This document shows positions 1 to 64,000 of a DNA stretch of 64,000 bases, piece after piece. The stretch is from assembly GCF_002024165.1 (NCBI RefSeq), contig NZ_MWQN01000001.1:6448001-6512000 (forward strand), in the 5' to 3' direction. A program made the position numbers and the translations under genes. The notes below the pieces were generated by a model. It saw nothing but the letters and a program-made list of their open reading frames with translations, was not told where the DNA came from and ran no database searches. Source of the stretch: Embleya scabrispora (lineage in GTDB: Bacteria > Actinomycetota > Actinomycetes > Streptomycetales > Streptomycetaceae). Every line of letters begins with the position of its first letter. The stretch's first letter is position 1.

Positions 1-2277
1 GGCACCGGCGAGCCGCAGGAGATCGTCTGCGGCGCGCGCAACTTCGAGGTCGACGACAAGGTCGTGGTGATCCTGCCGGGCGGCGTGCTGCCCGGCCCGT
101 TCGAGATCGCCGAGCGCAAGACCTACGGGCGCGTGTCGCGCGGGATGATCTGCTCGGCCCGCGAGCTGGGCATGGGCGACGACCACGACGGCATCATCGT
201 GCTGCCGATCGAGGCGCAGATCGGCGCGGACGCGATCGAACTGCTCGGCCTGGTCGACGAGGTGCTCGACATCGCGGTCACCCCCGACCGCGGCTACTGC
301 CTGTCGATGCGCGGCGTCGCCCGCGAGGCGGCGATCGCCTACGGGCAGCCGCTGCGCGACCCGGCGCTGCTGGACGTGCCCGACGCCAACGGGTACGGCT
401 ACCCGGTGCGGGTCGAGGACGCGGCCGGGTGCGACCGGTTCGTCGCGCGCACCGTGGTCGGCGTCGACCCCGACGCGCCGTCGCCGCTGTGGGTGCAGCG
501 CCGCGTGCAGATGAGCGGCATGCGGCCGATCTCGCTGGTCGTGGACGTGACCAACTACGTCATGCTCGAACTCGGCCAGCCGCTGCACGCCTACGACCGG
601 GCCCGCCTGCAGGGTCCGATCGTGGTGCGCCGTGCGCAGGCCGGCGAGAAGCTGACCACCCTTGACGACGCCGAGCGCACGCTCGACCCCGAGGACCTGC
701 TGATCTGCGACAACCGCGGACCGATCGGCCTCGCGGGCGTGATGGGCGGCGAGAGCACCGAGATCGGCGACCACACCACCGACATCGTGATCGAGGCCGC
801 GCACTTCGACCCGGTGGCCATCGCGCGCACCGCGCGCCGACACAGGCTGTCCTCGGAGGCGTCGCGCCGGTTCGAGCGCGGCGTGGACCCCGAGGCGGCC
901 CGCGCGGCGGCCCAGCGCGCGGTCGACCTGCTGGCCGCGCTCGGCGGCGAGCGGGCCCAGGCCGAGGCGGGCGTGACCGAGGTGGACGCGCCGCGCGAGC
1001 CGGTGCGGATCACCCTGGCCGCCGACCACGCGGCCAAGGTCGCGGGCGTGCCCTACACCCGCGAGACGGTGGCCCAGCGGCTGCAGGAGGTGGGCTGCTC
1101 GGTCGAGGGCATCGACACGCTCACCGTCGCCCCGCCGACCTGGCGGCCCGACCTGACCGACCCCAACGACCTGGCCGAAGAGGTCATCCGGTTGGAGGGC
1201 TACGACCGGGTGCCCGCCACGCTGCCGCAGGTGCCGGCCGGCCGAGGGCTGACCGCCGACCAGCGGCGCCGGCGCCGGCTGGGCCGGGCCCTGGCGGGCG
1301 CGGGCTACACCGAGGTGCTGAACTACCCGTTCCTGGGGCAGAGCGCGTTCGACGACCTCGGCCTGGCCGAGGACGACGCGCGGCGGCGCACGGTGGTGCT
1401 GGTCAACCCGATCTCCGAGGAGGAGCCGGCGCTGCGCACCACGCTGCTGCCGGGTCTGCTGGACACGCTGCGCCGCAACCTCGGGCGCGGCAACGCCGAC
1501 CTCGCGCTGTTCGAGTCGGGTGTGGTCTTCCGGCCGAACGCCTCGACCCCGCCCGCGCCCGCGCTCGCCGTGGACCGGCGGCCGAGCGAGGCGGAACTGG
1601 ACGCGCTGGCCGCGGCGTTGCCGCACCAGCCGCAGCGGATCGCGGTCGTGCTGTCCGGAGAGCGCGAGCGCTCCGGGTGGTGGGGCAAGGGCAGGCCGCA
1701 GATCTGGGCGGATGCGATCGAGGCCGCGCGGGTGGTGGCGGACGCCGTCGGGGTCGAGCTGACCGTGCGGGCGGATCGGCACGAGCCGTGGCATCCCGGG
1801 CGCTGCGCCGCGCTGGTGGCGACCGCGCCGGACGGGAGCGAGCGGGTCGTCGGGCACGCCGGCGAGCTGCACCCGAGGGTACTCAAGACGCTGCACCTGC
1901 CGGAGCGGGTCGGCGCGATGGAGTTGGACCTGGACCTGCTCGCCGCCGACCTGGACGGGGAGCACGCGGTCCAGGCCGGGCACGTCTCCTCCTACCCGCC
2001 GGCCACCCAGGACGTGGCGCTCGTGGTGCCCGACTCGGTGCCGGCCGCCGCGGTGCAGGCCGCGCTGGTCGAGGGAGCCGGGGCGCTGCTCGAATCGGTG
2101 CGCCTGTTCGACGTGTACACCGGCTCGCAGGTCGGCGAGGGCAGCAAGTCGCTGGCCTACGCGCTGCGCTTCCGGGCGGAGGACCGCACGCTCACGGTCG
2201 AGGAGGCGACGGCCGCGCGGGACGCGGCGGTGGCGCTCGCGGCGGAGCGGACCGGGGCGGTGCTGCGCGGGGCGTGA
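1..2277 (+). CDS. pheT: Phenylalanyl-tRNA synthetase beta subunit, 5' end outside window
   Basis: Beta chain of the cytoplasmic alpha2-beta2 phenylalanyl-tRNA synthetase, which charges tRNA-Phe. The frame is open from the first base, so the start lies upstream; 758 residues are present of the usual 820-840. Visible in order: the end of the N-terminal tRNA-binding domain ([15 protein letters not shown]), the B3/B4 editing domain with the VMGGE and [11 protein letters not shown] motifs (roughly residues 160-310), the B5 domain, the catalytic-like core, and the C-terminal FDX-ACB anticodon-binding domain starting near [14 protein letters not shown]. pheS is expected just upstream. A strong hairpin follows the stop codon, so the gene ends its transcription unit. 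No frame damage is seen. Confidence 0.97.
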
Positions 2278-2301
2278 CGCCTCGCGCCGGATCGGTCGAC
2301 G

Positions 2302-2334
2302 TGGGCCCGCACACCGTGACGGTGTGCGGGCCCA
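2302..2334 (+). terminator. Terminator hairpin after pheT
   Basis: Perfect 14-bp inverted repeat (TGGGCCCGCACACC and its complement) around a 5-nt loop, 25 nt after the pheT stop codon. There is no long T-run, which is common in GC-rich actinomycetes. It also faces the 3' end of the minus-strand glycosyltransferase and may work in both directions. Confidence 0.8.
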
Positions 2335-2356
2335 TTCGCATGTGCGGGGTCGCCGG

Positions 2357-4243
2357 TCAGGGGCGGGCGGGGGCGGTCGGCAGGATGCCCGGGGCCAGGA
2401 CGTCGACGCCGCAGATCTCCTTGGCGGCGGCGATCGGGTCGTTGGGGAAGCGGAAGGACGTGCGGCGCACGGCGCCGGTGAGGTTGGCGACGAAGCGGTT
2501 CCGGGTCAGCGGGGCGTGGGTCGAGTCCAGCAGTTCCTTGAGCCGGCCACGGTGCGTGTCGCCGCAGGTGAGGGTGTAGCGGGCGGCGGCGATGCGGATC
2601 GGGTCGATGCCCGGGGGTGGCGGGGCGGCCGGGTCGGCGTATTGGGCGAGCACCCAGGCCGGGTCGATCTGCTTCTCGTGCCCGGGGCGGCCGCGGGTGG
2701 ACAGCCGTACGTGCGCGGCGAGCGGATAGGCCAGGCCCAGGTCGTCGAGGGCGACGCCGGTGAGCGGGACGGCCGCGCCGAGCATGCCCAGCGAGGGCCA
2801 CATCGCCACGATCGGCGCGGCGAGGTCCGGGCGCAGCGGGGCGTTGAAGGCGTGCGTGGGGGAGCGGTCGACCAGGGTGTGTCGGTATCCCGCGCGGGGA
2901 CCGCGGACGACGGTGGGGAAGCCGGGGTAGCCGTCGACGAAGGCGTCGGCGGTGACGGGGTTGGCCACCCCCAGGACGGAGGTGTAGAAGCCGCGTTCGT
3001 CGGCGATGCCTTTCGGGCCGATGCCGTCGTAGGGGACCCGGAAGGCGGATGCGCACAGCAGGGCCCACGCGGCCAGGGCGGCCACGGCGGGGATCGCGAG
3101 CCGGCTCGCCGGGACCACCAGGATCGGCAGGAGCAGCAGGAACAGGCCCGGGAGCAGCATCCGGGCGTGCATGAAGTCGCCGCCGACACGGACCACGTAG
3201 AGCAGCGTGGCGAGGCCGCACAGGACGGGGGCCGCGTAGAGGGTGCGGCGGACGCGGGTGTGGGGGGTCGTCGTCGCGGTGGTGGGGGCGGTGCGGTGTC
3301 GGGTGAGCACGCCGGCGGTGCCGAGGGCGGCGAGGGCGAGCAGGGGCAGCCACAGGTGGTACGGGTCGGCCAGGTCGCGGACGTAGGCCCAGCCCCGGGT
3401 CCAGTCGCTTGCGCCGGCCTCCTTGGTGATCGCGGGCAGGGGGAGCAGGACGCCGTAGTAGCCCATGCGGAAGATCTCGTAGGCCAGCGGGAGCGCGGTC
3501 GCGGCGGCGGTGAGGGCCGCCGCGCGGCGGGGGCGTGGGCGATGGATCAGGGCGAGGGCGGTCAGGAAGCCGAGCGTGGCGATGGCCAGGTCGGGGCGGA
3601 CCAGCGGGCCGAGGCCGGCCAGGACGGCGAGGCCGGATGCGCGGTGGGTGTGCGGGCGTGGGTGCGGGCGGGTGCGCGGGTCGGCGGCGAGCCGTACGAG
3701 CAGCCACCAGCAGCCGGCGATCCACAGGGTGGTCAGGCCGGTTTCGAGACCGGAGGTGGCGAAGTCCCAGGTCGGCGGCAGGGCGAGCAGGATCAGGGCG
3801 CCGCAGGGGAGCAGGCGGGTGTGTCCGGCGGCGGGCAGGTACAGGCGGCGGCCGGCGTCGGCGGCGAGGAACCAGCCGAGTACGGCGCACAGCAGGCCGA
3901 GGCGCACGGCCAGGGGCGCGGGGTCCTGGCCGGTGAGGCGGGTCGCGGCGACCAGGAGCCACTGCCAGAGCGTGCCGGTGGCGGCCTCGGCGCGCTCGCC
4001 CGGGTTGAACACGGGGCCGTTGCCGGCCAGGATCTGCCGGACCGGGCGGGTGTAGATCAGGCCGTCGTCGCACAGCCAGCTGCGTCTGCCTCCGAGGACG
4101 GCGACGAACAGGGCGGGCAGCAGCACCGCGGCGATGTTCCACCGGGTGACGCGGCGAGGTGTGGGCGGGTGCGGGACCGGGGCGGGGGCGGGGCGGTCGG
4201 CGGGCGGTGGGTCCTGGTCGGTCGGGGTGGTGGTCAGGGTCAT
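2357..4243 (-). CDS. GT-C family membrane glycosyltransferase, AftB-like (paralogue 1 of 3)
   Basis: A 628-residue polytopic protein with about ten hydrophobic segments and a soluble C-terminal domain of about 200 residues. The first extracytoplasmic loop carries CDDGLIYTR followed by ILAGNGPVFNPGERAEA; an acidic pair in this loop is typical of GT-C enzymes that use polyprenyl-phosphate sugars, and the layout resembles the terminal arabinofuranosyltransferase AftB of mycobacteria. Other landmarks are DFATSGLETGL, EIFRMGYYG and GGDFMHARMLLPG. The C-terminus has the FRFPNDP block followed by Cys, shared with the two paralogues. The start is supported by GGAGG six nucleotides upstream. It diverges from the SDR gene. 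Donor and acceptor are unknown; a role in a cell-envelope glycan is inference. Confidence 0.72.
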   Translation of the reverse strand: MTLTTTPTDQDPPPADRPAPAPVPHPPTPRRVTRWNIAAVLLPALFVAVLGGRRSWLCDDGLIYTRPVRQILAGNGPVFNPGERAEAATGTLWQWLLVAATRLTGQDPAPLAVRLGLLCAVLGWFLAADAGRRLYLPAAGHTRLLPCGALILLALPPTWDFATSGLETGLTTLWIAGCWWLLVRLAADPRTRPHPRPHTHRASGLAVLAGLGPLVRPDLAIATLGFLTALALIHRPRPRRAAALTAAATALPLAYEIFRMGYYGVLLPLPAITKEAGASDWTRGWAYVRDLADPYHLWLPLLALAALGTAGVLTRHRTAPTTATTTPHTRVRRTLYAAPVLCGLATLLYVVRVGGDFMHARMLLPGLFLLLLPILVVPASRLAIPAVAALAAWALLCASAFRVPYDGIGPKGIADERGFYTSVLGVANPVTADAFVDGYPGFPTVVRGPRAGYRHTLVDRSPTHAFNAPLRPDLAAPIVAMWPSLGMLGAAVPLTGVALDDLGLAYPLAAHVRLSTRGRPGHEKQIDPAWVLAQYADPAAPPPPGIDPIRIAAARYTLTCGDTHRGRLKELLDSTHAPLTRNRFVANLTGAVRRTSFRFPNDPIAAAKEICGVDVLAPGILPTAPARP

Positions 4244-4320
4244 CGGCGGCCTCCGGGCGGGTCGGACGGCGCCGGTGGGTTCGTCCGTTCCGCCGGGCGC
4301 GCACCTCGTAGGGTGACGCC

Positions 4321-4995
4321 ATGAGTACTTACGTGATCACCGGTGCGGGTAGCGGTATCGGCGCGGAGATCGCCCGCCTGTTGCGGGAGGACGGTCACGA
4401 TCTGGTCGCGATCGTGCGGTCGGAGCGGCGGGCGGCGGATCTGGCGGGGCCCGGGGTGCGGACGGTGGTGGCCGACCTGGAGCGTCCGGAGACGATCGCG
4501 GCGGCGCTGGCGCCGTTGGCGGACGAGACGTTCGCGGGGCTGGTGCACAGTGCGGGCGTCGCGGAACTGGGCACGGTGGAGTCGACGGCCGTCGCGGTGT
4601 GGGCGCACACGCTGACCGTGAACGTGGTCGCGGTGGCGGAGGTGACGCGGGTGTTGTTGCCGGCGTTGCGGCGGGGGCGGGGCGATGTGGTGTTGCTGAA
4701 CAGCGGGGCGGGGTTGCGGACGAGTGCGGGGTGGACGGCGTACGCGGCGAGCAAGCACGCGTTGAAGGCGTTCGCGGACGGGTTGCGGGAGGAGGAGCCG
4801 GGGTTGCGGGTGACCAGTGTGTATCCGGGGCGGACGGCTACGGCGATGCAGCGTGGCGTGCGGGAGCAGGAGGGCGGGGCGTACGAGGGCTCGCGCTACA
4901 GCGATCCCGTGACGGTGGCGGGGGTCGTGGTGTCGGCGCTTGCGCTTCCGGGGGATTCGGCGGTCAACGACGTGTCGGTGCGGTCGCGGGGTTGA
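4321..4995 (+). CDS. Short-chain dehydrogenase/reductase
   Basis: A 224-residue classical SDR oxidoreductase. The NAD(P)-binding glycine motif is TGAGSGIG (residues 7-14); the catalytic Ser lies in NSGAG (Ser128) and the Tyr-Lys pair is YAASK (Tyr141, Lys145). The substrate cannot be told from sequence. The ATG is preceded by TAGGGT (4309-4314) with only six bases between, and no Shine-Dalgarno sequence, so the mRNA is probably leaderless. It diverges from GT-C paralogue 1 and its stop codon is followed 12 nt later by the first copy of a large repeat array. Length is slightly short for the family but the core is complete. Confidence 0.88.
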   Translation: MSTYVITGAGSGIGAEIARLLREDGHDLVAIVRSERRAADLAGPGVRTVVADLERPETIAAALAPLADETFAGLVHSAGVAELGTVESTAVAVWAHTLTVNVVAVAEVTRVLLPALRRGRGDVVLLNSGAGLRTSAGWTAYAASKHALKAFADGLREEEPGLRVTSVYPGRTATAMQRGVREQEGGAYEGSRYSDPVTVAGVVVSALALPGDSAVNDVSVRSRG

Positions 4996-5007
4996 CGTGA
5001 GGTCGTG

Positions 5008-5928
5008 GTCCTCAAACGCCGGACGGGCTTCTTTGGTCCGGTTCGGCCCCGGGGCCGGGCTGGGCCTTGTCCTCAAACGCCGGACGGGCTGGGGTTGGGT
5101 CCGGTTCGGCTTCGCGGCCGGTTGCGCCCTGTCCTGTCCTCGAGCGCCGGATGGGCTGGGGTTGGGTCCGATTCGGCTTCGCGGCCGGGCTGCGCCCCGC
5201 CTTGTCCTCAAGCGCCGGACGGGCTGATTGGGGACTCGGCTTTGGGGGGCGGGGTGCGTTCCTGCTTGTCCTCAAGCGCCGGACAGGCTGGGGTTGGGCC
5301 CGGTTCGGCTCCGGGGCCGGGCTGCGCCCCGCCTTGTCCTCAAGCGCCGGACGGGCTGATTGGGGACTCGGCTTTGGGGGGCGGGGTGCGTTCCTGCTTG
5401 TCCTCAAGCGCCGGACAGGCTGGGGTTGGGCCCGGTTCGGCTTCGGGGCCGGGCTGCGCCCCGCCTTGTCCTCAAGCGCCGGACGGGCTGATTGGGGACT
5501 CGGCTTTGGGGTGCGGGGTGCGTTCCTGCTTGTCCTCAAGCGCCGGACAGGCTGGGGTTGGGTCCGGTTCGGCTTCGGGGCCGGGCTGCGCCCCGCCTTG
5601 TCCTCAAGCGCCGGACGGGCTGATTGGGGACTCGGCTTTGGGGGGCGGGGTGCGTTCCTGCTTGTCCTGAAGCGCCGGACAGGCTGATTAGGGACTCCGC
5701 CTTGGGGGTCCGGCTGCGCTCCTGCCTGTCCTCAAGCGCCCGACGGGCTGATTGGGGGCGGGGTGCGTTCCTGCTTGTCCTCGAGCGCCGGATGGGCTGG
5801 GTTGGGCCCGGGTCGGCTTCGGGGCCGGGCTGTGCCCTGCCTTGTCCTTGAGCGCCGGACGGGCTGATTAGGGGCTCGGCTTGGGGGTTGGGCTGTGCTT
5901 CTGCTTGTTTTTGAGTGGTGGGTGGGCT
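5008..5928 (+). repeat. Array of 15 dispersed-repeat copies, including a 132-bp higher-order tandem
   Basis: Fifteen same-orientation copies of a 23-bp element with core TCAAGCGCCGGACGGGCTG start at 5008, 5069, 5136, 5204, 5268, 5336, 5400, 5468, 5532, 5600, 5664, 5728, 5777, 5844 and 5906 (the last is degenerate). From 5204 to about 5731 they form a 132-bp higher-order unit, just over three times, in which GGACGGGCTG and GGACAGGCTG versions alternate 68 and 64 bp apart. Spacers carry a small hairpin, GGGC-TGC-GCCC, before many copies. Because 132 is a multiple of three, several frames stay open, but the translations are pure repeats and I do not call a gene. The array lies between two convergent gene ends. 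Confidence 0.95.
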
Positions 5929-5937
5929 GGGTGGGGG

Positions 5938-7812
5938 TTAGCGGTTGGGGTTGTCTTTGGGGAGGATGTTTTTTTGGAGGACGTCTACGCCGCAGACCTT
6001 TTTGGCGGCTGTTACCGGGTCGTTGGGGAAGCGGAATGAGGTGCGGTCCCAGGCGCCGGTGAAGTTCTTTTTGAAGCGGCTCCAGGTCATGGGTTCTTGG
6101 ACCGAGTCCTGGAGTTCTTTGATGTTGCCGGTGTTGGTGTTGCCGCAGGTGAGGGCGTAGCGGGCGGCCTTGACGCGGATCGGGTCGATGCCCGGGGGGA
6201 GGACGGCGTCGGGGGAGGTGTACTGGGCGAAGACCCAGGCGATGTCGATTTCCTTCTCGTGGCCGGGGCGGCCCCGGGTGGTGAGTTCGACGTGTGCGGC
6301 CAGGGGATAGGCCAGGCCGAGGATGTCGACGGAGACGCCGTCGAGCGGGGTGTTCGCGCCGTTCATACCGAGGTTGGTCCATACCGTGGCGACCGGGGCG
6401 GGCAGGTTCGGGTCGAGGGCGGTGACGTAGAAGCCGTCGTACCAGGGGTAGACGATCACGTGCTTGTGGTCGGCGCGGGCGGCCCGGGCGGCGGCGGGGA
6501 AGCGTGGGTAGTTGGCCACGTACGAGTAGGCGGTGACCGGGTTGGCGACCTTGAGCGCGCCGATGTAGAAGGCGCGTTCGTCGGCGATGCCGCGCGGGCC
6601 GATGCCCTCGTAGGGCACCCGGAAGGCGGCCGCGCAGACCACGGCCCAGCCGATCAGCACGGTCGCGGCGGGTACCGCGAGCCGGTTCGCGGGGACCACG
6701 AGGATGGGCAGCAGCAGGGTGAACAGGCCGGGCAGCAACATCCGGGCGTGCATGAAGTCGCCGCCGACGCGGATCACGTAGAGGAGCATGACCAGGCCGC
6801 ACGCCACGGGGACGGCGAAGACGGTGATCCGGGCCCATCCGGCGCGGTCGATCGTGCGCGGGTCCAGCCGGGCGCGGGCGCGAGCGGGGTCGCGGTGTAC
6901 CCGGAATATCGCCTGGGCCAGGCCGCACGCGGCGAGTACGACGAACGGGATCCACAGGTGGTACGGCCCGGTCAGGTCGCGGACGTAGTCCCAACCCCGG
7001 GACCAGTCGCTCGCCGACGCCTCCTTGGTCACGGCGGGCAGCGGCAGCATGACGCCGTAGTAGCCCATCCGGAAGATCTCGTACAGCAGGGGGAGGGTGA
7101 ACGCGGTGCCGAACAGCGCGAGGGCACGGAGCGGGCGGGGGCGGTGGATCACGGCGAGCGCGATCAGGAACCCGAGGGTGGCGATGGCCAGGTCGGGGCG
7201 GACCGTCGGGCCCAGGCCCGCGACGAAGGCCAGCGCGTAGGCGATGCGGGCGCGCGGGTCGTGCGGGAGGCGGACCAGGAGCCACCAGCAGCCGGCGGTC
7301 CACAACGTGGTCAGCCCGGTTTCCAGGCCGGAGGTGGCGAAGTCCCACACCGGCGGCAGCGCGAGCAGGGCGATCACGCCGAACGGCACCAGCAGGGGCA
7401 CGCGCGCGGTGCGTTCGTGCAGCCGACGGGTGGCCTGGAGCGCGAGGACGTAGCCGGCGGTGGTGCACAGCAGGCCCAGGTAGACCGCGAGACGGCCGAC
7501 GTCGCTCTGGGTGATCCAGGACGCGAGCACCAGAATCCACTGCCACAGCGTGCTCGTGGAGGACTCGGCGCGTTCGCCCACGTTGAACACGGGGCCGTTG
7601 CCGGCCAGGATCTGGCGCACGGTGCGGGTGAAGATCAGGCCGTCGTCGCTGATCCAGCGTCGGCGCCAGCCCAGGATCAGCACGATCAGGGCGGGCGTCA
7701 GCACCATCGCGAGGTTCCAGCGGGCCGTGCCGCGGGTGGACGGGCCGTCCTCGGGGGGATCGGCCCGTCGCCCGAAGCGCGAGCGCCCGGACAGCACACT
7801 CACGAGGCTCAT
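5938..7812 (-). CDS. GT-C family membrane glycosyltransferase, AftB-like (paralogue 2 of 3)
   Basis: A 624-residue polytopic membrane protein closely related to paralogue 1: ISDDGLIFTRTVRQILAG in the first loop, FNVGERAESSTSTLWQW, DFATSGLETGL, EIFRMGYYGVMLPLPAVTKE, and VGGDFMHARMLLPG. The soluble C-terminal half ends with the shared FRFPNDP block and a Cys-Gly. It probably acts on the outer face of the membrane on a lipid-linked sugar donor, as GT-C enzymes do. The start has GGAG about ten bases upstream. It sits 79 bp downstream of paralogue 3 in the same direction and may be cotranscribed with it. The 3' end runs up to the repeat array. Confidence 0.74.
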   Translation of the reverse strand: MSLVSVLSGRSRFGRRADPPEDGPSTRGTARWNLAMVLTPALIVLILGWRRRWISDDGLIFTRTVRQILAGNGPVFNVGERAESSTSTLWQWILVLASWITQSDVGRLAVYLGLLCTTAGYVLALQATRRLHERTARVPLLVPFGVIALLALPPVWDFATSGLETGLTTLWTAGCWWLLVRLPHDPRARIAYALAFVAGLGPTVRPDLAIATLGFLIALAVIHRPRPLRALALFGTAFTLPLLYEIFRMGYYGVMLPLPAVTKEASASDWSRGWDYVRDLTGPYHLWIPFVVLAACGLAQAIFRVHRDPARARARLDPRTIDRAGWARITVFAVPVACGLVMLLYVIRVGGDFMHARMLLPGLFTLLLPILVVPANRLAVPAATVLIGWAVVCAAAFRVPYEGIGPRGIADERAFYIGALKVANPVTAYSYVANYPRFPAAARAARADHKHVIVYPWYDGFYVTALDPNLPAPVATVWTNLGMNGANTPLDGVSVDILGLAYPLAAHVELTTRGRPGHEKEIDIAWVFAQYTSPDAVLPPGIDPIRVKAARYALTCGNTNTGNIKELQDSVQEPMTWSRFKKNFTGAWDRTSFRFPNDPVTAAKKVCGVDVLQKNILPKDNPNR

Positions 7813-7891
7813 GGTTCGTTGACTCCAGTCGGGGCGGGCGGGCCGTCCACACCATAACCACTGATGATCGACCGCCGGACCGATGACGGGC

Positions 7892-9823
7892 TCAGGAGGG
7901 CGAGCAGAATTTCTTCTCGGCCTCGATCGGGTTGGCCGGGATCCGCAGCTTGGTTCGGTCCACGGCGCCGGTCAGGTTCTTCCAAAAGCGCGACGCGGAC
8001 ATCGGTTCGCCGACCGAGTCGACGAGTTCGGCGAGGTCGCCGCAGCGCAGTGCGGCCCGGGCGGCGCGGATGTCCTCCTGGGTGGCCGCGTCCGGCGGGA
8101 CCAGCGCGTCGCCCGCCGGGTCGACGTAGAGCGCGACGTTCCAGGCGAACGGCAGCAGCTTCTTGTGGCCGGCGGCGGTGTGCCGGGTCTCGGTGATGTG
8201 CGCGCCGACGGTGTTGGACAGGCCCCACACGTCGACCACGATCCCGCCGAGCGGGGTGATCGAGCCGCCGACTCCGAGCCGGCCGATGACCAGGCCCTTG
8301 TCGTGGTCGAGGTCGGTGCGCAGCGGCAGCGGCGGCACCTTCATGTAGTTGGGGTCCACGAAGAGAAGACGTTCGCCGGTGGCCTTTTCGTTGCGGAACG
8401 CCTCTTCTATCGTCGGCAGCGTCCGGATGTGCGCTTCCTCGGTGGTGGGGTTGTCGGTCCTGGTCCACGCGGCGTAGGTGTCGCGCTCGTTCCAGACCTG
8501 GTTGCCGTTGCCGTCGGGGGCCGGCGTGGTGATCACGCCGGAGCGCAGCGTGCTGCCGCAGACCACCGCCCAGACCGCGACCAGCACGATGACGGGGGTC
8601 ACGAGCCGGTCCAGCGGGGCGAGCAGCAGCGGGAGCAGGACAAGGAGCAGTACGGGCAGCCACATGCGGCCGTGCATGAAGTCGCCGCCGACCTTGAGCA
8701 CGTACACGGTCTGGCCCAGCGCGGCGACCAGGGGGGTGCCGATGACGATCCAGGTGCGCCGGTCGGCGGGGCGGCGCCGGGTGAGCGCGAGGGCGACCGC
8801 GACCACGATCAGGATCATCGGGATCCACAGGTAATACGGCTTCATGTAGTCGGTCAGGTAGTCCCAGCCGCGGCCCCACAAGGATCCCGACGCCTCCTTG
8901 GTGAGGGCGGGCATCGGGAAGATCAGGCCGTAGTAGCCCATCCGGAAGATCTCGTAGGCGGCGGGCAGGAACCCGGCGCAGGCGAGCATCGCCAGGGCCT
9001 TGGGCCAGCGGGCGCCGATCAGCAGGAACTGGGCGACGAGCAGGATCACCATGGTCAGGCCCAGGTCGGGGCGGACCAGGGGGCCCAGGCCGAACCAGAA
9101 GGACAGGGCGAGGGTGTGCCGGGTGGTGTGGGTGCCGACCGGGCGCAGCCAGGTGCCGATGAGCAACCACCACGACAGGCCGATCCAGAACAGGATCAGG
9201 CCGGTCTCCATGCCGGCGGTGGCGAAGTCCCACACGGAGGGCACGGCGATGAACACGAGCACGCCGGCGGGCAGCAGGAGCCGGGTGACCGCCAGGCCGC
9301 GGAAGAGCCGGCGGGTGCCGTCCAGGGACAACCACAGGCCGGCGACCGACAGGATCAGGCCGGTGTAGACGGCGGTGGGCGCGTAGTCGAACGGGGTGAT
9401 GCCGCCGAGCAGCGCGAGCAGCCATTGCCACAGCGTGCTCGTGGAGGTCTCCACGCGTTCGCCGGCGCTGTAGACGGGGCCGTTGCCGGCCAGGATCTCG
9501 CGGACCGCGCGGGTGAAGATGAGGCCGTCGTCGGTGATCCAGCGCTGGTGCCAGCCCATGATCGCGAAGACCAGCGTGGGCAGGCCCAGGGCGAGCAGAT
9601 CCGGCAGTGGGACGCGGGCGCGCCTGCGCTCGGCGGTGGGCCGGGTCGGCGCGGCCGGAGTGTCCGCGGTGCCCGCCTCGGGAGCCGATGGGGGCTCGCC
9701 GGTCGGGGACTGTAGGTCCGGGTCGGCGACGCGTGCGGCGTCGGCGGGCCCGGAGGTGCCGGGGGGAGGGGTCACGTGGTCTCGTTCGTTTCCTGGGCCG
9801 GGGGCGCCCGCCGTCTGCTGCAC
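7892..9823 (-). CDS. GT-C family membrane glycosyltransferase, AftB-like (paralogue 3 of 3)
   Basis: A 643-residue polytopic protein, the most diverged of the three. It keeps ITDDGLIFTRAVREILAG, the GERVETSTSTLWQW segment, DFATAGMETGL, EIFRMGYYGLIFPMPALTKE and the VGGDFMHGRMWLP motif, but its C-terminus reads LRIPANPIEAEKKFC rather than the FRFPNDP form. A Pro/Ala/Thr-rich cytoplasmic N-terminal tail of about 70 residues precedes the first membrane span. The start is uncertain: the GTG used here has a weak ribosome site, and another GTG at 9775 is possible. First gene of the likely paralogue 3-2 transcription unit; divergent from argC. The acceptor glycan is unknown. Confidence 0.72.
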   Translation of the reverse strand: MQQTAGAPGPGNERDHVTPPPGTSGPADAARVADPDLQSPTGEPPSAPEAGTADTPAAPTRPTAERRRARVPLPDLLALGLPTLVFAIMGWHQRWITDDGLIFTRAVREILAGNGPVYSAGERVETSTSTLWQWLLALLGGITPFDYAPTAVYTGLILSVAGLWLSLDGTRRLFRGLAVTRLLLPAGVLVFIAVPSVWDFATAGMETGLILFWIGLSWWLLIGTWLRPVGTHTTRHTLALSFWFGLGPLVRPDLGLTMVILLVAQFLLIGARWPKALAMLACAGFLPAAYEIFRMGYYGLIFPMPALTKEASGSLWGRGWDYLTDYMKPYYLWIPMILIVVAVALALTRRRPADRRTWIVIGTPLVAALGQTVYVLKVGGDFMHGRMWLPVLLLVLLPLLLAPLDRLVTPVIVLVAVWAVVCGSTLRSGVITTPAPDGNGNQVWNERDTYAAWTRTDNPTTEEAHIRTLPTIEEAFRNEKATGERLLFVDPNYMKVPPLPLRTDLDHDKGLVIGRLGVGGSITPLGGIVVDVWGLSNTVGAHITETRHTAAGHKKLLPFAWNVALYVDPAGDALVPPDAATQEDIRAARAALRCGDLAELVDSVGEPMSASRFWKNLTGAVDRTKLRIPANPIEAEKKFCSPS

Positions 9824-9977
9824 GTCGCTGCCGTCCCGCCGGCCGTCGACCGCCCGCCGGGGGGCGCGTATCCGAAGTCCGCTGATCCTAACGCACCGGC
9901 ATGCGCCCTATCGGCTGGCCCGGGGGCGGGGAAGGCTTGCCCGGAGCGGCCTCGGGGCGGGCGGTCACCCAACGTAC

Positions 9978-12210
<2,233 letters not shown>

Positions 12211-12242
12211 CCGGTACCGACAGCCAGACGAGGGGGAGCGGG

Positions 12243-13226
12243 ATGCGGACGGAATCGGCCGACAAACAGGGGCGCAACAACGCGGCACTGGCCAAGGCGC
12301 ACACGCTGATCGAGGCGTTGCCGTGGTTGGAGCGCTTCTACGGCAAGACCGTGGTGATCAAGTTCGGCGGCAACGCCATGGTCGACGACGCGCTCAAGCA
12401 GGCGTTCGCCCAGGACCTGGTCTTCCTGCGGTTCGCCGGGCTGCGCCCGGTGATCGTGCACGGCGGCGGCCCGCAGATCAGCGCGCAGCTCGACCGGCTC
12501 GGCATCGAGTCCTCGTTCGCCGGCGGCCTTCGGGTGACCACGCCCGAGGCGATGGACGTGGTGCGCATGGTCCTCGCCGGCCAGGTGCAGCGCGAGATCG
12601 TCGGCCTGATCAACCGGCACGGGCCGTTCGCCGTCGGGATGACCGGCGAGGACGCGCACACGATGACCGCGGAGAAGCGGCTCGCGGTCGTGGACGGCGA
12701 GTCGGTCGACATCGGCCTGGTCGGCGACATCGTCGAGGTCGACCCCGGCGCGATCCGGGCGCTGCTCGACGACAACCGGATACCGGTGATCTCCTCGATC
12801 GCGCGCGGCGCCGACGGGCACGTCTACAACGTCAACGCCGACACCGCGGCCTCGGCGCTCGCGGTGGCGCTCGGCGCGGAGAAACTGGTCGTGCTCACCG
12901 ACGTCGAGGGGCTGTACGCCGACTGGCCCGTCAGCGACGAGGTGATATCGCGCCTGGACGCCGACGAGTTGGCCGCGCTGATGCCGAACCTGTCCACCGG
13001 CATGCTGCCCAAGATGGAGGCGTGCCTGCGGGCCGTGCAGGCCGGGGTGCCGGCCGCGCACGTGCTCGACGGGCGCGTCGCGCACTCGCTGCTCCTCGAG
13101 GTGTTCACCGACGAGGGGATCGGGACCATGGTGGTGCCCGCTCGGGACAAGCAGGCCAAGGCCGCGGCGGCGGGCGACATCGACCACGCGGACAACGACG
13201 ACGAAGACTCCGAGGGGGCGGCGTGA
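12243..13226 (+). CDS. argB: Acetylglutamate kinase
   Basis: Phosphorylates N-acetylglutamate, usually the feedback-controlled step of the cyclic arginine pathway. Visible blocks: [12 protein letters not shown] (nucleotide-binding lysine loop), [29 protein letters not shown] (acetylglutamate pocket), [13 protein letters not shown] and [13 protein letters not shown]. 327 residues from the ATG chosen here, which has AGGGGGAG about four bases upstream. A GTG at 12207, overlapping the argJ stop by four bases, would add 12 residues and remains possible. An acidic tail ([13 protein letters not shown]) extends beyond the usual C-terminus. It overlaps argD by four bases. Confidence 0.95.
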
Positions 13227-14440
13227 CCGGCACCGACAGCGGTGCCACCGGTGCGCTGACGCAGCGGTGGAACCAGGCACTGATGCACAACTACGGCACT
13301 CCCGCGATCGAGCTGACCAGCGGCTCGGGCGCGCGTGTCGTGGACGCCGCGGGCAACACCTACGTCGACTTTCTCGGCGGCATCGCGGTCAACGCGCTCG
13401 GCCACGCGCACCCGGCGATCGCCGCCGCGGTGGGCGCGCAGCTGGGCCGGCTGGGCCACGTGTCCAACCTCTACATCGCCGAACCGCCCGTGGCGCTCGC
13501 CGAGCGGCTGCTCGGCCTGTTCGACCGTCCCGGCCGGGTCTACTTCGGCAACTCGGGCGCCGAGGCCAACGAGGCCGCGTTCAAGATCGCCCGGCGTACC
13601 GGTCGACCGCAGATCATCGCCGCCGAGGGCGGCTTCCACGGCCGCACCATGGGCGCGCTGGCGATGACCGGCCAGCCCGCCAAGCGCGAGCCGTTCGCCC
13701 CGCTGCCCGGCGGCGTCGACTTCGTGCCCTACGGCGACGTCGACGCGCTGCGCGCCGCCGTCGGTCCGCGGACCGCCGCGGTGATCCTGGAGCCCATCCA
13801 GGGCGAGAACGGCGTGGTCATGCCCGGCGCGGGCTATCTGGCCGCGGCCCGGGAGATCACCGCCGCGCACGGCGCGCTGCTGATCCTGGACGAGATCCAG
13901 ACCGGCATAGCCCGCACCGGCGCCTGGTTCGCCCACCAGCCGCTCGGCATCGAGCCCGACGTGGTCACGCTGGCCAAGGGCCTGGGCGGCGGGCTGCCGA
14001 TCGGCGCCTGTGTCGCCTTCGGGCCGGCGGCCGAGCTGTTGCGGCCGGGCCAGCACGGCACCACGTTCGGCGGCAACCCGATCTGCTGCGCCGCGGCGCT
14101 CGCGGTGCTCGACACGATCGAGAACGACGACCTGTGCACCCGTTCGGCGCAACTCGGCGAGCGACTGCGGGCGGGAATCGACAAGATCGCCCATCCGCTG
14201 GTCGACGAGGTGAGCGGAGCGGGCCTGTTGATCGGTATCGTGCTCACCGCACCGGTGGCGCAGGCGGTGCAACGGGCGGCACAGGACGCGGGTTTCCTCG
14301 TCAACGCCGCCGTGCCCACCCGGGTTCGGCTCGCCCCGCCGCTCGTCGTCGACGACGCGGACGTGGACGCGCTGCTCGGGGCGCTGCCCGCAATCCTGGA
14401 CGCCGGCCTCGCCGCCGCACCCGCCGGAGGAACTTCGTGA
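13223..14440 (+). CDS. argD: Acetylornithine aminotransferase
   Basis: PLP-dependent class III aminotransferase that converts N-acetylglutamate semialdehyde to N-acetylornithine. 405 residues. Landmarks: [13 protein letters not shown] (PLP phosphate site), [33 protein letters not shown] and the Schiff-base lysine in [13 protein letters not shown] (Lys252). The GTG start overlaps the argB stop by four bases; its first 18 bases match those at 12207 in 17 positions. Its own stop overlaps the GTG of the arginine-rich leader ORF, so the coupled chain continues toward argR. Confidence 0.96.
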
Positions 14441-14472
14441 ACACCGTCCGACGACGACGCGTGCGGCGCTAG
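14437..14472 (+). CDS. Arginine-rich 11-codon leader ORF between argD and argR
   Basis: GTG-initiated peptide [11 protein letters not shown]: six of eleven residues are Arg, read as CGA-CGA-CGA-CGC, then GTG, then CGG-CGC before TAG. A clear Shine-Dalgarno sequence (GGAGG, 14426-14430) lies six bases before the GTG, and the GTG overlaps the argD stop in the same GTGA arrangement used by the true genes upstream. The stop is 13 bases before the argR ATG, which itself has only a weak ribosome site. A codon run matching the pathway end-product is the hallmark of ribosome-mediated attenuation or coupling, so I read it as an arginine-sensing leader for argR. That function is inference; a chance ORF is not excluded. 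Confidence 0.6.
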
Positions 14473-14485
14473 GCGGGGTCGGCCC

Positions 14486-15049
14486 ATGAGCAGCGAGCCC
14501 GGCGCCGGCGAGCCCGGCACCGACGCGACCCCGGTCGAGGGCGTATACGCGGTGCCCAGCACCCGGATCGCCCGCCACCGGCGGATCGTCGACATCCTGA
14601 CCCGACACCCGGTCCGGTCGCAGAACCAACTCGCCCGGCTGCTCGCCGAGGACGGACTCGCCGTCACCCAGGCCACGCTGTCCCGGGACCTCGACGAACT
14701 CGGCGCGGTGAAGATCCGCGACGCGGAGGGATCGCTGATCTACGCCGTGCCGGCGGAGGGCGGCGATCGCACCCCCCGGGCGCCGCTGGAGGAGTCCGCG
14801 GTCGAGGGGCGGCTGTCCCGGCTGGCCGGCGAACTGCTGGTGTCGGCCGAGGCGTCGGGCAACCTCGTCGTAGTGCGCACACCACCCGGGGCGGCCCAGT
14901 TCCTGGCCTCCGCGATGGACCACGCCGAGTCCCGGCTGATCCTGGGCACCATCGCCGGCGACGACACCATCCTGATGGTCTCGCGCGACCCGGAGGGCGG
15001 CGCGGCGCTCGCCGCGCACCTCCTGGCGCTCGCCGAGCACAAGGGATAG
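14486..15049 (+). CDS. argR: Arginine repressor
   Basis: Hexameric arginine-responsive repressor that binds ARG boxes. The N-terminal winged helix has [24 protein letters not shown] and [18 protein letters not shown]; the C-terminal oligomerisation and arginine-binding domain includes the [15 protein letters not shown] block, with Gly-Asp-Asp that contacts arginine. 187 residues, about 15-25 longer than many ArgR proteins because of an N-terminal tail ([15 protein letters not shown]). The ribosome site is poor, which fits dependence on the short leader ORF ending 13 bases upstream. It probably represses argC and itself. Confidence 0.95.
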
Positions 15050-15155
15050 GCGGAGCCCGGCCCGGCGCAACCACCCGCTTACGCACCCGCACACCGCCGG
15101 AGCGCTCGGCTCGGGCCGACCCCGGCACCACATCTGCCGTACCGCTCATTCGTAA

Positions 15156-16754
<1,599 letters not shown>

Positions 16755-16782
16755 CGCCGTACGGCACCGGGATCGACCTGAG

Positions 16783-16826
16783 ACGATGGGCCCGCAACCT
16801 CCGGGGGGAGGTGGCGGGCCCATCGT
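16783..16826 (+). terminator. Terminator hairpin after argH
   Basis: Inverted repeat of 18 bp with one mismatch (arms 16783-16800 and 16809-16826) around an 8-nt G-rich loop. It closes the arginine unit. The remaining gap to 16993 is locally less GC-rich (about 16890-16980) and probably holds the promoter of the hydrolase operon; no clear -10/-35 pair was fixed. Confidence 0.8.
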
Positions 16827-16993
16827 CGTGTCCGCCTGCCGTGGCACGTCCGGTTTCGGGGTGGTTGCACGAGTGTGAGCGGAAGTCGCGGTTCCAGTAC
16901 CAATTGTGAAATCGCGGTTACCAAAAGCGATCGAACATATTCGCTCCGTTGATTCCGTACTAGGGTCGGCTCAAATCGAGGGGAGGGATCGGC

Positions 16994-18238
16994 ATGCTCG
17001 ATCACCTGCGTCGAATACGTTCCCAGGGGGAGAAGTCCGCCGCCGTGGTCGCGGATCTTCCGGTCGGCGCGCTGCTGCGCAGTGTCCCCTCCTCGGTGGG
17101 CTTCGGAGTGCGCTCCTATGTGCGGTCGTTGCGCGCCGAGCGGCGCCGACATCCCGAGATACCCACCGTGTTCCCCACCCCGGGACTGGTCTCCGCGGCC
17201 TTCCTGGACGAACTCGTGGTGGCCGTCCTGGCCGGCGGCCGGCTGTCCCCGGACCCCGAGGACGTCCAACGGATCCGGATCGAAATCGCCGACGCGGTGG
17301 CCAAGTTCCGCGCCGAGAGCTACCTCGACGATCCGACCCGCTTCCACCCCCGACCGCCCGCCCCGGACGACCCGGTGCTCCGGGACCGGCTCTACGGCAC
17401 CATCGGCTACGAGCAACTGACGTTCGAGAGCGGGTACATGCCCCGAGCCGGCGTGCCGGGGGCCACCCGGTGGCAGGGGGCGGGCGCCAATCAGCGGGTG
17501 TGGGCGTACGTGCTGCGCCACCCCGGCGCACCGCGGCCGTGGCTGGTGAACCTGCACGGCTTCGGCATGGGCCGACCCGGCGACCTGGCCGCGTTCCGCT
17601 CGCAGCGGCTGCACCGCGAACTCGGCGTCAACGTGATCCACCCGGTGCTGCCCATGCACGGGCCGCGCAAGAGCACGCGCACCCACGACGGCACGTTCAT
17701 CTCGTTCGACTACCTCGGCAACGTGCACGGCCTGGGGCAGGCCGTGTGGGACGTGCGCCGCTGCCTGGCGTGGGTGCGCGGGCAGGGTGACGCCGACACC
17801 CCCGTCGCGGTGCACGGGCTCTCGCTGGGCGCCTACGTCGCCGCCCTGGTCGCGGGCCTGGAGGACCTGGACTGCGTGATCGTCGGCGTGCCCTCGGTCG
17901 ACATGGCGTGGGTGATGTCGCACCACGTACCCGAGGACGTCGAGCGCGAGGTGCGCGCGGCGGGGTTGCTCGGCGCGGACGCCGAGACGGTCCACCGTGT
18001 GGTCTCGCCGCTGGCGGTGACCCCCCGGGTGCCGCTGGAGCGGCGCTTCGTCTACGCCGGCCTGGCCGATCGGATGGCCACGCCGCAGCAGGCGTATCGG
18101 CTCTGGAAGCACTGGGAGGAACCATCCGTCTGCTGGTACCGGGGCTCGCACATCGGAGCCGTGTGGAACCGGCAGGCGCACCGCTTCATCGAGGATGCCC
18201 TGACCTCGTCGGGCATCGGGAGGAGGAAAACCTGGTGA
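16994..18238 (+). CDS. Alpha/beta-hydrolase of a lipid-associated operon
   Basis: A 414-residue alpha/beta-hydrolase fold protein. The nucleophile elbow is VAVHGLSLGAY with Ser277 as the likely nucleophile; the oxyanion-side strand is WLVNLHGFGMGRPGD, and the C-terminal His is probably in GSHIGAVWNRQAH. About 130 N-terminal residues before the hydrolase core are not recognised. Substrate unknown; coupling to a wax ester synthase suggests an esterase or lipase acting on acyl esters (inference). The ATG has GAGGGAGGGATCGGC upstream, a good ribosome site. The stop overlaps the next gene's GTG by four bases. Confidence 0.8.
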   Translation: MLDHLRRIRSQGEKSAAVVADLPVGALLRSVPSSVGFGVRSYVRSLRAERRRHPEIPTVFPTPGLVSAAFLDELVVAVLAGGRLSPDPEDVQRIRIEIADAVAKFRAESYLDDPTRFHPRPPAPDDPVLRDRLYGTIGYEQLTFESGYMPRAGVPGATRWQGAGANQRVWAYVLRHPGAPRPWLVNLHGFGMGRPGDLAAFRSQRLHRELGVNVIHPVLPMHGPRKSTRTHDGTFISFDYLGNVHGLGQAVWDVRRCLAWVRGQGDADTPVAVHGLSLGAYVAALVAGLEDLDCVIVGVPSVDMAWVMSHHVPEDVEREVRAAGLLGADAETVHRVVSPLAVTPRVPLERRFVYAGLADRMATPQQAYRLWKHWEEPSVCWYRGSHIGAVWNRQAHRFIEDALTSSGIGRRKTW

Positions 18239-19785
18239 AGCTCTCCGGTCTGGATTCGGCATTCCTGGCCCTGGAGTCGCAGGAGTGGCCGGCGCACGTC
18301 GTCTGCCTGACCATCGTCGACGCCTCGGACACCGGGGGCCGCGTCGACCGCGCCGCGTTCGCGCGCACGCTGGCCGCGCGACTGCCCCGGCTGCCGCTGC
18401 TGCGCCGCAAACTGGTCCGCGGCCCGTGGGGGCTGGCCCGGCCGCACTGGGTCGAGGACCCCGACTTCGATCTGGGCAACCACCTGCGTCGGGCCACCCT
18501 GGCGGCTCCCGGCGGCCGGCGTGAACTGACCGCCATGGCCGAGGAGATCTACCGCCACCGCCTGGACCGCGACCGCCCGCTGTGGGAGTGGTGGATCGTC
18601 GACGGCCTGGAGAACGGGCGGGTCGCGCACCTGTGGAAGGTGCACCACGCGTGCATCGACGGGCGCTCCGGCGCCGCGATGCAGGAGATCTTCTTCGACG
18701 CCGTCCCGAACCCGCCGGCCGAGCAGGCGCCCGCGTCGGCGCTCGCGCCGACCGAGCCGGAAGGTGTGCCCGAGGGATGGGACGCGCTCCGCGAGGGCGC
18801 GCTCTCGCTGGCCGGCACGCCCGTGCGGGTGGGCCGGCAACTCGGCCGCCTGGGACAGGGCGTGCTACAGGCCGCGCTGACCGGACGGCTGAGCCGGGCG
18901 CTGCCGCTGAACGTGCCCAGGACCCGGTTCAACGCGCCGATCGGCCCGCGGCGGGCGTACGGCTTCTGCAGCGTCTCGCTCTCCGACGTCAAGCTGGTGA
19001 AGAACGCCTTCGGGGTCAAGGTCAACGACGTGGTGCTCGCGATGGTGGCCGGCGCGCTGCGCGAACACCTGGACGCGCTGGGCGAGTTGCCCGAGCGGGA
19101 ACTGGTCGCCACGGTGCCGGTGGACGCCACGCGCGGCGGCGAGCGCGCCGGCGGCAACCTGATCACCGGGATGCTGGTGGGGCTGGCCACCGACGTGGCC
19201 GAGCCCGGCGAGCGGCTGCTGTGCGTACACGAGAACTCCGACGCGGCCAAGGCCGTGCAGAGCGCGATGGGCGGCGAGTTGCTCACGGGTCTGGCCGAGG
19301 CGCCGCCGCCGGCGCTGCTCGGGGCGCTCGGCGGGCTCTACCGCGAGGCCCGGCTCGCGTCCGTGTTGCCGGCGTTGTGCAACGTCACCGTCTCGAACGT
19401 GCCCGGCCCGCGCAGGCCGCTGTATGCCCACGGGCAGAGGGTGGAGGCGTTTCATTCGATGGGGATCATCGCCGACGGCTTCGGGCTGTTCATCGGTGGC
19501 ATGAGCTACGACGACCGGATCGACATCGGCGTGCTGGCCGATCGGGACGCGCTGCCGGACCCGTTCGCCCTGGCGGACGCCATCGTCGAGCAGTTGAACC
19601 ACCTGTTGAAGGCGGCGGACGAGGTCGCGCCGCCGCGCCCGACGCGGGATCTGCCGGCCGAGCCCTTCGGCGCGGGTGGCGCGGAGAGCGGGGCCGGGGC
19701 CGTCGTGCCCAAGGTGCCCGGTCCGCGACGGGTCGAGGAGGATCGTGCGGTCGATGCCGCCGGATTCGAGGCGGGTCGCGCGTGA
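18235..19785 (+). CDS. Wax ester synthase / diacylglycerol O-acyltransferase (WS/DGAT)
   Basis: Transfers an acyl chain from acyl-CoA to a long-chain alcohol or to diacylglycerol, making storage wax ester or triacylglycerol. The active-site motif HHxxxDG is HHACIDG (residues 137-143), preceded by the PLWE block (115-118). The N-terminus LSGLDSAFLALES is typical, as are the later NDVVLAMVAGALREHL and the C-terminal CNVTVSNVPGPRRPLY blocks. 516 residues. GTG start coupled to the hydrolase by GTGA, with AGGAGG ten bases upstream. The last 50 residues are low-complexity. The downstream SDR is again coupled by GTGA. Confidence 0.94.
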   Translation: MKLSGLDSAFLALESQEWPAHVVCLTIVDASDTGGRVDRAAFARTLAARLPRLPLLRRKLVRGPWGLARPHWVEDPDFDLGNHLRRATLAAPGGRRELTAMAEEIYRHRLDRDRPLWEWWIVDGLENGRVAHLWKVHHACIDGRSGAAMQEIFFDAVPNPPAEQAPASALAPTEPEGVPEGWDALREGALSLAGTPVRVGRQLGRLGQGVLQAALTGRLSRALPLNVPRTRFNAPIGPRRAYGFCSVSLSDVKLVKNAFGVKVNDVVLAMVAGALREHLDALGELPERELVATVPVDATRGGERAGGNLITGMLVGLATDVAEPGERLLCVHENSDAAKAVQSAMGGELLTGLAEAPPPALLGALGGLYREARLASVLPALCNVTVSNVPGPRRPLYAHGQRVEAFHSMGIIADGFGLFIGGMSYDDRIDIGVLADRDALPDPFALADAIVEQLNHLLKAADEVAPPRPTRDLPAEPFGAGGAESGAGAVVPKVPGPRRVEEDRAVDAAGFEAGRA

Positions 19786-20612
19786 GCAGAACGGCACTGG
19801 TCACCGGCGCCAACTCCGGGCTCGGCCTGGCCACCGTGCTCGCGCTGGCCCGGGCGGGCGTGGACACCGTCGGCAGTGTGCGTACGGCGGCCAAGGCCGA
19901 GGCGGTCCTGGCCGCGGCGGACGCGGCCGGGGTCGAGGTGCGCACCGTGCTCCTGGACGTCACCGACGCGGCCGGCGGCAAGGACGTGATCGAGCGGATC
20001 CGTCCCGACATCCTGGTCAACAACGCCGGCGGCACCGCGTTCGCCCCCGTGCTCGACGTGTCGGAGGAGGACGCCCGCCACCAGCTGGAGACCGCGCTGT
20101 TCGGCCCGATGCGGCTGGCCCGCTTCGCCGTTCCGCACATGCGCGAACGCGGGTGGGGCCGGGTGGTGCAGATCTCCTCGCTGGCCGGACGGATCACATA
20201 TCCGCTGCTCGGCTGGTATCAGGCCGGGAAGCACGCGCTGGAGGCGGCGTCGGGCGCGTTGCGGGTGGAGTTGGCCGGGGCCGGAATCGACGTCGTGGTG
20301 GTCTCGCCCGGCGGCTTTCGCAGCGGCGCCACCGAGGAGATGGCCGACGCGGTCGAGCGCCATCGCGGCACCGCGTTCGCCACCGCGTTCCGCCGGATGG
20401 ACCTGGGCTTTTCGATCATGAAGCCGCTGTGGAGCGAGCCGGAGACGGTCGCCGACACGATCGCCCTGGCCGCCACCACGAAGTCGCCCAGGTCGCGCTA
20501 CGTGGTCGGGGTCGACGCACATCTGACGCTGCTCGTGCACCAGGCCACCGAACCGTTCGCGATGGTGCGCGCGCTCAAGGAGGGAGTCGTCCGCCGAGTC
20601 ACGGGCCTGTAG
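19782..20612 (+). CDS. Short-chain dehydrogenase/reductase of the WS/DGAT operon
   Basis: A 276-residue classical SDR: TGANSGLG cofactor motif (residues 8-15), NNAGG at 80-84, catalytic Ser132/133 in QISSLAG and Tyr146-Lys150 in YQAGK. The GTG start overlaps the WS/DGAT stop by four bases. Next to a wax ester synthase, a role in making or oxidising a fatty alcohol or ketone intermediate is possible but not shown. A GC-rich hairpin directly follows the stop. Confidence 0.88.
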   Translation: MSRTALVTGANSGLGLATVLALARAGVDTVGSVRTAAKAEAVLAAADAAGVEVRTVLLDVTDAAGGKDVIERIRPDILVNNAGGTAFAPVLDVSEEDARHQLETALFGPMRLARFAVPHMRERGWGRVVQISSLAGRITYPLLGWYQAGKHALEAASGALRVELAGAGIDVVVVSPGGFRSGATEEMADAVERHRGTAFATAFRRMDLGFSIMKPLWSEPETVADTIALAATTKSPRSRYVVGVDAHLTLLVHQATEPFAMVRALKEGVVRRVTGL

Positions 20613-20614
20613 CC

Positions 20615-20637
20615 GGCCGGGCCGGGTCGGCCCGGCC
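20615..20637 (+). terminator. Terminator hairpin after the SDR
   Basis: Perfect 9-bp stem GGCCGGGCC / GGCCCGGCC around a 5-nt loop, beginning two bases after the stop codon. It ends the hydrolase-WS/DGAT-SDR unit. Confidence 0.7.
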
Positions 20638-20935
20638 CTCCGGAGCGGTCCTGCGTGCCGCGCGCGGTGGCCACATCCCGCGTTCCACGACACGCACTTT
20701 TCCGGCGATTCACCCCATCGGGCGCACTTCGTCGAACACGCTGCCTGAACGCCGGATTGCGCGTAGGTGAGGGCCGGGTAGAAGTCCGGGAAAAGCCGTG
20801 TGGAACAGTGACGAATGCAGTGTTCACGCGCGTGTTCGAGAAGGGGACAACCCTCCCCCTTCGCAACGGACACGGGGCTCGACGCTGCGGCACACACATC
20901 CGCGCGGTGATCAGGGCGATCAGGGGAGCAATCCG
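20638..20935 (+). promoter_or_regulatory. Leader region of the GNAT gene with an internal hairpin
   Basis: About 300 bp without a gene. It contains a hairpin GAAGGGG / CCCCTTC (20839-20862) and a stretch from 20798 that stays in frame with the acetyltransferase, beginning GTG-TGG-AAC. I prefer the downstream ATG as start because of its ribosome site; the upstream part is more likely 5' leader. No clear promoter could be fixed. Confidence 0.4.
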
Positions 20936-21412
20936 ATGGGGCAGAACGTGGGTATCGGCACGGCGGACGTATCCGACGCCGAGCAGATTCTCAAGCTTCA
21001 GTACCTCTGTTACCAGGGCGAGGCCGCCCTCTACAACGACTACGGCATCGAGCCGCTGACGCAGAGCCTGGAGAGCCTGCGCGCCGAGTTCGAGACGCAC
21101 ACCGTGCTGGTGGCGCGCCTGGGCGAGGAGGTCGTCGGCTCGGTGCGCGGCACCATCGACGACGGCGTGGCCCGGATCGGCAAGCTGATCGTGCACCCCC
21201 GACTGCAGCGGCACATGCTCGGCACCCGGTTGCTGCGCGCGATCGAGGCGAAACTCGCCGACGCGGCGGAGTACGAACTGTTCACCGGTCACCGCAGCGA
21301 GAACAACCTGCGGCTGTACGAACGCCTCGGCTACGTCTCCGGCCGGATCGAGAAGGTCAGCCCCCGGCTGAGCCTGGTCTACCTGCGCAAGACCGCCGTC
21401 CTCGCGGCCTGA
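20936..21412 (+). CDS. GNAT family N-acetyltransferase
   Basis: A 158-residue acetyl-CoA-dependent acetyltransferase of the GNAT fold. Motif A (acetyl-CoA binding) is RIGKLIVHPRLQRHMLGTRLL, with the glutamine/arginine-rich turn, and motif B contains ENNLRLYERLGYVS. The N-terminal segment SDAEQILKLQYLCYQGEAALYNDY is a block I recognise from Streptomyces relatives. The acceptor amine is unknown. The start is decided by AGGGGAGC eight bases upstream. It is a single gene with its own terminator downstream. Confidence 0.9.
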   Translation: MGQNVGIGTADVSDAEQILKLQYLCYQGEAALYNDYGIEPLTQSLESLRAEFETHTVLVARLGEEVVGSVRGTIDDGVARIGKLIVHPRLQRHMLGTRLLRAIEAKLADAAEYELFTGHRSENNLRLYERLGYVSGRIEKVSPRLSLVYLRKTAVLAA

Positions 21413-21453
21413 TCGACGCCTGCGGCATCGACGCCTGCGGGCCGGGCACCCCA

Positions 21454-21492
21454 AAGCCCCGGCGACCTTGGAATCCATGGTCGCCGGGGCTT
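21454..21492 (+). terminator. Terminator hairpin after the GNAT gene
   Basis: Perfect 14-bp stem AAGCCCCGGCGACC and its complement, 11-nt loop, 41 bases after the stop codon. It isolates the acetyltransferase from the met leader just downstream. Confidence 0.85.
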
Positions 21493-21553
21493 CGTCGGCT
21501 CCGGTCGCAGGTGCTTCGGCGGATGACATTTCCATTGCGAGGCGTGTGTCTGC

Positions 21554-21565
21554 TTTAATCGGATC
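21554..21565 (+). promoter_or_regulatory. -10 element of a leaderless promoter for the met leader ORF
   Basis: TTTAAT (21554-21559) is one mismatch from TATAAT and stands out in this GC-rich DNA. Six bases separate it from the ATG at 21566, so transcription should start at or next to that ATG. No convincing -35 at standard spacing was seen; an ATGACA at 21523-21528 is too far upstream. Confidence 0.6.
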
Positions 21566-21664
21566 ATGTTCACGACGGCTCACATCTCCGGCACCGCGGC
21601 TACCGCCACGGGTTGTCGCTGCATGTGCCGTTCGTGTCAGATGTGTCGAATGTGTGGCTGTTGA
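21566..21664 (+). CDS. Leaderless Cys/Met-rich leader peptide upstream of metNIQ
   Basis: A 32-codon ORF whose second half reads CRCMCRSCQMCRMCGC: seven Cys and three Met among the last 16 residues, while the first half is an ordinary Thr/Ala-rich stretch. All Cys codons are TGT or TGC. It has no ribosome site but starts one helix turn after a -10 box, as expected for a leaderless mRNA. In mycobacteria, leaderless poly-Cys small ORFs are known to act as cysteine-responsive attenuators of downstream sulfur genes. Here the target would be the methionine importer 140 bp downstream. The added Met codons are notable. A function as a free peptide (metal binding) is a weaker alternative. Confidence 0.72.
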   Translation: MFTTAHISGTAATATGCRCMCRSCQMCRMCGC

Positions 21665-21743
21665 GGATTTGAGGGCCTGATCCCTCTCCCGGGCCGAGCG
21701 CTCCGCGCCCCCGGTGTCACCCCCGCCACGCCCCCTGTGTGAT

Positions 21744-21776
21744 CGAGTCGCGCGGCCCTTTGTCGGGCCCGATTCG
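21744..21776 (+). promoter_or_regulatory. Stem-loop between the met leader ORF and metN
   Basis: A 12-bp stem with one G-T pair and a 3-nt bulge: CGAGTCG plus GGCCC pairing with GGGCC plus CGATTCG, 6-nt loop. It lies 80 bases after the leader stop codon and 16 bases before the metN ribosome site (GAGGA, 21793-21797). It could be an attenuator terminator or anti-sequester switched by ribosome position on the leader ORF. That role is inference. Confidence 0.45.
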
Positions 21777-21804
21777 GCACGCACATCCACCCGAGGAATT
21801 CACG

Positions 21805-22878
21805 GTGATCCGTACCACTGCCCTGAGCAAGGTCTATCGCAGCCGAGAACGGCAGGTGACCGCGCTCGACGGGGTCGACCTGCACGTGCGCGAAGGCGAG
21901 ATCTTCGGTGTGCTCGGCCGCAGCGGCGCCGGCAAGAGCACCCTGATCCGCTGCGTCAACCGCCTGGAGCGCCCCACGTCGGGCACCGTCGAGGTGGGCG
22001 GGCGCGAGTTGACCTCGCTGTCCGCGAGCGCGCTGCGCGCCGAGCGGCGCGGCATCGGGATGATCTTCCAGCACTTCAACCTCCTCTCCAGCCGCACCGT
22101 CGCCGGGAACGTCGCGGTACCGCTGGAGATCGCCGGGGTGCCGCGCCGGGACCGGGCCCGCCGGGTCGCCGAACTACTCGACCTGGTCGGCCTCGCCGAG
22201 CACGCCAAGGCGTACCCCGCGCAGCTGTCCGGCGGCCAGAAGCAGCGGGTGGGCATCGCCCGCGCGCTGGCCGCCGAACCGCGCGTACTGCTGTCCGACG
22301 AGGCCACCTCGGCGCTCGACCCGGAGACCACCCGCTCGATCCTGGCCCTGCTGCGCGACCTGCGCGACCGACTCGGCCTGACGATCCTGCTGATCACCCA
22401 CGAGATGGACGTGGTCAAGAACATCTGCGACTCGGCCGCGCTGATGGAAGGCGGCCGAATCGTCGAGTCGGGCACGGTGCCCGAGCTGCTCGGCCGCTCC
22501 GACTCGCGGCTGGCCCGGGAGATGTTCCCGCTGGGTACGCCCGCCGTGCTCGCGGGCCGCACGCTGGTCGACATCACCTTCCGGGGCGAGGAGACGGCGC
22601 AGCCGTTCATCTCCACCCTCGCGCGCACCTACAACGTGGACGTCAACGTCCTGGGCGCGGCCGTGGAGAGCGTCGGCGGCCGGCAGATCGGCCGGATGCG
22701 GATCTCGCTCGACGGCACCTTCGAGCACAACGTGGTGCCGATCGGCTACCTGCGCGAGCAGGGCCTCCAGGTCGACGTGATCGACGAGGCCGAAGCCGAG
22801 TCGGGGACCGGCCACACCACATCGGACGCCGACGTCGCCGCCGCCGACGGCGGGGCGCTCGCGGGCAAGGAGCTCTGA
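21805..22878 (+). CDS. metN: Methionine ABC importer, ATP-binding subunit
   Basis: ATPase of the methionine-uptake importer. Walker A GRSGAGKS (residues 38-45), signature LSGGQ (141-145), Walker B and catalytic Glu in LLSDEATSALDPET, H-loop in LLITHEMDVVKNICD. The C-terminal 100 residues form the NIL/ACT-like domain that senses cytoplasmic methionine and inhibits transport. 357 residues from the GTG chosen, which has GAGGA seven bases upstream; an in-frame upstream extension to 21739 lacks a ribosome site. First gene of metNIQ; two bases separate it from metI. Confidence 0.95.
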   Translation: MIRTTALSKVYRSRERQVTALDGVDLHVREGEIFGVLGRSGAGKSTLIRCVNRLERPTSGTVEVGGRELTSLSASALRAERRGIGMIFQHFNLLSSRTVAGNVAVPLEIAGVPRRDRARRVAELLDLVGLAEHAKAYPAQLSGGQKQRVGIARALAAEPRVLLSDEATSALDPETTRSILALLRDLRDRLGLTILLITHEMDVVKNICDSAALMEGGRIVESGTVPELLGRSDSRLAREMFPLGTPAVLAGRTLVDITFRGEETAQPFISTLARTYNVDVNVLGAAVESVGGRQIGRMRISLDGTFEHNVVPIGYLREQGLQVDVIDEAEAESGTGHTTSDADVAAADGGALAGKEL

Positions 22879-22880
22879 CG

Positions 22881-23537
22881 ATGACCTGGTCCGAGATGCG
22901 GCCACTGCTGGAGACGGCCACGCAGGAGACGTTGTACATGGTCGGCGTCGCGACGCTGATCACCGTACTGATCGGCCTGCCCATCGGGCTGCTGCTCGTG
23001 CTCACCGACCGCGGCGGGCCGTTGTCCTTCGCGCCGGCGAACAAGCTGCTCGGCCTGGTGGTCAACGTGGGGCGGTCGATCCCGTTCCTGATCCTGCTCG
23101 TCGCGCTGATCCCGTTCACCCGCTGGGTGACCGGGACCACCATCGGCACCGACGCCGCGATCGTGCCGCTGACCGTGGGCGCCATCCCGTTCTTCGCGCG
23201 CCTGGTGGAGACCGCGGTGCGCGAGGTGGACCGGGGCCTGATCGAGGCCGCCCAGTCGATGGGCGCGGGCACGTTCACCGTCGTGCGCAAGGTGCTCGTG
23301 CGCGAGGCGGTGCCGTCGATCATCTCGGCGATCACCGTGACCGTCGTCGCGATCGTCGGCTACTCCGCGATGGCGGGTGTGGTCGGCGGCGGCGGGCTCG
23401 GCGACCTGGCCATCCGCTACGGCTACCAACGCTTCGAGACGAACCTGATGCTCGTCACCATCGCGGTGCTCGTCGTCCTGGTTCAACTCGTGCAATTCCT
23501 CGGCGATCTGCTCTCCCGCAGGCTCGCCCACCGCTAG
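22881..23537 (+). CDS. metI: Methionine ABC importer, permease subunit
   Basis: A 218-residue inner-membrane permease with five predicted helices. The N-terminus ETLYMVGVATLITVLIGLPIG is typical of MetI, and the coupling-helix EAA loop is EAAQSMGAGTFTVVRKVLV. The C-terminal GLGDLAIRYGYQRFETNLM block is strongly conserved in the family. ATG three bases after the metN stop. It works with MetN in the membrane to import D/L-methionine delivered by MetQ. Confidence 0.96.
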   Translation: MTWSEMRPLLETATQETLYMVGVATLITVLIGLPIGLLLVLTDRGGPLSFAPANKLLGLVVNVGRSIPFLILLVALIPFTRWVTGTTIGTDAAIVPLTVGAIPFFARLVETAVREVDRGLIEAAQSMGAGTFTVVRKVLVREAVPSIISAITVTVVAIVGYSAMAGVVGGGGLGDLAIRYGYQRFETNLMLVTIAVLVVLVQLVQFLGDLLSRRLAHR

Positions 23538-23589
23538 GACGCGAGGCATCTCGCCCGCGTACACCGCACCACCAGGAAAGGCACTCTTC

Positions 23590-24411
23590 GTGCGTATCGA
23601 CAAGTTCGTCGCCATCTCCGCCGTCGCCGCCCTCGGACTCGGTCTCGCCGCCTGCGGCAGCGACGACAAGAAGGGCTCGTCCGCCTCCGACCCGCTCAAG
23701 GTCGCCGCATCCGCCGTCCCGCACGCGCAGATCCTGAAGTACATCAAGGACAACCTCGCCGCGAAGGAGGGCCTGAAGCTGGAGATCAAGGAGTTCTCGG
23801 ACTACACCCAGCAGAATCCGGCCCTGGACGAGGGCGCGGTCGACGCCAACTTCTTCCAGCACAAGCCGTATCTGGCGGAGTACAACAAGGAGAAGGGCAA
23901 GAGCCTGACCCCGGTGGTGCCGGTGCACCTGGAGCCGCTCGCGCTCTACTCCAAGAACGTCAAGTCGCTCGCCGAGCTGAAGGACGGCGCGACCATCGCG
24001 TTCCCGAACGACGCCACCAACGGCGGTCGTGCGCTCAAGCTGCTCGCCGACAACGGTGTGATCAAGCTCAAGGACGGCGCGACCACCACGGCGACCGAGA
24101 AGGACATCGCCGACAACCCGAAGAAGCTCAAGTTCAAGGCGATCGAGGCGGCGCAGCTGCCCCGCGCGCTGGACGACGTGGACGGCGCGGTGATCAACGG
24201 CAACTACGCGCTGGACGCGGGGCTGACCCCGGGCAAGAACGGCATCGCGGTGGAGAAGGCCGACAACAACCCCTACGCGAACGTCCTGGTGGTCAAGAAG
24301 GGCAAGGACACCGACCCGCGCGTCCAGAAGCTGGCGAAGCTGCTGAACTCGCCCGAGGTGAAGAAGTACATCGCCGACGAGTACAAGGGCAACGTGCTCG
24401 CCGCGTTCTGA
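23590..24411 (+). CDS. metQ: Methionine-binding lipoprotein of the MetNIQ importer
   Basis: A 273-residue NlpA/MetQ-type substrate-binding lipoprotein. The signal peptide ends in the lipobox LAAC with Cys22 as the lipid-anchored residue. Mature domain landmarks: VPHAQILKYIKDNLAAKEGLKLEI-like start, DYTQQNPALDEGAVDANFFQHKPYL, AIPND-type strand (IAFPNDATNGGRAL) and INGNYALDAGL. GTG start with AGGAAAGGC a few bases upstream. Held on the outer face of the membrane, it hands methionine to MetI. A hairpin terminator follows 48 bases after the stop. Confidence 0.96.
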   Translation: MRIDKFVAISAVAALGLGLAACGSDDKKGSSASDPLKVAASAVPHAQILKYIKDNLAAKEGLKLEIKEFSDYTQQNPALDEGAVDANFFQHKPYLAEYNKEKGKSLTPVVPVHLEPLALYSKNVKSLAELKDGATIAFPNDATNGGRALKLLADNGVIKLKDGATTTATEKDIADNPKKLKFKAIEAAQLPRALDDVDGAVINGNYALDAGLTPGKNGIAVEKADNNPYANVLVVKKGKDTDPRVQKLAKLLNSPEVKKYIADEYKGNVLAAF

Positions 24412-24458
24412 CCCTCGCGGCGTGACCCCACCGCCCGCGCCGCGGCGCACACCACCCA

Positions 24459-24496
24459 CCACGGCTCCCGCCCGGTCCATCCGGCGGGGGCCGTGG
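24459..24496 (+). terminator. Terminator hairpin after metQ
   Basis: A 14-bp stem CCACGGCTCCCGCC / GGCGGGGGCCGTGG with one wobble pair and a 10-nt loop. It separates metNIQ from the B12 riboswitch that begins shortly afterwards. Confidence 0.75.
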
Positions 24497-24534
24497 CGTG
24501 TTTCGGGGCATGTGAGAGGGTGTGGCCGACAGCA

Positions 24535-24735
24535 GGGAAGGAATCCGGCGGATCGCGCGGAGCACCTTCGGGCCCGGTGTCGAGGTGTGTTCGCGGCCGA
24601 ACGGGACGCGGACCACACCTCGGTGCCGGTACATCCGGAGGCGGCGGCGCGATGCGGCAACCCGGAGCGGTCCCGCCACTGTGAACGCGCGCCCTCGGGC
24701 GGGCGTGAGCCAGAGACTTGCCGCTGTCCGGGACC
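24535..24735 (+). ncRNA. Cobalamin (AdoCbl) riboswitch
   Basis: The conserved core is clear: GCGGTCCCGCCACTGTGAA at about 24667-24685, followed by a variable hairpin (GCGCGCCC...GGGCG) and the B12-box-like GAGCCAGAGACTTGCCG ending near 24723. Upstream, a long stem CGAGGTGTG / CACACCTCG (24581-24622) and GGAGGC...GATGCGGCAACCCGG fit the P3 and P6 regions. The 5' edge is approximate. It precedes the chelatase-like gene and the B12 genes, so adenosylcobalamin would shut down B12 synthesis or cobalt insertion. Whether it acts on transcription or on ribosome access cannot be read with certainty. Confidence 0.85.
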
Positions 24736-24793
24736 CCGAACGCGGGTCCCGCCACCGACCAGGGCGTGGACACCCGAGGGAGGCCGACGGCGC

Positions 24794-24895
24794 ATGCCTG
24801 CGTGCTTGATACCGATGTTCCCGGCGATGGTCCTACCGATATGCACGGTACGGACATCCGATGGCGAATCGACGACGCCGGGCCGGCGCCGATGA
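24794..24895 (+). CDS. Small ORF between B12 riboswitch and chelatase gene
   Basis: A 33-codon [22 protein letters not shown] followed by a polar tail ending GRRR. It has a strong ribosome site (GAGGGAGG, ten bases upstream) located just after the riboswitch, and its TGA overlaps the chelatase ATG as ATGA. The chelatase ATG has no good ribosome site of its own. This suggests the riboswitch controls ribosome loading on the small ORF and the chelatase is translated by coupling. The N-terminal half is hydrophobic and could enter the membrane. I do not recognise a family. Confidence 0.45.
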
Positions 24896-26973
24896 GCGCC
24901 GCCTACCCGTTCTCCGCCATCGTCGGGCTGGCCGACCTGCGTCTGGCCCTGGTGTTGAACGCGGTCTCGCCCGCGGTCGGCGGGGTGTTGGTGCGGGGCG
25001 AGAAGGGCACCGCCAAGTCGACCATGGTGCGCGCGCTGGCGAGCCAGCTGCCCGAGGTCGCGGTCGTACCGGGGTGCCGCTTCTCCTGCGAACCGGTCCG
25101 GCCGGACGAGCACTGCCCCGACGGCCCGCACGATCCGGCCGTCGGCGGCGTCTCGCGCCCCGCGCGTCTGGTGGAACTGCCGGTCGGCGCCAGCGAGGAC
25201 CGGCTGGCCGGCTCGCTGGACATCGAACGTGCGCTCACCGAGGGCGTCAAGGCGTACGAACCCGGACTGCTGGCCGCCGCGCACCGGGGCGTGCTGTACG
25301 TCGACGAGGTCAACCTGCTGCACGACCACCTCGTCGACCTGCTCTTGGACGCGGCGGCGATGGGTACCTCGCACGTGGAGCGCGAGGGGGTGTCCGTGCG
25401 GCACGCCGCGCGGTTCCTGCTGGTGGGCACGATGAACCCGGAAGAGGGCGAGCTGCGGCCGCAGTTGCTGGACCGGTTCGGGCTGACCGTGGAGGTGGCG
25501 GCGAGCCGGGAGCCGCGCGAGCGGGCCGAGGTGGTGCGCCGCCGGTTGGCGTACGAGGCCGACCCCGACGGGTTCGCGGCGCGGTGGGCGGACGAGGACG
25601 CGGCGTTGGCCGGGCGGATCCTGGCGGCCCGCAAGGTGCTGGCCGAGGTGCGGTTGCCCGACGCCGAGTTGGAGCGGATCGCCCGGGTGTGCGCGTCGTT
25701 CGAGGTGGACGGGATGCGGGCGGACCTGGTCACGGCGCGTACCTCGATCGCGCTGGCCGCCTGGCACGGGCGGACCGAGGTGACTGCGGAGGACGTGCGG
25801 CAGGCCGCGCTGTTGGCGCTGCCGCACCGGCGGCGGCGCAATCCGTTCGACGCGCCCGGTCTGGACGAGGCGCTGCTCGACGAGGCGCTGCGGGATCCGG
25901 AGGAGCCCGAACCGGAGCCGGAGCCGGAGGGGGACGGGCCGGACGGGGGCGGGGAGCCGCCGGCGGGGTCGGACGGGTCGGACGGGTCGGAGCGGTCGGA
26001 CGGTGCGGACCGGTCGGATGGCTCGGACGGGTCGGACGGGTCGGCGGGCCAGGGGTCGAAGCCGACCGAGGCGGCGCCGAGTTCGGCGCCCGGTACCGAG
26101 GATGCCCCGGTGTCTGGGGCGCCGGCCGGTTCGGACGGTGGGCGGGAGCAGGCCGCGGTGGCGGCGGCCGAGCCGTATCGCACCCGGCTGTTCGCGGTGC
26201 CCGGGGTCGGGCAGGGCGCGGCCGGGCGCCGCTCGCGCGCGCGGACCGCGAGCGGGCGTACCACCGGTGCGCAGGTCGCCGCGGGCCGGGTGACCCGGCT
26301 GCATGTCGCGGCCACGGTGCGGGCGGCGGCGCTGCACCAGAAGGCGCGCGGACGTACCGGCGCGGGGCTGCTGCTGCGGCGCACCGATCTGCGCGAGGCG
26401 GTCCGTGAGGGACGCGAGGGCAACCTGGTGCTGTTCGTGGTGGACGCGTCCGGGTCGATGGCGGCGCGCAAGCGCATGCAGGCGGTCAAGGGCGCGGTGT
26501 TGTCCCTGCTGCTGGACGCCTATCAGCGACGGGACAAGGTCGGGCTGGTCACCTTCCGGGGCGCGGGGGCGTCGTTGGCATTGCCGCCGACGTCGTCGGT
26601 GGAGATCGGCGCGGCGCGGCTGGCGGCGTTGCCGACCGGGGGGCGTACGCCCGTGGGGGCCGGACTGTTGCGTGCGCACGAGACGTTGCGGGTGGAGCGG
26701 CTGCGTGATCCGCTGCGGCGGCCGCTGCTCGTGGTGGTCACCGACGGGCGGGCCACGGGTGGGCGGGACGCGCTGGGGGAGAGCCGGCGGGCGGCTCGGC
26801 TGTTGGCGGCCGGGGGTGTCGCGTCGTTGGTGGTGGACTGCGAGAGCGGTCCGGTGCGGTTGGGCCTGGCGGCCCGGCTTGCCGGGGATTTGGGTGGGCC
26901 GGTGGTGACGTTGGACGAACTCGCGGCGGAGGGGCTGGCGGGGCTGGTGCGGGATGTGCGCTCGGTGGCGTGA
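24892..26973 (+). CDS. ChlI-ChlD-type fused chelatase AAA+/VWA subunit (B12 cluster)
   Basis: A 693-residue protein joining an N-terminal MoxR/ChlI-type AAA+ ATPase to a C-terminal von Willebrand A domain through a Pro/Glu, Ser/Asp/Gly-rich linker. Walker A is GEKGTAKST (residues 36-44), Walker [12 protein letters not shown], sensor [21 protein letters not shown]. The VWA metal-site motif is DASGSM (518-523). Such proteins accompany B12 clusters in actinomycetes and are thought to provide the ATPase partner for CobN-type cobalt chelatase; CobN itself is not in the window. The ATG used overlaps a small upstream ORF; an in-frame ATG at 24841 is an alternative. Confidence 0.88.
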
Positions 26974-26975
26974 GG

Positions 26976-27225
26976 GTCCTCATGCGCCGGACGGGCTGGT
27001 TTTTGGTCGGTCGTGGGCCGGGGTGTGGTTGGCCGGCCTGCGGCCCGCCGGTCCTCAAGCGCCGGACGGGCTGAGCTCGGTCGGCCCTGGGCGATGGGTC
27101 GGCCGGGAAGTGGTCGGCCGGGCTGCGCCCCGCTTTGTCCTCAAGCGCCGGACGGGCTGATCTTGGTTGTGCCGGGTGGGTCGGGTCGGGTTTTGGGGTG
27201 CTGTCTTCAAGCGCCGGACGGGTTG
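26976..27225 (+). repeat. Four copies of the dispersed intergenic repeat
   Basis: Copies of the TCAAGCGCCGGACGGGCTG-type element start at 26976, 27051, 27137 and 27203, all in the same orientation as the upstream gene; the first begins two bases after the chelatase stop codon. Two are preceded by the short GC hairpins (GGCCTGCGGCC-like and GGGC-TGC-GCCC) also seen in the 5-kb array. Nothing else is seen between the chelatase gene and cobO. Confidence 0.9.
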
Positions 27226-27279
27226 GAATCGGTTGGCCTGGGGCTTTTGTTTCGGGTCAGTGGGTAGAGGGAGATTGTC

Positions 27280-27894
27280 GTGCCGCAGGGTGTTCCCGTG
27301 CATGTGCCTGCTGATGGGCTGACTACGCGTCAGCGGCGGAATCGGGCGTTGGTGGTCGTGCATACCGGGGCCGGCAAGGGGAAGTCGACGGCCGCCTTCG
27401 GGCTTGCCCTGCGGGGGTGGAATCAGGGGTGGGCCGTCGGGGTGTTCCAGTTCGTGAAGTCGGCGAAGTGGAAGGTGGGCGAGGAGAGTGTGTTGCGCAC
27501 CCTCGGGCGCCTGCATGACGAGACCGGGGAGGGTGGGCCGGTCACCTGGCACAAGATGGGTGAGGGCTGGTCCTGGATCCAGCGCGAGGGTACGCAGGAG
27601 GACCACGCGGAGGCGGCTCGCCAGGGCTGGGAGCAGATCAAGCGGGACCTGGCCGCCGAGACGTATCGGGTGTACGTGCTCGACGAGTTCACCTATCCGA
27701 TGAAGTGGGGCTGGGTGGACGTGGACGAGGTGGTCGCGGTGCTGCGGGATCGGCCCGGCAGCCAGCACGTGGTGATCACCGGCCGCGATGCCGATCCGCG
27801 CCTGATCGAGGCCGCCGACCTGGTCACCGAGATGACCAAGGTCAAGCACCCGATGGACGCCGGGCAAAAGGGCCAGCGGGGCATCGAGTGGTGA
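27280..27894 (+). CDS. cobO: Cob(I)yrinic acid a,c-diamide adenosyltransferase
   Basis: Attaches the 5'-deoxyadenosyl ligand from ATP to the reduced corrin. 204 residues. The modified P-loop is HTGAGKGKSTAAFG (GAGKGKST at 30-37), followed by GWAVGVFQFVKSAKWKVGEE, and VYVLDEFTYPMKWGWVD carries the Walker B-like acidic residues; the C-terminus VTEMTKVKHPMDAGQKGQRGIEW is diagnostic of the CobA/CobO family. GTG start with AGAGGGAGA upstream. The stop overlaps the cobB GTG (GTGA). Confidence 0.96.
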   Translation: MPQGVPVHVPADGLTTRQRRNRALVVVHTGAGKGKSTAAFGLALRGWNQGWAVGVFQFVKSAKWKVGEESVLRTLGRLHDETGEGGPVTWHKMGEGWSWIQREGTQEDHAEAARQGWEQIKRDLAAETYRVYVLDEFTYPMKWGWVDVDEVVAVLRDRPGSQHVVITGRDADPRLIEAADLVTEMTKVKHPMDAGQKGQRGIEW

Positions 27895-29300
27895 GTGCTC
27901 CGCCGCGGGTGGTGATCGCCGCGCCCGCCTCGGGGCACGGGAAGACCACCGTGGCCACCGGGCTGATCGCCGCGTTCACCCGGCGCGGGGACGTCGTGTC
28001 GCCGCACAAGGTGGGGCCGGATTACATCGATCCCGGGTATCACGCGCTGGCCGCCGGTCGGGTCGGGCGCAATCTCGATCCGTTCCTGGTCGGCGAGGAG
28101 CGGATCGGGCCGCTGTTCGCGCATGGCGCGCGCGGCGCCGATCTCGCCGTGATCGAGGGCGTGATGGGGCTGTTCGACGGCGCGGCCGGGCGAGGCGGAT
28201 ATGCCTCCACCGCGCATGTCGCGCGGCTGCTCGGGGCGCCGGTGGTGCTGGTCGTGGACGCGCGGGCGCAGAGCCGTTCGGTGGCCGCGCTCGTGCGCGG
28301 GTTCGACACTTTCGAGCCGGCCGTGGGCGTGGCCGGGGTGGTCCTCAACCGGGTCGGCTCGGACCGCCACGAGAGCATGCTGCGCGAGGCGTTGGACGAG
28401 ATCGGCATGCCCGTCCTGGGCGTGCTGCGCCGACACGACTCGATCGCCAAACCCGCCCGGCACCTGGGCCTGGTCCCGGTCGCCGAGCGGCACGCCGACG
28501 CGGTGCGCACCGTGGAGGCGCTCGGCGAACTGATCGCGCGCAGCGTGGACCTGGCCGCCGTGCGGCGGATCGCGGCGGGTGCGCGGGCGCTGCCGGACGC
28601 GCCGTGGAACGCGGCCGAGGAGGTCGGCGGCCCGGTTGCCGGGCGGCCGAGAATCGCCCTCGCGGGCGGCTCGGCGTTCACCTTCGCCTACGCCGAGACC
28701 GCCGAACTGCTCGGTGCGGCCGGGGCCGAGGTGGTCACCGTCGATCCGCTGCGCGACGAGCGGTTGCCCGAACGGACCGCGGGCCTGGTGGTGGGCGGCG
28801 GATTTCCCGAGGTGTACGCGGCCGAGTTGGCGGCGAACGCGACGCTGCGCGCGGACGTGGTGGCGCTGGCCGGGCGCGGCGGGCCGATCGCGGCGGAGTG
28901 CGCGGGGCTGCTGTACCTGGCCCGGAGCTTGGACGGGGCGCCGATGTGCGGGGTGTTGCCCGCCGACGCGCGGATGACCGAGCGGCTGACCCTGGGCTAT
29001 CGCGAGGCGACGGCGGCGCACGACTCGGTGCTCGCGGCGACCGGACGGGTGGTGCGCGGACACGAGTTCCACCGCACCACGCTCACCCCGAGGGCGGGCG
29101 GCCGGCCCGCGTGGAGCCTGGGGGAGACGGGCTTCGAGGGGCACGTCGTAGGGTCGGTGCACGCGTCGTATCTGCACACCCATTGGGCGGGAGCGCCGGA
29201 TCTGCCCAGGCGGTTCGTCGACGCGTGTGTGGCGGCCGGGGCGACCGCGGGGACCCCGGTGCCCTCGGGGACCGGGGAAGAAGTCACTCTCGGTGCGTGA
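27891..29300 (+). CDS. cobB: Cobyrinic/hydrogenobyrinic acid a,c-diamide synthase
   Basis: ATP- and glutamine-dependent amidation of the a and c side chains of the corrin ring. 469 residues. The N-terminal dethiobiotin-synthetase-like domain has APASGHGKTTVATG (P-loop near residues 12-20), HKVGPDYIDPGYH and EGVMGLFDG; the C-terminal class I glutaminase-like domain has GGGFPEVYAAEL and the nucleophile Cys337 in IAAECAGLLYL. The GTG is coupled to cobO by four bases. The 120-bp gap to cobL contains a small inverted repeat (GAACCTCCCCCGGGGTTC). Confidence 0.96.
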   Translation: MSAPPRVVIAAPASGHGKTTVATGLIAAFTRRGDVVSPHKVGPDYIDPGYHALAAGRVGRNLDPFLVGEERIGPLFAHGARGADLAVIEGVMGLFDGAAGRGGYASTAHVARLLGAPVVLVVDARAQSRSVAALVRGFDTFEPAVGVAGVVLNRVGSDRHESMLREALDEIGMPVLGVLRRHDSIAKPARHLGLVPVAERHADAVRTVEALGELIARSVDLAAVRRIAAGARALPDAPWNAAEEVGGPVAGRPRIALAGGSAFTFAYAETAELLGAAGAEVVTVDPLRDERLPERTAGLVVGGGFPEVYAAELAANATLRADVVALAGRGGPIAAECAGLLYLARSLDGAPMCGVLPADARMTERLTLGYREATAAHDSVLAATGRVVRGHEFHRTTLTPRAGGRPAWSLGETGFEGHVVGSVHASYLHTHWAGAPDLPRRFVDACVAAGATAGTPVPSGTGEEVTLGA

Positions 29301-29421
29301 TCGGCGCAACCCCGGGTGGGAAAGCCGACGTCGTGTCGGGTAACGGGCGCCCGGTCACGGGCGCCGCCGCAGGTCCGCGCGGAACCTCCCCCGGGGTTCG
29401 GCGCGGCGAGGGGGGATGGCC

Positions 29422-30636
29422 ATGGCTGATCGGGTGACCGTGATCGGGTACGACGGCGGGCCGCTGTCGGCGCCGGCCGTCCAGGCGCTGCGGGCGGCGA
29501 CGCTGGTCGCCGGGCCGGAGCGGGTGTTGGCGGCCGTCGAGGTGCCCGACGGGGCCGAACGGGTGGTGCTGGGCAACGTACACGTGGCCGCGCAGCGGAT
29601 CGGCGCGCATCGCGGCATCGCGGTGGTGCTCGCGATCGGCGATCCCGGCTTCTTCGGGATCGTGCGGTTGTTGCGCCGGGCCGAGTACGGCCTGGAGTTG
29701 GAGATCGTGCCCGCGGTGTCCTCGGTCGCGCTGGCGTTCGCCCGGGCCTCGATGGCGTGGGACGACGCCCGCGTGGTCAGCGCGTTGGGCCGGGACGTGC
29801 GGCGGGCGGCGAACCTGTGCCGGGCGTTCGGCAAGGTCGCGGTGCTGACCGGTTCCGGTGCGGGTCCGGCCGAACTGGCCGCGCTGCTCACCGACGTGCC
29901 GCGCACGTTCGTGGTCTGCGAGCGGCTGGGCACCGAGGACGAGGAGATCTCGATGGTCTCCGCGGAGCACGCGATCGGGCACGAGTGGTCCGACGTGGAC
30001 GTGGTGATCGTGATCGGTCCGGCGCCGCGCGCGGGCGCCGCCGCGGGCTGGTTGGCGGGCGAACGGCCCGGTTTTCCGGGGCCGGTGCGCGGCTGGGCGC
30101 TGGCCGAGGAGTCGTACGCGCATCGCCCGGGCGCGATCACCCGTGCCGAGGTGCGCGCGCTCGCGGTGGCCCGACTCGGGCCGCGGCCCGGCGATCTGGT
30201 CTGGGACGTCGGCGCGGGCAGCGGTTCGGTCGGCGTGGAGTGCGCCCGGCACGGCGCCGCGGTGGTCGCGATCGAGCAGGACGCGTTCCGGTGCGACCTG
30301 ATCGCGGAGAACGCCTCCCGGTTCGGCGTCGAGGTGCAGGTGGTGCACGGCAAGGCGCCCGAGGTGCTGGCCCGACTGCCGTTGCCCGACGTGGTGTTCG
30401 TCGGCGGGGGCGGGCCCTCGACGCTGGCGGCGTGTGCGGCGCGGCGTCCGGAGCGGATCGTCGCCGGGCTGTCGGAGGTGGACCGGGTGGCCGAGGCGCG
30501 TGCGGTGCTGGAGCGGGCGGGCTACACGGTGGACGGCTGCCTGGTGCAGTCGTCGCGGTTGTCGGCGCCGAGCGGTGGGGCGCTGGGGTTGGAGCCGGCG
30601 CACCCGGTGTTCGTGGTGTGGGGGGATCGTTCGTGA
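29422..30636 (+). CDS. cobL: Precorrin-6Y C5,15-methyltransferase (decarboxylating), CbiE-CbiT fusion
   Basis: Bifunctional enzyme that methylates C5 and C15 of precorrin-6B and removes the acetate side-chain carboxylate. Residues 1-200 are the CbiE tetrapyrrole-methylase domain (VTVIGYDGGPLS, LAIGDPGFFGIVRLL, GRDVRRAANLCRAFGKVAVLTG). Residues 210-404 are the CbiT Rossmann methyltransferase with SAM motif DVGAGSGSVGVE (Gly264 region). The second of two in-frame ATGs is chosen because it lies six bases after the GAGGGGGG ribosome site. The stop overlaps the next gene by four bases. Confidence 0.94.
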   Translation: MADRVTVIGYDGGPLSAPAVQALRAATLVAGPERVLAAVEVPDGAERVVLGNVHVAAQRIGAHRGIAVVLAIGDPGFFGIVRLLRRAEYGLELEIVPAVSSVALAFARASMAWDDARVVSALGRDVRRAANLCRAFGKVAVLTGSGAGPAELAALLTDVPRTFVVCERLGTEDEEISMVSAEHAIGHEWSDVDVVIVIGPAPRAGAAAGWLAGERPGFPGPVRGWALAEESYAHRPGAITRAEVRALAVARLGPRPGDLVWDVGAGSGSVGVECARHGAAVVAIEQDAFRCDLIAENASRFGVEVQVVHGKAPEVLARLPLPDVVFVGGGGPSTLAACAARRPERIVAGLSEVDRVAEARAVLERAGYTVDGCLVQSSRLSAPSGGALGLEPAHPVFVVWGDRS

Positions 30637-31139
30637 CGGGTGGTCGGCGGGCGGATGATCCGCGGGCGGACGATGCCTGCGGATCGGCCGACTTCGGGGC
30701 GGGCGCCCGGGTGTGGGTGGTCGGGATCGGGGCGGCGCGCGGGGTCGGCGCGGAGGAGGTGCGCGCGAGCGTGTGCGCCGCGTTGGCGCGGGCCGGAGCG
30801 GCGCGTTCGGCGGTGCGCGCGCTGGTGACCGTGGCCTCGCGGGTGGACGAGCCGGGCCTGGTGGCCGGCGCGGCGCTGCTCGGATTGCCGCTGTACGCGC
30901 GGCCGGCGGCGGACCTGGCCGAGGTGCCGGTGCCCCATCCGTCCGAGCGGGTGCTGGCGGCGGTCGGCACGTCGAGTGTCGCCGAGGCCGCGGCCCGGCT
31001 CGGGCCGGTACCGGGCGCGCCGCCGGGCGAGTTGGTGGTGGCGAAGACGCGCGGCGTGGGGGCGCGTCCGCGCTGTACGGTGGCGATTGCCCGTCACGTG
31101 GGGTCGACGGGTGGTGAAGGGGATCGACAAATGTCGTGA
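30633..31139 (+). CDS. cobE: CobE / CbiG C-terminal-domain protein
   Basis: A 168-residue protein corresponding to the C-terminal CbiG (CobE) domain: VVGIGAARGVGAEEVRASV, VTVASRVDEPGLVAGAALLGLPL, STSVAEAAA-type segment (GTSSVAEAAARLG), and GELVVAKTRGVGARPRCTVAIAR near the end. CobE is needed for aerobic corrin synthesis; its exact chemical role is unsettled, with binding of a precorrin intermediate proposed. The GTG is coupled to cobL. The following 200 bases before cobC hold only a weak 69-codon frame that I do not call. Confidence 0.85.
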   Translation: MTGGRRADDPRADDACGSADFGAGARVWVVGIGAARGVGAEEVRASVCAALARAGAARSAVRALVTVASRVDEPGLVAGAALLGLPLYARPAADLAEVPVPHPSERVLAAVGTSSVAEAAARLGPVPGAPPGELVVAKTRGVGARPRCTVAIARHVGSTGGEGDRQMS

Positions 31140-31341
31140 TCGGTGTGGGATCGAGCCGACTCGGCGCCGTGGCGGTCGAATTCGTACGGCGAATCGATCG
31201 GGAAGTGCTTGCTCGCGATCAACGCCGGGACCCCGGCCGTCGGAGCGGGCACCATCACCACCATCATGGATACGAACGACACGGGCGGGGCAGGGGCACC
31301 GGGCGGTGACGCCGGGCAGGGGCACGGGAAGCCGGGAAAGC

Positions 31342-32445
31342 ATGGGCAATGACGCGATGACGGAGCCGGACGGGCCCGCACCCGACGATCGGGACGGCAC
31401 GTCGGGCGCGCGCGTGAGCCCGGACGTGGACCTGCGCCACCACGGCGACGCGGAGATCGGGCCCGGCCTGGTCGACCTCGCGGTCAACGTGCGGCTCGCG
31501 GAACCGCCGTCGTGGCTGGTGCACCGACTCGCCGCGAGCCTGCGCGACCTGGCCGCCTACCCCGACACCACCCGCGCCCGCGCCGCGATCGCCGGCCGAC
31601 ACCGGCGCCCGGTCGCCGAGGTGTTGCCCACGGCGGGCGCCGCCGAGGCGTTCGTACTGCTCGCCCGCACCCTGACCCCCCGGCACGCGGTCGTCGTACA
31701 CCCGCAGTTCACCGAGCCCGAGGCGGCGCTGCGCGCCGCCGGGCACGCCGTGGACCGGGTGTTGCTCGACGAGCGCGACGGCTTCGCGCTCGACCCGGCG
31801 CGGATCCCCGCATCGGCCGACCTGGTCGTGCTCGGCAACCCCACCAACCCCACCTCGGTGCTGCACCCGGCGGCCACGATCGCCGCGCTCGCGCGCCCCG
31901 GCCGGATCCTCGTGGTCGACGAGGCGTTCGCCGACACCGTCCCCGGCGAACCCGAAAGCGTGGCCGATCGGCGCGACCTGCCCGGGCTCGTCGTTGTGCG
32001 AAGTCTCACGAAAACCTGGGCGTTGGCCGGACTTCGGATCGGTTACGTCCTGGCTTCCCCGGATCTGGTGCGCATCCTCACGGACGCTCAGCCGTTGTGG
32101 TCGGTGTCGACACCGGCGCTGATCGCCGCCGAGGCGTGCTGCACGCCGGAGGCGCTGGCGCAGGCGGAGGCGTTGGCCGTTACGCTCGCGGCTGACCGTT
32201 CGTACCTCGTGGAGAGACTGCGCACGGTTGCGGGGATGCGGCTACCGGTCGTTCCCCGATCCTCGTTCGTGCTCGCGCGGACCGAGGGGGGCCCAGAGAT
32301 CCGCGAGCAGCTGAGGGAGCGAGGCTACGCGGTTCGGCGGGCCGACACCTTTCCGGGCCTGGGCCCGGATTGGCTTCGGATCGCGGTGCGGGATCGTGCC
32401 ACGACGCTGGCCTTCGCGGCTGCCCTGGAAGGAGTAGTTCGATGA
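31342..32445 (+). CDS. cobC: CobC-type PLP-dependent aminotransferase (threonine-phosphate decarboxylase-like)
   Basis: A 367-residue class I/II fold PLP enzyme of the CobC/HisC-like family. After a polar tail of about 25 residues comes DLRHHGDAEIGPGLVDLAVNVR, then YPDTTRARAAIA, LGNPTNPTSVLHP and the Schiff-base lysine in VRSLTKTWALAGLRIGY (Lys224). In B12 synthesis this family makes or attaches the aminopropanol phosphate side chain. The start is an ATG after GGGAAAG; a second in-frame ATG at 31357 is possible. The stop overlaps the bluB-cobT start (ATGA). Confidence 0.88.
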   Translation: MGNDAMTEPDGPAPDDRDGTSGARVSPDVDLRHHGDAEIGPGLVDLAVNVRLAEPPSWLVHRLAASLRDLAAYPDTTRARAAIAGRHRRPVAEVLPTAGAAEAFVLLARTLTPRHAVVVHPQFTEPEAALRAAGHAVDRVLLDERDGFALDPARIPASADLVVLGNPTNPTSVLHPAATIAALARPGRILVVDEAFADTVPGEPESVADRRDLPGLVVVRSLTKTWALAGLRIGYVLASPDLVRILTDAQPLWSVSTPALIAAEACCTPEALAQAEALAVTLAADRSYLVERLRTVAGMRLPVVPRSSFVLARTEGGPEIREQLRERGYAVRRADTFPGLGPDWLRIAVRDRATTLAFAAALEGVVR

Positions 32446-35400
32446 GCGAAGCCGACGAGCGCCGACCTGCCGGGGAGGGCGTGGGCCCTGCCCCCGCCGG
32501 GCACGCCGCCGGCACCGGTCCGGTCGGGGAACCGGCCGGTCCGTATCCGTACGACGATCTGGACGACGAGGACTCGCTGTTGATGCCCGGCCCGCAGGCC
32601 GGTTGGGCCGACCCGAACGTACCGACGGCCCCCGGGATGTCGCTGGCCGACCGCATGGTCGCCGCCGGCGAGGACGCCTCGGGACAGGTCCCGGTACCGC
32701 CGGTCGAGCAGGCGTACGACGCCGTGCCCGGCCCGCAGTCCGGCATGTTCGCCGCGATGATCATCGACGAGCCCGAACTGCCGGAGACCTACGCCGAGCC
32801 GGCCGCGCCTCTGACGGCCGGTCAGATTCCGTATCCTCCCGGTCCCATGACGCCGCATCAGGAAGTTCCGCAGCCGGTGCAGGGGTTCGGCGCGGGGGCG
32901 TACGGCCCGGCGCAGGGCGTTGCCGAGCCGTACCCGGCGCCGGCGCAGACCCCGGGTGGGGCGGTGCCGGGCGCGGCCGAGGCGGCTTCGGGCGGGCCGG
33001 GTGCGGGTGTGCCCGTGCCGGTTCCGCCGCAGGCGGTGCCCGTGGTGCCGCCGCCGCTGGCACCGCGGTTCGTGCCGCCGGGCGCGGTCGCGGGCGAGTA
33101 CGGCCCGGCTGCCGGCGCGGTCCCGGTGGGGCAGGGCGTGGTCGGGCAGGCGCCCGGGGGCGCCCCGGTCGGTGCGTCCGGGGGTGCCGAAGCGGCGCCC
33201 GCCGTCAGTGGCGGTCGGTTGCGCCAGCGGGTGCGGGCGGCGCAGGGCGCGGAGCACGTGCCGGGGCAACCGGCGCAGCCGGAACCGCAGTCGGTGCAGG
33301 TGCCCGCGGAGCCGGATCGGTCGCAGGCGCAGCAGTCGCAGCCGGCGACTCAGGCCCAGGTGCCCGCGCCCGAGCAGCCCATGGGTGGCAATCCGGTCGA
33401 CACGCCGCCGTTCCCGGTGGCCGCCGCCGTGCCGCAGCGCACCACGCTGCCGCCGCGCCGGCAGCGTCGGGTGGGCCGTGGGCCGGTACCGCAGCAGGCG
33501 GGGCCGCACAGCGGTGCGCACCCCGTGGGCGACGCGGTGAACACCGGCATCCCGGCACAGGGCCCGGTGGCGCAGAAGCCGTTGGCGGTGCCGGTGGTGC
33601 CGCCGCCGGCCGAGCGGGAGCAGGCCGCCGCGGCGGGAGCGCCGCCGGTCGAGCAGGGTGCGCCGGTCGTGGCCGAGGGTGCCGTGGCGTCGGCCGCGCC
33701 CGTCGAGCCGGCCGTGGTGGTCGAGTCCGCGGCGCCGGTTACGCCGGCCGCTCCCGTGCAGGGGGTGACCGCGCCGGCCATACCGCAACCGCTGCCCGGT
33801 GTGCCGACACAGGCGATGCCGCCGAGGTTCGTACAGCCTGCGCCGGACGCGGTCGCGAGCGTGCTGCCGGGGGCCGCTCCGGCGGTCGACCCGACGGCGG
33901 CGCCGACCGCCGAGCCGGTTCCGGTGCCCGCGGCCGCGCCGACGCCGGATGCCGAGGTCGCGGCGCCGGTCGTCGCATCGCCGCCGGCCGTCGCATCGCC
34001 CGCCCCCGAGCAGGCTGCGGTCGCGCAGCCGGTGGCCCCCGTCGTGCCCGAGGGCACCGGGGGGCGTCGACGGCGTCCGGAGCGAGTGGCCGAGCAGGGG
34101 ACGACTCCCGCTGCCGCCGCGCCCATCGGGCCGGTGGCGCCGCCGGAGCCGGCGGCCGTGAACGAGGGCCCGGCGGAGGCGGCGGTCGCCGCCGCGCCGA
34201 GCCAGGACGAGGCCGTGGCGGCGCAGCCGGTTGCGGCTCCCGCCGGGCCGGTCGGGCCACCTGCGGAGGCGGCTCCGGCCGAGACCGTGGTTTTGCCCGT
34301 GGGCGGCGTGGTCGGCGGGCAGCCGGCTGCGCCGGCGCAGCAGTCGTCGCCCGCCGTGGTGCCGGCGCCCGAGGGGCCCGTGCCGGGGGAGCAGCCGGTC
34401 GAGTCGGCAACCGAGTTTGCGGAAGCGCCGGTTGAGGAGAACGCGCCGGCTTCGGACGTGGCGCAGGCCGTGCCCGCTGCGGAGCCCGCCGTGAGTGCGC
34501 CGGTCGAGTCCGCCGCACCGGCGGGGCCGGTCGCCGAGGCTTCGCCGACCGCGCCGGGTGCGCCGGTGGCGGCTGCCGCCGTGCCGGACGCGCCGGCTGC
34601 CGTGACTGCGGATGCGCCCGCGACGGTGCCTGCCGGGTCGGATGCGCAGGCGGCGCCGGCGGATGGTGCGGCCGGGGCGGCGGAGGTGCAGGCGGTGTCC
34701 GGTTCGGGCGCCGTTGCGTCCGTGCCCGCCGATTCCGACGCCCAGGCGGTGCCGGTCGTCGAGGCGCCGGCGGATGTGCCGGTGCCGGCCCCCGTCGCGC
34801 AGGCGGAGGACGTCGAGGCTTCGGCGAGTGTGGCCGCGGCGACGCAGGCCGGGCCCGAGGGCGCCGAGGCGGCGGCCGGGCCGGCTGCGGGGAATGTGGC
34901 GGCCGATGCGGCTGCCGTGCCCGTGGGGCAGGCGTCGGTCGGTGCGGATGGGGCGGGCGCGCCGGCTGCGGCCGCCGGCCCCGAGGCGCAGGCGACCGCG
35001 GTTGCCGAAGCGGTGCCTGTCGAAGCGGATGCGGCGCAGGTCGTACCGGCTCCCGAGGTTTCGGCGAGTGCGCCCGTCGGGTCGGATGTTCCGGCTCCGG
35101 CGGCGAACGTGCCGGACGCGCGGGCGGCTTCGGCGGTCGGGCCCGAGGCTTCCGGGGGGCCGGCGAGTGCGCCGGACGTACCCGGTGGAGACGGTGCGAC
35201 GGCGCCCGCGGCCCCGAATGTGCCCGCCGAGGCGGCCGGCGTCGACGTGCCCGACGCTGCGGATGTGCCGGTCGAGGCGCCGGCCGCCGCTCCGGTGCGT
35301 GCGGCCGGGCCGACGACGCGGGCCATCGCGGCGGAGCTCCTCGCCGAGGAGGTACCGGTCGAACAGCCGCCCGCGACGGCCCCCGAGCCCGTCGCGGGGC

Positions 35401-37601
35401 CGGTCGAGGCCGACTCCGGCGACGGAGCCACGCCGGCGGCTCCCCATACGTCCGACGAAGGCACCGCCATGCACGGCCCCCGGGTCACCCCCACCGCCGC
35501 CGCCGAACGGCAGCCGCAGCCCGCGACCGGCGAGATCCCCAGGATTCCGCCGCCGCCGGCCGGCCCGGTCGGCGTGGTCGCCGACGGCGCGGTGGACGCC
35601 CCCGAGGCGACCACGCAGCCGGATGCGGCCGGGGCCGAGGGTGCGCCGGAGCCGGTGACCGCGGGCGCGCAGGCGTCGGCGACCGCCGAGACCGTGCTGC
35701 TGCCCACCACTCCCGGGGAGCCGGCGACCGCCGAGGCGGCGCAGCCGGCCGAGCCCGTGCCGGCGCAGGCCGCGGCCGCCCCGGAGGCGGCCGAGGGCAC
35801 GGACGGTGCCGAGGACGCGGAGGCGGAGGTCGCCGAGGAGGAGGTGCCCGAGGTCGATCGTGGCCCCGCCGCTCCCGGCTACGACGACGCGGCGCGCGAG
35901 GCGGTGCACCGCGTCATGCGCGAGCGGCGCGACGTGCGGGCCGGGTTCCGGCCCGACCCGGTGCCGGACGACGTGCTGGTCCGGGTCCTGGAGGCGGCGC
36001 ACGCGGCGCCCAGCGTGGGCTACTCGCAGCCGTGGGACTTCGTGGTGATCCGCTCCGAGGAGACCCGGGTCACCGTCCAGGAACTGGCCCAGCGCCAGCG
36101 GGAGGCGTACGCCACCTCGCTGCCCAAGGCCCGGGCCAAGCAGTTCCTGGAGATAAAGGTCGAGGCGATCCTGGAGACCCCGGTCAACATCGTGGTGACC
36201 GTGGACGCCACGCGCGGCGGTCGGCACACCCTCGGTCGGCACACCCAGCCGCAGATGGGCCCCTACTCCAGCGCGCTCGCGGTGGAGAACCTGTGGCTCG
36301 CCGCCCGGGCGGAGGGCCTGGGAGTCGGCTGGGTGAGCTTCTTCGACGAGCGTGAGTTGGCCACGGCGCTCGGGCTTCCGGAGCACATCGACGTGGTGGC
36401 GTACCTGTGCGTCGGCTACGTGGACGCCTTCCCCGACGAGCCGGAGCTGGCCACCTCGGGCTGGGCCAAGGCCCGGCCGCTGTCGTGGGTGGTGCACGAG
36501 GAGACCTACGGTCGGCGCGGCCTGCCCGGCGAGGAGCCGGTCAGCCTGCTCGACGAGACGCTCCAGTCGGTGCGGCCGCTCGACGCCAAGGCGCTCGGCG
36601 CGGCGTGGGAGCACCAGCGGAACATGACCAAGCCGCCGGGCTCGCTCGGCATCCTGGAGACGATCGGCGCGCAACTGTCCGGCCTGGCCCGGACGTTCCC
36701 ACCGCCGATCCCGGAGCCCGCGGCCGTGGCGGTATTCGCCGGCGACCACGGGGTGCACGCGCAGGGCGTGTCGCCGTGGCCGCAGGAGGTCACCGCCCAG
36801 ATGGTGGGCAACTTCCTCGCGGGCGGCGCGGTGGTCAACGCGTTCGCCAAGCAGATCGGTGTCGAGGTGTGCGTCGTGGACGTCGGCGTCGCCACCGAGC
36901 TGCCGGATGCCACCGGACTGCTGCCGCGCCGGATCCGGCCGGGCACCGCCGACATGACCCAGGGCCCGGCGATGACCCGCGAGGAGGCGATCGCCGCCAT
37001 CGAGGTCGGCATCGAAACCGCGCGGGACCTGGTCACCGCGGGCAACCGGGGCCTGCTCACCGGCGACATGGGGATCGCGAACACGACCGCCTCCGCCGCG
37101 CTGATCTCGGTGTTCACCGGGGCCGACGTGGCCGAGGTGACGGGTCGCGGCACCGGGATCGACGACGCCACGCACCGGCGCAAGATCGAGGTGGTCAAGG
37201 CGGCGCTCGCGCGGCACGAACCCGACCCGGGCGACCCGATCGGCGTACTGGCCGCCATCGGCGGCCTGGAGCACGCGGCGATCGCCGGCTACATCATCGG
37301 CGCGGCGGCCCTGCGCGTCCCGGTCGTGCTCGACGGCGTGATCGCGGGCGCGGCGGCGCTGGTCGCGCAGGCGATCGCGCCGGAGGCGGTGCAGGCGTGC
37401 GTCGCCGGGCACCGGTCGGCCGAGCCGGGACACGCGGCGGCGCTGGCGAAGTTGTCGCTGCGTCCGCTGGTCGAGCTGGAGATGCGGCTCGGCGAGGGCA
37501 CCGGCGCGGTGTTGGCTCTGCCCCTGGTGCAGAGCGCGGTGCGCGTACTGCACGATGTGGCCACGTTCGACTCGGCGGGAGTCAGTGGCAAGACCGACTG
37601 A
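32442..37601 (+). CDS. cobT: BluB-CobT fusion with a 1,140-residue low-complexity N-terminus
   Basis: A 1,719-residue protein in three parts. Residues 1 to about 1144 are Ala/Pro/Val/Glu-rich repeats without a fold I recognise. Residues about 1145-1365 are a BluB flavin destructase (AREAVHRVMRERRDVRAGF, AHAAPSVGYSQPWDFV, MGPYSSALAVENLWLAARAEGLGVGWVSFF) that makes dimethylbenzimidazole from reduced FMN. Residues about 1366-1719 are CobT, which joins that base to nicotinate mononucleotide; MTKPPGSLGILE, GDHGVHAQGVSPWPQ, TGDMGIANTT and the catalytic Glu1685 in LGEGTGA are present. The fusion would hand the base directly between active sites. ATG coupled to cobC by ATGA, with GGAAGGAG upstream. 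No stop or shift interrupts the long linker. Confidence 0.93.
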   Translation: MSEADERRPAGEGVGPAPAGHAAGTGPVGEPAGPYPYDDLDDEDSLLMPGPQAGWADPNVPTAPGMSLADRMVAAGEDASGQVPVPPVEQAYDAVPGPQSGMFAAMIIDEPELPETYAEPAAPLTAGQIPYPPGPMTPHQEVPQPVQGFGAGAYGPAQGVAEPYPAPAQTPGGAVPGAAEAASGGPGAGVPVPVPPQAVPVVPPPLAPRFVPPGAVAGEYGPAAGAVPVGQGVVGQAPGGAPVGASGGAEAAPAVSGGRLRQRVRAAQGAEHVPGQPAQPEPQSVQVPAEPDRSQAQQSQPATQAQVPAPEQPMGGNPVDTPPFPVAAAVPQRTTLPPRRQRRVGRGPVPQQAGPHSGAHPVGDAVNTGIPAQGPVAQKPLAVPVVPPPAEREQAAAAGAPPVEQGAPVVAEGAVASAAPVEPAVVVESAAPVTPAAPVQGVTAPAIPQPLPGVPTQAMPPRFVQPAPDAVASVLPGAAPAVDPTAAPTAEPVPVPAAAPTPDAEVAAPVVASPPAVASPAPEQAAVAQPVAPVVPEGTGGRRRRPERVAEQGTTPAAAAPIGPVAPPEPAAVNEGPAEAAVAAAPSQDEAVAAQPVAAPAGPVGPPAEAAPAETVVLPVGGVVGGQPAAPAQQSSPAVVPAPEGPVPGEQPVESATEFAEAPVEENAPASDVAQAVPAAEPAVSAPVESAAPAGPVAEASPTAPGAPVAAAAVPDAPAAVTADAPATVPAGSDAQAAPADGAAGAAEVQAVSGSGAVASVPADSDAQAVPVVEAPADVPVPAPVAQAEDVEASASVAAATQAGPEGAEAAAGPAAGNVAADAAAVPVGQASVGADGAGAPAAAAGPEAQATAVAEAVPVEADAAQVVPAPEVSASAPVGSDVPAPAANVPDARAASAVGPEASGGPASAPDVPGGDGATAPAAPNVPAEAAGVDVPDAADVPVEAPAAAPVRAAGPTTRAIAAELLAEEVPVEQPPATAPEPVAGPVEADSGDGATPAAPHTSDEGTAMHGPRVTPTAAAERQPQPATGEIPRIPPPPAGPVGVVADGAVDAPEATTQPDAAGAEGAPEPVTAGAQASATAETVLLPTTPGEPATAEAAQPAEPVPAQAAAAPEAAEGTDGAEDAEAEVAEEEVPEVDRGPAAPGYDDAAREAVHRVMRERRDVRAGFRPDPVPDDVLVRVLEAAHAAPSVGYSQPWDFVVIRSEETRVTVQELAQRQREAYATSLPKARAKQFLEIKVEAILETPVNIVVTVDATRGGRHTLGRHTQPQMGPYSSALAVENLWLAARAEGLGVGWVSFFDERELATALGLPEHIDVVAYLCVGYVDAFPDEPELATSGWAKARPLSWVVHEETYGRRGLPGEEPVSLLDETLQSVRPLDAKALGAAWEHQRNMTKPPGSLGILETIGAQLSGLARTFPPPIPEPAAVAVFAGDHGVHAQGVSPWPQEVTAQMVGNFLAGGAVVNAFAKQIGVEVCVVDVGVATELPDATGLLPRRIRPGTADMTQGPAMTREEAIAAIEVGIETARDLVTAGNRGLLTGDMGIANTTASAALISVFTGADVAEVTGRGTGIDDATHRRKIEVVKAALARHEPDPGDPIGVLAAIGGLEHAAIAGYIIGAAALRVPVVLDGVIAGAAALVAQAIAPEAVQACVAGHRSAEPGHAAALAKLSLRPLVELEMRLGEGTGAVLALPLVQSAVRVLHDVATFDSAGVSGKTD

Positions 37602-37656
37602 TATCGACTGATACCGACTGGTTCGGCTATTTTTCGAGTCCCGCCCGCAGCAGCAG

Positions 37657-37696
37657 AAGGGCACCTCGGCCACGATGGAGTGGCAGAGGTGCCCTT
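37657..37696 (+). terminator. Terminator hairpin after bluB-cobT
   Basis: An 11-bp stem AAGGGCACCTC / GAGGTGCCCTT continued after one mismatch by GCCAC / GTGGC around a 6-nt loop: one of the strongest hairpins in the window. A second inverted repeat CCGGGAGC / GCTCCCGG (37717-37759) follows before cobA. Confidence 0.85.
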
Positions 37697-37831
37697 TCCG
37701 CGCGGTGAAACGTGGTGTCCCGGGAGCGGGCCGGAACCAGCCGGCCGGCTCCCGGAACGCCGCGGAGCACCACGGACCCACCGAGCACCGCGTACGCGGA
37801 GCGCCCAGCCCCACCCGGAAAAGTGAGAACG

Positions 37832-39055
37832 ATGTCCCGACTTCCTGGTCCCCCCGCCTACCCCGCCGGCCTGCGCCTGGAGGGTCGCCGTGTCGTCGTG
37901 GTCGGCGCCGGTACGGTCGCCCAGCGTCGCCTGCCCGCGCTGCTCGACGCCGGCGCGGACGTGCTCGTGGTCGCCCCCGAGGCGACGCCCGCGGTCGAGG
38001 GCATGGCGAGCGGCGGCGAACTGCGCTGGGCGCGGCGGGCCTATGCGCCCGGTGATCTGGACGGGGCGTGGTACGCGCTGGCCGCGACCGATGTGGCCGA
38101 GGTGAACGAGGCGGTGGCGGCCGACGCCGAGGCCCGACGGGTGTTCTGCGTGCGCTGTGACGACGCCTCGCACGCCAGCGCCTGGACGCCGGCCAGCGGG
38201 CGGCACGACGGGTTGACCGTGGCGGTGCTGGCGGGGGGCGACCCGCGGCGGGCGGCGGGCGTGCGGGATCGCATCGTCGAGGGCCTGCACGACGGGTCGC
38301 TTGCCGCGCGCAAGGAACGCCCGAGCGGGGTGCTGCCGGGGGTGGCGCTGGTCGGCGGCGGTCCGGGCGACCCGGACCTGATCACCGTGCGCGGGCGACG
38401 GCTGCTGGCCGAGGCCGACGTGGTGATCGCGGACCGGCTCGGGCCGCGGGCGCTGCTCGGCGAGTTGGCGCCGCATGTCGAGGTGGTCGACGCGGCGAAG
38501 ATCCCTTACGGGCGGGCGATGGCCCAGGAGGCGATCAACGACGCGATGATCGCGCACGCGAAGGCGGGGCGCTTCGTGGTGCGGCTCAAGGGCGGGGACA
38601 ACTATGTCTTCGGGCGGGGCTTCGAGGAGGCGCTGGCCTGCGCGGAGGCCGGTGTGCCCTGTCAGGTGGTGCCGGGGATCACCAGTGCGATCTCGGTACC
38701 GGCGATAGCCGGCATCCCGGTCACCCACCGGGGTGTGGCGCACGAGTTCGCGGTGGTCTCGGGGCATGTCGCGCCGGAGGACCCTCGGTCGCTGGTGGAC
38801 TGGGCGGCGTTGGCGCGGCTGCGCGGGACGCTGGTGTTGCTGATGGCGGTGGAGCGGCTGGGGCCGATCACGGCGGCGCTGGTGGCGCACGGCCGTGCGG
38901 CTTCGACTCCCGTCGCGGTGATCCAGGAGGGGACGATGGCCACGCAGCGGGTGTTGCGCACGTCGCTGGTCGCGGCGGCGGGGGAGGTGGCCGCGGCCGG
39001 GATCAGGCCGCCGGCGATCGTGGTCATCGGCGAGGTGGCCGCGCTCACCCCTTGA
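37832..39055 (+). CDS. cobA: Uroporphyrinogen-III C-methyltransferase fused to CysG-type N-terminal domain
   Basis: Entry enzyme of corrin and siroheme synthesis: methylates uroporphyrinogen III twice to precorrin-2. 407 residues. The N-terminal half is a precorrin-2 dehydrogenase-like Rossmann domain (RRVVVVGAGTVAQRRLPALLDAGADVLVV), so the protein may also oxidise precorrin-2 and insert metal for siroheme, like CysG. The C-terminal half is the methylase: GGGPGDPD (175-182), LTVRG-type start, RLKGGDNYVFGRGFEE, VPGITSAISVPAIAGIPVTHR. The ATG follows GGAAAAGTGAG. The terminator upstream suggests its own promoter. A repeat array begins 12 bases after its stop. Confidence 0.92.
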   Translation: MSRLPGPPAYPAGLRLEGRRVVVVGAGTVAQRRLPALLDAGADVLVVAPEATPAVEGMASGGELRWARRAYAPGDLDGAWYALAATDVAEVNEAVAADAEARRVFCVRCDDASHASAWTPASGRHDGLTVAVLAGGDPRRAAGVRDRIVEGLHDGSLAARKERPSGVLPGVALVGGGPGDPDLITVRGRRLLAEADVVIADRLGPRALLGELAPHVEVVDAAKIPYGRAMAQEAINDAMIAHAKAGRFVVRLKGGDNYVFGRGFEEALACAEAGVPCQVVPGITSAISVPAIAGIPVTHRGVAHEFAVVSGHVAPEDPRSLVDWAALARLRGTLVLLMAVERLGPITAALVAHGRAASTPVAVIQEGTMATQRVLRTSLVAAAGEVAAAGIRPPAIVVIGEVAALTP

Positions 39056-39067
39056 CGGGTCGGGCCG

Positions 39068-39475
39068 CTCCTCACGCGCCGGATGGGCTGGGGGTCGACC
39101 CGGGTGGGGGCCGCCCCCCGGCCCCCGCGGGTCCTCAAGCGCCGGACGGGCTGAGGGATGGTTTCGGTTTCCGGGCTGGGTTGGCGTTGTGGTTGGTGGC
39201 GCCGGGCCTGCGGCCGGCTGGTCCTCAAGCGCCGGATGGGCTGAGGTGTGTTGCGTTCGGTGGGTGATGTTGCTGTTCCCGGGCGCCTGCGGCGGGCGTC
39301 CTCAAACGCCGGACGGGCTGGGGTGGTCTTGCGTCGGGTGGTCGTGGTTGCGCTTCCTGGGCGGTTGCGGTGGGTGTCCTCAAGCGCCGGACGGGCTGAG
39401 GTGCGACGCGTTCGGTGAGTGATGTTGCTGTTCCGGGGCGCCTGCGGCGAGCGTCCTCAAACGCCGGACGGGCTG
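39068..39475 (+). repeat. Six copies of the dispersed intergenic repeat
   Basis: Copies of the TCAAGCGCCGGACGGGCTG-type element start at 39068, 39131, 39221, 39298, 39376 and 39453, same orientation as cobA. The third is preceded by GGGCCTGCGGCC, the fourth and sixth by GGCGCCTGCGGCG, both hairpin-forming. 39241-39300 and 39400-39460 are near duplicates around GTGATGTTGCTGTTCC, again a higher-order repeat of about 155 bp. Confidence 0.92.
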
Positions 39476-39499
39476 GATTGGTCGGGTTTGGTGCAGTGA

Positions 39500-40375
39500 C
39501 CGACTGCCGACTGCCGACTGCCGACTGCCGACTCGCAGACCCGCCGCCTGCCGCCTGCCGACTGCGGACCGCCGATCGCCGACCGTCGCCTGCGGACCCG
39601 CCGCCTGCGGACCGCCGACCGTCGCCTGCGGACCCGCCGACCCGCCGCCTGCCGACTGCGGACCGCCGACGGCCGACTGCGGACCCGCCGACTCGCAGAC
39701 CCGCCGCCTGCCGCCTGCCGACTGCCGACTGCGGACCGCCGACGGCCGACTGCGGACCCGCCGACTCGCAGACCCGCCGCCTGCCGCCTGCCGCCTGCCG
39801 ACTGCGGACCGCCGATCGCCGACCGTCGCCTGCGGACCCGCCGCCTGCGGACCGCCGACCGTCGCCTGCGGACCCGCCGACCCGCCGCCTGCCGACTGCG
39901 GACCGCCGACGGCCGACTGCGGACCCGCCGACTCGCAGACCCGCCGCCTGCCGCCTGCCGCCTGCCGACTGCGGACCGCCGATCGCCGACCGTCGCCTGC
40001 GGACCCGCCGCCTGCGGACCGCCGACCGTCGCCTGCGGACCCGCCGACCCGCCGCCTGCCGACTGCGGACCGCCGACTGCCGACTGCGGACCCGCCGACT
40101 CGCAGACCCGCCGCCTGCCGCCTGCCGACTGCCGACTGCGGACCGCCGACGGCCGACTGCGGACCCGCCGACTCGCAGACCCGCCGCCTGCCGCCTGCCG
40201 CCTGCCGACTGCGGACCGCCGATCGCCGACCGCCGACCGTCGCCTGCGGACCCGCCGCCTGCGGACCCGCTGACTCGCCGCCTGCCGACTGCGGACCGCC
40301 GACCGTCCCTGCGGACCCGCCGACCCGCCGACCCGCCGACCCGCCGACCGCAGCGTGTGGACCCGCCGACCGTCG
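39500..40375. repeat. Heptamer-based minisatellite, about 0.88 kb
   Basis: Built almost wholly from 7-bp words CCGACTG, CCGCCTG and relatives (GCGGACC, CCGATCG). The marker ACTCGCAGACCCGCC recurs at 39531, 39691, 39764, 39931, 40098 and 40171, giving spacings of 160, 73, 167, 167 and 73 bp, so 73- and about 167-bp blocks combine into a 240-bp superunit. Frames are open on both strands because stop codons are absent from the words; the translations are simple repeats (ADPPTRRLPTADRR) and no ribosome site leads them. I consider it non-coding. It sits between the cobA-side repeats and the RNA methyltransferase; 40376-40545 is a T-rich stretch likely to hold the latter's promoter. Confidence 0.93.
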
Positions 40376-40545
40376 ACCCGTTGATCGACGGTCGTTGGCC
40401 GCTGGTTGTTGGTTGCCCCGGTGGTTGTGTTCGCTTGTCTGTCTGGGTTTGCCGGGGTTTGTTTGTCCGGTTGTGTTCGTGTGATTGCGCTTGCTTGGCT
40501 GCGTTTGCTTGCCGGGTCTTCGGGTGGGGCTGGGAGACTGGTTGG

Positions 40546-41349
40546 ATGTCTGTGATCTGTGTGGAGGATCCGGGTGATTCTCGTCTTGTCGATTACACCG
40601 GCCTGACCGATGTCGAGTTGCGGCGGCGGCGTGAACCGGCCGAGGGGTTGTTCATGGCCGAGGGGGAGAAGGTGATTCGGCGGGCGCTCGAGGCGGGGTA
40701 TCCGATGCGGTCGATGCTTCTCTCGGAGCGTTGGCTGGAGACCATGGCCGAGGTGATCGAGGGCACGGACGTTCCCGTGTACGTGGGTAGTCCCGAGGTC
40801 GTCGAGCGGGTGACGGGGTATCAGGTGCATCGCGGGGCGCTGGCGTCGATGGGGCGCAAGGTGTTGCCGGCGGTGGGTGATCTGGTGGCCGGTGCGCGGC
40901 GGGTCGCGGTGTTGGAGGGGGTCAACGATCACACCAACGTCGGGGCGATCTTCCGGGGCGCTGCGGCGCTCGGCATGGATGCGGTGCTGTTGTCGCCGGA
41001 CTGCGCGGATCCGCTGTACCGGCGGTCGGTGAAGGTTTCGATGGGCGCGGTGTTCTCGGTGCCGTACGCGCGCCTGGACCCATGGCCCGGCGGCCTCGAC
41101 GTGCTGCGGGGGGCGGGGTTGACGTTGCTAGCGCTGACTCCGGGCGAAGGGTCGGTGGCGTTGAACGAGTTGCCGTCCGCGGACACCGATCGATGTGCGT
41201 TGATGCTGGGCGCGGAGGGGCCTGGGTTGACCGCGAAGGCGTTGGCCGCGGCGGATCGGTTGGTCCGGATCCCGATGTCGCACGGGGTGGACTCGCTGAA
41301 CGTCGGTGCCGCTGCGGCGGTCGCCTTCTATGCGGTGGCGTTCGGCTGA
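40546..41349 (+). CDS. SpoU-family (TrmH-type) RNA 2'-O-methyltransferase
   Basis: A 267-residue SPOUT methyltransferase that probably methylates a ribose in rRNA or tRNA. The N-terminal substrate-binding domain includes EPAEGLFMAEGEKVIRRALEAGY; the SPOUT knot has motif 1 NDHTNVGAIFRGAAALG, motif 2 LMLGAEGPGL and motif 3 IPMSHGVDSLNVGAAAAVAFY, which bind SAM. The reading frame is open far upstream into the minisatellite, but homologous sequence starts at the ATG given. No strong ribosome site is seen. The target nucleotide cannot be assigned. Confidence 0.9.
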   Translation: MSVICVEDPGDSRLVDYTGLTDVELRRRREPAEGLFMAEGEKVIRRALEAGYPMRSMLLSERWLETMAEVIEGTDVPVYVGSPEVVERVTGYQVHRGALASMGRKVLPAVGDLVAGARRVAVLEGVNDHTNVGAIFRGAAALGMDAVLLSPDCADPLYRRSVKVSMGAVFSVPYARLDPWPGGLDVLRGAGLTLLALTPGEGSVALNELPSADTDRCALMLGAEGPGLTAKALAAADRLVRIPMSHGVDSLNVGAAAAVAFYAVAFG

Positions 41350-41396
41350 GTGGGTGGCGGCCGAATGGGGGAAAGTCGGGCGATGGGTCCGTGGGC

Positions 41397-42284
41397 TCAA
41401 GTGTTCGACGGGGGATCGTAGTGGCGTTCCCGGGCGGTCGCGCCCGAACGTTGGATGTCGTTGATCGAGCGGGTGTGGTAGAGGTCCGGGCGGGTGTGTA
41501 CGCGGCGCCCCCGCATGCGGGCCAGCCGGACTTCGGTGCCCCGGTCCCAGATGTGCAGGCGGGGCGCGTCGGTGTCGGGATACCTCCAGGGGGCGAACCG
41601 GCTCGGCGGCACGGGCAGTTCCTCGATCTCGCGGCGCGCGGTCCGGGCCGCGCTCACCCGGCGCCGGTAGTCGTGGAAGATCTGGAACTCGTAGCGGCGC
41701 AGGTACTCGTAGGCCATCGGCGTGGTGGCGGACACTTCCATGCCCGCGATGCACACCGCCTCGCGGCGTAGCGCGTCGGCGTTCGCGGGCAGTACCAACA
41801 GGCCCTCCCGCAGGGTGTCTTCCGGCCTACGCTTGTGCCGGCGCTCGCGCTCCCAATCCCACATGGGCTCCGGGTGCCGCCGCATCCAGGCGTCGCGGTC
41901 GGCGAGCGCGGCGTCCAGGCCGTGGGTGCGCCAGTACACGGTGCCGTCCGGTCGGCCCAGCGTCGGCAGCAGTCGGCGCAGGTCGCGGGCGGCGCGGCCG
42001 CCGAACGGGGTGCGCTCGCCGGCGAACAGCACGATGGGCGGCGAGGGTTCGGCGTCGAACGGGTTCGGGTCGAGGTGGCGGCGGTCGATCACCACCAGGG
42101 TGTTCGGGTATCGCTCGTGCGCCAGGCCCCACATCAACCGGGCGAACAGCACGGCCCCGGCCCGGTCGGACACCACGTGCCAGCTGTCGTGGAAGCAGTT
42201 GACGGCGAACCGGGTCGTGTTCGACGGGCGTGGGGTGATCAGCCGGTAGGGCCGTCCGTCCAGGTAGGCGGTGATCCGATGCAT
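41397..42284 (-). CDS. Conserved-looking hypothetical protein, Arg/His-rich
   Basis: A 295-residue protein I do not recognise. It looks soluble, without signal peptide or membrane spans. Features: VNCFHDSWHVVSDRAGAVLFARLMWGLAHE near the N-terminus, DRRHLDPNPFDAEP, GTVYWRTHGLDAAL, a basic middle (RERRHKRRPED) and IFHDYRRRVSAARTARREIEE. Codon use matches its neighbours. The start has AGGTGATC about nine bases upstream. It is convergent with the RNA methyltransferase and divergent from the DUF2637 gene. No function is proposed. Confidence 0.7.
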   Translation of the reverse strand: MHRITAYLDGRPYRLITPRPSNTTRFAVNCFHDSWHVVSDRAGAVLFARLMWGLAHERYPNTLVVIDRRHLDPNPFDAEPSPPIVLFAGERTPFGGRAARDLRRLLPTLGRPDGTVYWRTHGLDAALADRDAWMRRHPEPMWDWERERRHKRRPEDTLREGLLVLPANADALRREAVCIAGMEVSATTPMAYEYLRRYEFQIFHDYRRRVSAARTARREIEELPVPPSRFAPWRYPDTDAPRLHIWDRGTEVRLARMRGRRVHTRPDLYHTRSINDIQRSGATARERHYDPPSNT

Positions 42285-42712
42285 TTTGATCCGATCACCT
42301 GCGTCCCGGTTGACGCCCGAATGCTTTCGTTTGTGTACTTGGTTGGTAGTGATCCGCTTCTCTCTTTCTTGCGTTTGTTGAGATGTTTCTTCCGATCATC
42401 CCGGAATTCGAGGCAACGGCCTTCCCTGATTTGTCTCACGACATGCCGATCGCGTCATGCCAATTTCGATCGAATGTGATCTTGGACTAGCGTGTGCGCG
42501 GAAGTGCAGTACGGTCGAGCGTCGCCCAAAATGGCGCAGTGGCCTGTTCGGGTCGCACGGGCGGCCGAAAAAGTGGATGTGCGGGGGAATGTCCCGTCAC
42601 CCACACGCGGGATATTCGGTGGATTCGACCCGCACCAGGCGAAATTCCGCCAGTATGGGGCGCCGCGCAATCGGATCAGGAACGGGAAGCGAGGCAAAGC
42701 TCGTTGGAGATC
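42285..42712. promoter_or_regulatory. Divergent intergenic region of lower GC content
   Basis: A 428-bp gap between divergent genes. The part from about 42285 to 42490 is clearly richer in A/T (runs such as TTTCTTGCGTTTGTTGAG) than anywhere nearby, and GGACTAGCGTG near 42484 is a candidate -10 region (TAGCGT) for the DUF2637 gene. No RNA gene or repeat is seen. Promoters for both flanking genes are expected here. Confidence 0.5.
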
Positions 42713-43825
42713 ATGGGTGTACCCCTGGCCTGGGCCCTCGTCGGCTTGGCGGAACTGGTCGCCCTTATGGCGCTTGTGGCGTATCTGGTCGTCCGACGCC
42801 GCAAGGCCGATGCGACGGATACCGGGGAAGGATCCGACAACTGGGAGCGTGAGCAGGATCGCCGGCGGCGCAAGGAGCTGATGTACGGGGTCGCCTCGTA
42901 CACGCTGCTGTTCGTCTGCGCCGGCGTCGCGGCCGCGCTGTCGTTCCACGGCCTGGTCGGCTTCGGCCGGGAGAACCTCGGGCTCGCCAACGGCTGGGAG
43001 TACCTGGTGCCGTTCGGGCTCGACGGGGCGGCGATGTTCTGCTCCGTGCTCGCGGTGCGCGAGGCCAGCCACGGCGACGCGGCGCTCGGCTCGCGGATAC
43101 TGGTCTGGACGTTCGCGGGTGCCTCGGCCTGGTTCAACTGGGTGCATGCGCCGCGCGGCGACATGCACGCCGGTGCGCCGCAGTTCTTCGCCGGCATGTC
43201 GCTCTCCGCGGCCGTCCTGTTCGACCGTGCGCTGAAGCAGACCCGTCGCGCCGCGCTGCGCGAACAGGGCCTGGTACCGCGTCCGTTGCCGCAGATCCGG
43301 ATCGTGCGGTGGCTGCGCGCCCCGCACGAGACGTTCAACGCCTGGTCGCTCATGCTGCTCGAAGGCGTGCGCACCCTCGACGAGGCGGTCGAGGAGGTCC
43401 GCGAGGACAAGCGGGCCAAGCAGGACGACCGCGAGCGCCGGCGGATCGACGGCAAACGCGAGCGGGCGCAGCTCAAGGCGCTCAGCCGCGGCGAGGGCAC
43501 CGGCCACTTCGGTCGGCGCGGCGCCGCACGTCAGGAAATGGCTGCTCTGCCGGGAGGTGGCGGCTCCGAAGCACTCTCGGAGCCTGCTATAGCCGGAAAC
43601 GACGTTTCCGGCCACGGCGGCTCAGCCGACCCGAACGGCTCTTCCGGCCGTCCGGCTCTTGCCTCTCCCGCGCGAGCGAGCGAACTCCCGGCGGCGACGG
43701 GTACTTCCACCGGTGCCGAGCGGCGCGACGTCATCGACCTCACCGCCGAGGACGACACCATGACGCTGCCCCGGCTCGACTCGCTGGAGCGCAAACTGAA
43801 GGACCTGGAACGCCAGTTCGGCTGA
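42713..43825 (+). CDS. DUF2637-type four-helix membrane protein
   Basis: A 370-residue protein with four membrane helices in the N-terminal half (VPLAWALVGLAELVALMALV; YTLLFVCAGVAAALSFHGLV; VPFGLDGAAMFCSVLAV; ILVWTFAGASAWFNWVHA) in the DUF2637 pattern. After them come a charged cytoplasmic stretch (VEEVREDKRAKQDDRERRRIDGKRERAQ), a Gly/Ser/Pro-rich linker and a terminal short coiled coil (LDSLERKLKDLERQFG). DUF2637 proteins are widespread in Streptomyces and on conjugative plasmids; their role is not settled. The ATG has TTGGAGATC upstream. A 16-bp terminator hairpin follows. Confidence 0.8.
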   Translation: MGVPLAWALVGLAELVALMALVAYLVVRRRKADATDTGEGSDNWEREQDRRRRKELMYGVASYTLLFVCAGVAAALSFHGLVGFGRENLGLANGWEYLVPFGLDGAAMFCSVLAVREASHGDAALGSRILVWTFAGASAWFNWVHAPRGDMHAGAPQFFAGMSLSAAVLFDRALKQTRRAALREQGLVPRPLPQIRIVRWLRAPHETFNAWSLMLLEGVRTLDEAVEEVREDKRAKQDDRERRRIDGKRERAQLKALSRGEGTGHFGRRGAARQEMAALPGGGGSEALSEPAIAGNDVSGHGGSADPNGSSGRPALASPARASELPAATGTSTGAERRDVIDLTAEDDTMTLPRLDSLERKLKDLERQFG

Positions 43826-43878
43826 GGCCGGACACCGCGTGATCCGACGCGGCGCGCGAGGCGGTGCGGTACACACGA

Positions 43879-43914
43879 ACGAGGGGCATCCGGCCCGAGC
43901 CGGATGCCCCTCGT
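43879..43914. terminator. Bidirectional terminator hairpin
   Basis: Perfect 16-bp stem ACGAGGGGCATCCGGC and its complement with a 4-nt CCGA loop, between the DUF2637 gene and the convergent kinase gene. The rest of the 365-bp gap (43826-44190) shows no gene. Confidence 0.88.
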
Positions 43915-44190
43915 CGTCGTTGGGATGGATGGCGGAGTGGGGTGTTGGGCCCCGCGCTCGGGTGGCGGGGGGCCGGGCGGCGCGGGCCGTCTCAGGAGTC
44001 GGCCCGGCACGACACAGGGGCGGCTCGACGCCGGCTGCGGCGGGCGCTTTGAGGCGTTGTGCGGCTCGGCCGCAGAGCGCCCGCCGACCGTGGGGAGCGG
44101 CCGAATTCCTCGGATTGTTCGTATCACCCGGATCGCCCCGATAGGTATCGTGCGCGGGCGGAGGGTCCGTGCCGGCGCTGGCGACCGTGT

Positions 44191-46359
44191 TCAGGCGGTG
44201 GGGACCAGGACGCCGGAGGGGCCGACCACGTAGCGGGTGGTCACGTCGGGGACGTCCAGGTAGGACTGGATGCGCGAGATGCCGCCCTCGACCACCGTCC
44301 AGCGGGTGGCGACCGCCTGCGGATCCGCGACCGCGGCGAGCGCGGCCACCGTGGTCGGCGCGCCGTTGGCGAAGCGGAAGAGTTCCACCAGGTGCGTCGC
44401 CGGGCCGCCCGCGCCGGGGGTGCGGGTGAGCACCACGACCACCGCCGGGGCGCCGTCCAGGCTCGCCGGGACCACGTCGCCGAGGGTGACCCGATCGCTG
44501 CCGACCACGGCCGTGCCGTCGGTCAGGGTGACCGTGGCGCCGCTCACCGACGGGTCGGAGTAGGTGCGGTCCGACCAGTCCGCGATCGGGATCGAGCCGT
44601 GTGCCGGGCCGATCCGGAACGGCCCGGGCGCCTGCGGCGGCGCCGGGTCGGCGGCCGCGGGCACCTTCGGCCCGTCGTCGCCGCCGTCGCTCTGGAACGC
44701 GGCGATCGCGAACGCGGCGATCGCGGTGACCACCACGAAGACGACCAACTGCTGGATCAGCAACCGCCGTCGCTCCTCGGGCCGACGGCGGCGCGGAGCG
44801 CCGGACGCGGACCCCGAGCCGGGGCCGGAGCCGGAGCCCGCGCGGGAGCGCGGGCCGTGGTCGACCCGGCCGGCCCGCTTGCCCTCCGGGCGATCCGGGT
44901 GGCTCGAACGATCCGAGGAGTTCGGCCGCTCCGCGCGCTCGCCCCGCTCCGCGGTCGAACCGCGCGAGGCCTCGGAGCGTTCGCCGCGGCCGGCCTCGGG
45001 CCGCCCCGTGTCGTGCCGGCCCCCGTCGGGGCGCGTCTCGTGCCGGGCCGATTCCTGCCGCGGCTCGTGCCGCCCGGCGTCGCCCCGCCCGGGCTCGTGC
45101 CGGACCGCGTGCTCCGCCCGCCCGCCGTCCGCGCCGCGCCGATCGGACCCCTGGCCCTCGGACCCGTGGGCCCGCGCGTCGTGCCGAGCCGCGTCCGGAC
45201 GAGTCGCCTCGTGCCGCGCCCCGTCGTGCCGACCCGACTCGGACCGACCCGCGCCGTGCCCCTCCGTCGACCCCCGGCCGGGCTCCGCGCGCCCCGACTC
45301 CGGCCGACCCGACTCCGGCCGACCCGTCTCCGTCCGATGCGCCGCCGAGCGCTCGGCCCGCGTGTCCTCGTCCCGCCGCGCCCCCTCGCGCCGCGCCGCC
45401 TCGCGCCTGGCCCGTTCCCGCTCCCGCTCGCGGTCTCGCTCCCTCGGCCCCGCCGCGACCGTCGCGCCGCCCTTCATCGCGGCCGGTGCCGCGGTCGACG
45501 GCGCCGCCGCCGTGCCGCGCGTCGGCGTACCCCGTTCGGCCTCGCGCCGCCGGGCGATCGCGGCCAGCCGCTCGCGGACCTGCTCGGCGGTCGGCCGCAT
45601 CCGCGGATCCTTGGACAGGCACGCCGAGATCAACGGCACCACCTGCTCCGGCACGCCCTCGAGGTCGGGTTCCTCGTGCACGACGCGATACAGCAGCGCG
45701 TCCACCGGCCCCGACCCGAACGGCGGTGCCCCGCGCCCCGCGTAGGCCAGCGTGACACCGAGCGCGAAGATGTCGGTGGCCGGTGTCACGGTCTGCCCGC
45801 GCACCTGTTCGGGGGCCAGAAATCCCGGTGAGCCGACGGCCGTTCCGGTGACGGTCAGGGTGCCGGCGCCGTCCGCGTAGGCGATGCCGAAGTCGATGAT
45901 CTGCGGCCCGTCGGGGGACAGCAGGATGTTGGACGGTTTCACGTCGCGATGCACGACGCCGACCGCGTGTACGGACACCAGGCCGTCGGCCACCGCCGAG
46001 CCGATCCGGGCCAGGTCCAGGCAACCCAGCGGGCCGCGTTCGCCGACCCGGCGCTGGAGGGACGGGCCGGGCACGTACACGGTGGCCAGCCAGGGCCGCT
46101 CGGCGCCCGCGTCGGCGTCCACGAGGGCGGCCGTACGATTGCCGCGCACCATCGCCGCCGCGGCCACCTCGCGCGCGAAGCGGGAGCGGAACTCCGGGTT
46201 CCCGGCCAGCTCTTGGCGGATCAGCTTGAGCGCGACCCGGGTGCCGTGCCGGTCCACCCCGAGGTAGACCACGCCCATGCCGCCGGCCCCGAGACGGCGC
46301 AGCAACCGATACGAACCGACGATGCGCGGATCCTGCCGTCGCAGCCGCACCATCGTCAT
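44191..46359 (-). CDS. Transmembrane Ser/Thr protein kinase (PknB-type)
   Basis: A 722-residue Hanks-type kinase. The catalytic domain fills residues 15-275: glycine loop GAGGMG (24-29), ATP lysine Lys45, HRDVKPSN (HRD at 137-139) and DFG (156-158). A roughly 240-residue cytoplasmic linker of Arg/Asp/Glu/His/Ser/Gly repeats (RHEPGRGDAGRHEP and similar) leads to one membrane span (IQQLVVFVVVTAIAAFAIAAF, about 531-553) and a 165-residue external domain with no PASTA repeat that I can recognise. The start is the ATG after GCGAGGGGATCGGG; a longer open frame upstream lacks a ribosome site. The substrate is unknown. Confidence 0.93.
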   Translation of the reverse strand: MTMVRLRRQDPRIVGSYRLLRRLGAGGMGVVYLGVDRHGTRVALKLIRQELAGNPEFRSRFAREVAAAAMVRGNRTAALVDADAGAERPWLATVYVPGPSLQRRVGERGPLGCLDLARIGSAVADGLVSVHAVGVVHRDVKPSNILLSPDGPQIIDFGIAYADGAGTLTVTGTAVGSPGFLAPEQVRGQTVTPATDIFALGVTLAYAGRGAPPFGSGPVDALLYRVVHEEPDLEGVPEQVVPLISACLSKDPRMRPTAEQVRERLAAIARRREAERGTPTRGTAAAPSTAAPAAMKGGATVAAGPRERDRERERERARREAARREGARRDEDTRAERSAAHRTETGRPESGRPESGRAEPGRGSTEGHGAGRSESGRHDGARHEATRPDAARHDARAHGSEGQGSDRRGADGGRAEHAVRHEPGRGDAGRHEPRQESARHETRPDGGRHDTGRPEAGRGERSEASRGSTAERGERAERPNSSDRSSHPDRPEGKRAGRVDHGPRSRAGSGSGPGSGSASGAPRRRRPEERRRLLIQQLVVFVVVTAIAAFAIAAFQSDGGDDGPKVPAAADPAPPQAPGPFRIGPAHGSIPIADWSDRTYSDPSVSGATVTLTDGTAVVGSDRVTLGDVVPASLDGAPAVVVVLTRTPGAGGPATHLVELFRFANGAPTTVAALAAVADPQAVATRWTVVEGGISRIQSYLDVPDVTTRYVVGPSGVLVPTA

Positions 46360-46555
46360 GTGTGCCCGATCCCCTCGCGTGGTGCCGTCGTCCGGGTTTC
46401 GTCTGCCCGAATTCCCTGTGCGAGACACGTTAGAGGAACCCCGGTGCCCGGCGCGGTAAGGCGCCCCGGAGTCGGTGCCGGACCACCCCGCCGGGGCGCC
46501 CGTCGATGTCGGACCTGTGGGAGAAGATGGAGGTAATCGGTCGAAGGGGGCACGA

Positions 46556-46783
46556 ATGAAGGGCGATCGGGTCGAGATAGTGGTCGACGCGGGCGACAGC
46601 ACCAAAACCTACGAGATGACCGCGACCCGCGCGGGGCGCCGGCTCGACGTCGCGGTCCGGCGCGGCGTGGTCGAGGTGAGCGAGTTGACCCGAACGGGCA
46701 CGGTGGTGCGCACGGCGCGGTTCATGGCCAGCCGCGTACTGGCGCTGGTCGAACAGCCGTTGGACCAGCCCGGAGCCGACTGA
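46556..46783 (+). CDS. Small conserved-looking protein of unknown function (75 aa)
   Basis: Beta-rich, soluble 75-residue protein (VEIVVDAGDSTKTYEMTATRAGRRLDVAVRRGVVEVSELTRTG). It is preceded by GAAGGGGGCACGA, a usable ribosome site, and codon use is normal. It is divergent from the kinase, 197 bp away. The alternating hydrophobic strands suggest a compact beta-sheet domain. No function can be assigned. Confidence 0.68.
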   Translation: MKGDRVEIVVDAGDSTKTYEMTATRAGRRLDVAVRRGVVEVSELTRTGTVVRTARFMASRVLALVEQPLDQPGAD

Positions 46784-46829
46784 CCATGTGACGACGGCAG
46801 TCGAGGCAGGCGACTGCCGTCGCCCACGG

Positions 46830-47570
46830 CCGGCCCCAACCCCCGCCCACCAACCGCAGGCCGCGCGGCGACCGGGCGCCGCCTCGATCCGCGCACGCCA
46901 ACGGCTGCCGAAGCCTGTGCGTGCGGCAACCGCAGGCCGCCCAGACCGCGCGCCGACTGCGGGCGACCCATGCCCGCGGGCAGCAGCCGAGTGCCCCCGA
47001 AGTCCGCGCACGCCGGCGGTTGCCGAAACCTGTGCGTGTGGCGGCGGAGCGCGGCTCGGGCTCGTACGTGGCGACGGCAGGCCGGCCGAGTCTGCGCGCG
47101 GTGGCCGAGTGTCACTCGAGCCGCGCACGCCGGCGCTTGCCGAAGTCTGTGCGTGTGGTGGCGGGGTGTGGCTCGGGTTCGTGTGTGGCGACGGCGGGTT
47201 GGCCGAGTCTGCGTGTGGTGGCCGAGTGCCGTCCGAGTTCGCGGGCGCCGGCGGTTGGCGGAGCCTGTGTGGCGGCGGAGTGTGGCGCGGGCTCGTGTGT
47301 GGTGACGGCGGGTTGGCCGAGTCTGTGTGCGGTCGCCGAGTGCCGCTCGTGTCCGCACGGGGCCGGCGGTTGTCGAAGCCTGTGTGTGGCGGCGGAGTGT
47401 GGCGCGGGCTCGTGTGTGGCAACCGCAGGCTGCCCGAGTCTGCCTGCGGGGGACGGGTATCGCCCGAGTTCGCGGATGGGGACGGTTGTTCGAGCCCGTG
47501 GGTGGGGGCGAGGGGTGTTCGAGCTCGGGTGCGGCGACTGTGGGACGTTCGGGCGCGTCCGTGGCGGTGT
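46830..47570. repeat. Degenerate tandem repeat, period about 117 bp
   Basis: At least five imperfect tandem units marked by a GGCCGAGTCTG-like word at 47084, 47201, 47315 and 47432 (spacings 114-117 bp), each unit also holding GTGTGGCGGCGGAGTGTGGC and CGGCGGTTG. Divergence rises toward the 46.8-kb end, so the array is older than the 132-bp one at 5 kb. Both strands show long open frames with 39-residue repeats; because unit lengths are near multiples of three and stops are rare at this GC content, I treat them as non-coding. Confidence 0.8.
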
Positions 47571-47632
47571 GCTCGTCCCGGTAGTCTCTCCGGTCGAAGA
47601 TCGACACGGGCCGGTGCGGGGAACGAAACGGG

Positions 47633-48220
47633 GTGGGCGCCGAGGTGACGAGCCGTCAGGGCAGCCTGGGAGCCGTCGCGCGCCGACTCGCCGACGCGTT
47701 CGCCTGGCGGGAGACCCCGTGGGGCACCTTCGCCGACGCGTCCGAGTGGTGGCACGACCCCGAACTGCTCGCGATGCTCGGCCCCGGGCTCGGCGCCCTG
47801 CACGCCGACGCGCGACCGACACTGATCGTCGGGATCGAGACGCGCGGCCTCGTCCTCGGTCCGATCACCGCGCTGCATCTGGGCGTCGGCTTCGTGGAGA
47901 TCCGCAAGGATCGACGGATCGTGGGCGAGTACCGGGGCCCCGCCGCCGATCCCCTGCTGCGTGCCGCCACCCCGCCCGAATACCAGGACGGCGGCCTCAC
48001 CCTCGTGGTCCCGGGCCGGTTGTTCCGCCCGGGCGACCGGGTGTTGCTCGTCGACGAGTGGATCGAGACCGGCGCACAGGCGAGCGCGGTGCGGCGCATG
48101 GTCACCGAGGCCGGCGCCGAATGGATCGGCGCGGCGGTGGTGGTGGACGCCTGCGCACCGCACGTACGGGCCCGACTGGACGTGCGCGGTCTGCTCACCG
48201 AGGACGATCTGCCGGCGTGA
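47633..48220 (+). CDS. Type I phosphoribosyltransferase (adenine phosphoribosyltransferase-like)
   Basis: A 195-residue PRTase-fold protein. The PRPP-binding motif is VLLVDEWIETGAQ (137-149) with the two acidic residues Asp141-Glu142, and the flexible-loop region precedes it (VEIRKDRRIVGEYRG). LIVGIETRGLVLGPITAL resembles the PPi loop of adenine phosphoribosyltransferase. It may salvage a purine base or be a regulatory PRTase. The GTG chosen is weakly supported; a GTG at 47645 is also possible. It follows directly on the tandem repeat. Confidence 0.8.
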   Translation: MGAEVTSRQGSLGAVARRLADAFAWRETPWGTFADASEWWHDPELLAMLGPGLGALHADARPTLIVGIETRGLVLGPITALHLGVGFVEIRKDRRIVGEYRGPAADPLLRAATPPEYQDGGLTLVVPGRLFRPGDRVLLVDEWIETGAQASAVRRMVTEAGAEWIGAAVVVDACAPHVRARLDVRGLLTEDDLPA

Positions 48221-48266
48221 CCCCCCGGTCACCGGCGTCCGCGGCGGGACCCGACGGTCGGCCCGG

Positions 48267-48578
48267 TCAGGCCGCCGTCGTGGTTTCCTCCCGGTCGTGT
48301 CCCTGCTCCTGCTCGCGCAACAGCGCGGCGCGTTCGGTCTCGCCGAGACCCGCCCACACCCCCCGGCGTTCCGGGACCGACATCGCGTGCTCGTGGCAGC
48401 GCCGCCGCACGGGGCAGGAGATGCAGACCTTCTTGGCGACCCGCTCGCGCGCCCGGCGCTCGCCGGGTCGCTCCTGGTCGTCGCCGAAGAAGAGGCCGGC
48501 GTCCAGGCCCCTGCATGCCGCGTCCTCCTGCCACCCGTAACGCGGTGGTGTCGGTATGGCGATCCGTGTGGTCCCCAT
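48267..48578 (-). CDS. WhiB-like iron-sulfur transcription factor
   Basis: A 103-residue Wbl protein. Four cysteines that ligate a [4Fe-4S] cluster are Cys22, Cys52, Cys55 and Cys61 (AACRG; VCISCPVRRRC), followed by the GVWAGL turn (73-78) and a basic C-terminal helix. Wbl proteins bind the primary sigma factor and tune expression during development or stress; which Wbl class this is I cannot tell. The start ATG has AGGAGGAG about ten bases upstream. Confidence 0.92.
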   Translation of the reverse strand: MGTTRIAIPTPPRYGWQEDAACRGLDAGLFFGDDQERPGERRARERVAKKVCISCPVRRRCHEHAMSVPERRGVWAGLGETERAALLREQEQGHDREETTTAA

Positions 48579-48879
48579 CGCCCCGTTCTCCTCCTGCTCG
48601 ACGGTGCCAACGGTCAGTGCGGGGCCCCCGTCCCGGCTGACCCTCTTGCTCCTACCGACGCATCGGATGAGAGACCGGTTTCCTCCCGCGGGCAATTCGG
48701 CTCCCGTTCGCGCAGGGTTGAGGGCGATCCCTCACTCCCTCGTTCGGAGCACCTCAACAACCAGGTCACAAGTGGCTCGTACACCTGCCCGATGACCGAT
48801 TCGCCCCGGCGGCCCCGGTAGCGTGACCGGAGGCCGCCGGCGGTTGTCGGGGGTTCGCGGAACGTACGGGAGGAATCTG
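48579..48879. promoter_or_regulatory. Divergent promoter region between wbl and pbp genes
   Basis: A 301-bp gap. It holds an inverted repeat GGTTGAGG ... CCTCAAC (about 48714-48763) that could be a regulatory stem or operator. No gene or clear -10/-35 pair was identified; both flanking genes should start here. Confidence 0.4.
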
Positions 48880-50769
48880 GTGGGCAGCAGGATGCGACGG
48901 TTGCCGTCGGCCGTGCCGTTGATGGTGTCGGTCGTCGTGGTCGCCGGGCTGACCTCGTGCAGCGGCGGAGAAGACAAGAAGGACACCTCGGAGACGACGG
49001 CCAGAGACTTCCTGGCCGCGTGGCAGAGCGGCGACACGACCAAGGCGGCGTCCTTCACGGACAACCCCGCCACGGCCAAGCAGGGTCTCGAGACCACGGG
49101 CAAGCAACTGGGGATCGCCAAGGCCGAGTACAAGGCCGGCGCCTACACCAAGGGCAAGGACAACGCGCCGGCCACGCTCGCGTACAACGCGACGTTGACC
49201 CTCAAGGGGGTGGCGGACCCGGTCAAGATCGCGTCCACGGTCCCGATCGTCACCGCGAACGGCAAGTCGACCGTGCACTGGACCCAGACCATCGTGCACC
49301 CGCAACTGGCGGACAGCGGGAAGATCAAGCGGGATCGTACGCTGCCCAAGCGCGGTGAGATCCTGGACCGCTCGGGCAAGTCGCTGGCCACCACGACGCC
49401 CGTGGTGGCGCTGTCGCTGTGGCCGGCCAAGATCACCAACCCGGACGCGCTGTACGCGGCGCTGTCGGACCCGATGTTCGACCTGGACATCCCCAAACTC
49501 AAGGGCCGGGTCGCGGCGGCGGATCCGAACCAGTCGCTGCCCCTGGTGACGCTGCGCAAGGAGAAGTGGGACGGCGGCGGCCAGGTCAAGCTGGCCGGCC
49601 TGGGCGGGATCCAGGTCAAGGAGGGGGCGACCCAGTCCGGCGACGTGGCGAAGCAGATCGTCGGCACGGTCGCCTCGGGCGACAACGCCGACCTGCTCAA
49701 GAACGCCGACCCGAGTGCCTCGTCGGCGGACCAGGTGGGCGCCTCCGGCCTGCAGTACCGCTACGAGAAGAAGTTGGCCGGCGTCGCCGACCTGAAGATC
49801 ACCGTCGTGGACGCGGGCGGCGCGGAGAAGGCGACCCTGGTCGACGTCAAGGGCAAGCCGGCGGAGTCGCTGAAGACCACCCTGGACCCGGCCGTGCAGA
49901 AGCAGGCCGAGGACGCCCTCAAGGCGGTGACCGGCGGCAACAACGCCTCGATCGTGGTGCTCGACGCCAAGACCGGCGGGATCACCGCCGCCGCGAACAC
50001 CCCGTCGAACGGCGACAATCGGGCCTTCACCGGGCGCTACCCACCGGGCTCGACCTTCAAGACCGTCTCCTCGGGCGCGCTGTTGCAGGCCGGCATCAAG
50101 CCGACCGACAAGGTGCCGTGTGAGAACACGCTGGTGGTCAACGGGCAGACGTTCAAGAACTACGACGGCCTCAAGCCGATGCCCGACGCGCTGTTCCAGG
50201 ACGACTTCGCGCAGTCCTGCAACACGGCCTTCATCGGCAACCGCGCCAAGATCCAGAACGACACGCTGAGCAAGCTGGCCGGCGACCAGTTCGGGATCGG
50301 CGCCAAGTGGGACGTCGGCACGGTCACCTTCGACGGCTCGGTACCGACGGCCAACGGCGAGAACGACAAGGCCGCGTCGATGATCGGCCAGGGCCGGGTG
50401 CTGGCCAGCCCGCTCGTGATGGCCTCGGTCGCCGCGACGATCGCCTCCGGCAAGTTCAACCAGCCGGTGCTCGCGCCCGACGACGTGCCGGGCCGGGTGC
50501 CCTCGCATCCCCTGGACCCGTCGATCGCCGGCCAGCTCAAGGCGCTGATGCAGGGCGTGGTGGCGAACGGCTCCGGCAAGATGCTCCAGGGCATCCCGGG
50601 CACGGTGGGCGCCAAGACCGGTACCGCCGAGTTCGACGAGAAGGGCGAGACCCTGACCCACGGCTGGATGATCGCGTTCAAGGACGACGTCGCGGTCGCG
50701 GTGCTCGTGGAGAAGGGCAAGTCCGGTGGCTCGGCCGCCGGTCCGGTGGTGAAGGCCTTCTTCGGTTAG
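48880..50769 (+). CDS. Class B penicillin-binding lipoprotein with MecA-N-like domain
   Basis: A 629-residue peptidoglycan transpeptidase. The N-terminal signal ends in the lipobox GLTSC (Cys27). An NTF2-like MecA_N-type domain follows (ARDFLAAWQSGDTTKAASFTDNP), then the PBP dimer domain (RTLPKRGEILDRSGKSLATT) and the transpeptidase with SxxK at Ser391 (GSTFK), SxN as SCN (446-448) and KTG at 579-581 (GAKTGTAEF). It crosslinks the cell wall outside the membrane. The architecture recalls PBP2a and BlaR/MecA-type low-affinity PBPs, so lower beta-lactam sensitivity is conceivable but not shown. GTG start with GGGAGGA five bases upstream. Confidence 0.93.
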   Translation: MGSRMRRLPSAVPLMVSVVVVAGLTSCSGGEDKKDTSETTARDFLAAWQSGDTTKAASFTDNPATAKQGLETTGKQLGIAKAEYKAGAYTKGKDNAPATLAYNATLTLKGVADPVKIASTVPIVTANGKSTVHWTQTIVHPQLADSGKIKRDRTLPKRGEILDRSGKSLATTTPVVALSLWPAKITNPDALYAALSDPMFDLDIPKLKGRVAAADPNQSLPLVTLRKEKWDGGGQVKLAGLGGIQVKEGATQSGDVAKQIVGTVASGDNADLLKNADPSASSADQVGASGLQYRYEKKLAGVADLKITVVDAGGAEKATLVDVKGKPAESLKTTLDPAVQKQAEDALKAVTGGNNASIVVLDAKTGGITAAANTPSNGDNRAFTGRYPPGSTFKTVSSGALLQAGIKPTDKVPCENTLVVNGQTFKNYDGLKPMPDALFQDDFAQSCNTAFIGNRAKIQNDTLSKLAGDQFGIGAKWDVGTVTFDGSVPTANGENDKAASMIGQGRVLASPLVMASVAATIASGKFNQPVLAPDDVPGRVPSHPLDPSIAGQLKALMQGVVANGSGKMLQGIPGTVGAKTGTAEFDEKGETLTHGWMIAFKDDVAVAVLVEKGKSGGSAAGPVVKAFFG

Positions 50770-50834
50770 CCGACCTCCGATCGACGCGGGCCCGTTGCCC
50801 CGGGGGTACCCCACACGACCGGTCGACGGAAGCG

Positions 50835-50865
50835 AAGCCCCGGCGCGCGATGCGCGCCGGGGCTT
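50835..50865 (+). terminator. Terminator hairpin after the PBP gene
   Basis: Perfect 14-bp stem AAGCCCCGGCGCGC and complement, 3-nt loop, followed by TT; the most classical intrinsic terminator of the window. Confidence 0.9.
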
Positions 50866-51005
50866 TTCGGTGCGTCCAGGCGCGCCCGGCACGCTCCTTG
50901 TGACACCGGGATGCACCTGGACACCATCCGTGTCCGATGCGAGCGTGAGAAGTGACCGGCAATGACAGCGGCGATCGTTTTCGCTCTCCGAAGGGAGTCG
51001 ACGTC

Positions 51006-51236
51006 ATGTCGAACAATGTCACCCTGGTGGCCCGGGTTCCGGTGCTGCCGTCCGCCGACGCCGAACGTCCGATCGAGCTGAGATTCGGCCCGCACACCGA
51101 CGAGCACGGTCGGCCCACCGACGAGTGGACGGTGGAACGACTGACCGCGGACCAGGCCGCGAACCTCGTCGAGGACCTGGCCGCGGTGCTCGGGTTGAGC
51201 GTGGTCGGTCCGGCCGAACTCCGGGTGGTCTCCTGA
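51006..51236 (+). CDS. Small hypothetical protein (76 aa)
   Basis: A 76-residue soluble protein: SNNVTLVARVPVLPSADAERP, ELRFGPHTDEHGRP, and VERLTADQAANLVEDLAAVLGL. I do not recognise a family. The ATG has AAGGGAG eight bases upstream, better than the in-frame GTG at 50952. It is followed 121 bp later by another unknown small gene on the same strand. Confidence 0.65.
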   Translation: MSNNVTLVARVPVLPSADAERPIELRFGPHTDEHGRPTDEWTVERLTADQAANLVEDLAAVLGLSVVGPAELRVVS

Positions 51237-51357
51237 CCGACCGCACCCCCCACACGTCCCATCCGCGTGGCGCTCCCGTGCGCCGTACGGGTGGGACGCG
51301 TGCGCGCGGCGGCGCATTTCGGGCCGGCGGATCGTTTCGGCGCCGCACAATGGCCGC

Positions 51358-51762
51358 GTGAGCAGCCAGACCGCAGCAGTACGGAATCCGGCCGTGAGCA
51401 GCGACTCGCCCACGCCGGCCACGGAACCGCTCGGCGTCCGCGAGTCGCCGCCGAGCCGGGTCGGCGAGCGCCGCAAGGAGGCCGATGCGCACCCGACCGG
51501 CCCCCGGGTGCGCATGGTCCTCCCGGACGGGCAGCACCTCGAGGTCACCCTGGTGAGTTGGCACCAGTACCGGGACGGCAGTTGGCGCGCCCGCGTGCGC
51601 TGGCCCGTCTGGGGGGCGTACGGCTTCGCCGCCGACGTGGAGACCCGGGCGTGGGCCATGGAGTCCTTCGTACCCGCGAGTGTGCTCGGCCCGCTCGACG
51701 GCGAGGACTACGGCACCGTCCGACACGACCGCCCACGCATCCCGGTGCCGAAACAATCCTGA
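51358..51762 (+). CDS. Hypothetical protein (134 aa), likely leaderless mRNA
   Basis: A disordered N-terminal third is followed by a compact domain: RMVLPDGQHLEVTLVSWHQYRDGSWRARVRWPVWGAYGFAADVETRAWAMESFVP. Tryptophan-rich beta structure is likely; the family is not known to me. CACAAT (51346-51351) lies six bases before the GTG and no ribosome site is present, so translation from a leaderless mRNA is likely. Codon use is normal. Confidence 0.65.
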   Translation: MSSQTAAVRNPAVSSDSPTPATEPLGVRESPPSRVGERRKEADAHPTGPRVRMVLPDGQHLEVTLVSWHQYRDGSWRARVRWPVWGAYGFAADVETRAWAMESFVPASVLGPLDGEDYGTVRHDRPRIPVPKQS

Positions 51763-51860
51763 ACCGTCCCCGGCCTCCTCCGCGGATCCGGGCGCCTGCG
51801 TCCGCCCGCCTTCGCGGACCCGGACGTCGGCCTTCGGCCGCCCTTGTTCGCCCGGTCCCG

Positions 51861-52200
51861 CACACCCCCACGGCCGCCTCCGCCCGCCCTCGCGGGGCCG
51901 GACGCCGGCCCTCGTACGCTCGCCCGCGTTCGCGGACCCGGACGCGCGCCCCTCGCGGACCCGGGCTCCGCCCCTCGCACACCCGAGCAGCCGCCCCTCG
52001 CGTCCGGGTGGTGTCCTTGCACACCCCCACAGTCGCCTCCGCCCGCCCTCGCGGGCCGGAAGTCCGCCCTCGTACGCTCGCTCGCCCTCGCGGACCCGGA
52101 CGCCCGCCCGAGCACCCGCCCCTCGCGGACCCGGGCTCCCCTCTCGACACCCGAGCGGCCGCCCCTCGTCCGGGCGGCGTCCTCGCACACCCGGGCGGCG
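51861..52200. repeat. Imperfect tandem repeat of about 160 bp, two units plus a partial
   Basis: CACACCCCCAC at 51861 recurs at 52020 (159 bp) and, degenerate, at 52185 (165 bp); each unit contains GCCTCCGCCCGCCCTCGCGGG, CCGCCCTCGTACGCTCGC-like and CCTCGCGGACCCGGGCTCC words. The rest of the 51763-52347 gap has no gene that I can support; its open frames are by-products of the repeat. Confidence 0.75.
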
Positions 52201-52347
52201 GGTGGGCCAACGGGGGCGGTACAGTTCATGGCTTCGGGTGACGAAACGGTGACAACGGCGCCCGCTGGTTCGCCGAAACAACGGGCAACGGGTACATGTG
52301 TCCTAAATCCTGTTGCTCCAGGGTTGCCGGCCACCGATGCTTGCGGC

Positions 52348-53760
52348 ATGTTCGATCCGGTCATCACCTCGCATGACGCCCTCCTCGGCCTGCTTCGCAG
52401 CGGCCACGGACAGGGCGCCCGGCGGGCCCTCGTCGCCGACCGCGTCGCCGTGCTCGACGCGCTCGACGGTTGCGTGGTCCGCGATCCCCGTGCCGTTCCG
52501 GCCACCGAGTCCCGCTCGCTCTATTACGCGCGGCTCTACGCGGACCTCGACGCCGGCCTCGACGGCCTCGCCCGACATCTGCTGTGCGAGGAGGACTGGA
52601 CCGACGAGGACGCGGACCGCACCGCGCTCCCCCTCGCCGTCCTCGGCACGCTCGCCCGCCTCGGCCGCGCCGACGCGACCGAGTTGTTGCGTTCCTACGT
52701 CGAGGAAGGCCGCGACTGGCCGGAGGCGCTGGACCGGCTCGCCGCCATCGGACAGGACGCGGCGCTGACCGGCATGCTCGACATCGTGCTCGAGCGCGGC
52801 GAGGACGACGAACTCTACGACTGCGTCAAGCGCTCCACCGGCATGCGCCCCTGGCGGACGTGGGCGGCCGAGGACGAGCGGGTGCGCGCCGTCGTCGAAC
52901 AGGTCGACCTGGACTGGTGGCGCTGGGAGTTGACCCGCTCGGTGCGCCCCGGCACACCGCCGACCGCGCCCGCGCAGACCGTCGACCAGGTGCTCGCCGA
53001 GGCCGCCGACGGGCCACGCCAATCGCTCGCCTGCGGCCGACGGCTCGCCGCCGTCGCCGGGCCGGAGCACCGCGGCGCGATCCTGGCCGCCGCCTGGGCC
53101 GGACCCGACGGCGCCAGAGCCGCCGCGCTGCGCTACCTCGGCGAACAGGGCGACGGCGCGCTGCTCGACCTGGCCGAGGGCGCGCTCGCGCCCGACGCGC
53201 CCACCGGGGTGCGGCTCGCCGCCGCACACGCCATCGGCGGCCTGCGCACCCCCGCCGCGGTCGCCCGGGCGCGCACCTGGGCCGCCCGCGAGGACCTGCT
53301 CGGCGAGGTGGCCGTGCGGATACTGGCCGGTGCCGGGGAACCCGCAGACGGACCGATTCTGCTGCACGCGCTGCGCGCCAGGGTGGCCGCGGCGCCCCCG
53401 ATCGGCGCGGCGGACACCGACCAGGCCGACCACTTCCGGCTGCGCGACCTGGTCACCGGGATAGGGCGCCTCGCCCTCGTCGACGCGCTCGACCTGATCC
53501 GTGACGTCTACCGCGACGCCGCCTCCGCCGGACTGCGCGCCTGCGCCGTGGAGACCCTCGCCCGGATAGAGCCGTCCTTCGCCGCCGAGACGGCCGTGGA
53601 AGCCCTCTGGGACTGCCAGGCCGACACCCGACTGATCGCCGCGCGCCACGTGGACGCGCGCCGCCCCGAGGCCGTGACGCGACTGCGCCGGCTCGCGGGC
53701 GACCCGGCCGAGCACGCCGAGGTGCGCACCGCCGCCAAGGCCAGGCTGAGCGAGATGTGA
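52348..53760 (+). CDS. HEAT-repeat-like helical protein of unknown role
   Basis: A 470-residue, Ala/Leu/Arg-rich all-helical protein. The second half has HEAT/PBS-lyase-like units (AAALRYLGEQGDGALLDLAEGALAPDAPTGVRLAAAHAIGGL, VAVRILAGAGEPADGPILLHAL). The N-terminus FDPVITSHDALLGLLRSGHGQGARRAL and the ESRSLYYARLYADLD segment are blocks I recognise from Streptomyces proteins. It is probably a scaffold or adaptor. The ATG given is the point where the conserved sequence begins; an in-frame ATG at 52228 is an alternative. It lies 101 bp upstream of the SMC-like operon and could be linked to it. Confidence 0.62.
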   Translation: MFDPVITSHDALLGLLRSGHGQGARRALVADRVAVLDALDGCVVRDPRAVPATESRSLYYARLYADLDAGLDGLARHLLCEEDWTDEDADRTALPLAVLGTLARLGRADATELLRSYVEEGRDWPEALDRLAAIGQDAALTGMLDIVLERGEDDELYDCVKRSTGMRPWRTWAAEDERVRAVVEQVDLDWWRWELTRSVRPGTPPTAPAQTVDQVLAEAADGPRQSLACGRRLAAVAGPEHRGAILAAAWAGPDGARAAALRYLGEQGDGALLDLAEGALAPDAPTGVRLAAAHAIGGLRTPAAVARARTWAAREDLLGEVAVRILAGAGEPADGPILLHALRARVAAAPPIGAADTDQADHFRLRDLVTGIGRLALVDALDLIRDVYRDAASAGLRACAVETLARIEPSFAAETAVEALWDCQADTRLIAARHVDARRPEAVTRLRRLAGDPAEHAEVRTAAKARLSEM

Positions 53761-53861
53761 GCGAGACGTAGCCGACCCCCGGCCGACCCCGCCCCCGTTC
53801 GGCCCCATCCGGGGTGGGCGGGCGCCGAGGCTGTCGGCCGAACGTCCTAGGCTCTACTCCC

Positions 53862-55409
53862 ATGACCGTTTCCGCCCGAGCCGTCCGGCCCGGGGAGCTG
53901 CCGCCGCCCGCCGGCCCGGCGCTGCCCCCGGGCGCGGCGCACCCCCGCTCCGGGGTGACCGAGGAGGGCTTGGCCCGCCGCCTCAAGGCCCTCGCCTGCA
54001 CCGCGCCGCTGCACGACCTGGAGGCGCGCAAGGCCAACCTGGCGGGCGAGTACACCGTCTACGCGATGGCCGAACTCGGCCTCGCCGCGATCGACCTGGT
54101 CACGGTCACGATGGACTTCGACACCGGCGCCGACCACGAGGAGATCGTCAGCCGGCTCCGCCCGCGCGTGGCCGCCCAGGCCCCCGGGCGCGACCCGGCC
54201 GAATACGAGCGGGTCGCCCGCTGGGTCCTGGAGAACCTGATCAACGTCGGCAGCGTCGACCGGGGCTTTCGCGCCGTCTACGGCATGTGGACCCGTGAGG
54301 GTGAATACATCCGGCGCGACTACGACTTCAAGCTCCTCGAAGAGGTCCCCGGCCCCGACGGGCACATCTTCCTGCGCGCCACCGACGAGGCGATCAACGT
54401 CCTGGTCGGCGCCCTCGACACCGACGTGACCAGCGCGCAGATCGCCGCCGACGTCAAACTCGACCACCTGATCCGGCGCGGCCGGCTCGCCGAGGCCAGG
54501 TTCGCCGCCGAGCAGGCCCGCTACCGCACCGTGCAGTACGCCGAATCGCTGCGCCGCGCGCTGGACGCGACCCGGCGCAACGTGCGCGCCGTCGACTGGC
54601 TCCAGGCCGTGCCGGACCTGATCGACGAGGCGTTCGACCACGTCGCGGACCGCTACCGGCACGAGAACGCGATCCTGATCAACATCCGCCGGGCCCGGGA
54701 CGAGGCCGAGGAGAGCGAGCGCAAGCGCGGCGCGGCCGAGCTGGTCGACATCGTCCAGGACTGCATCCGCCGACACACCCAGTTGCAGACCCGGCTGATG
54801 GAGGCCGGGCCGCTGTTCCGGGCCGAGCAGGACCGGCAGGCGTTCGCCGCCCCGAGCACCCGCACCGGGCTCGACCTGTACGGGCAACTGCTGCGCCCGC
54901 TCCTGGAGTTGCCCGTCGGCGACGCACGCCGGGCGACCGACCGGTTCTTCGCCGCCGGCACCGGCCTGCGCACCCCCGTCGCGGTGCGCCTGCACGACCT
55001 GACCGAGATGTTGCTCACCCCGCCCGCGCCACGCGACCACCTCGGCGCCGAACTGCCCGAGCCCGACGTGTCGCTCACCCCCGACGACAGCCGCTACAGC
55101 GAGCGCCAGCACGACGCGGCGGCGCTGCTCCTGGACATCCCGCCGGAGACCCCGCGCCGGTTGTCCGGGCTGCTCGCCGAGGCCCGCGAGGCCGATCCCG
55201 ACCTCGGCTACCTGGTCGCGCTGCTCGCGTTCCACGCGGCCTCGCCGCCGGTGGGGACCGCGCTGCGCCAGGGCGATCGCACCCTGCTCGTGGCCGTCGA
55301 CGACGGCACCGAACTCGACGACCCCGAGGTCGGCGGCGCCGACCTGATCATCGGCACGGCGGTTCTGACCGGCGCGCGCCCCGAGCCGGAAGGGCCCACC
55401 CCCGGATGA
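53862..55409 (+). CDS. MukF/MksF/JetA-like kleisin subunit of an SMC system
   Basis: A 515-residue helical protein. Two winged-helix-like regions flank a helical middle; YIRRDYDFKLLEEV, FLRATDEAINVLVGALDTDVTSAQIAADVKLDHLIRRGRLAEA and the following arginine-rich helices are like JetA/MksF proteins. The kleisin would bridge the heads of the SMC-like ATPase encoded two genes downstream. The ATG lies eight bases after TAGGCT, without a ribosome site, so the mRNA is probably leaderless. It overlaps the MukE-like gene by four bases (ATGA). The assignment rests on gene order, length and general pattern rather than on a signature motif. Confidence 0.6.
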   Translation: MTVSARAVRPGELPPPAGPALPPGAAHPRSGVTEEGLARRLKALACTAPLHDLEARKANLAGEYTVYAMAELGLAAIDLVTVTMDFDTGADHEEIVSRLRPRVAAQAPGRDPAEYERVARWVLENLINVGSVDRGFRAVYGMWTREGEYIRRDYDFKLLEEVPGPDGHIFLRATDEAINVLVGALDTDVTSAQIAADVKLDHLIRRGRLAEARFAAEQARYRTVQYAESLRRALDATRRNVRAVDWLQAVPDLIDEAFDHVADRYRHENAILINIRRARDEAEESERKRGAAELVDIVQDCIRRHTQLQTRLMEAGPLFRAEQDRQAFAAPSTRTGLDLYGQLLRPLLELPVGDARRATDRFFAAGTGLRTPVAVRLHDLTEMLLTPPAPRDHLGAELPEPDVSLTPDDSRYSERQHDAAALLLDIPPETPRRLSGLLAEAREADPDLGYLVALLAFHAASPPVGTALRQGDRTLLVAVDDGTELDDPEVGGADLIIGTAVLTGARPEPEGPTPG

Positions 55410-56254
55410 ACCACGACACGGCGGCCGACGCCGCCCCGATCACCTCCGCCGACGTCGGCGACGCGGCCCGCCTGGTCGCCTTCGGCCTCCAGCCCAAGCT
55501 GCTGCCGGCGCGCGACGCGGAATACGCCGACCTGATCCGCCGACACCGCGAGGATCCGCGCTTCGCGGCGCTCGCCGCCGCCGTCGCGGCGGGGCTCGGC
55601 CTGGTCGTCCTGGAGGTGTCGCCGCGTGCCGGGATGGCGGTGACCGCCGGTGAGGACTCGGTGTTCGCCGTCCGGATGGGCGACTACGCGCGTCGGGCCG
55701 GTACCGAGTCGGCCGACCGCTTCCTGCACGGCCTGGCCCACCTGGCGGTGGCCGCGATGGCCTTCCCGCGCCCCGAGGACCTGGCCGACGACGCCTACGT
55801 GGGCCGGCTCAGCGTGCACGGGGTGGACGCCTTCGTCCGCCAGGCCTGCCGCCGCCTGGAGGAACGCGCCGAACTGCGCGGCGAGATCAGCGACCCCGAG
55901 GTGGACGGGCCGAGCCTGGAGGCGGCCTGGCGGGTCTACGCCAGACGCAGCGCCACCGGCGCGACCAAGGACGCCCGCCGGCTCGCCGCGTCCACCGTGG
56001 GCATCGTGGCCAAGGCGGTGGCGTTCCTGGTCGACTCCGGCTTTTTGCAGCGGGTCTCCGACGACGGCGGCGGCACCTACCGCACCACGGCGCGCTACCA
56101 GCTCCAGGTCCGCGACACGGCCGGCTCGGCGGCGATGTCGGAGCTGCTGGAGCTGGGCGTGGTGGCGGTCACCGACGGCAGCCCGAGCCTGCTGGCCGCC
56201 GCGGTCGACGGCGAACTGGTGCCGGGGGCCGGGTTGCCCTTCCACGGCGTCTGA
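55406..56254 (+). CDS. MukE/MksE/JetB-like subunit of an SMC system
   Basis: A 282-residue protein of winged-helix character, DUF4194/MukE-like: FLVDSGFLQRVSDDGGGTYRTTARYQLQVRD is the likely second winged helix. The LARGE middle block EDLADDAYVGRLSVHGVDAFVRQACRRLEERAELRGE precedes it. It probably binds the kleisin and DNA. The ATG is inside the preceding stop codon (ATGA). The next gene starts 188 bp downstream after a T-rich stretch unlike the coding DNA, which may carry an extra promoter. Confidence 0.6.
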   Translation: MNHDTAADAAPITSADVGDAARLVAFGLQPKLLPARDAEYADLIRRHREDPRFAALAAAVAAGLGLVVLEVSPRAGMAVTAGEDSVFAVRMGDYARRAGTESADRFLHGLAHLAVAAMAFPRPEDLADDAYVGRLSVHGVDAFVRQACRRLEERAELRGEISDPEVDGPSLEAAWRVYARRSATGATKDARRLAASTVGIVAKAVAFLVDSGFLQRVSDDGGGTYRTTARYQLQVRDTAGSAAMSELLELGVVAVTDGSPSLLAAAVDGELVPGAGLPFHGV

Positions 56255-56442
56255 CCCGCGTGCCGGGTGGCGGTGACCGGTGCGGCGCGGGTCTCGATCG
56301 TCCGCGCGTGCCGCGCCGGGTGCGCCTGGTGCCGTCCGTCCGTGCGTGCGTGTGTTTTTCGGATGTTCCGCGGAGTGTGTGTTTCGTGCCGTTCGTTCCA
56401 CCTGTTTCGTCCTGTGCTTCGACCAGAGAGATTTGACCGCCG

Positions 56443-59400
56443 ATGTACGAGCTGTCCCGGGTCCGCCTGTTCTCCATCGGGCCCGCCGGTGCGCGTTACG
56501 CCGACACCGTGCTCGACCTGCGCGGGGTGGGTGCGCCCGTGCCCGACCCGGCGCCCAGGCAGGCGCAGTTGTTCGAGGGCGAGCCGGTCGGGCCGCCGCG
56601 CCGACCCGCGCCCGCGGGCGTGTTGTTCCTGGAGAACGGCGGCGGCAAGTCGGTCCTGCTCAAGCTGATCTTCTCGGTGATGCTGCCCGGACACCGCAAC
56701 ACCCTCGGCGGGGCCAGCTCGGGTGTGCTGCGCAAGTTCCTGCTCGCCGACGACTGCGGGCACGTCGCGCTCGAATGGCAGCACGTGCTCACCGGCGAGA
56801 CGGTCGTGGTCGGCAAGGTCAGCGAATGGCGCGGCCGACAGGTCTCCTCCGACCCGCGCAAGTTCGCGGAGAGCTGGTACTCCTTCCGACCCGGGCCCGG
56901 GCTCACCCTGGACGCGCTGCCGGTGCAGGTCGGCGGGCGGCGGCGGACCATGCGCGGCTTCCGCGACGCGATGACCGAACTGCACAAGGTCTACCCGGAC
57001 GTGGACGTGGTCTGGGAGGAGATCCACGACCGCTGGATCGAGCACCTGAACCTGCTCGGCCTGGATCCGGAACTGTTCCGCTACCAGCGCGAGATGAACG
57101 CCGACGAGGGTGAGGCGGCGGGCCTGTTCGCGGTCAAGAACGACGCGGACTTCGTCGACCTGCTGCTGCGCGCGGTCTCCGACCCGGCCGACACCGACGG
57201 ACTCGCCGACCTGGTCGACGGATTCGCGGTCAAGCTCGCCCAGCGTGCCGAGCTGACCGCCGAACGGGACTTCGTCGAGGGCGCGGTCGAACTCCTGGAC
57301 GCGGTCGGCGAGGCCGCCTCGCGGCGCACCCGGGTACGCGCGGTGCACCGCAACGCCGAGGACGCCGCGCGCGGGCTCGGCCGCGAACTGGGCGCCCGGG
57401 CCGAGCGGGAGCGCGAGCGGGCGGCCGAACTGGCCCGGCGGGTGGCCGACTCCGCCGCGGCCGTGGACGCCGCCGAGCGGGCTCGGGCACACGCCGCCCT
57501 GGTCACCGCCGAGATCACCCACCGGCACGCGGGCATGCGGCTGACCGCCGCGGAGAAGGACGCCGCCCGGATCAAGCGCGAACTCGGCGACGCGCGCGGG
57601 CTGCACGCGGCCTGGCTGGCCACCGAGGCGGTGTTGCGGCACCGGGCCGCGGTGGACCGGGCCGAGCGGGTGGACGTGGCGATCCGGGCGGCCGAGCGGG
57701 ACGCCGCGCCGGCCCTCGCCGCCCGCCAGGACGCCGCCTCGGCGCTGGTGCGCGCGCTGCACGCGGCCGCCGCCGGGGCGGAGGGCCGGGCGGACACCGA
57801 GGAGCGGCGCGCGGCCGAACTCCAGGAGCGGGGCGAGCGGGCGCAGCGGGCCGCCACCACCGCCGCGACCGAGGCGCAGCGCACCCGCAGCGAGGCGGCG
57901 CACCTGCGCGGCCGGCTCGCGGAGGTGGGCGCCGAACTCGAACTCGCGGTCGAGGCGGGCTGGATCGACGACGACGGCGACCCGGCCGAGTCCGCCGCGC
58001 GCGCCTCGGACGAGGAAAAGGCCGCCGCCACCGCCTGGACCGAGGCCCGGGCGGGCGCCGAACAGGCGGCGGCGCGGGTGCGCGAGGCCGAATCCGCGCG
58101 CGGCCGGGCCGAGTTGGCCGCCGCCCGAGCGGCGGACCGGCTGGGCGTGGCCGAGGCCGACCTGACCGCCGTGCACGACAACGCGACGGCGCTGGCCGCC
58201 GAGCCGAGGGTGCGCGAACTCCTGGGCCCCGACGCCGAGTCGGCGATCGGCGAGCAGGCCGCGCGCACCTTCGACCGGGCCGCCGACGTGCTGCGCGAAC
58301 TGCTTGCCGAGGCGGTCGGCGAGGGCGAGCGCACCCTGTTCCACCTGCGCACCGGCGCCGCCGACGACTCGCGGATCCTGGCCGCGCTGGGCGACGGCGG
58401 TCTGCTGCCCGCCGGCCCCGACGTGCTGGCCGCGGTCGAACTCCTGGGCGAGCACGGCATTCCGGCCCTGCCGGGCTGGCGCTACCTGGCCCAGTCGGTG
58501 CCCGCCGAGCGGCACGCCGCGGTGCTCGCGGCCCGCCCGCAGCTGGTCGACGGCGTGATCGTCACCATGCACAACGCGATGGAGCGGGCCCGGGACGTGC
58601 TGGCCGAGGCCGCGCTGCTGCCGCGCTCGGCCGTCGCGGTGGGCACCCCGCAGGCCCTGTTGGAGCCGGGCGAGGAGCGGGCGGACACGTTCCTGGTGCC
58701 GCCGAACCCGGCGATGCACGACGAGCGGGCCGCCGACACCGAGCGGGACGCGCTGCGCCGGCGGGCGGGCGAGCGGCAGGAGGCGATCCGCGAGCGGGCC
58801 GCGCGCCTGGAGGCCGATCGGGCGCTCGCCGGGCGGCTGGCGACATGGCGCGCGGCCTGCCCGGCAGGCCGGCTCGACGAACTGTTCGAGGCGGTCGCCG
58901 ACGCGCGGGTCGAGCTGGCCGCCGCACAGGCCGCGGGAGAGGCCGCCGAGATCGCCGCGGTGACCGCCGAGCAGGACCGGGCGCAGGCCGTGGATCGGCG
59001 CGATCGGCGGATGGACGCCGCACAGACCGCGCGCCGCCGCGCCGACGCGCTGGCCGGGCTCGCCTTCCGGCTGCGCGAGCGGGCCGGGTGGGCGCGCCGG
59101 ATCCGCGAACTGGAGCAGGAGACCACCGAACACGAGGCCGGCGCCGAGGCGGACCGACTGCTCGCCCGCACCGCCGACGAGGACCGCCGGCAGGCACAGC
59201 GCTCGGCCGACGACGCGCGCCGCACCGCCCGCGCGCTGCGCGAGGAACGCGCCGAGATCACCGGCGCGTCCGAGGAGCCGGTCGCCGACGAGGCGGCGGA
59301 CGAGGCCGCCGCCCGCGCGTCGTTGCCCGCGCTGCGCGAGGCGTACCGCACCGCCCGCGCGCTGTACGAGAAGGTGGGCGTGGGCGCCGACCTGCGCGCC

Positions 59401-61029
59401 GAGCAGGCCCGCGCGGAGAGCGAGGAGTCGGCCGCACAGGGCACCCTGGACCGGCTCACCGCCAAGGTGCGCCGACAGGCCGCCGAGCTGCTGGACGGAT
59501 TCGACGGCTCCGACGGCCCCTCGCGCCTGGCCGCCGCCGGTCGCGCCGAGGACCACGTACGCACCCTGGAGGGGCGCGCCGACGCGGCCAGCGAACTGCT
59601 CGGCCGACTGCGCGGCGAGGTGGAGCGGCACGCGCCCGCCGAGGGCCGCGAGCACCACCTGGACCTGCCCGAGGAGCAGCGACCCCGCGACGGCGCACAC
59701 GCGCAGGAGTTGTTGCGGGCCGCCGGCGCCGAGCACGCGACGCGGACCGAGGAGGTCGCGTCGGCCCGCGAGACGCACGGGCGCCTGGCGCGCGAGCACA
59801 CCGACGCCGAGCACGCGGCCGGCGCGTTCGGCGAGGTGGCGGGCTCCCTCACGGACACGCTGCCGGCGGTGCCGGCGGACCCCGAGCAGCCGGCCGCGAC
59901 GCCGTTCGCGGGTCCGGTCGCCGACGCCCGAGACGCGGCGACCACGTGCCGGCGCGCGCTGCGGGCCGCGGCGGCCGACCTGTCCGCCGCCGAGGCCCAG
60001 GTCCGCGAGCGCACCGAGACGCTGGTGCGGCACGCGGGCGCGACCCGCTTCGAGCAGGTCCGGATGCCCGCACGGCAGCAGATCCGGGAGTTGCCGCCGG
60101 CCGCGCTCGCCGAGCACGCACCCGCCTGGTCGGCGGCCTTCGCGCCGCGACTGCGGGTGCTCACCGACGAGCTGCGCCAGATCGAACGCAACCGGGACAG
60201 CATCGTGGACCGGATGCGCGGGATGGTGGAGGCCGCGCTGACCACGCTGCGCGCCGCGCAGCGGTTGTCCCGGCTGCCGGAGGAGCTGGGCGAGTGGTCC
60301 GGGCAGGAGTTCCTGCGGATCCGCTTCGACGAGCCGGACGCGGCGGCCCTGGTCGAGGCGCTGGGCGAGGTGGTCGACGAGGCGACCCGGACGATCCGGC
60401 GCGGCCGCGACGGTACGGTCGGCGGGGTGCGGCGGGACGGGATGACGCTGCTGCTGCGCGGGGTGCACGCGGCGCTGCGCCCGCGCGGGGTGCAGGTGGA
60501 GATCCTCAAGCCGGACTCGGTGTTGCGGGCCGAACGGGTGCCGGTGGGGCAGATGGGTGACGTGTTCTCCGGCGGCCAGTTGCTCACCGCCGCGATCGCG
60601 CTCTACTGCACGATGGCGGCGCTGCGCAGCAACGACCGCGGCCGGGCCCGGCACCGGCACGCCGGGACGTTGTTCCTGGACAACCCGATCGGGCGGGCCA
60701 ACGCGTCGTATCTGCTGGAGCTCCAGCGCGCGGTGGCGGATGCGCTGGGGGTGCAACTGGTGTACACGACGGGGCTGTTCGACACCACGGCGCTGGCCGA
60801 GTTCCCGCTGGTGGTGCGGCTGCGCAACGACGCCGACCTGCGGGCGGGGCTGAAGTACATCTCGGTCGAGGAGCACCTGCGGCCCGGACTGCCGGTGCCG
60901 CAGGAGCCGGACGCACCGCAGATCGTCGGCGAGATCCACGCGACCCGGGTCTTCCGCAAGCCGGTCGAGTCGGTCGAGCCGGTCGAGGCACCGGAGGCGG
61001 GGGAGACCGTGGCGGAGCCGATCGGCTAG
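56443..61029 (+). CDS. MukB/MksB/JetC-like SMC ATPase with Asp-Asn Walker B
   Basis: A 1,528-residue SMC-type protein: N-terminal ATPase half, long Ala/Glu/Arg-rich coiled coils (about 270-610 and 740-1300), a hinge-like globular part near 610-730, and the C-terminal ATPase half. Walker A is FLENGGGKSVLLK (GKS at 68-70), lacking the usual first glycine. The ABC signature region is FSGGQLLTAAIALY (about 1375), and Walker B is LFLDNPIGRAN (about 1410) with Asn where SMC, Rad50 and MukB have the catalytic Glu. It ends YTTGLFD and RLRNDADLRAG. It would extrude or clamp DNA with the two upstream subunits. No JetD-type nuclease gene is nearby. Confidence 0.85.
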   Translation: MYELSRVRLFSIGPAGARYADTVLDLRGVGAPVPDPAPRQAQLFEGEPVGPPRRPAPAGVLFLENGGGKSVLLKLIFSVMLPGHRNTLGGASSGVLRKFLLADDCGHVALEWQHVLTGETVVVGKVSEWRGRQVSSDPRKFAESWYSFRPGPGLTLDALPVQVGGRRRTMRGFRDAMTELHKVYPDVDVVWEEIHDRWIEHLNLLGLDPELFRYQREMNADEGEAAGLFAVKNDADFVDLLLRAVSDPADTDGLADLVDGFAVKLAQRAELTAERDFVEGAVELLDAVGEAASRRTRVRAVHRNAEDAARGLGRELGARAERERERAAELARRVADSAAAVDAAERARAHAALVTAEITHRHAGMRLTAAEKDAARIKRELGDARGLHAAWLATEAVLRHRAAVDRAERVDVAIRAAERDAAPALAARQDAASALVRALHAAAAGAEGRADTEERRAAELQERGERAQRAATTAATEAQRTRSEAAHLRGRLAEVGAELELAVEAGWIDDDGDPAESAARASDEEKAAATAWTEARAGAEQAAARVREAESARGRAELAAARAADRLGVAEADLTAVHDNATALAAEPRVRELLGPDAESAIGEQAARTFDRAADVLRELLAEAVGEGERTLFHLRTGAADDSRILAALGDGGLLPAGPDVLAAVELLGEHGIPALPGWRYLAQSVPAERHAAVLAARPQLVDGVIVTMHNAMERARDVLAEAALLPRSAVAVGTPQALLEPGEERADTFLVPPNPAMHDERAADTERDALRRRAGERQEAIRERAARLEADRALAGRLATWRAACPAGRLDELFEAVADARVELAAAQAAGEAAEIAAVTAEQDRAQAVDRRDRRMDAAQTARRRADALAGLAFRLRERAGWARRIRELEQETTEHEAGAEADRLLARTADEDRRQAQRSADDARRTARALREERAEITGASEEPVADEAADEAAARASLPALREAYRTARALYEKVGVGADLRAEQARAESEESAAQGTLDRLTAKVRRQAAELLDGFDGSDGPSRLAAAGRAEDHVRTLEGRADAASELLGRLRGEVERHAPAEGREHHLDLPEEQRPRDGAHAQELLRAAGAEHATRTEEVASARETHGRLAREHTDAEHAAGAFGEVAGSLTDTLPAVPADPEQPAATPFAGPVADARDAATTCRRALRAAAADLSAAEAQVRERTETLVRHAGATRFEQVRMPARQQIRELPPAALAEHAPAWSAAFAPRLRVLTDELRQIERNRDSIVDRMRGMVEAALTTLRAAQRLSRLPEELGEWSGQEFLRIRFDEPDAAALVEALGEVVDEATRTIRRGRDGTVGGVRRDGMTLLLRGVHAALRPRGVQVEILKPDSVLRAERVPVGQMGDVFSGGQLLTAAIALYCTMAALRSNDRGRARHRHAGTLFLDNPIGRANASYLLELQRAVADALGVQLVYTTGLFDTTALAEFPLVVRLRNDADLRAGLKYISVEEHLRPGLPVPQEPDAPQIVGEIHATRVFRKPVESVEPVEAPEAGETVAEPIG

Positions 61030-61044
61030 CGCGAGGCCGATCGA

Positions 61045-61590
61045 TCAGGCCGGCGGGCCCGGGGCCGCGGGGAACGGCGCGTATACCGCGTCGCTGCGGT
61101 CCCGTCGGCCCGTGCGCAGCCCCTCGGGCACCGGCCACTGCCCGGCCGCGTCGTCGACCCGGACCCACTCGGTGGTGGCCACCCGGCGGGCGATCCGCCA
61201 CACGCCGTCGCGCCGGGCGAAGTCGTCGATGTAGCGGAAGCCGGTGGTCAGGTTGCCGCGCGGCGCCGGGTCGGCGCTGCGGTGGAAGGCGATCCCGTAC
61301 GTCTCCGAACGGGCGAGATCGGGCGTGTCGTCGCGGAAGTCCACCAGGTGGTTGCCGGTCAGATGCATGGTCGATGTGTATCGGGGGAGCAATCGCCCGA
61401 TCCACCCGAGGAATTCGTCCACCGTCCCGGTGAAGCTGCCGTGTTCGTCGGTGGCGTCGGGGTGGTAGCACGCGCGGACGGCGTCGAGGTCCATCCGGTC
61501 GATGCCCCGGCAGTACCGCGACACCACGTCGCGAATCGCCTGCCGGTCGATGAGTCTGCGCAGCTCCACGTCCCCGCCGAAGTCGTCCAT
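61045..61590 (-). CDS. NTF2-like / SnoaL-like protein
   Basis: A 181-residue protein of the cone-shaped NTF2 fold: LIDRQAIRDVVSRYCRGIDRMDLDAVRACYHPDATDEHGSFTG is the standard opening, followed by HLTGNHLVDF and TTGFRYIDDFARRDGVWRIARR. Relatives bind or isomerise small hydrophobic molecules, or act as non-catalytic dioxygenase subunits; the ligand here is unknown. TAGTGT precedes the ATG by eight bases with no ribosome site, so the mRNA may be leaderless. It is convergent with the SMC gene. Confidence 0.85.
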   Translation of the reverse strand: MDDFGGDVELRRLIDRQAIRDVVSRYCRGIDRMDLDAVRACYHPDATDEHGSFTGTVDEFLGWIGRLLPRYTSTMHLTGNHLVDFRDDTPDLARSETYGIAFHRSADPAPRGNLTTGFRYIDDFARRDGVWRIARRVATTEWVRVDDAAGQWPVPEGLRTGRRDRSDAVYAPFPAAPGPPA

Positions 61591-61689
61591 GACGCACGAC
61601 ACTACGGTCGGGAGGCATGGATCTCCTCGGCCGGGGGGACACGGAACACCTCCGGGCAGCGACGACGTGGCGACGACAAGGGTGATCGG

Positions 61690-62814
61690 ATGGAACCGGC
61701 TCTGCGCGAACACGCGGGCGCCGTACGGGAGCTGGCCTCGCGCCTGCTCGACGCGATGCTGAGCGACGCCGGGGTGCGGTCGGCCGGTGGCGACGTGGTG
61801 TGCTCGCCGACCGGCCTGTGGCTGGCCCTCGCGGTGCCGGCCGTCGGCGCGGACGGGGACACCGCCGAGGAGTTGGCCGACGTGGTCGGTCTGGCCTGGC
61901 CGGAGGCGGCGCCCGCGGTGGACGCGGTGGCGCGCGAGCTGGCCGCGATCGAGGCGCTCGCGGTGGCCACCGGGGTGTGGAGCGCGGCGCCGCTGCGGGC
62001 CGAGTTCCGGGCCTCGCTGGCGGAGGTCGAATTCGGGTCGCCGGTGGAGGCGGACGCGCTGGACCGGTGGGTCGCGCGGGCCACCGATGGGCTGATCGAG
62101 CGGATGCCGGTGCGGATCTCCGAGGCGACGCGGCTGCTCGTGGTCGGCGCGCTCGCGCTGCGCGCCCGCTGGCGGGACGGGTTCGATCCCGCGCGCACGC
62201 GCGATCGGCCGTTCCGTGCCGCCGACGGCGCCCGGGAGCCGGTCCCGATGATGCACCGGGAGGTGCCCGCCGCCGATGTGTGGACGATCGACGGCCGCGA
62301 CGGCGAGGTCACCGTGGTGGAACTGCCGTGCGCGGGGGAACGGCCCGCAAGGGTGCGCTTCGCGCTCGGCCCGCCGCAGGCCCCGCCGGCGTCGGTGATC
62401 ACCGCCGGGTGGGCGCCGCGCGAGACGGGCAAGCCGTACGAGGGCGCGGCGGTGGAGGTGGCCGTGCCGCGCTTCGAGCTGCGCACCCGGCTCGACGTGG
62501 TGCCGCGGCTGCGGGAGCTCGGCGTGGCGGCGCCGCTGGGCGATGCCGCGGACTTTCGCTGGGCGAGCGACGAGCCGGTACGGATCGACGCGATGGTCCA
62601 GGAGTCGCTGCTGCGGGTCACCGAGGAGGGCGTCGAGGCGGCGGCGGTGAGCGCCGTCCAGCTCACCCCCGTGAGCTGGACCCCCAAGCCGCGTCCGGTG
62701 TGCTTCGACCGGCCCTTCGCGTGTGTGGTGACGGATCCCACCGGCTACGTGCCGCTGTTCGCGGGTTACCAGGCCACGGTGCCCCGGGAAGCGGCGGCGC
62801 CGACCTCCCGGTAG
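61690..62814 (+). CDS. Serpin-family protease inhibitor
   Basis: A 374-residue serpin without a signal peptide, so probably cytoplasmic unless exported in another way. The shutter and breach regions are recognisable (ALALRARWRDGFDPARTRDRPF; MHREVP), and the hinge of the reactive loop is TEEGVEAAAVSAVQ (311-324) with the short, alanine-rich residues needed for loop insertion. Counting from Gly314 as P15 puts P1-P1' at Val328-Ser329, pointing to an elastase-like target protease. The C-terminal FDRPFACVVTDPTGYVPLFAGY closes the fold. The ATG has AAGGGTGAT upstream. Inhibitory function is inferred from the hinge. Confidence 0.87.
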   Translation: MEPALREHAGAVRELASRLLDAMLSDAGVRSAGGDVVCSPTGLWLALAVPAVGADGDTAEELADVVGLAWPEAAPAVDAVARELAAIEALAVATGVWSAAPLRAEFRASLAEVEFGSPVEADALDRWVARATDGLIERMPVRISEATRLLVVGALALRARWRDGFDPARTRDRPFRAADGAREPVPMMHREVPAADVWTIDGRDGEVTVVELPCAGERPARVRFALGPPQAPPASVITAGWAPRETGKPYEGAAVEVAVPRFELRTRLDVVPRLRELGVAAPLGDAADFRWASDEPVRIDAMVQESLLRVTEEGVEAAAVSAVQLTPVSWTPKPRPVCFDRPFACVVTDPTGYVPLFAGYQATVPREAAAPTSR

Positions 62815-62816
62815 CC

Positions 62817-63102
62817 GGGGGCCGGGCACATCCGCCTGGACCACGGTCATGGCCGGCCGGACCGGCTCGTGTCGCGTACACGTGCGGCCGATGGCCGCGC
62901 GTGGGCCGGCGGCGAACGTCGCGCCGCCCACCTCGACGGTCGTCGTGCCCTCGTGCACGTGCACGTGCAGAAGCTCGCGCGTACCGGTCGGGCGCACGTC
63001 GGCGGACACCTCGCCGTGTGCCGCCGGACGCGGTTCCCACACCTCGGTGAACGGTGCGGAGGGCTCGTCGATCGGCGGCGGAGCACCCGTTCCCGGCCGC
63101 AT
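62817..63102 (-). pseudogene. Possible truncated gene, no proper 3' end
   Basis: A minus-strand reading frame from an ATG at 63102 gives a protein-like stretch (EVWEPRPAAHGEVSADVRP, RELLHVHVHEGTTTVEVGG) with coding-type third positions, but it has no stop before running antisense through the serpin gene. It could be a gene cut off by a rearrangement, or just GC-driven chance. No family is recognised. Confidence 0.25.
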
Positions 63103-63400
63103 GACCGGGTCGGCGCGCCGTCGCCGTCGCGGTCGCCGCGGTCACCACGGCCGACCGAAGCGTGTCCGCGCTCACCTGGGCATTCGGGGTCGAACCCGCC
63201 GACCGGGCGCGCACCCTGGCCGCCTACCGCGCGGTGGTCACCCTCGAGATCAGCCTCGGCGCCCCGGCCATCGGCCCGAACGACGCGGCGGCGTTCCGCG
63301 GTCGTGCCCGTCGACGCCGCCGTGCTCGTCCGGGTGGCCGGGCCGCTCACGACGATCCCGGTGCCGCCGGCTCGGACGGCGAACACGCACGTCGGCACGC
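63101..63400 (+). pseudogene. Possible frameshifted gene remnant
   Basis: Protein-like sequence changes frame twice: ATG at 63101, then a hydrophobic frame (VAVAVAAVTTADRSVSALTW, DRARTLAAYRAVVTLEISLG) up to about 63298, then AVVPVDAAVLVRVAGPLTTI in the next frame to about 63400, after which a GC-rich minisatellite begins. Each piece has good codon use only in its own frame. This suggests a decayed membrane or exported protein gene. Sequencing error could give the same picture. Confidence 0.3.
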
Positions 63401-63404
63401 CGCC

Positions 63405-63600
63405 CGCCCGGCCGCCGCGCTGCCCGGTCGCGCTCCCCGCCGCCGCGCTGCCCGGCCGCTGCGCCGCTGCCCCGCCGCCGCGCTGCCCGGCCGCCGCGTT
63501 GCCCGCCGCCCCGCTGCCCCGTTGCCCGGCCGCCCCGCCGCCCCGCCGCCCGGTCGCCCCGCCGCCCGGTCGCCCCGCTGCCCGGCCGCCCAGCTGCCGA
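63405..63600. repeat. Short-period GC minisatellite
   Basis: About 200 bp made of CGCTGCCCGGCCGC, CGCCGCCCGGTCGCC and similar 14-16-bp words. All six frames are largely open, with Gly/Arg/Ala repeats on the minus strand. It separates the decayed sequence from the LLM gene. Confidence 0.8.
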
Positions 63601-63700
63601 CGCTCGCCATTGGCGCGAGCGGCGCGTCGTGCGCACGGCCGCGCTGTGGTAGTCCTGATCGACCACCACGACCGTCTCGGGAGTACGCGAAGGAGCACGC

Positions 63701-64000
63701 ATGGATCAGGCCCGCTTCGGGATCACCGTTCCGCTCAACGCCCCGCTCACCGAACACCCCCGCCTGATCCGCGAGTTGCGCAAGGCGGGCTACACCGACG
63801 TCTGGTCGGCCGAGGTGGACGGCTCGGACGGCTTCACCCCGCTCGCCGTGGCGGCCCTCGCCGACCCGGACGTGCGCCTGGGCACCGCGATCGTCTCGCC
63901 GTACACGCGCGGCCCGGCCACCCTGGCGATGACCGCGGCGGCACTCGCCGAGGTCGCCCCCGGCCGCTTCCACCTGGGCCTCGGTGCCGGCTCCGCGCCG
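63701..64000 (+). CDS. LLM-class F420-dependent oxidoreductase, 3' end outside window
   Basis: The first 100 codons of a luciferase-like monooxygenase-fold protein: FGITVPLNAPLTEHPRLIREL, GYTDVWSAEVDGSDGFTPLAVAA, VRLGTAIVSPYTRGPATLAMTAAALAEVAPGRFHLGLGAGS. The last block is the typical coenzyme-binding loop of F420-dependent family members common in actinomycetes. Substrate unknown. ATG with AAGGAG six bases upstream. The sequence is cut by the window end. Confidence 0.92.
   Translation, partial: MDQARFGITVPLNAPLTEHPRLIRELRKAGYTDVWSAEVDGSDGFTPLAVAALADPDVRLGTAIVSPYTRGPATLAMTAAALAEVAPGRFHLGLGAGSAP

Follow-up and report, generated by a model that had tools for sequence, protein, structure and literature searches.

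The short ORF that precedes the metNIQ operon in the Embleya scabrispora window (the whole 64,000-nucleotide stretch of DNA analysed here) is likely an ortholog of Streptomyces lividans metL that couples expression of this methionine importer to the translation of a sulfur-rich codon block. Comparison of metN loci from related genomes revealed homologous leader ORFs upstream of metN, with the same spacing between a -10 element and the ATG, in 110 of the 111 loci belonging to the window's order, the Streptomycetales, confirming that the window ORF is more than a chance reading frame. The most conserved part of these leaders is the nucleotide block TGT CGA ATG TGY near the stop codon, and not the number of Cys residues. 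It is very likely that the ORF is an attenuator-type leader before a methionine importer, as a preliminary description of the sequence had proposed; it is conserved across the order, and its S. lividans ortholog has been reported to be leaderless.

The coordinates of the locus are collected in Table 1. The TTTAAT hexamer, the ATG six bases beyond it, the 32-codon ORF and the absence of a ribosome-binding site, all claimed in the preliminary description, were each found in the sequence: the hexamer occupies 21554-21559, the ATG starts at 21566, and there is no room for a Shine-Dalgarno sequence if the leader transcript begins at that ATG. The ORF encodes MFTTAHISGTAATATGCRCMCRSCQMCRMCGC, whose C-terminal end is CRCMCRSCQMCRMCGC, and stops at the TGA at 21662-21664, two codons after the end of the conserved block. 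Seven residues of the peptide are Cys, and none of them is adjacent to another. Strictly speaking, the peptide is therefore not a poly-Cys one. No NCBIfam match was obtained for the window peptide and four others, and no Pfam match for the window peptide. The leader stop is separated from metN by 140 nt. A bulged 12-bp stem-loop followed by the methionine importer had also been claimed, and both are present, the stem at 21744-21776 and the importer as family-supported MetN, MetI and MetQ; MetN and MetQ score below the curated NCBIfam cut-offs and MetI above, and the Pfam domains score above theirs. A GNAT-type gene lies 5' of the leader at about 20936-21412, and on its 3' side is a perfect 13-bp hairpin at 21455-21491 (AGCCCCGGCGACC / GGTCGCCGGGGCT) without a T-run, a possible terminator of that gene. 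Elsewhere in the window, at 5235-5586, three tRNA-like ARAGORN matches of unknown type have starts 132 bases apart and may represent a repeated element instead of tRNAs.

Table 1. Features of the metNIQ leader locus, with positions counted along the window.
Feature	Position	Strand	Basis
Extended -10, TGC-TTTAAT, six bases 5' of the leader ATG	21551..21559	+	sequence; family alignment
Leader ORF, 32 codons plus stop, ortholog of S. lividans metL	21566..21664	+	homologs; published ortholog
Conserved block TGT CGA ATG TGT (Cys-Arg-Met-Cys)	21644..21655	+	leaders of the order and of family f38
Untranslated spacer, C 51 > G 37, possible Rho-loading region	21665..21785	+	base composition
Bulged 12-bp stem-loop 5' of the metN RBS	21744..21776	+	segment fold; two same-genus homologs; alignment
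ATTCGGCAC	21772..21780	+	pairs with leader GTGTCGAAT (21643-21651), 9 bp, one G.U
metN Shine-Dalgarno GAGGAA	21793..21798	+	sequence
metN, GTG start, ABC ATPase with NIL domain	21805..22878	+	ORF list; protein families
metI, permease	22881..23537	+	NF008049 score above cut-off
metQ, substrate-binding lipoprotein, GTG start	23590..24411	+	Lipoprotein_9, 2.7e-93

The loci were obtained as metN homologs of related genomes, whose upstream DNA was read, giving 123 distinct loci of which 111 are in the same order as the window. The family sample was part of 217 genomes with MetN, and a named-genome search returned 80 loci, two of which (both Streptomyces) were used; three duplicates were removed. 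This comparative search for ORFs before metNIQ in Streptomycetales, which had been suggested in the preliminary description, found the leader in all but one of the 111 loci. The tail rule RM[CR] selected 107 of the 110 leaders and a -10 rule the other three, and the conservation of the block Met, as well as that of the -10 in those three leaders, is partly due to these rules. A -10-like hexamer is situated 6-7 nt 5' of the ATG in all 110 leaders (TTTACT in 86, TTAACT in nine, TTTAAT in seven, TATAGT in six and TTAGCT in two), counted with a set of hexamers that was drawn up after the sequences were seen. An extended -10 of the form TCTGnTTTAmT is kept across the window's family in alignment A1, and five rows of that alignment, from the other sampled family of the order, deviate from it (CCTATAGT; L034, L035, L037 and L135 are among them). 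In the one exception, L129, the tail RMCRMCA is still present but a -10-like hexamer with an ATG close by is missing; either decay or an assembly error may account for this. The leader was absent from the 12 metN loci outside the order, among which L209, with 49 nt of upstream DNA, was too short for a judgement. Three loci outside the order (L201, L202 and L206) carry ORFs in frame that are rich in Met and Cys but lack the -10, and metN of family f19 (L201, L206 and L207) is preceded by a different conserved small ORF, ending LRRLSHLPFHPGTR or similar, which is possibly another leader type. A search of the window's own genome with a model of the promoter plus leader gave one strong match (4.8e-17); a further copy was rejected, the next match (0.007) being taken as noise.

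The leader block is conserved in the order, positioned near the stop codon and constrained at the nucleotide level. CGA ATG is present at the block in 106 of the 110 leaders, with a Cys codon ahead of the Arg codon in 92. ATG follows the block Arg codon in all 110, a count partly demanded by the selection rule, and is itself followed by a Cys codon in 98 leaders and by the Arg codon CGC in the other 12. Across the complete or partial metN ORFs of these loci, CGA accounts for just 63 of 2320 Arg codons (2.7%) and TGT for 2 of 165 Cys codons, as against 227 of 378 Cys codons in the leaders. This bias toward CGA and TGT therefore indicates selection on nucleotides or codons, and not on the peptide alone. 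Both sulfur amino acids are strongly over-represented in the 110 leaders, Cys making up 11.8% of the residues and non-initiator Met 9.3%. Tails rich in Cys and Met are able to bind soft metals, a property that would suit a small trans-acting protein, for instance a metal-binding one. That the ORF encodes such a protein, or is there by chance, is highly improbable. A chance ORF is ruled out because 110 of the 111 loci have a leader at a fixed promoter spacing, and a function of the peptide is opposed by the constraint being on nucleotides (TGT, CGA) and by the last Cys of the block being Arg in 12 of the 110 leaders.

A very similar leader was identified in a second family, f38, which from its proteins we suspect to be Microbacteriaceae. 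When 148 genomes of the class were searched with the promoter-plus-leader model, there were two clear matches outside the order (4.3e-7 and 8.6e-7), both in f38. The weak class-wide matches are mostly noise because 116 of the 148 genomes match at E up to 0.05, and reading in context outside the order covered the f38 matches and not the others, the best of which were in G302 (3.4e-5) and G052 (8.1e-5). A pattern search within f38 gave matches, some of which are not leaders, in 33 of 60 genomes. Phylum-wide, a pattern demanding ATGA and CGAATG, which misses other forms including that of the window, matched 32 of 396 genomes, and leader-like matches, judged on the matched strings alone, were found in f1 and f38 only. 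The leader was present in 33 of the 34 f38 loci that were read (L252, L257, L258, L260, L261, L283 and L285-L311); the 34th, L284, matched the pattern and failed the length rule. These leaders mostly read ..GMMMPxxxVMCCRMCx, with Met-Met-Met in 26 of the 33, and all 33 contain TGY TGY CGA ATG TGY. They end in CCRMC with the same block and stand before a winged-helix-type regulator: an ORF of >150 codons with an RTVRG motif is downstream of each, and the one such protein that was scanned is a Trans_reg_C winged-helix protein, the others being recognised by the RTVRG motif only. In addition, the flanks of the ATG-ATG-ATG run can pair to form a hairpin, as seen in the 29 of the 33 leaders that are of equal length and were aligned. 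Its arms match better within a leader than between species (mean stem 6.6 versus 5.3 in 21 non-redundant rows), and 0 of 20000 permutations gave as good a match, in a comparison uncorrected for relatedness.

What is sensed, where the ribosome stalls, which way the operon responds and how it is repressed we infer as follows. Transcription would start at the leader ATG, as reported in S. lividans and as suggested here by the -10, whose spacing from the ATG in the window and the order fits a leaderless start, and a ribosome would then translate the leader. With Cys-tRNA and/or Met-tRNA in short supply, the ribosome would pause on TGT-CGA-ATG-TGT and the importer would be made. With a good supply, it would finish the leader and depart, and the bared leader RNA would repress the operon, most likely at the level of translation by pairing of the freed block with RNA adjoining the metN RBS. 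Cysteine is probably involved in the sensing, and the balance tips slightly toward an involvement of methionine as well; a dual sensing of both is plausible. A leader that reads methionine only, or cysteine only, with the other residue kept as a by-product of constraint on the block's nucleotides, is a real, if lesser, possibility. A methionine-only leader would suit its target, a methionine importer, the ATG that follows Arg in all of the order's leaders (in part a product of the selection rule) and the Met-Met-Met of most f38 leaders, and a cysteine-only one would suit the Cys codons that stand side by side and the precedent from mycobacteria. Against either, both Cys and Met are enriched in the leaders of the order and of f38 alike.

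That precedent consists of the polycysteine leaderless short ORFs of mycobacteria, which Canestrari et al. are said to have established in 2020 as cysteine-responsive attenuators; there, the leader RNA reportedly sequesters the downstream RBS unless a ribosome covers it. Leaderless Cys-rich ORFs were noted in mycobacteria by Shell et al. in 2015 (PMC4633059), and a paper citing Canestrari et al. describes the mycobacterial Cys leaders as translation attenuation (PMC13236596). They resemble the window ORF as Cys-rich ORFs ahead of a sulfur-metabolism operon, leaderless in the mycobacterial case. They differ in that the Cys of the window peptide alternates with Met and Arg and forms no run, and in that the target here is a methionine importer whose metN starts, across the loci, 96-359 nt from the leader stop. 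Cys leaders of cys operons and cbs were also predicted in Actinobacteria by Seliverstov et al. in 2005, with cases in Mycobacterium, P. acnes and B. longum (PMC1262725). According to the excerpted text of that study, those leaders share with ours the Cys codons near the stop, the lack of a conserved terminator and a suggested role of Rho, and a metNIQ leader is unmentioned there.

The metNIQ leader is of a kind already in print, since the 2021 reannotation of S. lividans TK24 lists metL (SLIV_29928, Table 4), MSTTSDRTPATEATTTPGARCMCRRMCAF, before metNIQ (PMC8079986). In the excerpts of that report, 5'-end RNA-seq gives metL a leaderless start, a typical Rho-independent terminator is lacking, and the authors regard metL as an attenuator, pointing to its multiple Met and Thr residues. 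It shares with the window ORF the operon, the place and a homologous Cys/Met tail. However, the excerpted text stresses Met and Thr and contains neither a cross-species comparison nor the codon block, and the window form, with its seven Cys (CRCMCRSCQMCRMCGC), differs from the metL described there. No other report of a metNIQ leader was recognised in searches of the open-licence literature. The same source describes SAM/S-box riboswitches and the metH/metK RNAs as controlling sulfur-amino-acid genes in Streptomyces (PMC8079986). The leader is comparable to these in the kind of genes it would control but not in the RNA, and a SAM riboswitch or other Rfam RNA was rejected, there being no match in the window (gathering threshold) or in eight related loci (E up to 0.5).

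A classical terminator/antiterminator attenuator was likewise rejected, as intrinsic-terminator-like sites numbered zero in 21000-22200. The stem-loop before metN is composed of 7+5 bp, its bulge being 3 nt and its loop 6 nt long; as it has no T-run and no intrinsic-terminator-like site was seen, its suggested role as the attenuator hairpin is unproven. It was foldable in two of the three same-genus relatives tested. In one of these sequences, L011, two pairs are changed on both sides (T-A to C-G and G.U to T-A), provided that a one-base insertion is set in the 3' arm. For the whole leader RNA of the window, the folding energy is in the range of dinucleotide shuffles (z -0.13).

Our tentative candidate for the main repressive step is a pairing between the block and the RNA around the RBS. 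The partner segment in the window, ATTCGGCAC, shares bases with the stem-loop's 3' arm. RNAalifold of four same-genus sequences paired it with the leader block, showing no covariation, and the single-sequence fold of the window prefers the local hairpin to this pairing. For 54 sequences, chosen from the 110 for having an RBS motif that contains CGACAG and a spacer no longer than 260 nt, RNAalifold paired TGTCGA of the leader with TCGACA next to the metN RBS with a probability of up to 0.84. In 55 of the 110 loci, a 6-nt complement of the block lies no more than 40 nt from the start codon, versus 2.6 expected from mononucleotide shuffles, an enrichment that stems from one clade (elsewhere 3 of 50 versus 1.35 expected). 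Windows further upstream are mildly enriched in complements (7 versus 3.3, 7 versus 2.2 and 5 versus 1.6), and no 7-nt block complement was found in the 110 loci. In f38, complements occur within 40 nt in nine of 33 loci (1.5 expected) and at 40-80 nt in 11 of 33 (1.2 expected); in six loci the complement is AAGGATTCGAC, inside the RBS itself. Masking the last 30 leader nucleotides in silico made the RBS no easier to open, with a mean change of +0.01 kcal/mol in the 110 loci, +0.22 kcal/mol in the 33 f38 loci and +1.2 kcal/mol, that is, harder, in the window. There was no sign of co-evolution between leader and RBS, as cross-pairing between clusters gave about equal duplex energy (permutation p 0.29, 32 clusters). 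Relative to mononucleotide shuffles, the duplex energies of leader tails with the downstream RNA showed nothing unusual (per-locus z about -2.4 to +1.6; mean z in f38 -0.46).

Alternatively, although this is rather doubtful, repression could occur by a tnaC-like, Rho-dependent attenuation, in which the beginning of the C-rich spacer is covered by a ribosome pausing close to the stop codon; once the ribosome departs, Rho would load on the spacer and end transcription before metN. Such a mechanism is consistent with the lack of intrinsic-terminator-like sites in 21000-22200, with the absence of a typical Rho-independent terminator from the excerpted S. lividans report (PMC8079986), and with the position of the block within a few codons of the leader stop. 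Rho was also suggested for the mycobacterial cys leaders by Seliverstov et al. in the excerpted text (PMC1262725). The spacer is 46% C and 29% G. C exceeds G in every spacer of the order (110 of 110, as compared with 74 of 110 controls) and in all 33 f38 spacers (first 120 nt after the stop) versus 24 of 33 controls, but the controls are upstream regions and not other 5' UTRs, in which an excess of C may be common. The excess in the window spacer is moderate, at the 84th percentile of the window's 121-nt segments on both strands, and a role of Rho leaves the conserved CGA and the near-RBS block complements unexplained. We rank the RBS pairing slightly ahead of Rho because the mycobacterial Cys leaders have been described as translation attenuation.

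The conserved CGA also raises the prospect that the block acts through this codon, which is rare and possibly slow, or as an RNA- or protein-binding motif, and hence reports the general state of translation. CGA is generally regarded as a slow codon in such genomes. The presence of CGA in 106 of 110 leaders as compared with 2.7% of Arg codons, and in 33 of 33 f38 leaders before another gene, would agree with this, and CGA is kept even in clades where block complements near the start codon occur no more often than expected by chance. It is nonetheless an unlikely explanation, as the enrichment of Met and Cys and the context of a methionine importer fit a sulfur signal better.

What is new here is the breadth of conservation of the leader, the CGA-centred block and the very similar leader before the f38 regulator. 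An annotation from a single species, that of S. lividans metL, thereby becomes a conserved and testable element with exact codons to mutate, and cysteine is raised as a candidate signal for methionine uptake. In addition, the recurrence of the block in f38 offers a handle on the role of an uncharacterised winged-helix-type regulator, and the conservation of the rare CGA codon sharpens the question of how such leaders stall ribosomes. The evidence is evenly poised on whether actinomycetes share a leader class marked by TGY-CGA-ATG-TGY close to the stop codon of an ORF that is promoter-proximal and presumably leaderless, one that precedes metNIQ in the order and a winged-helix regulator in f38, there mostly with a Met-Met-Met hairpin. 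If so, one codon block would read the supply of sulfur amino acids both for their uptake and for a transcription factor, and the rare CGA codon would be a fixed part of the stall site.
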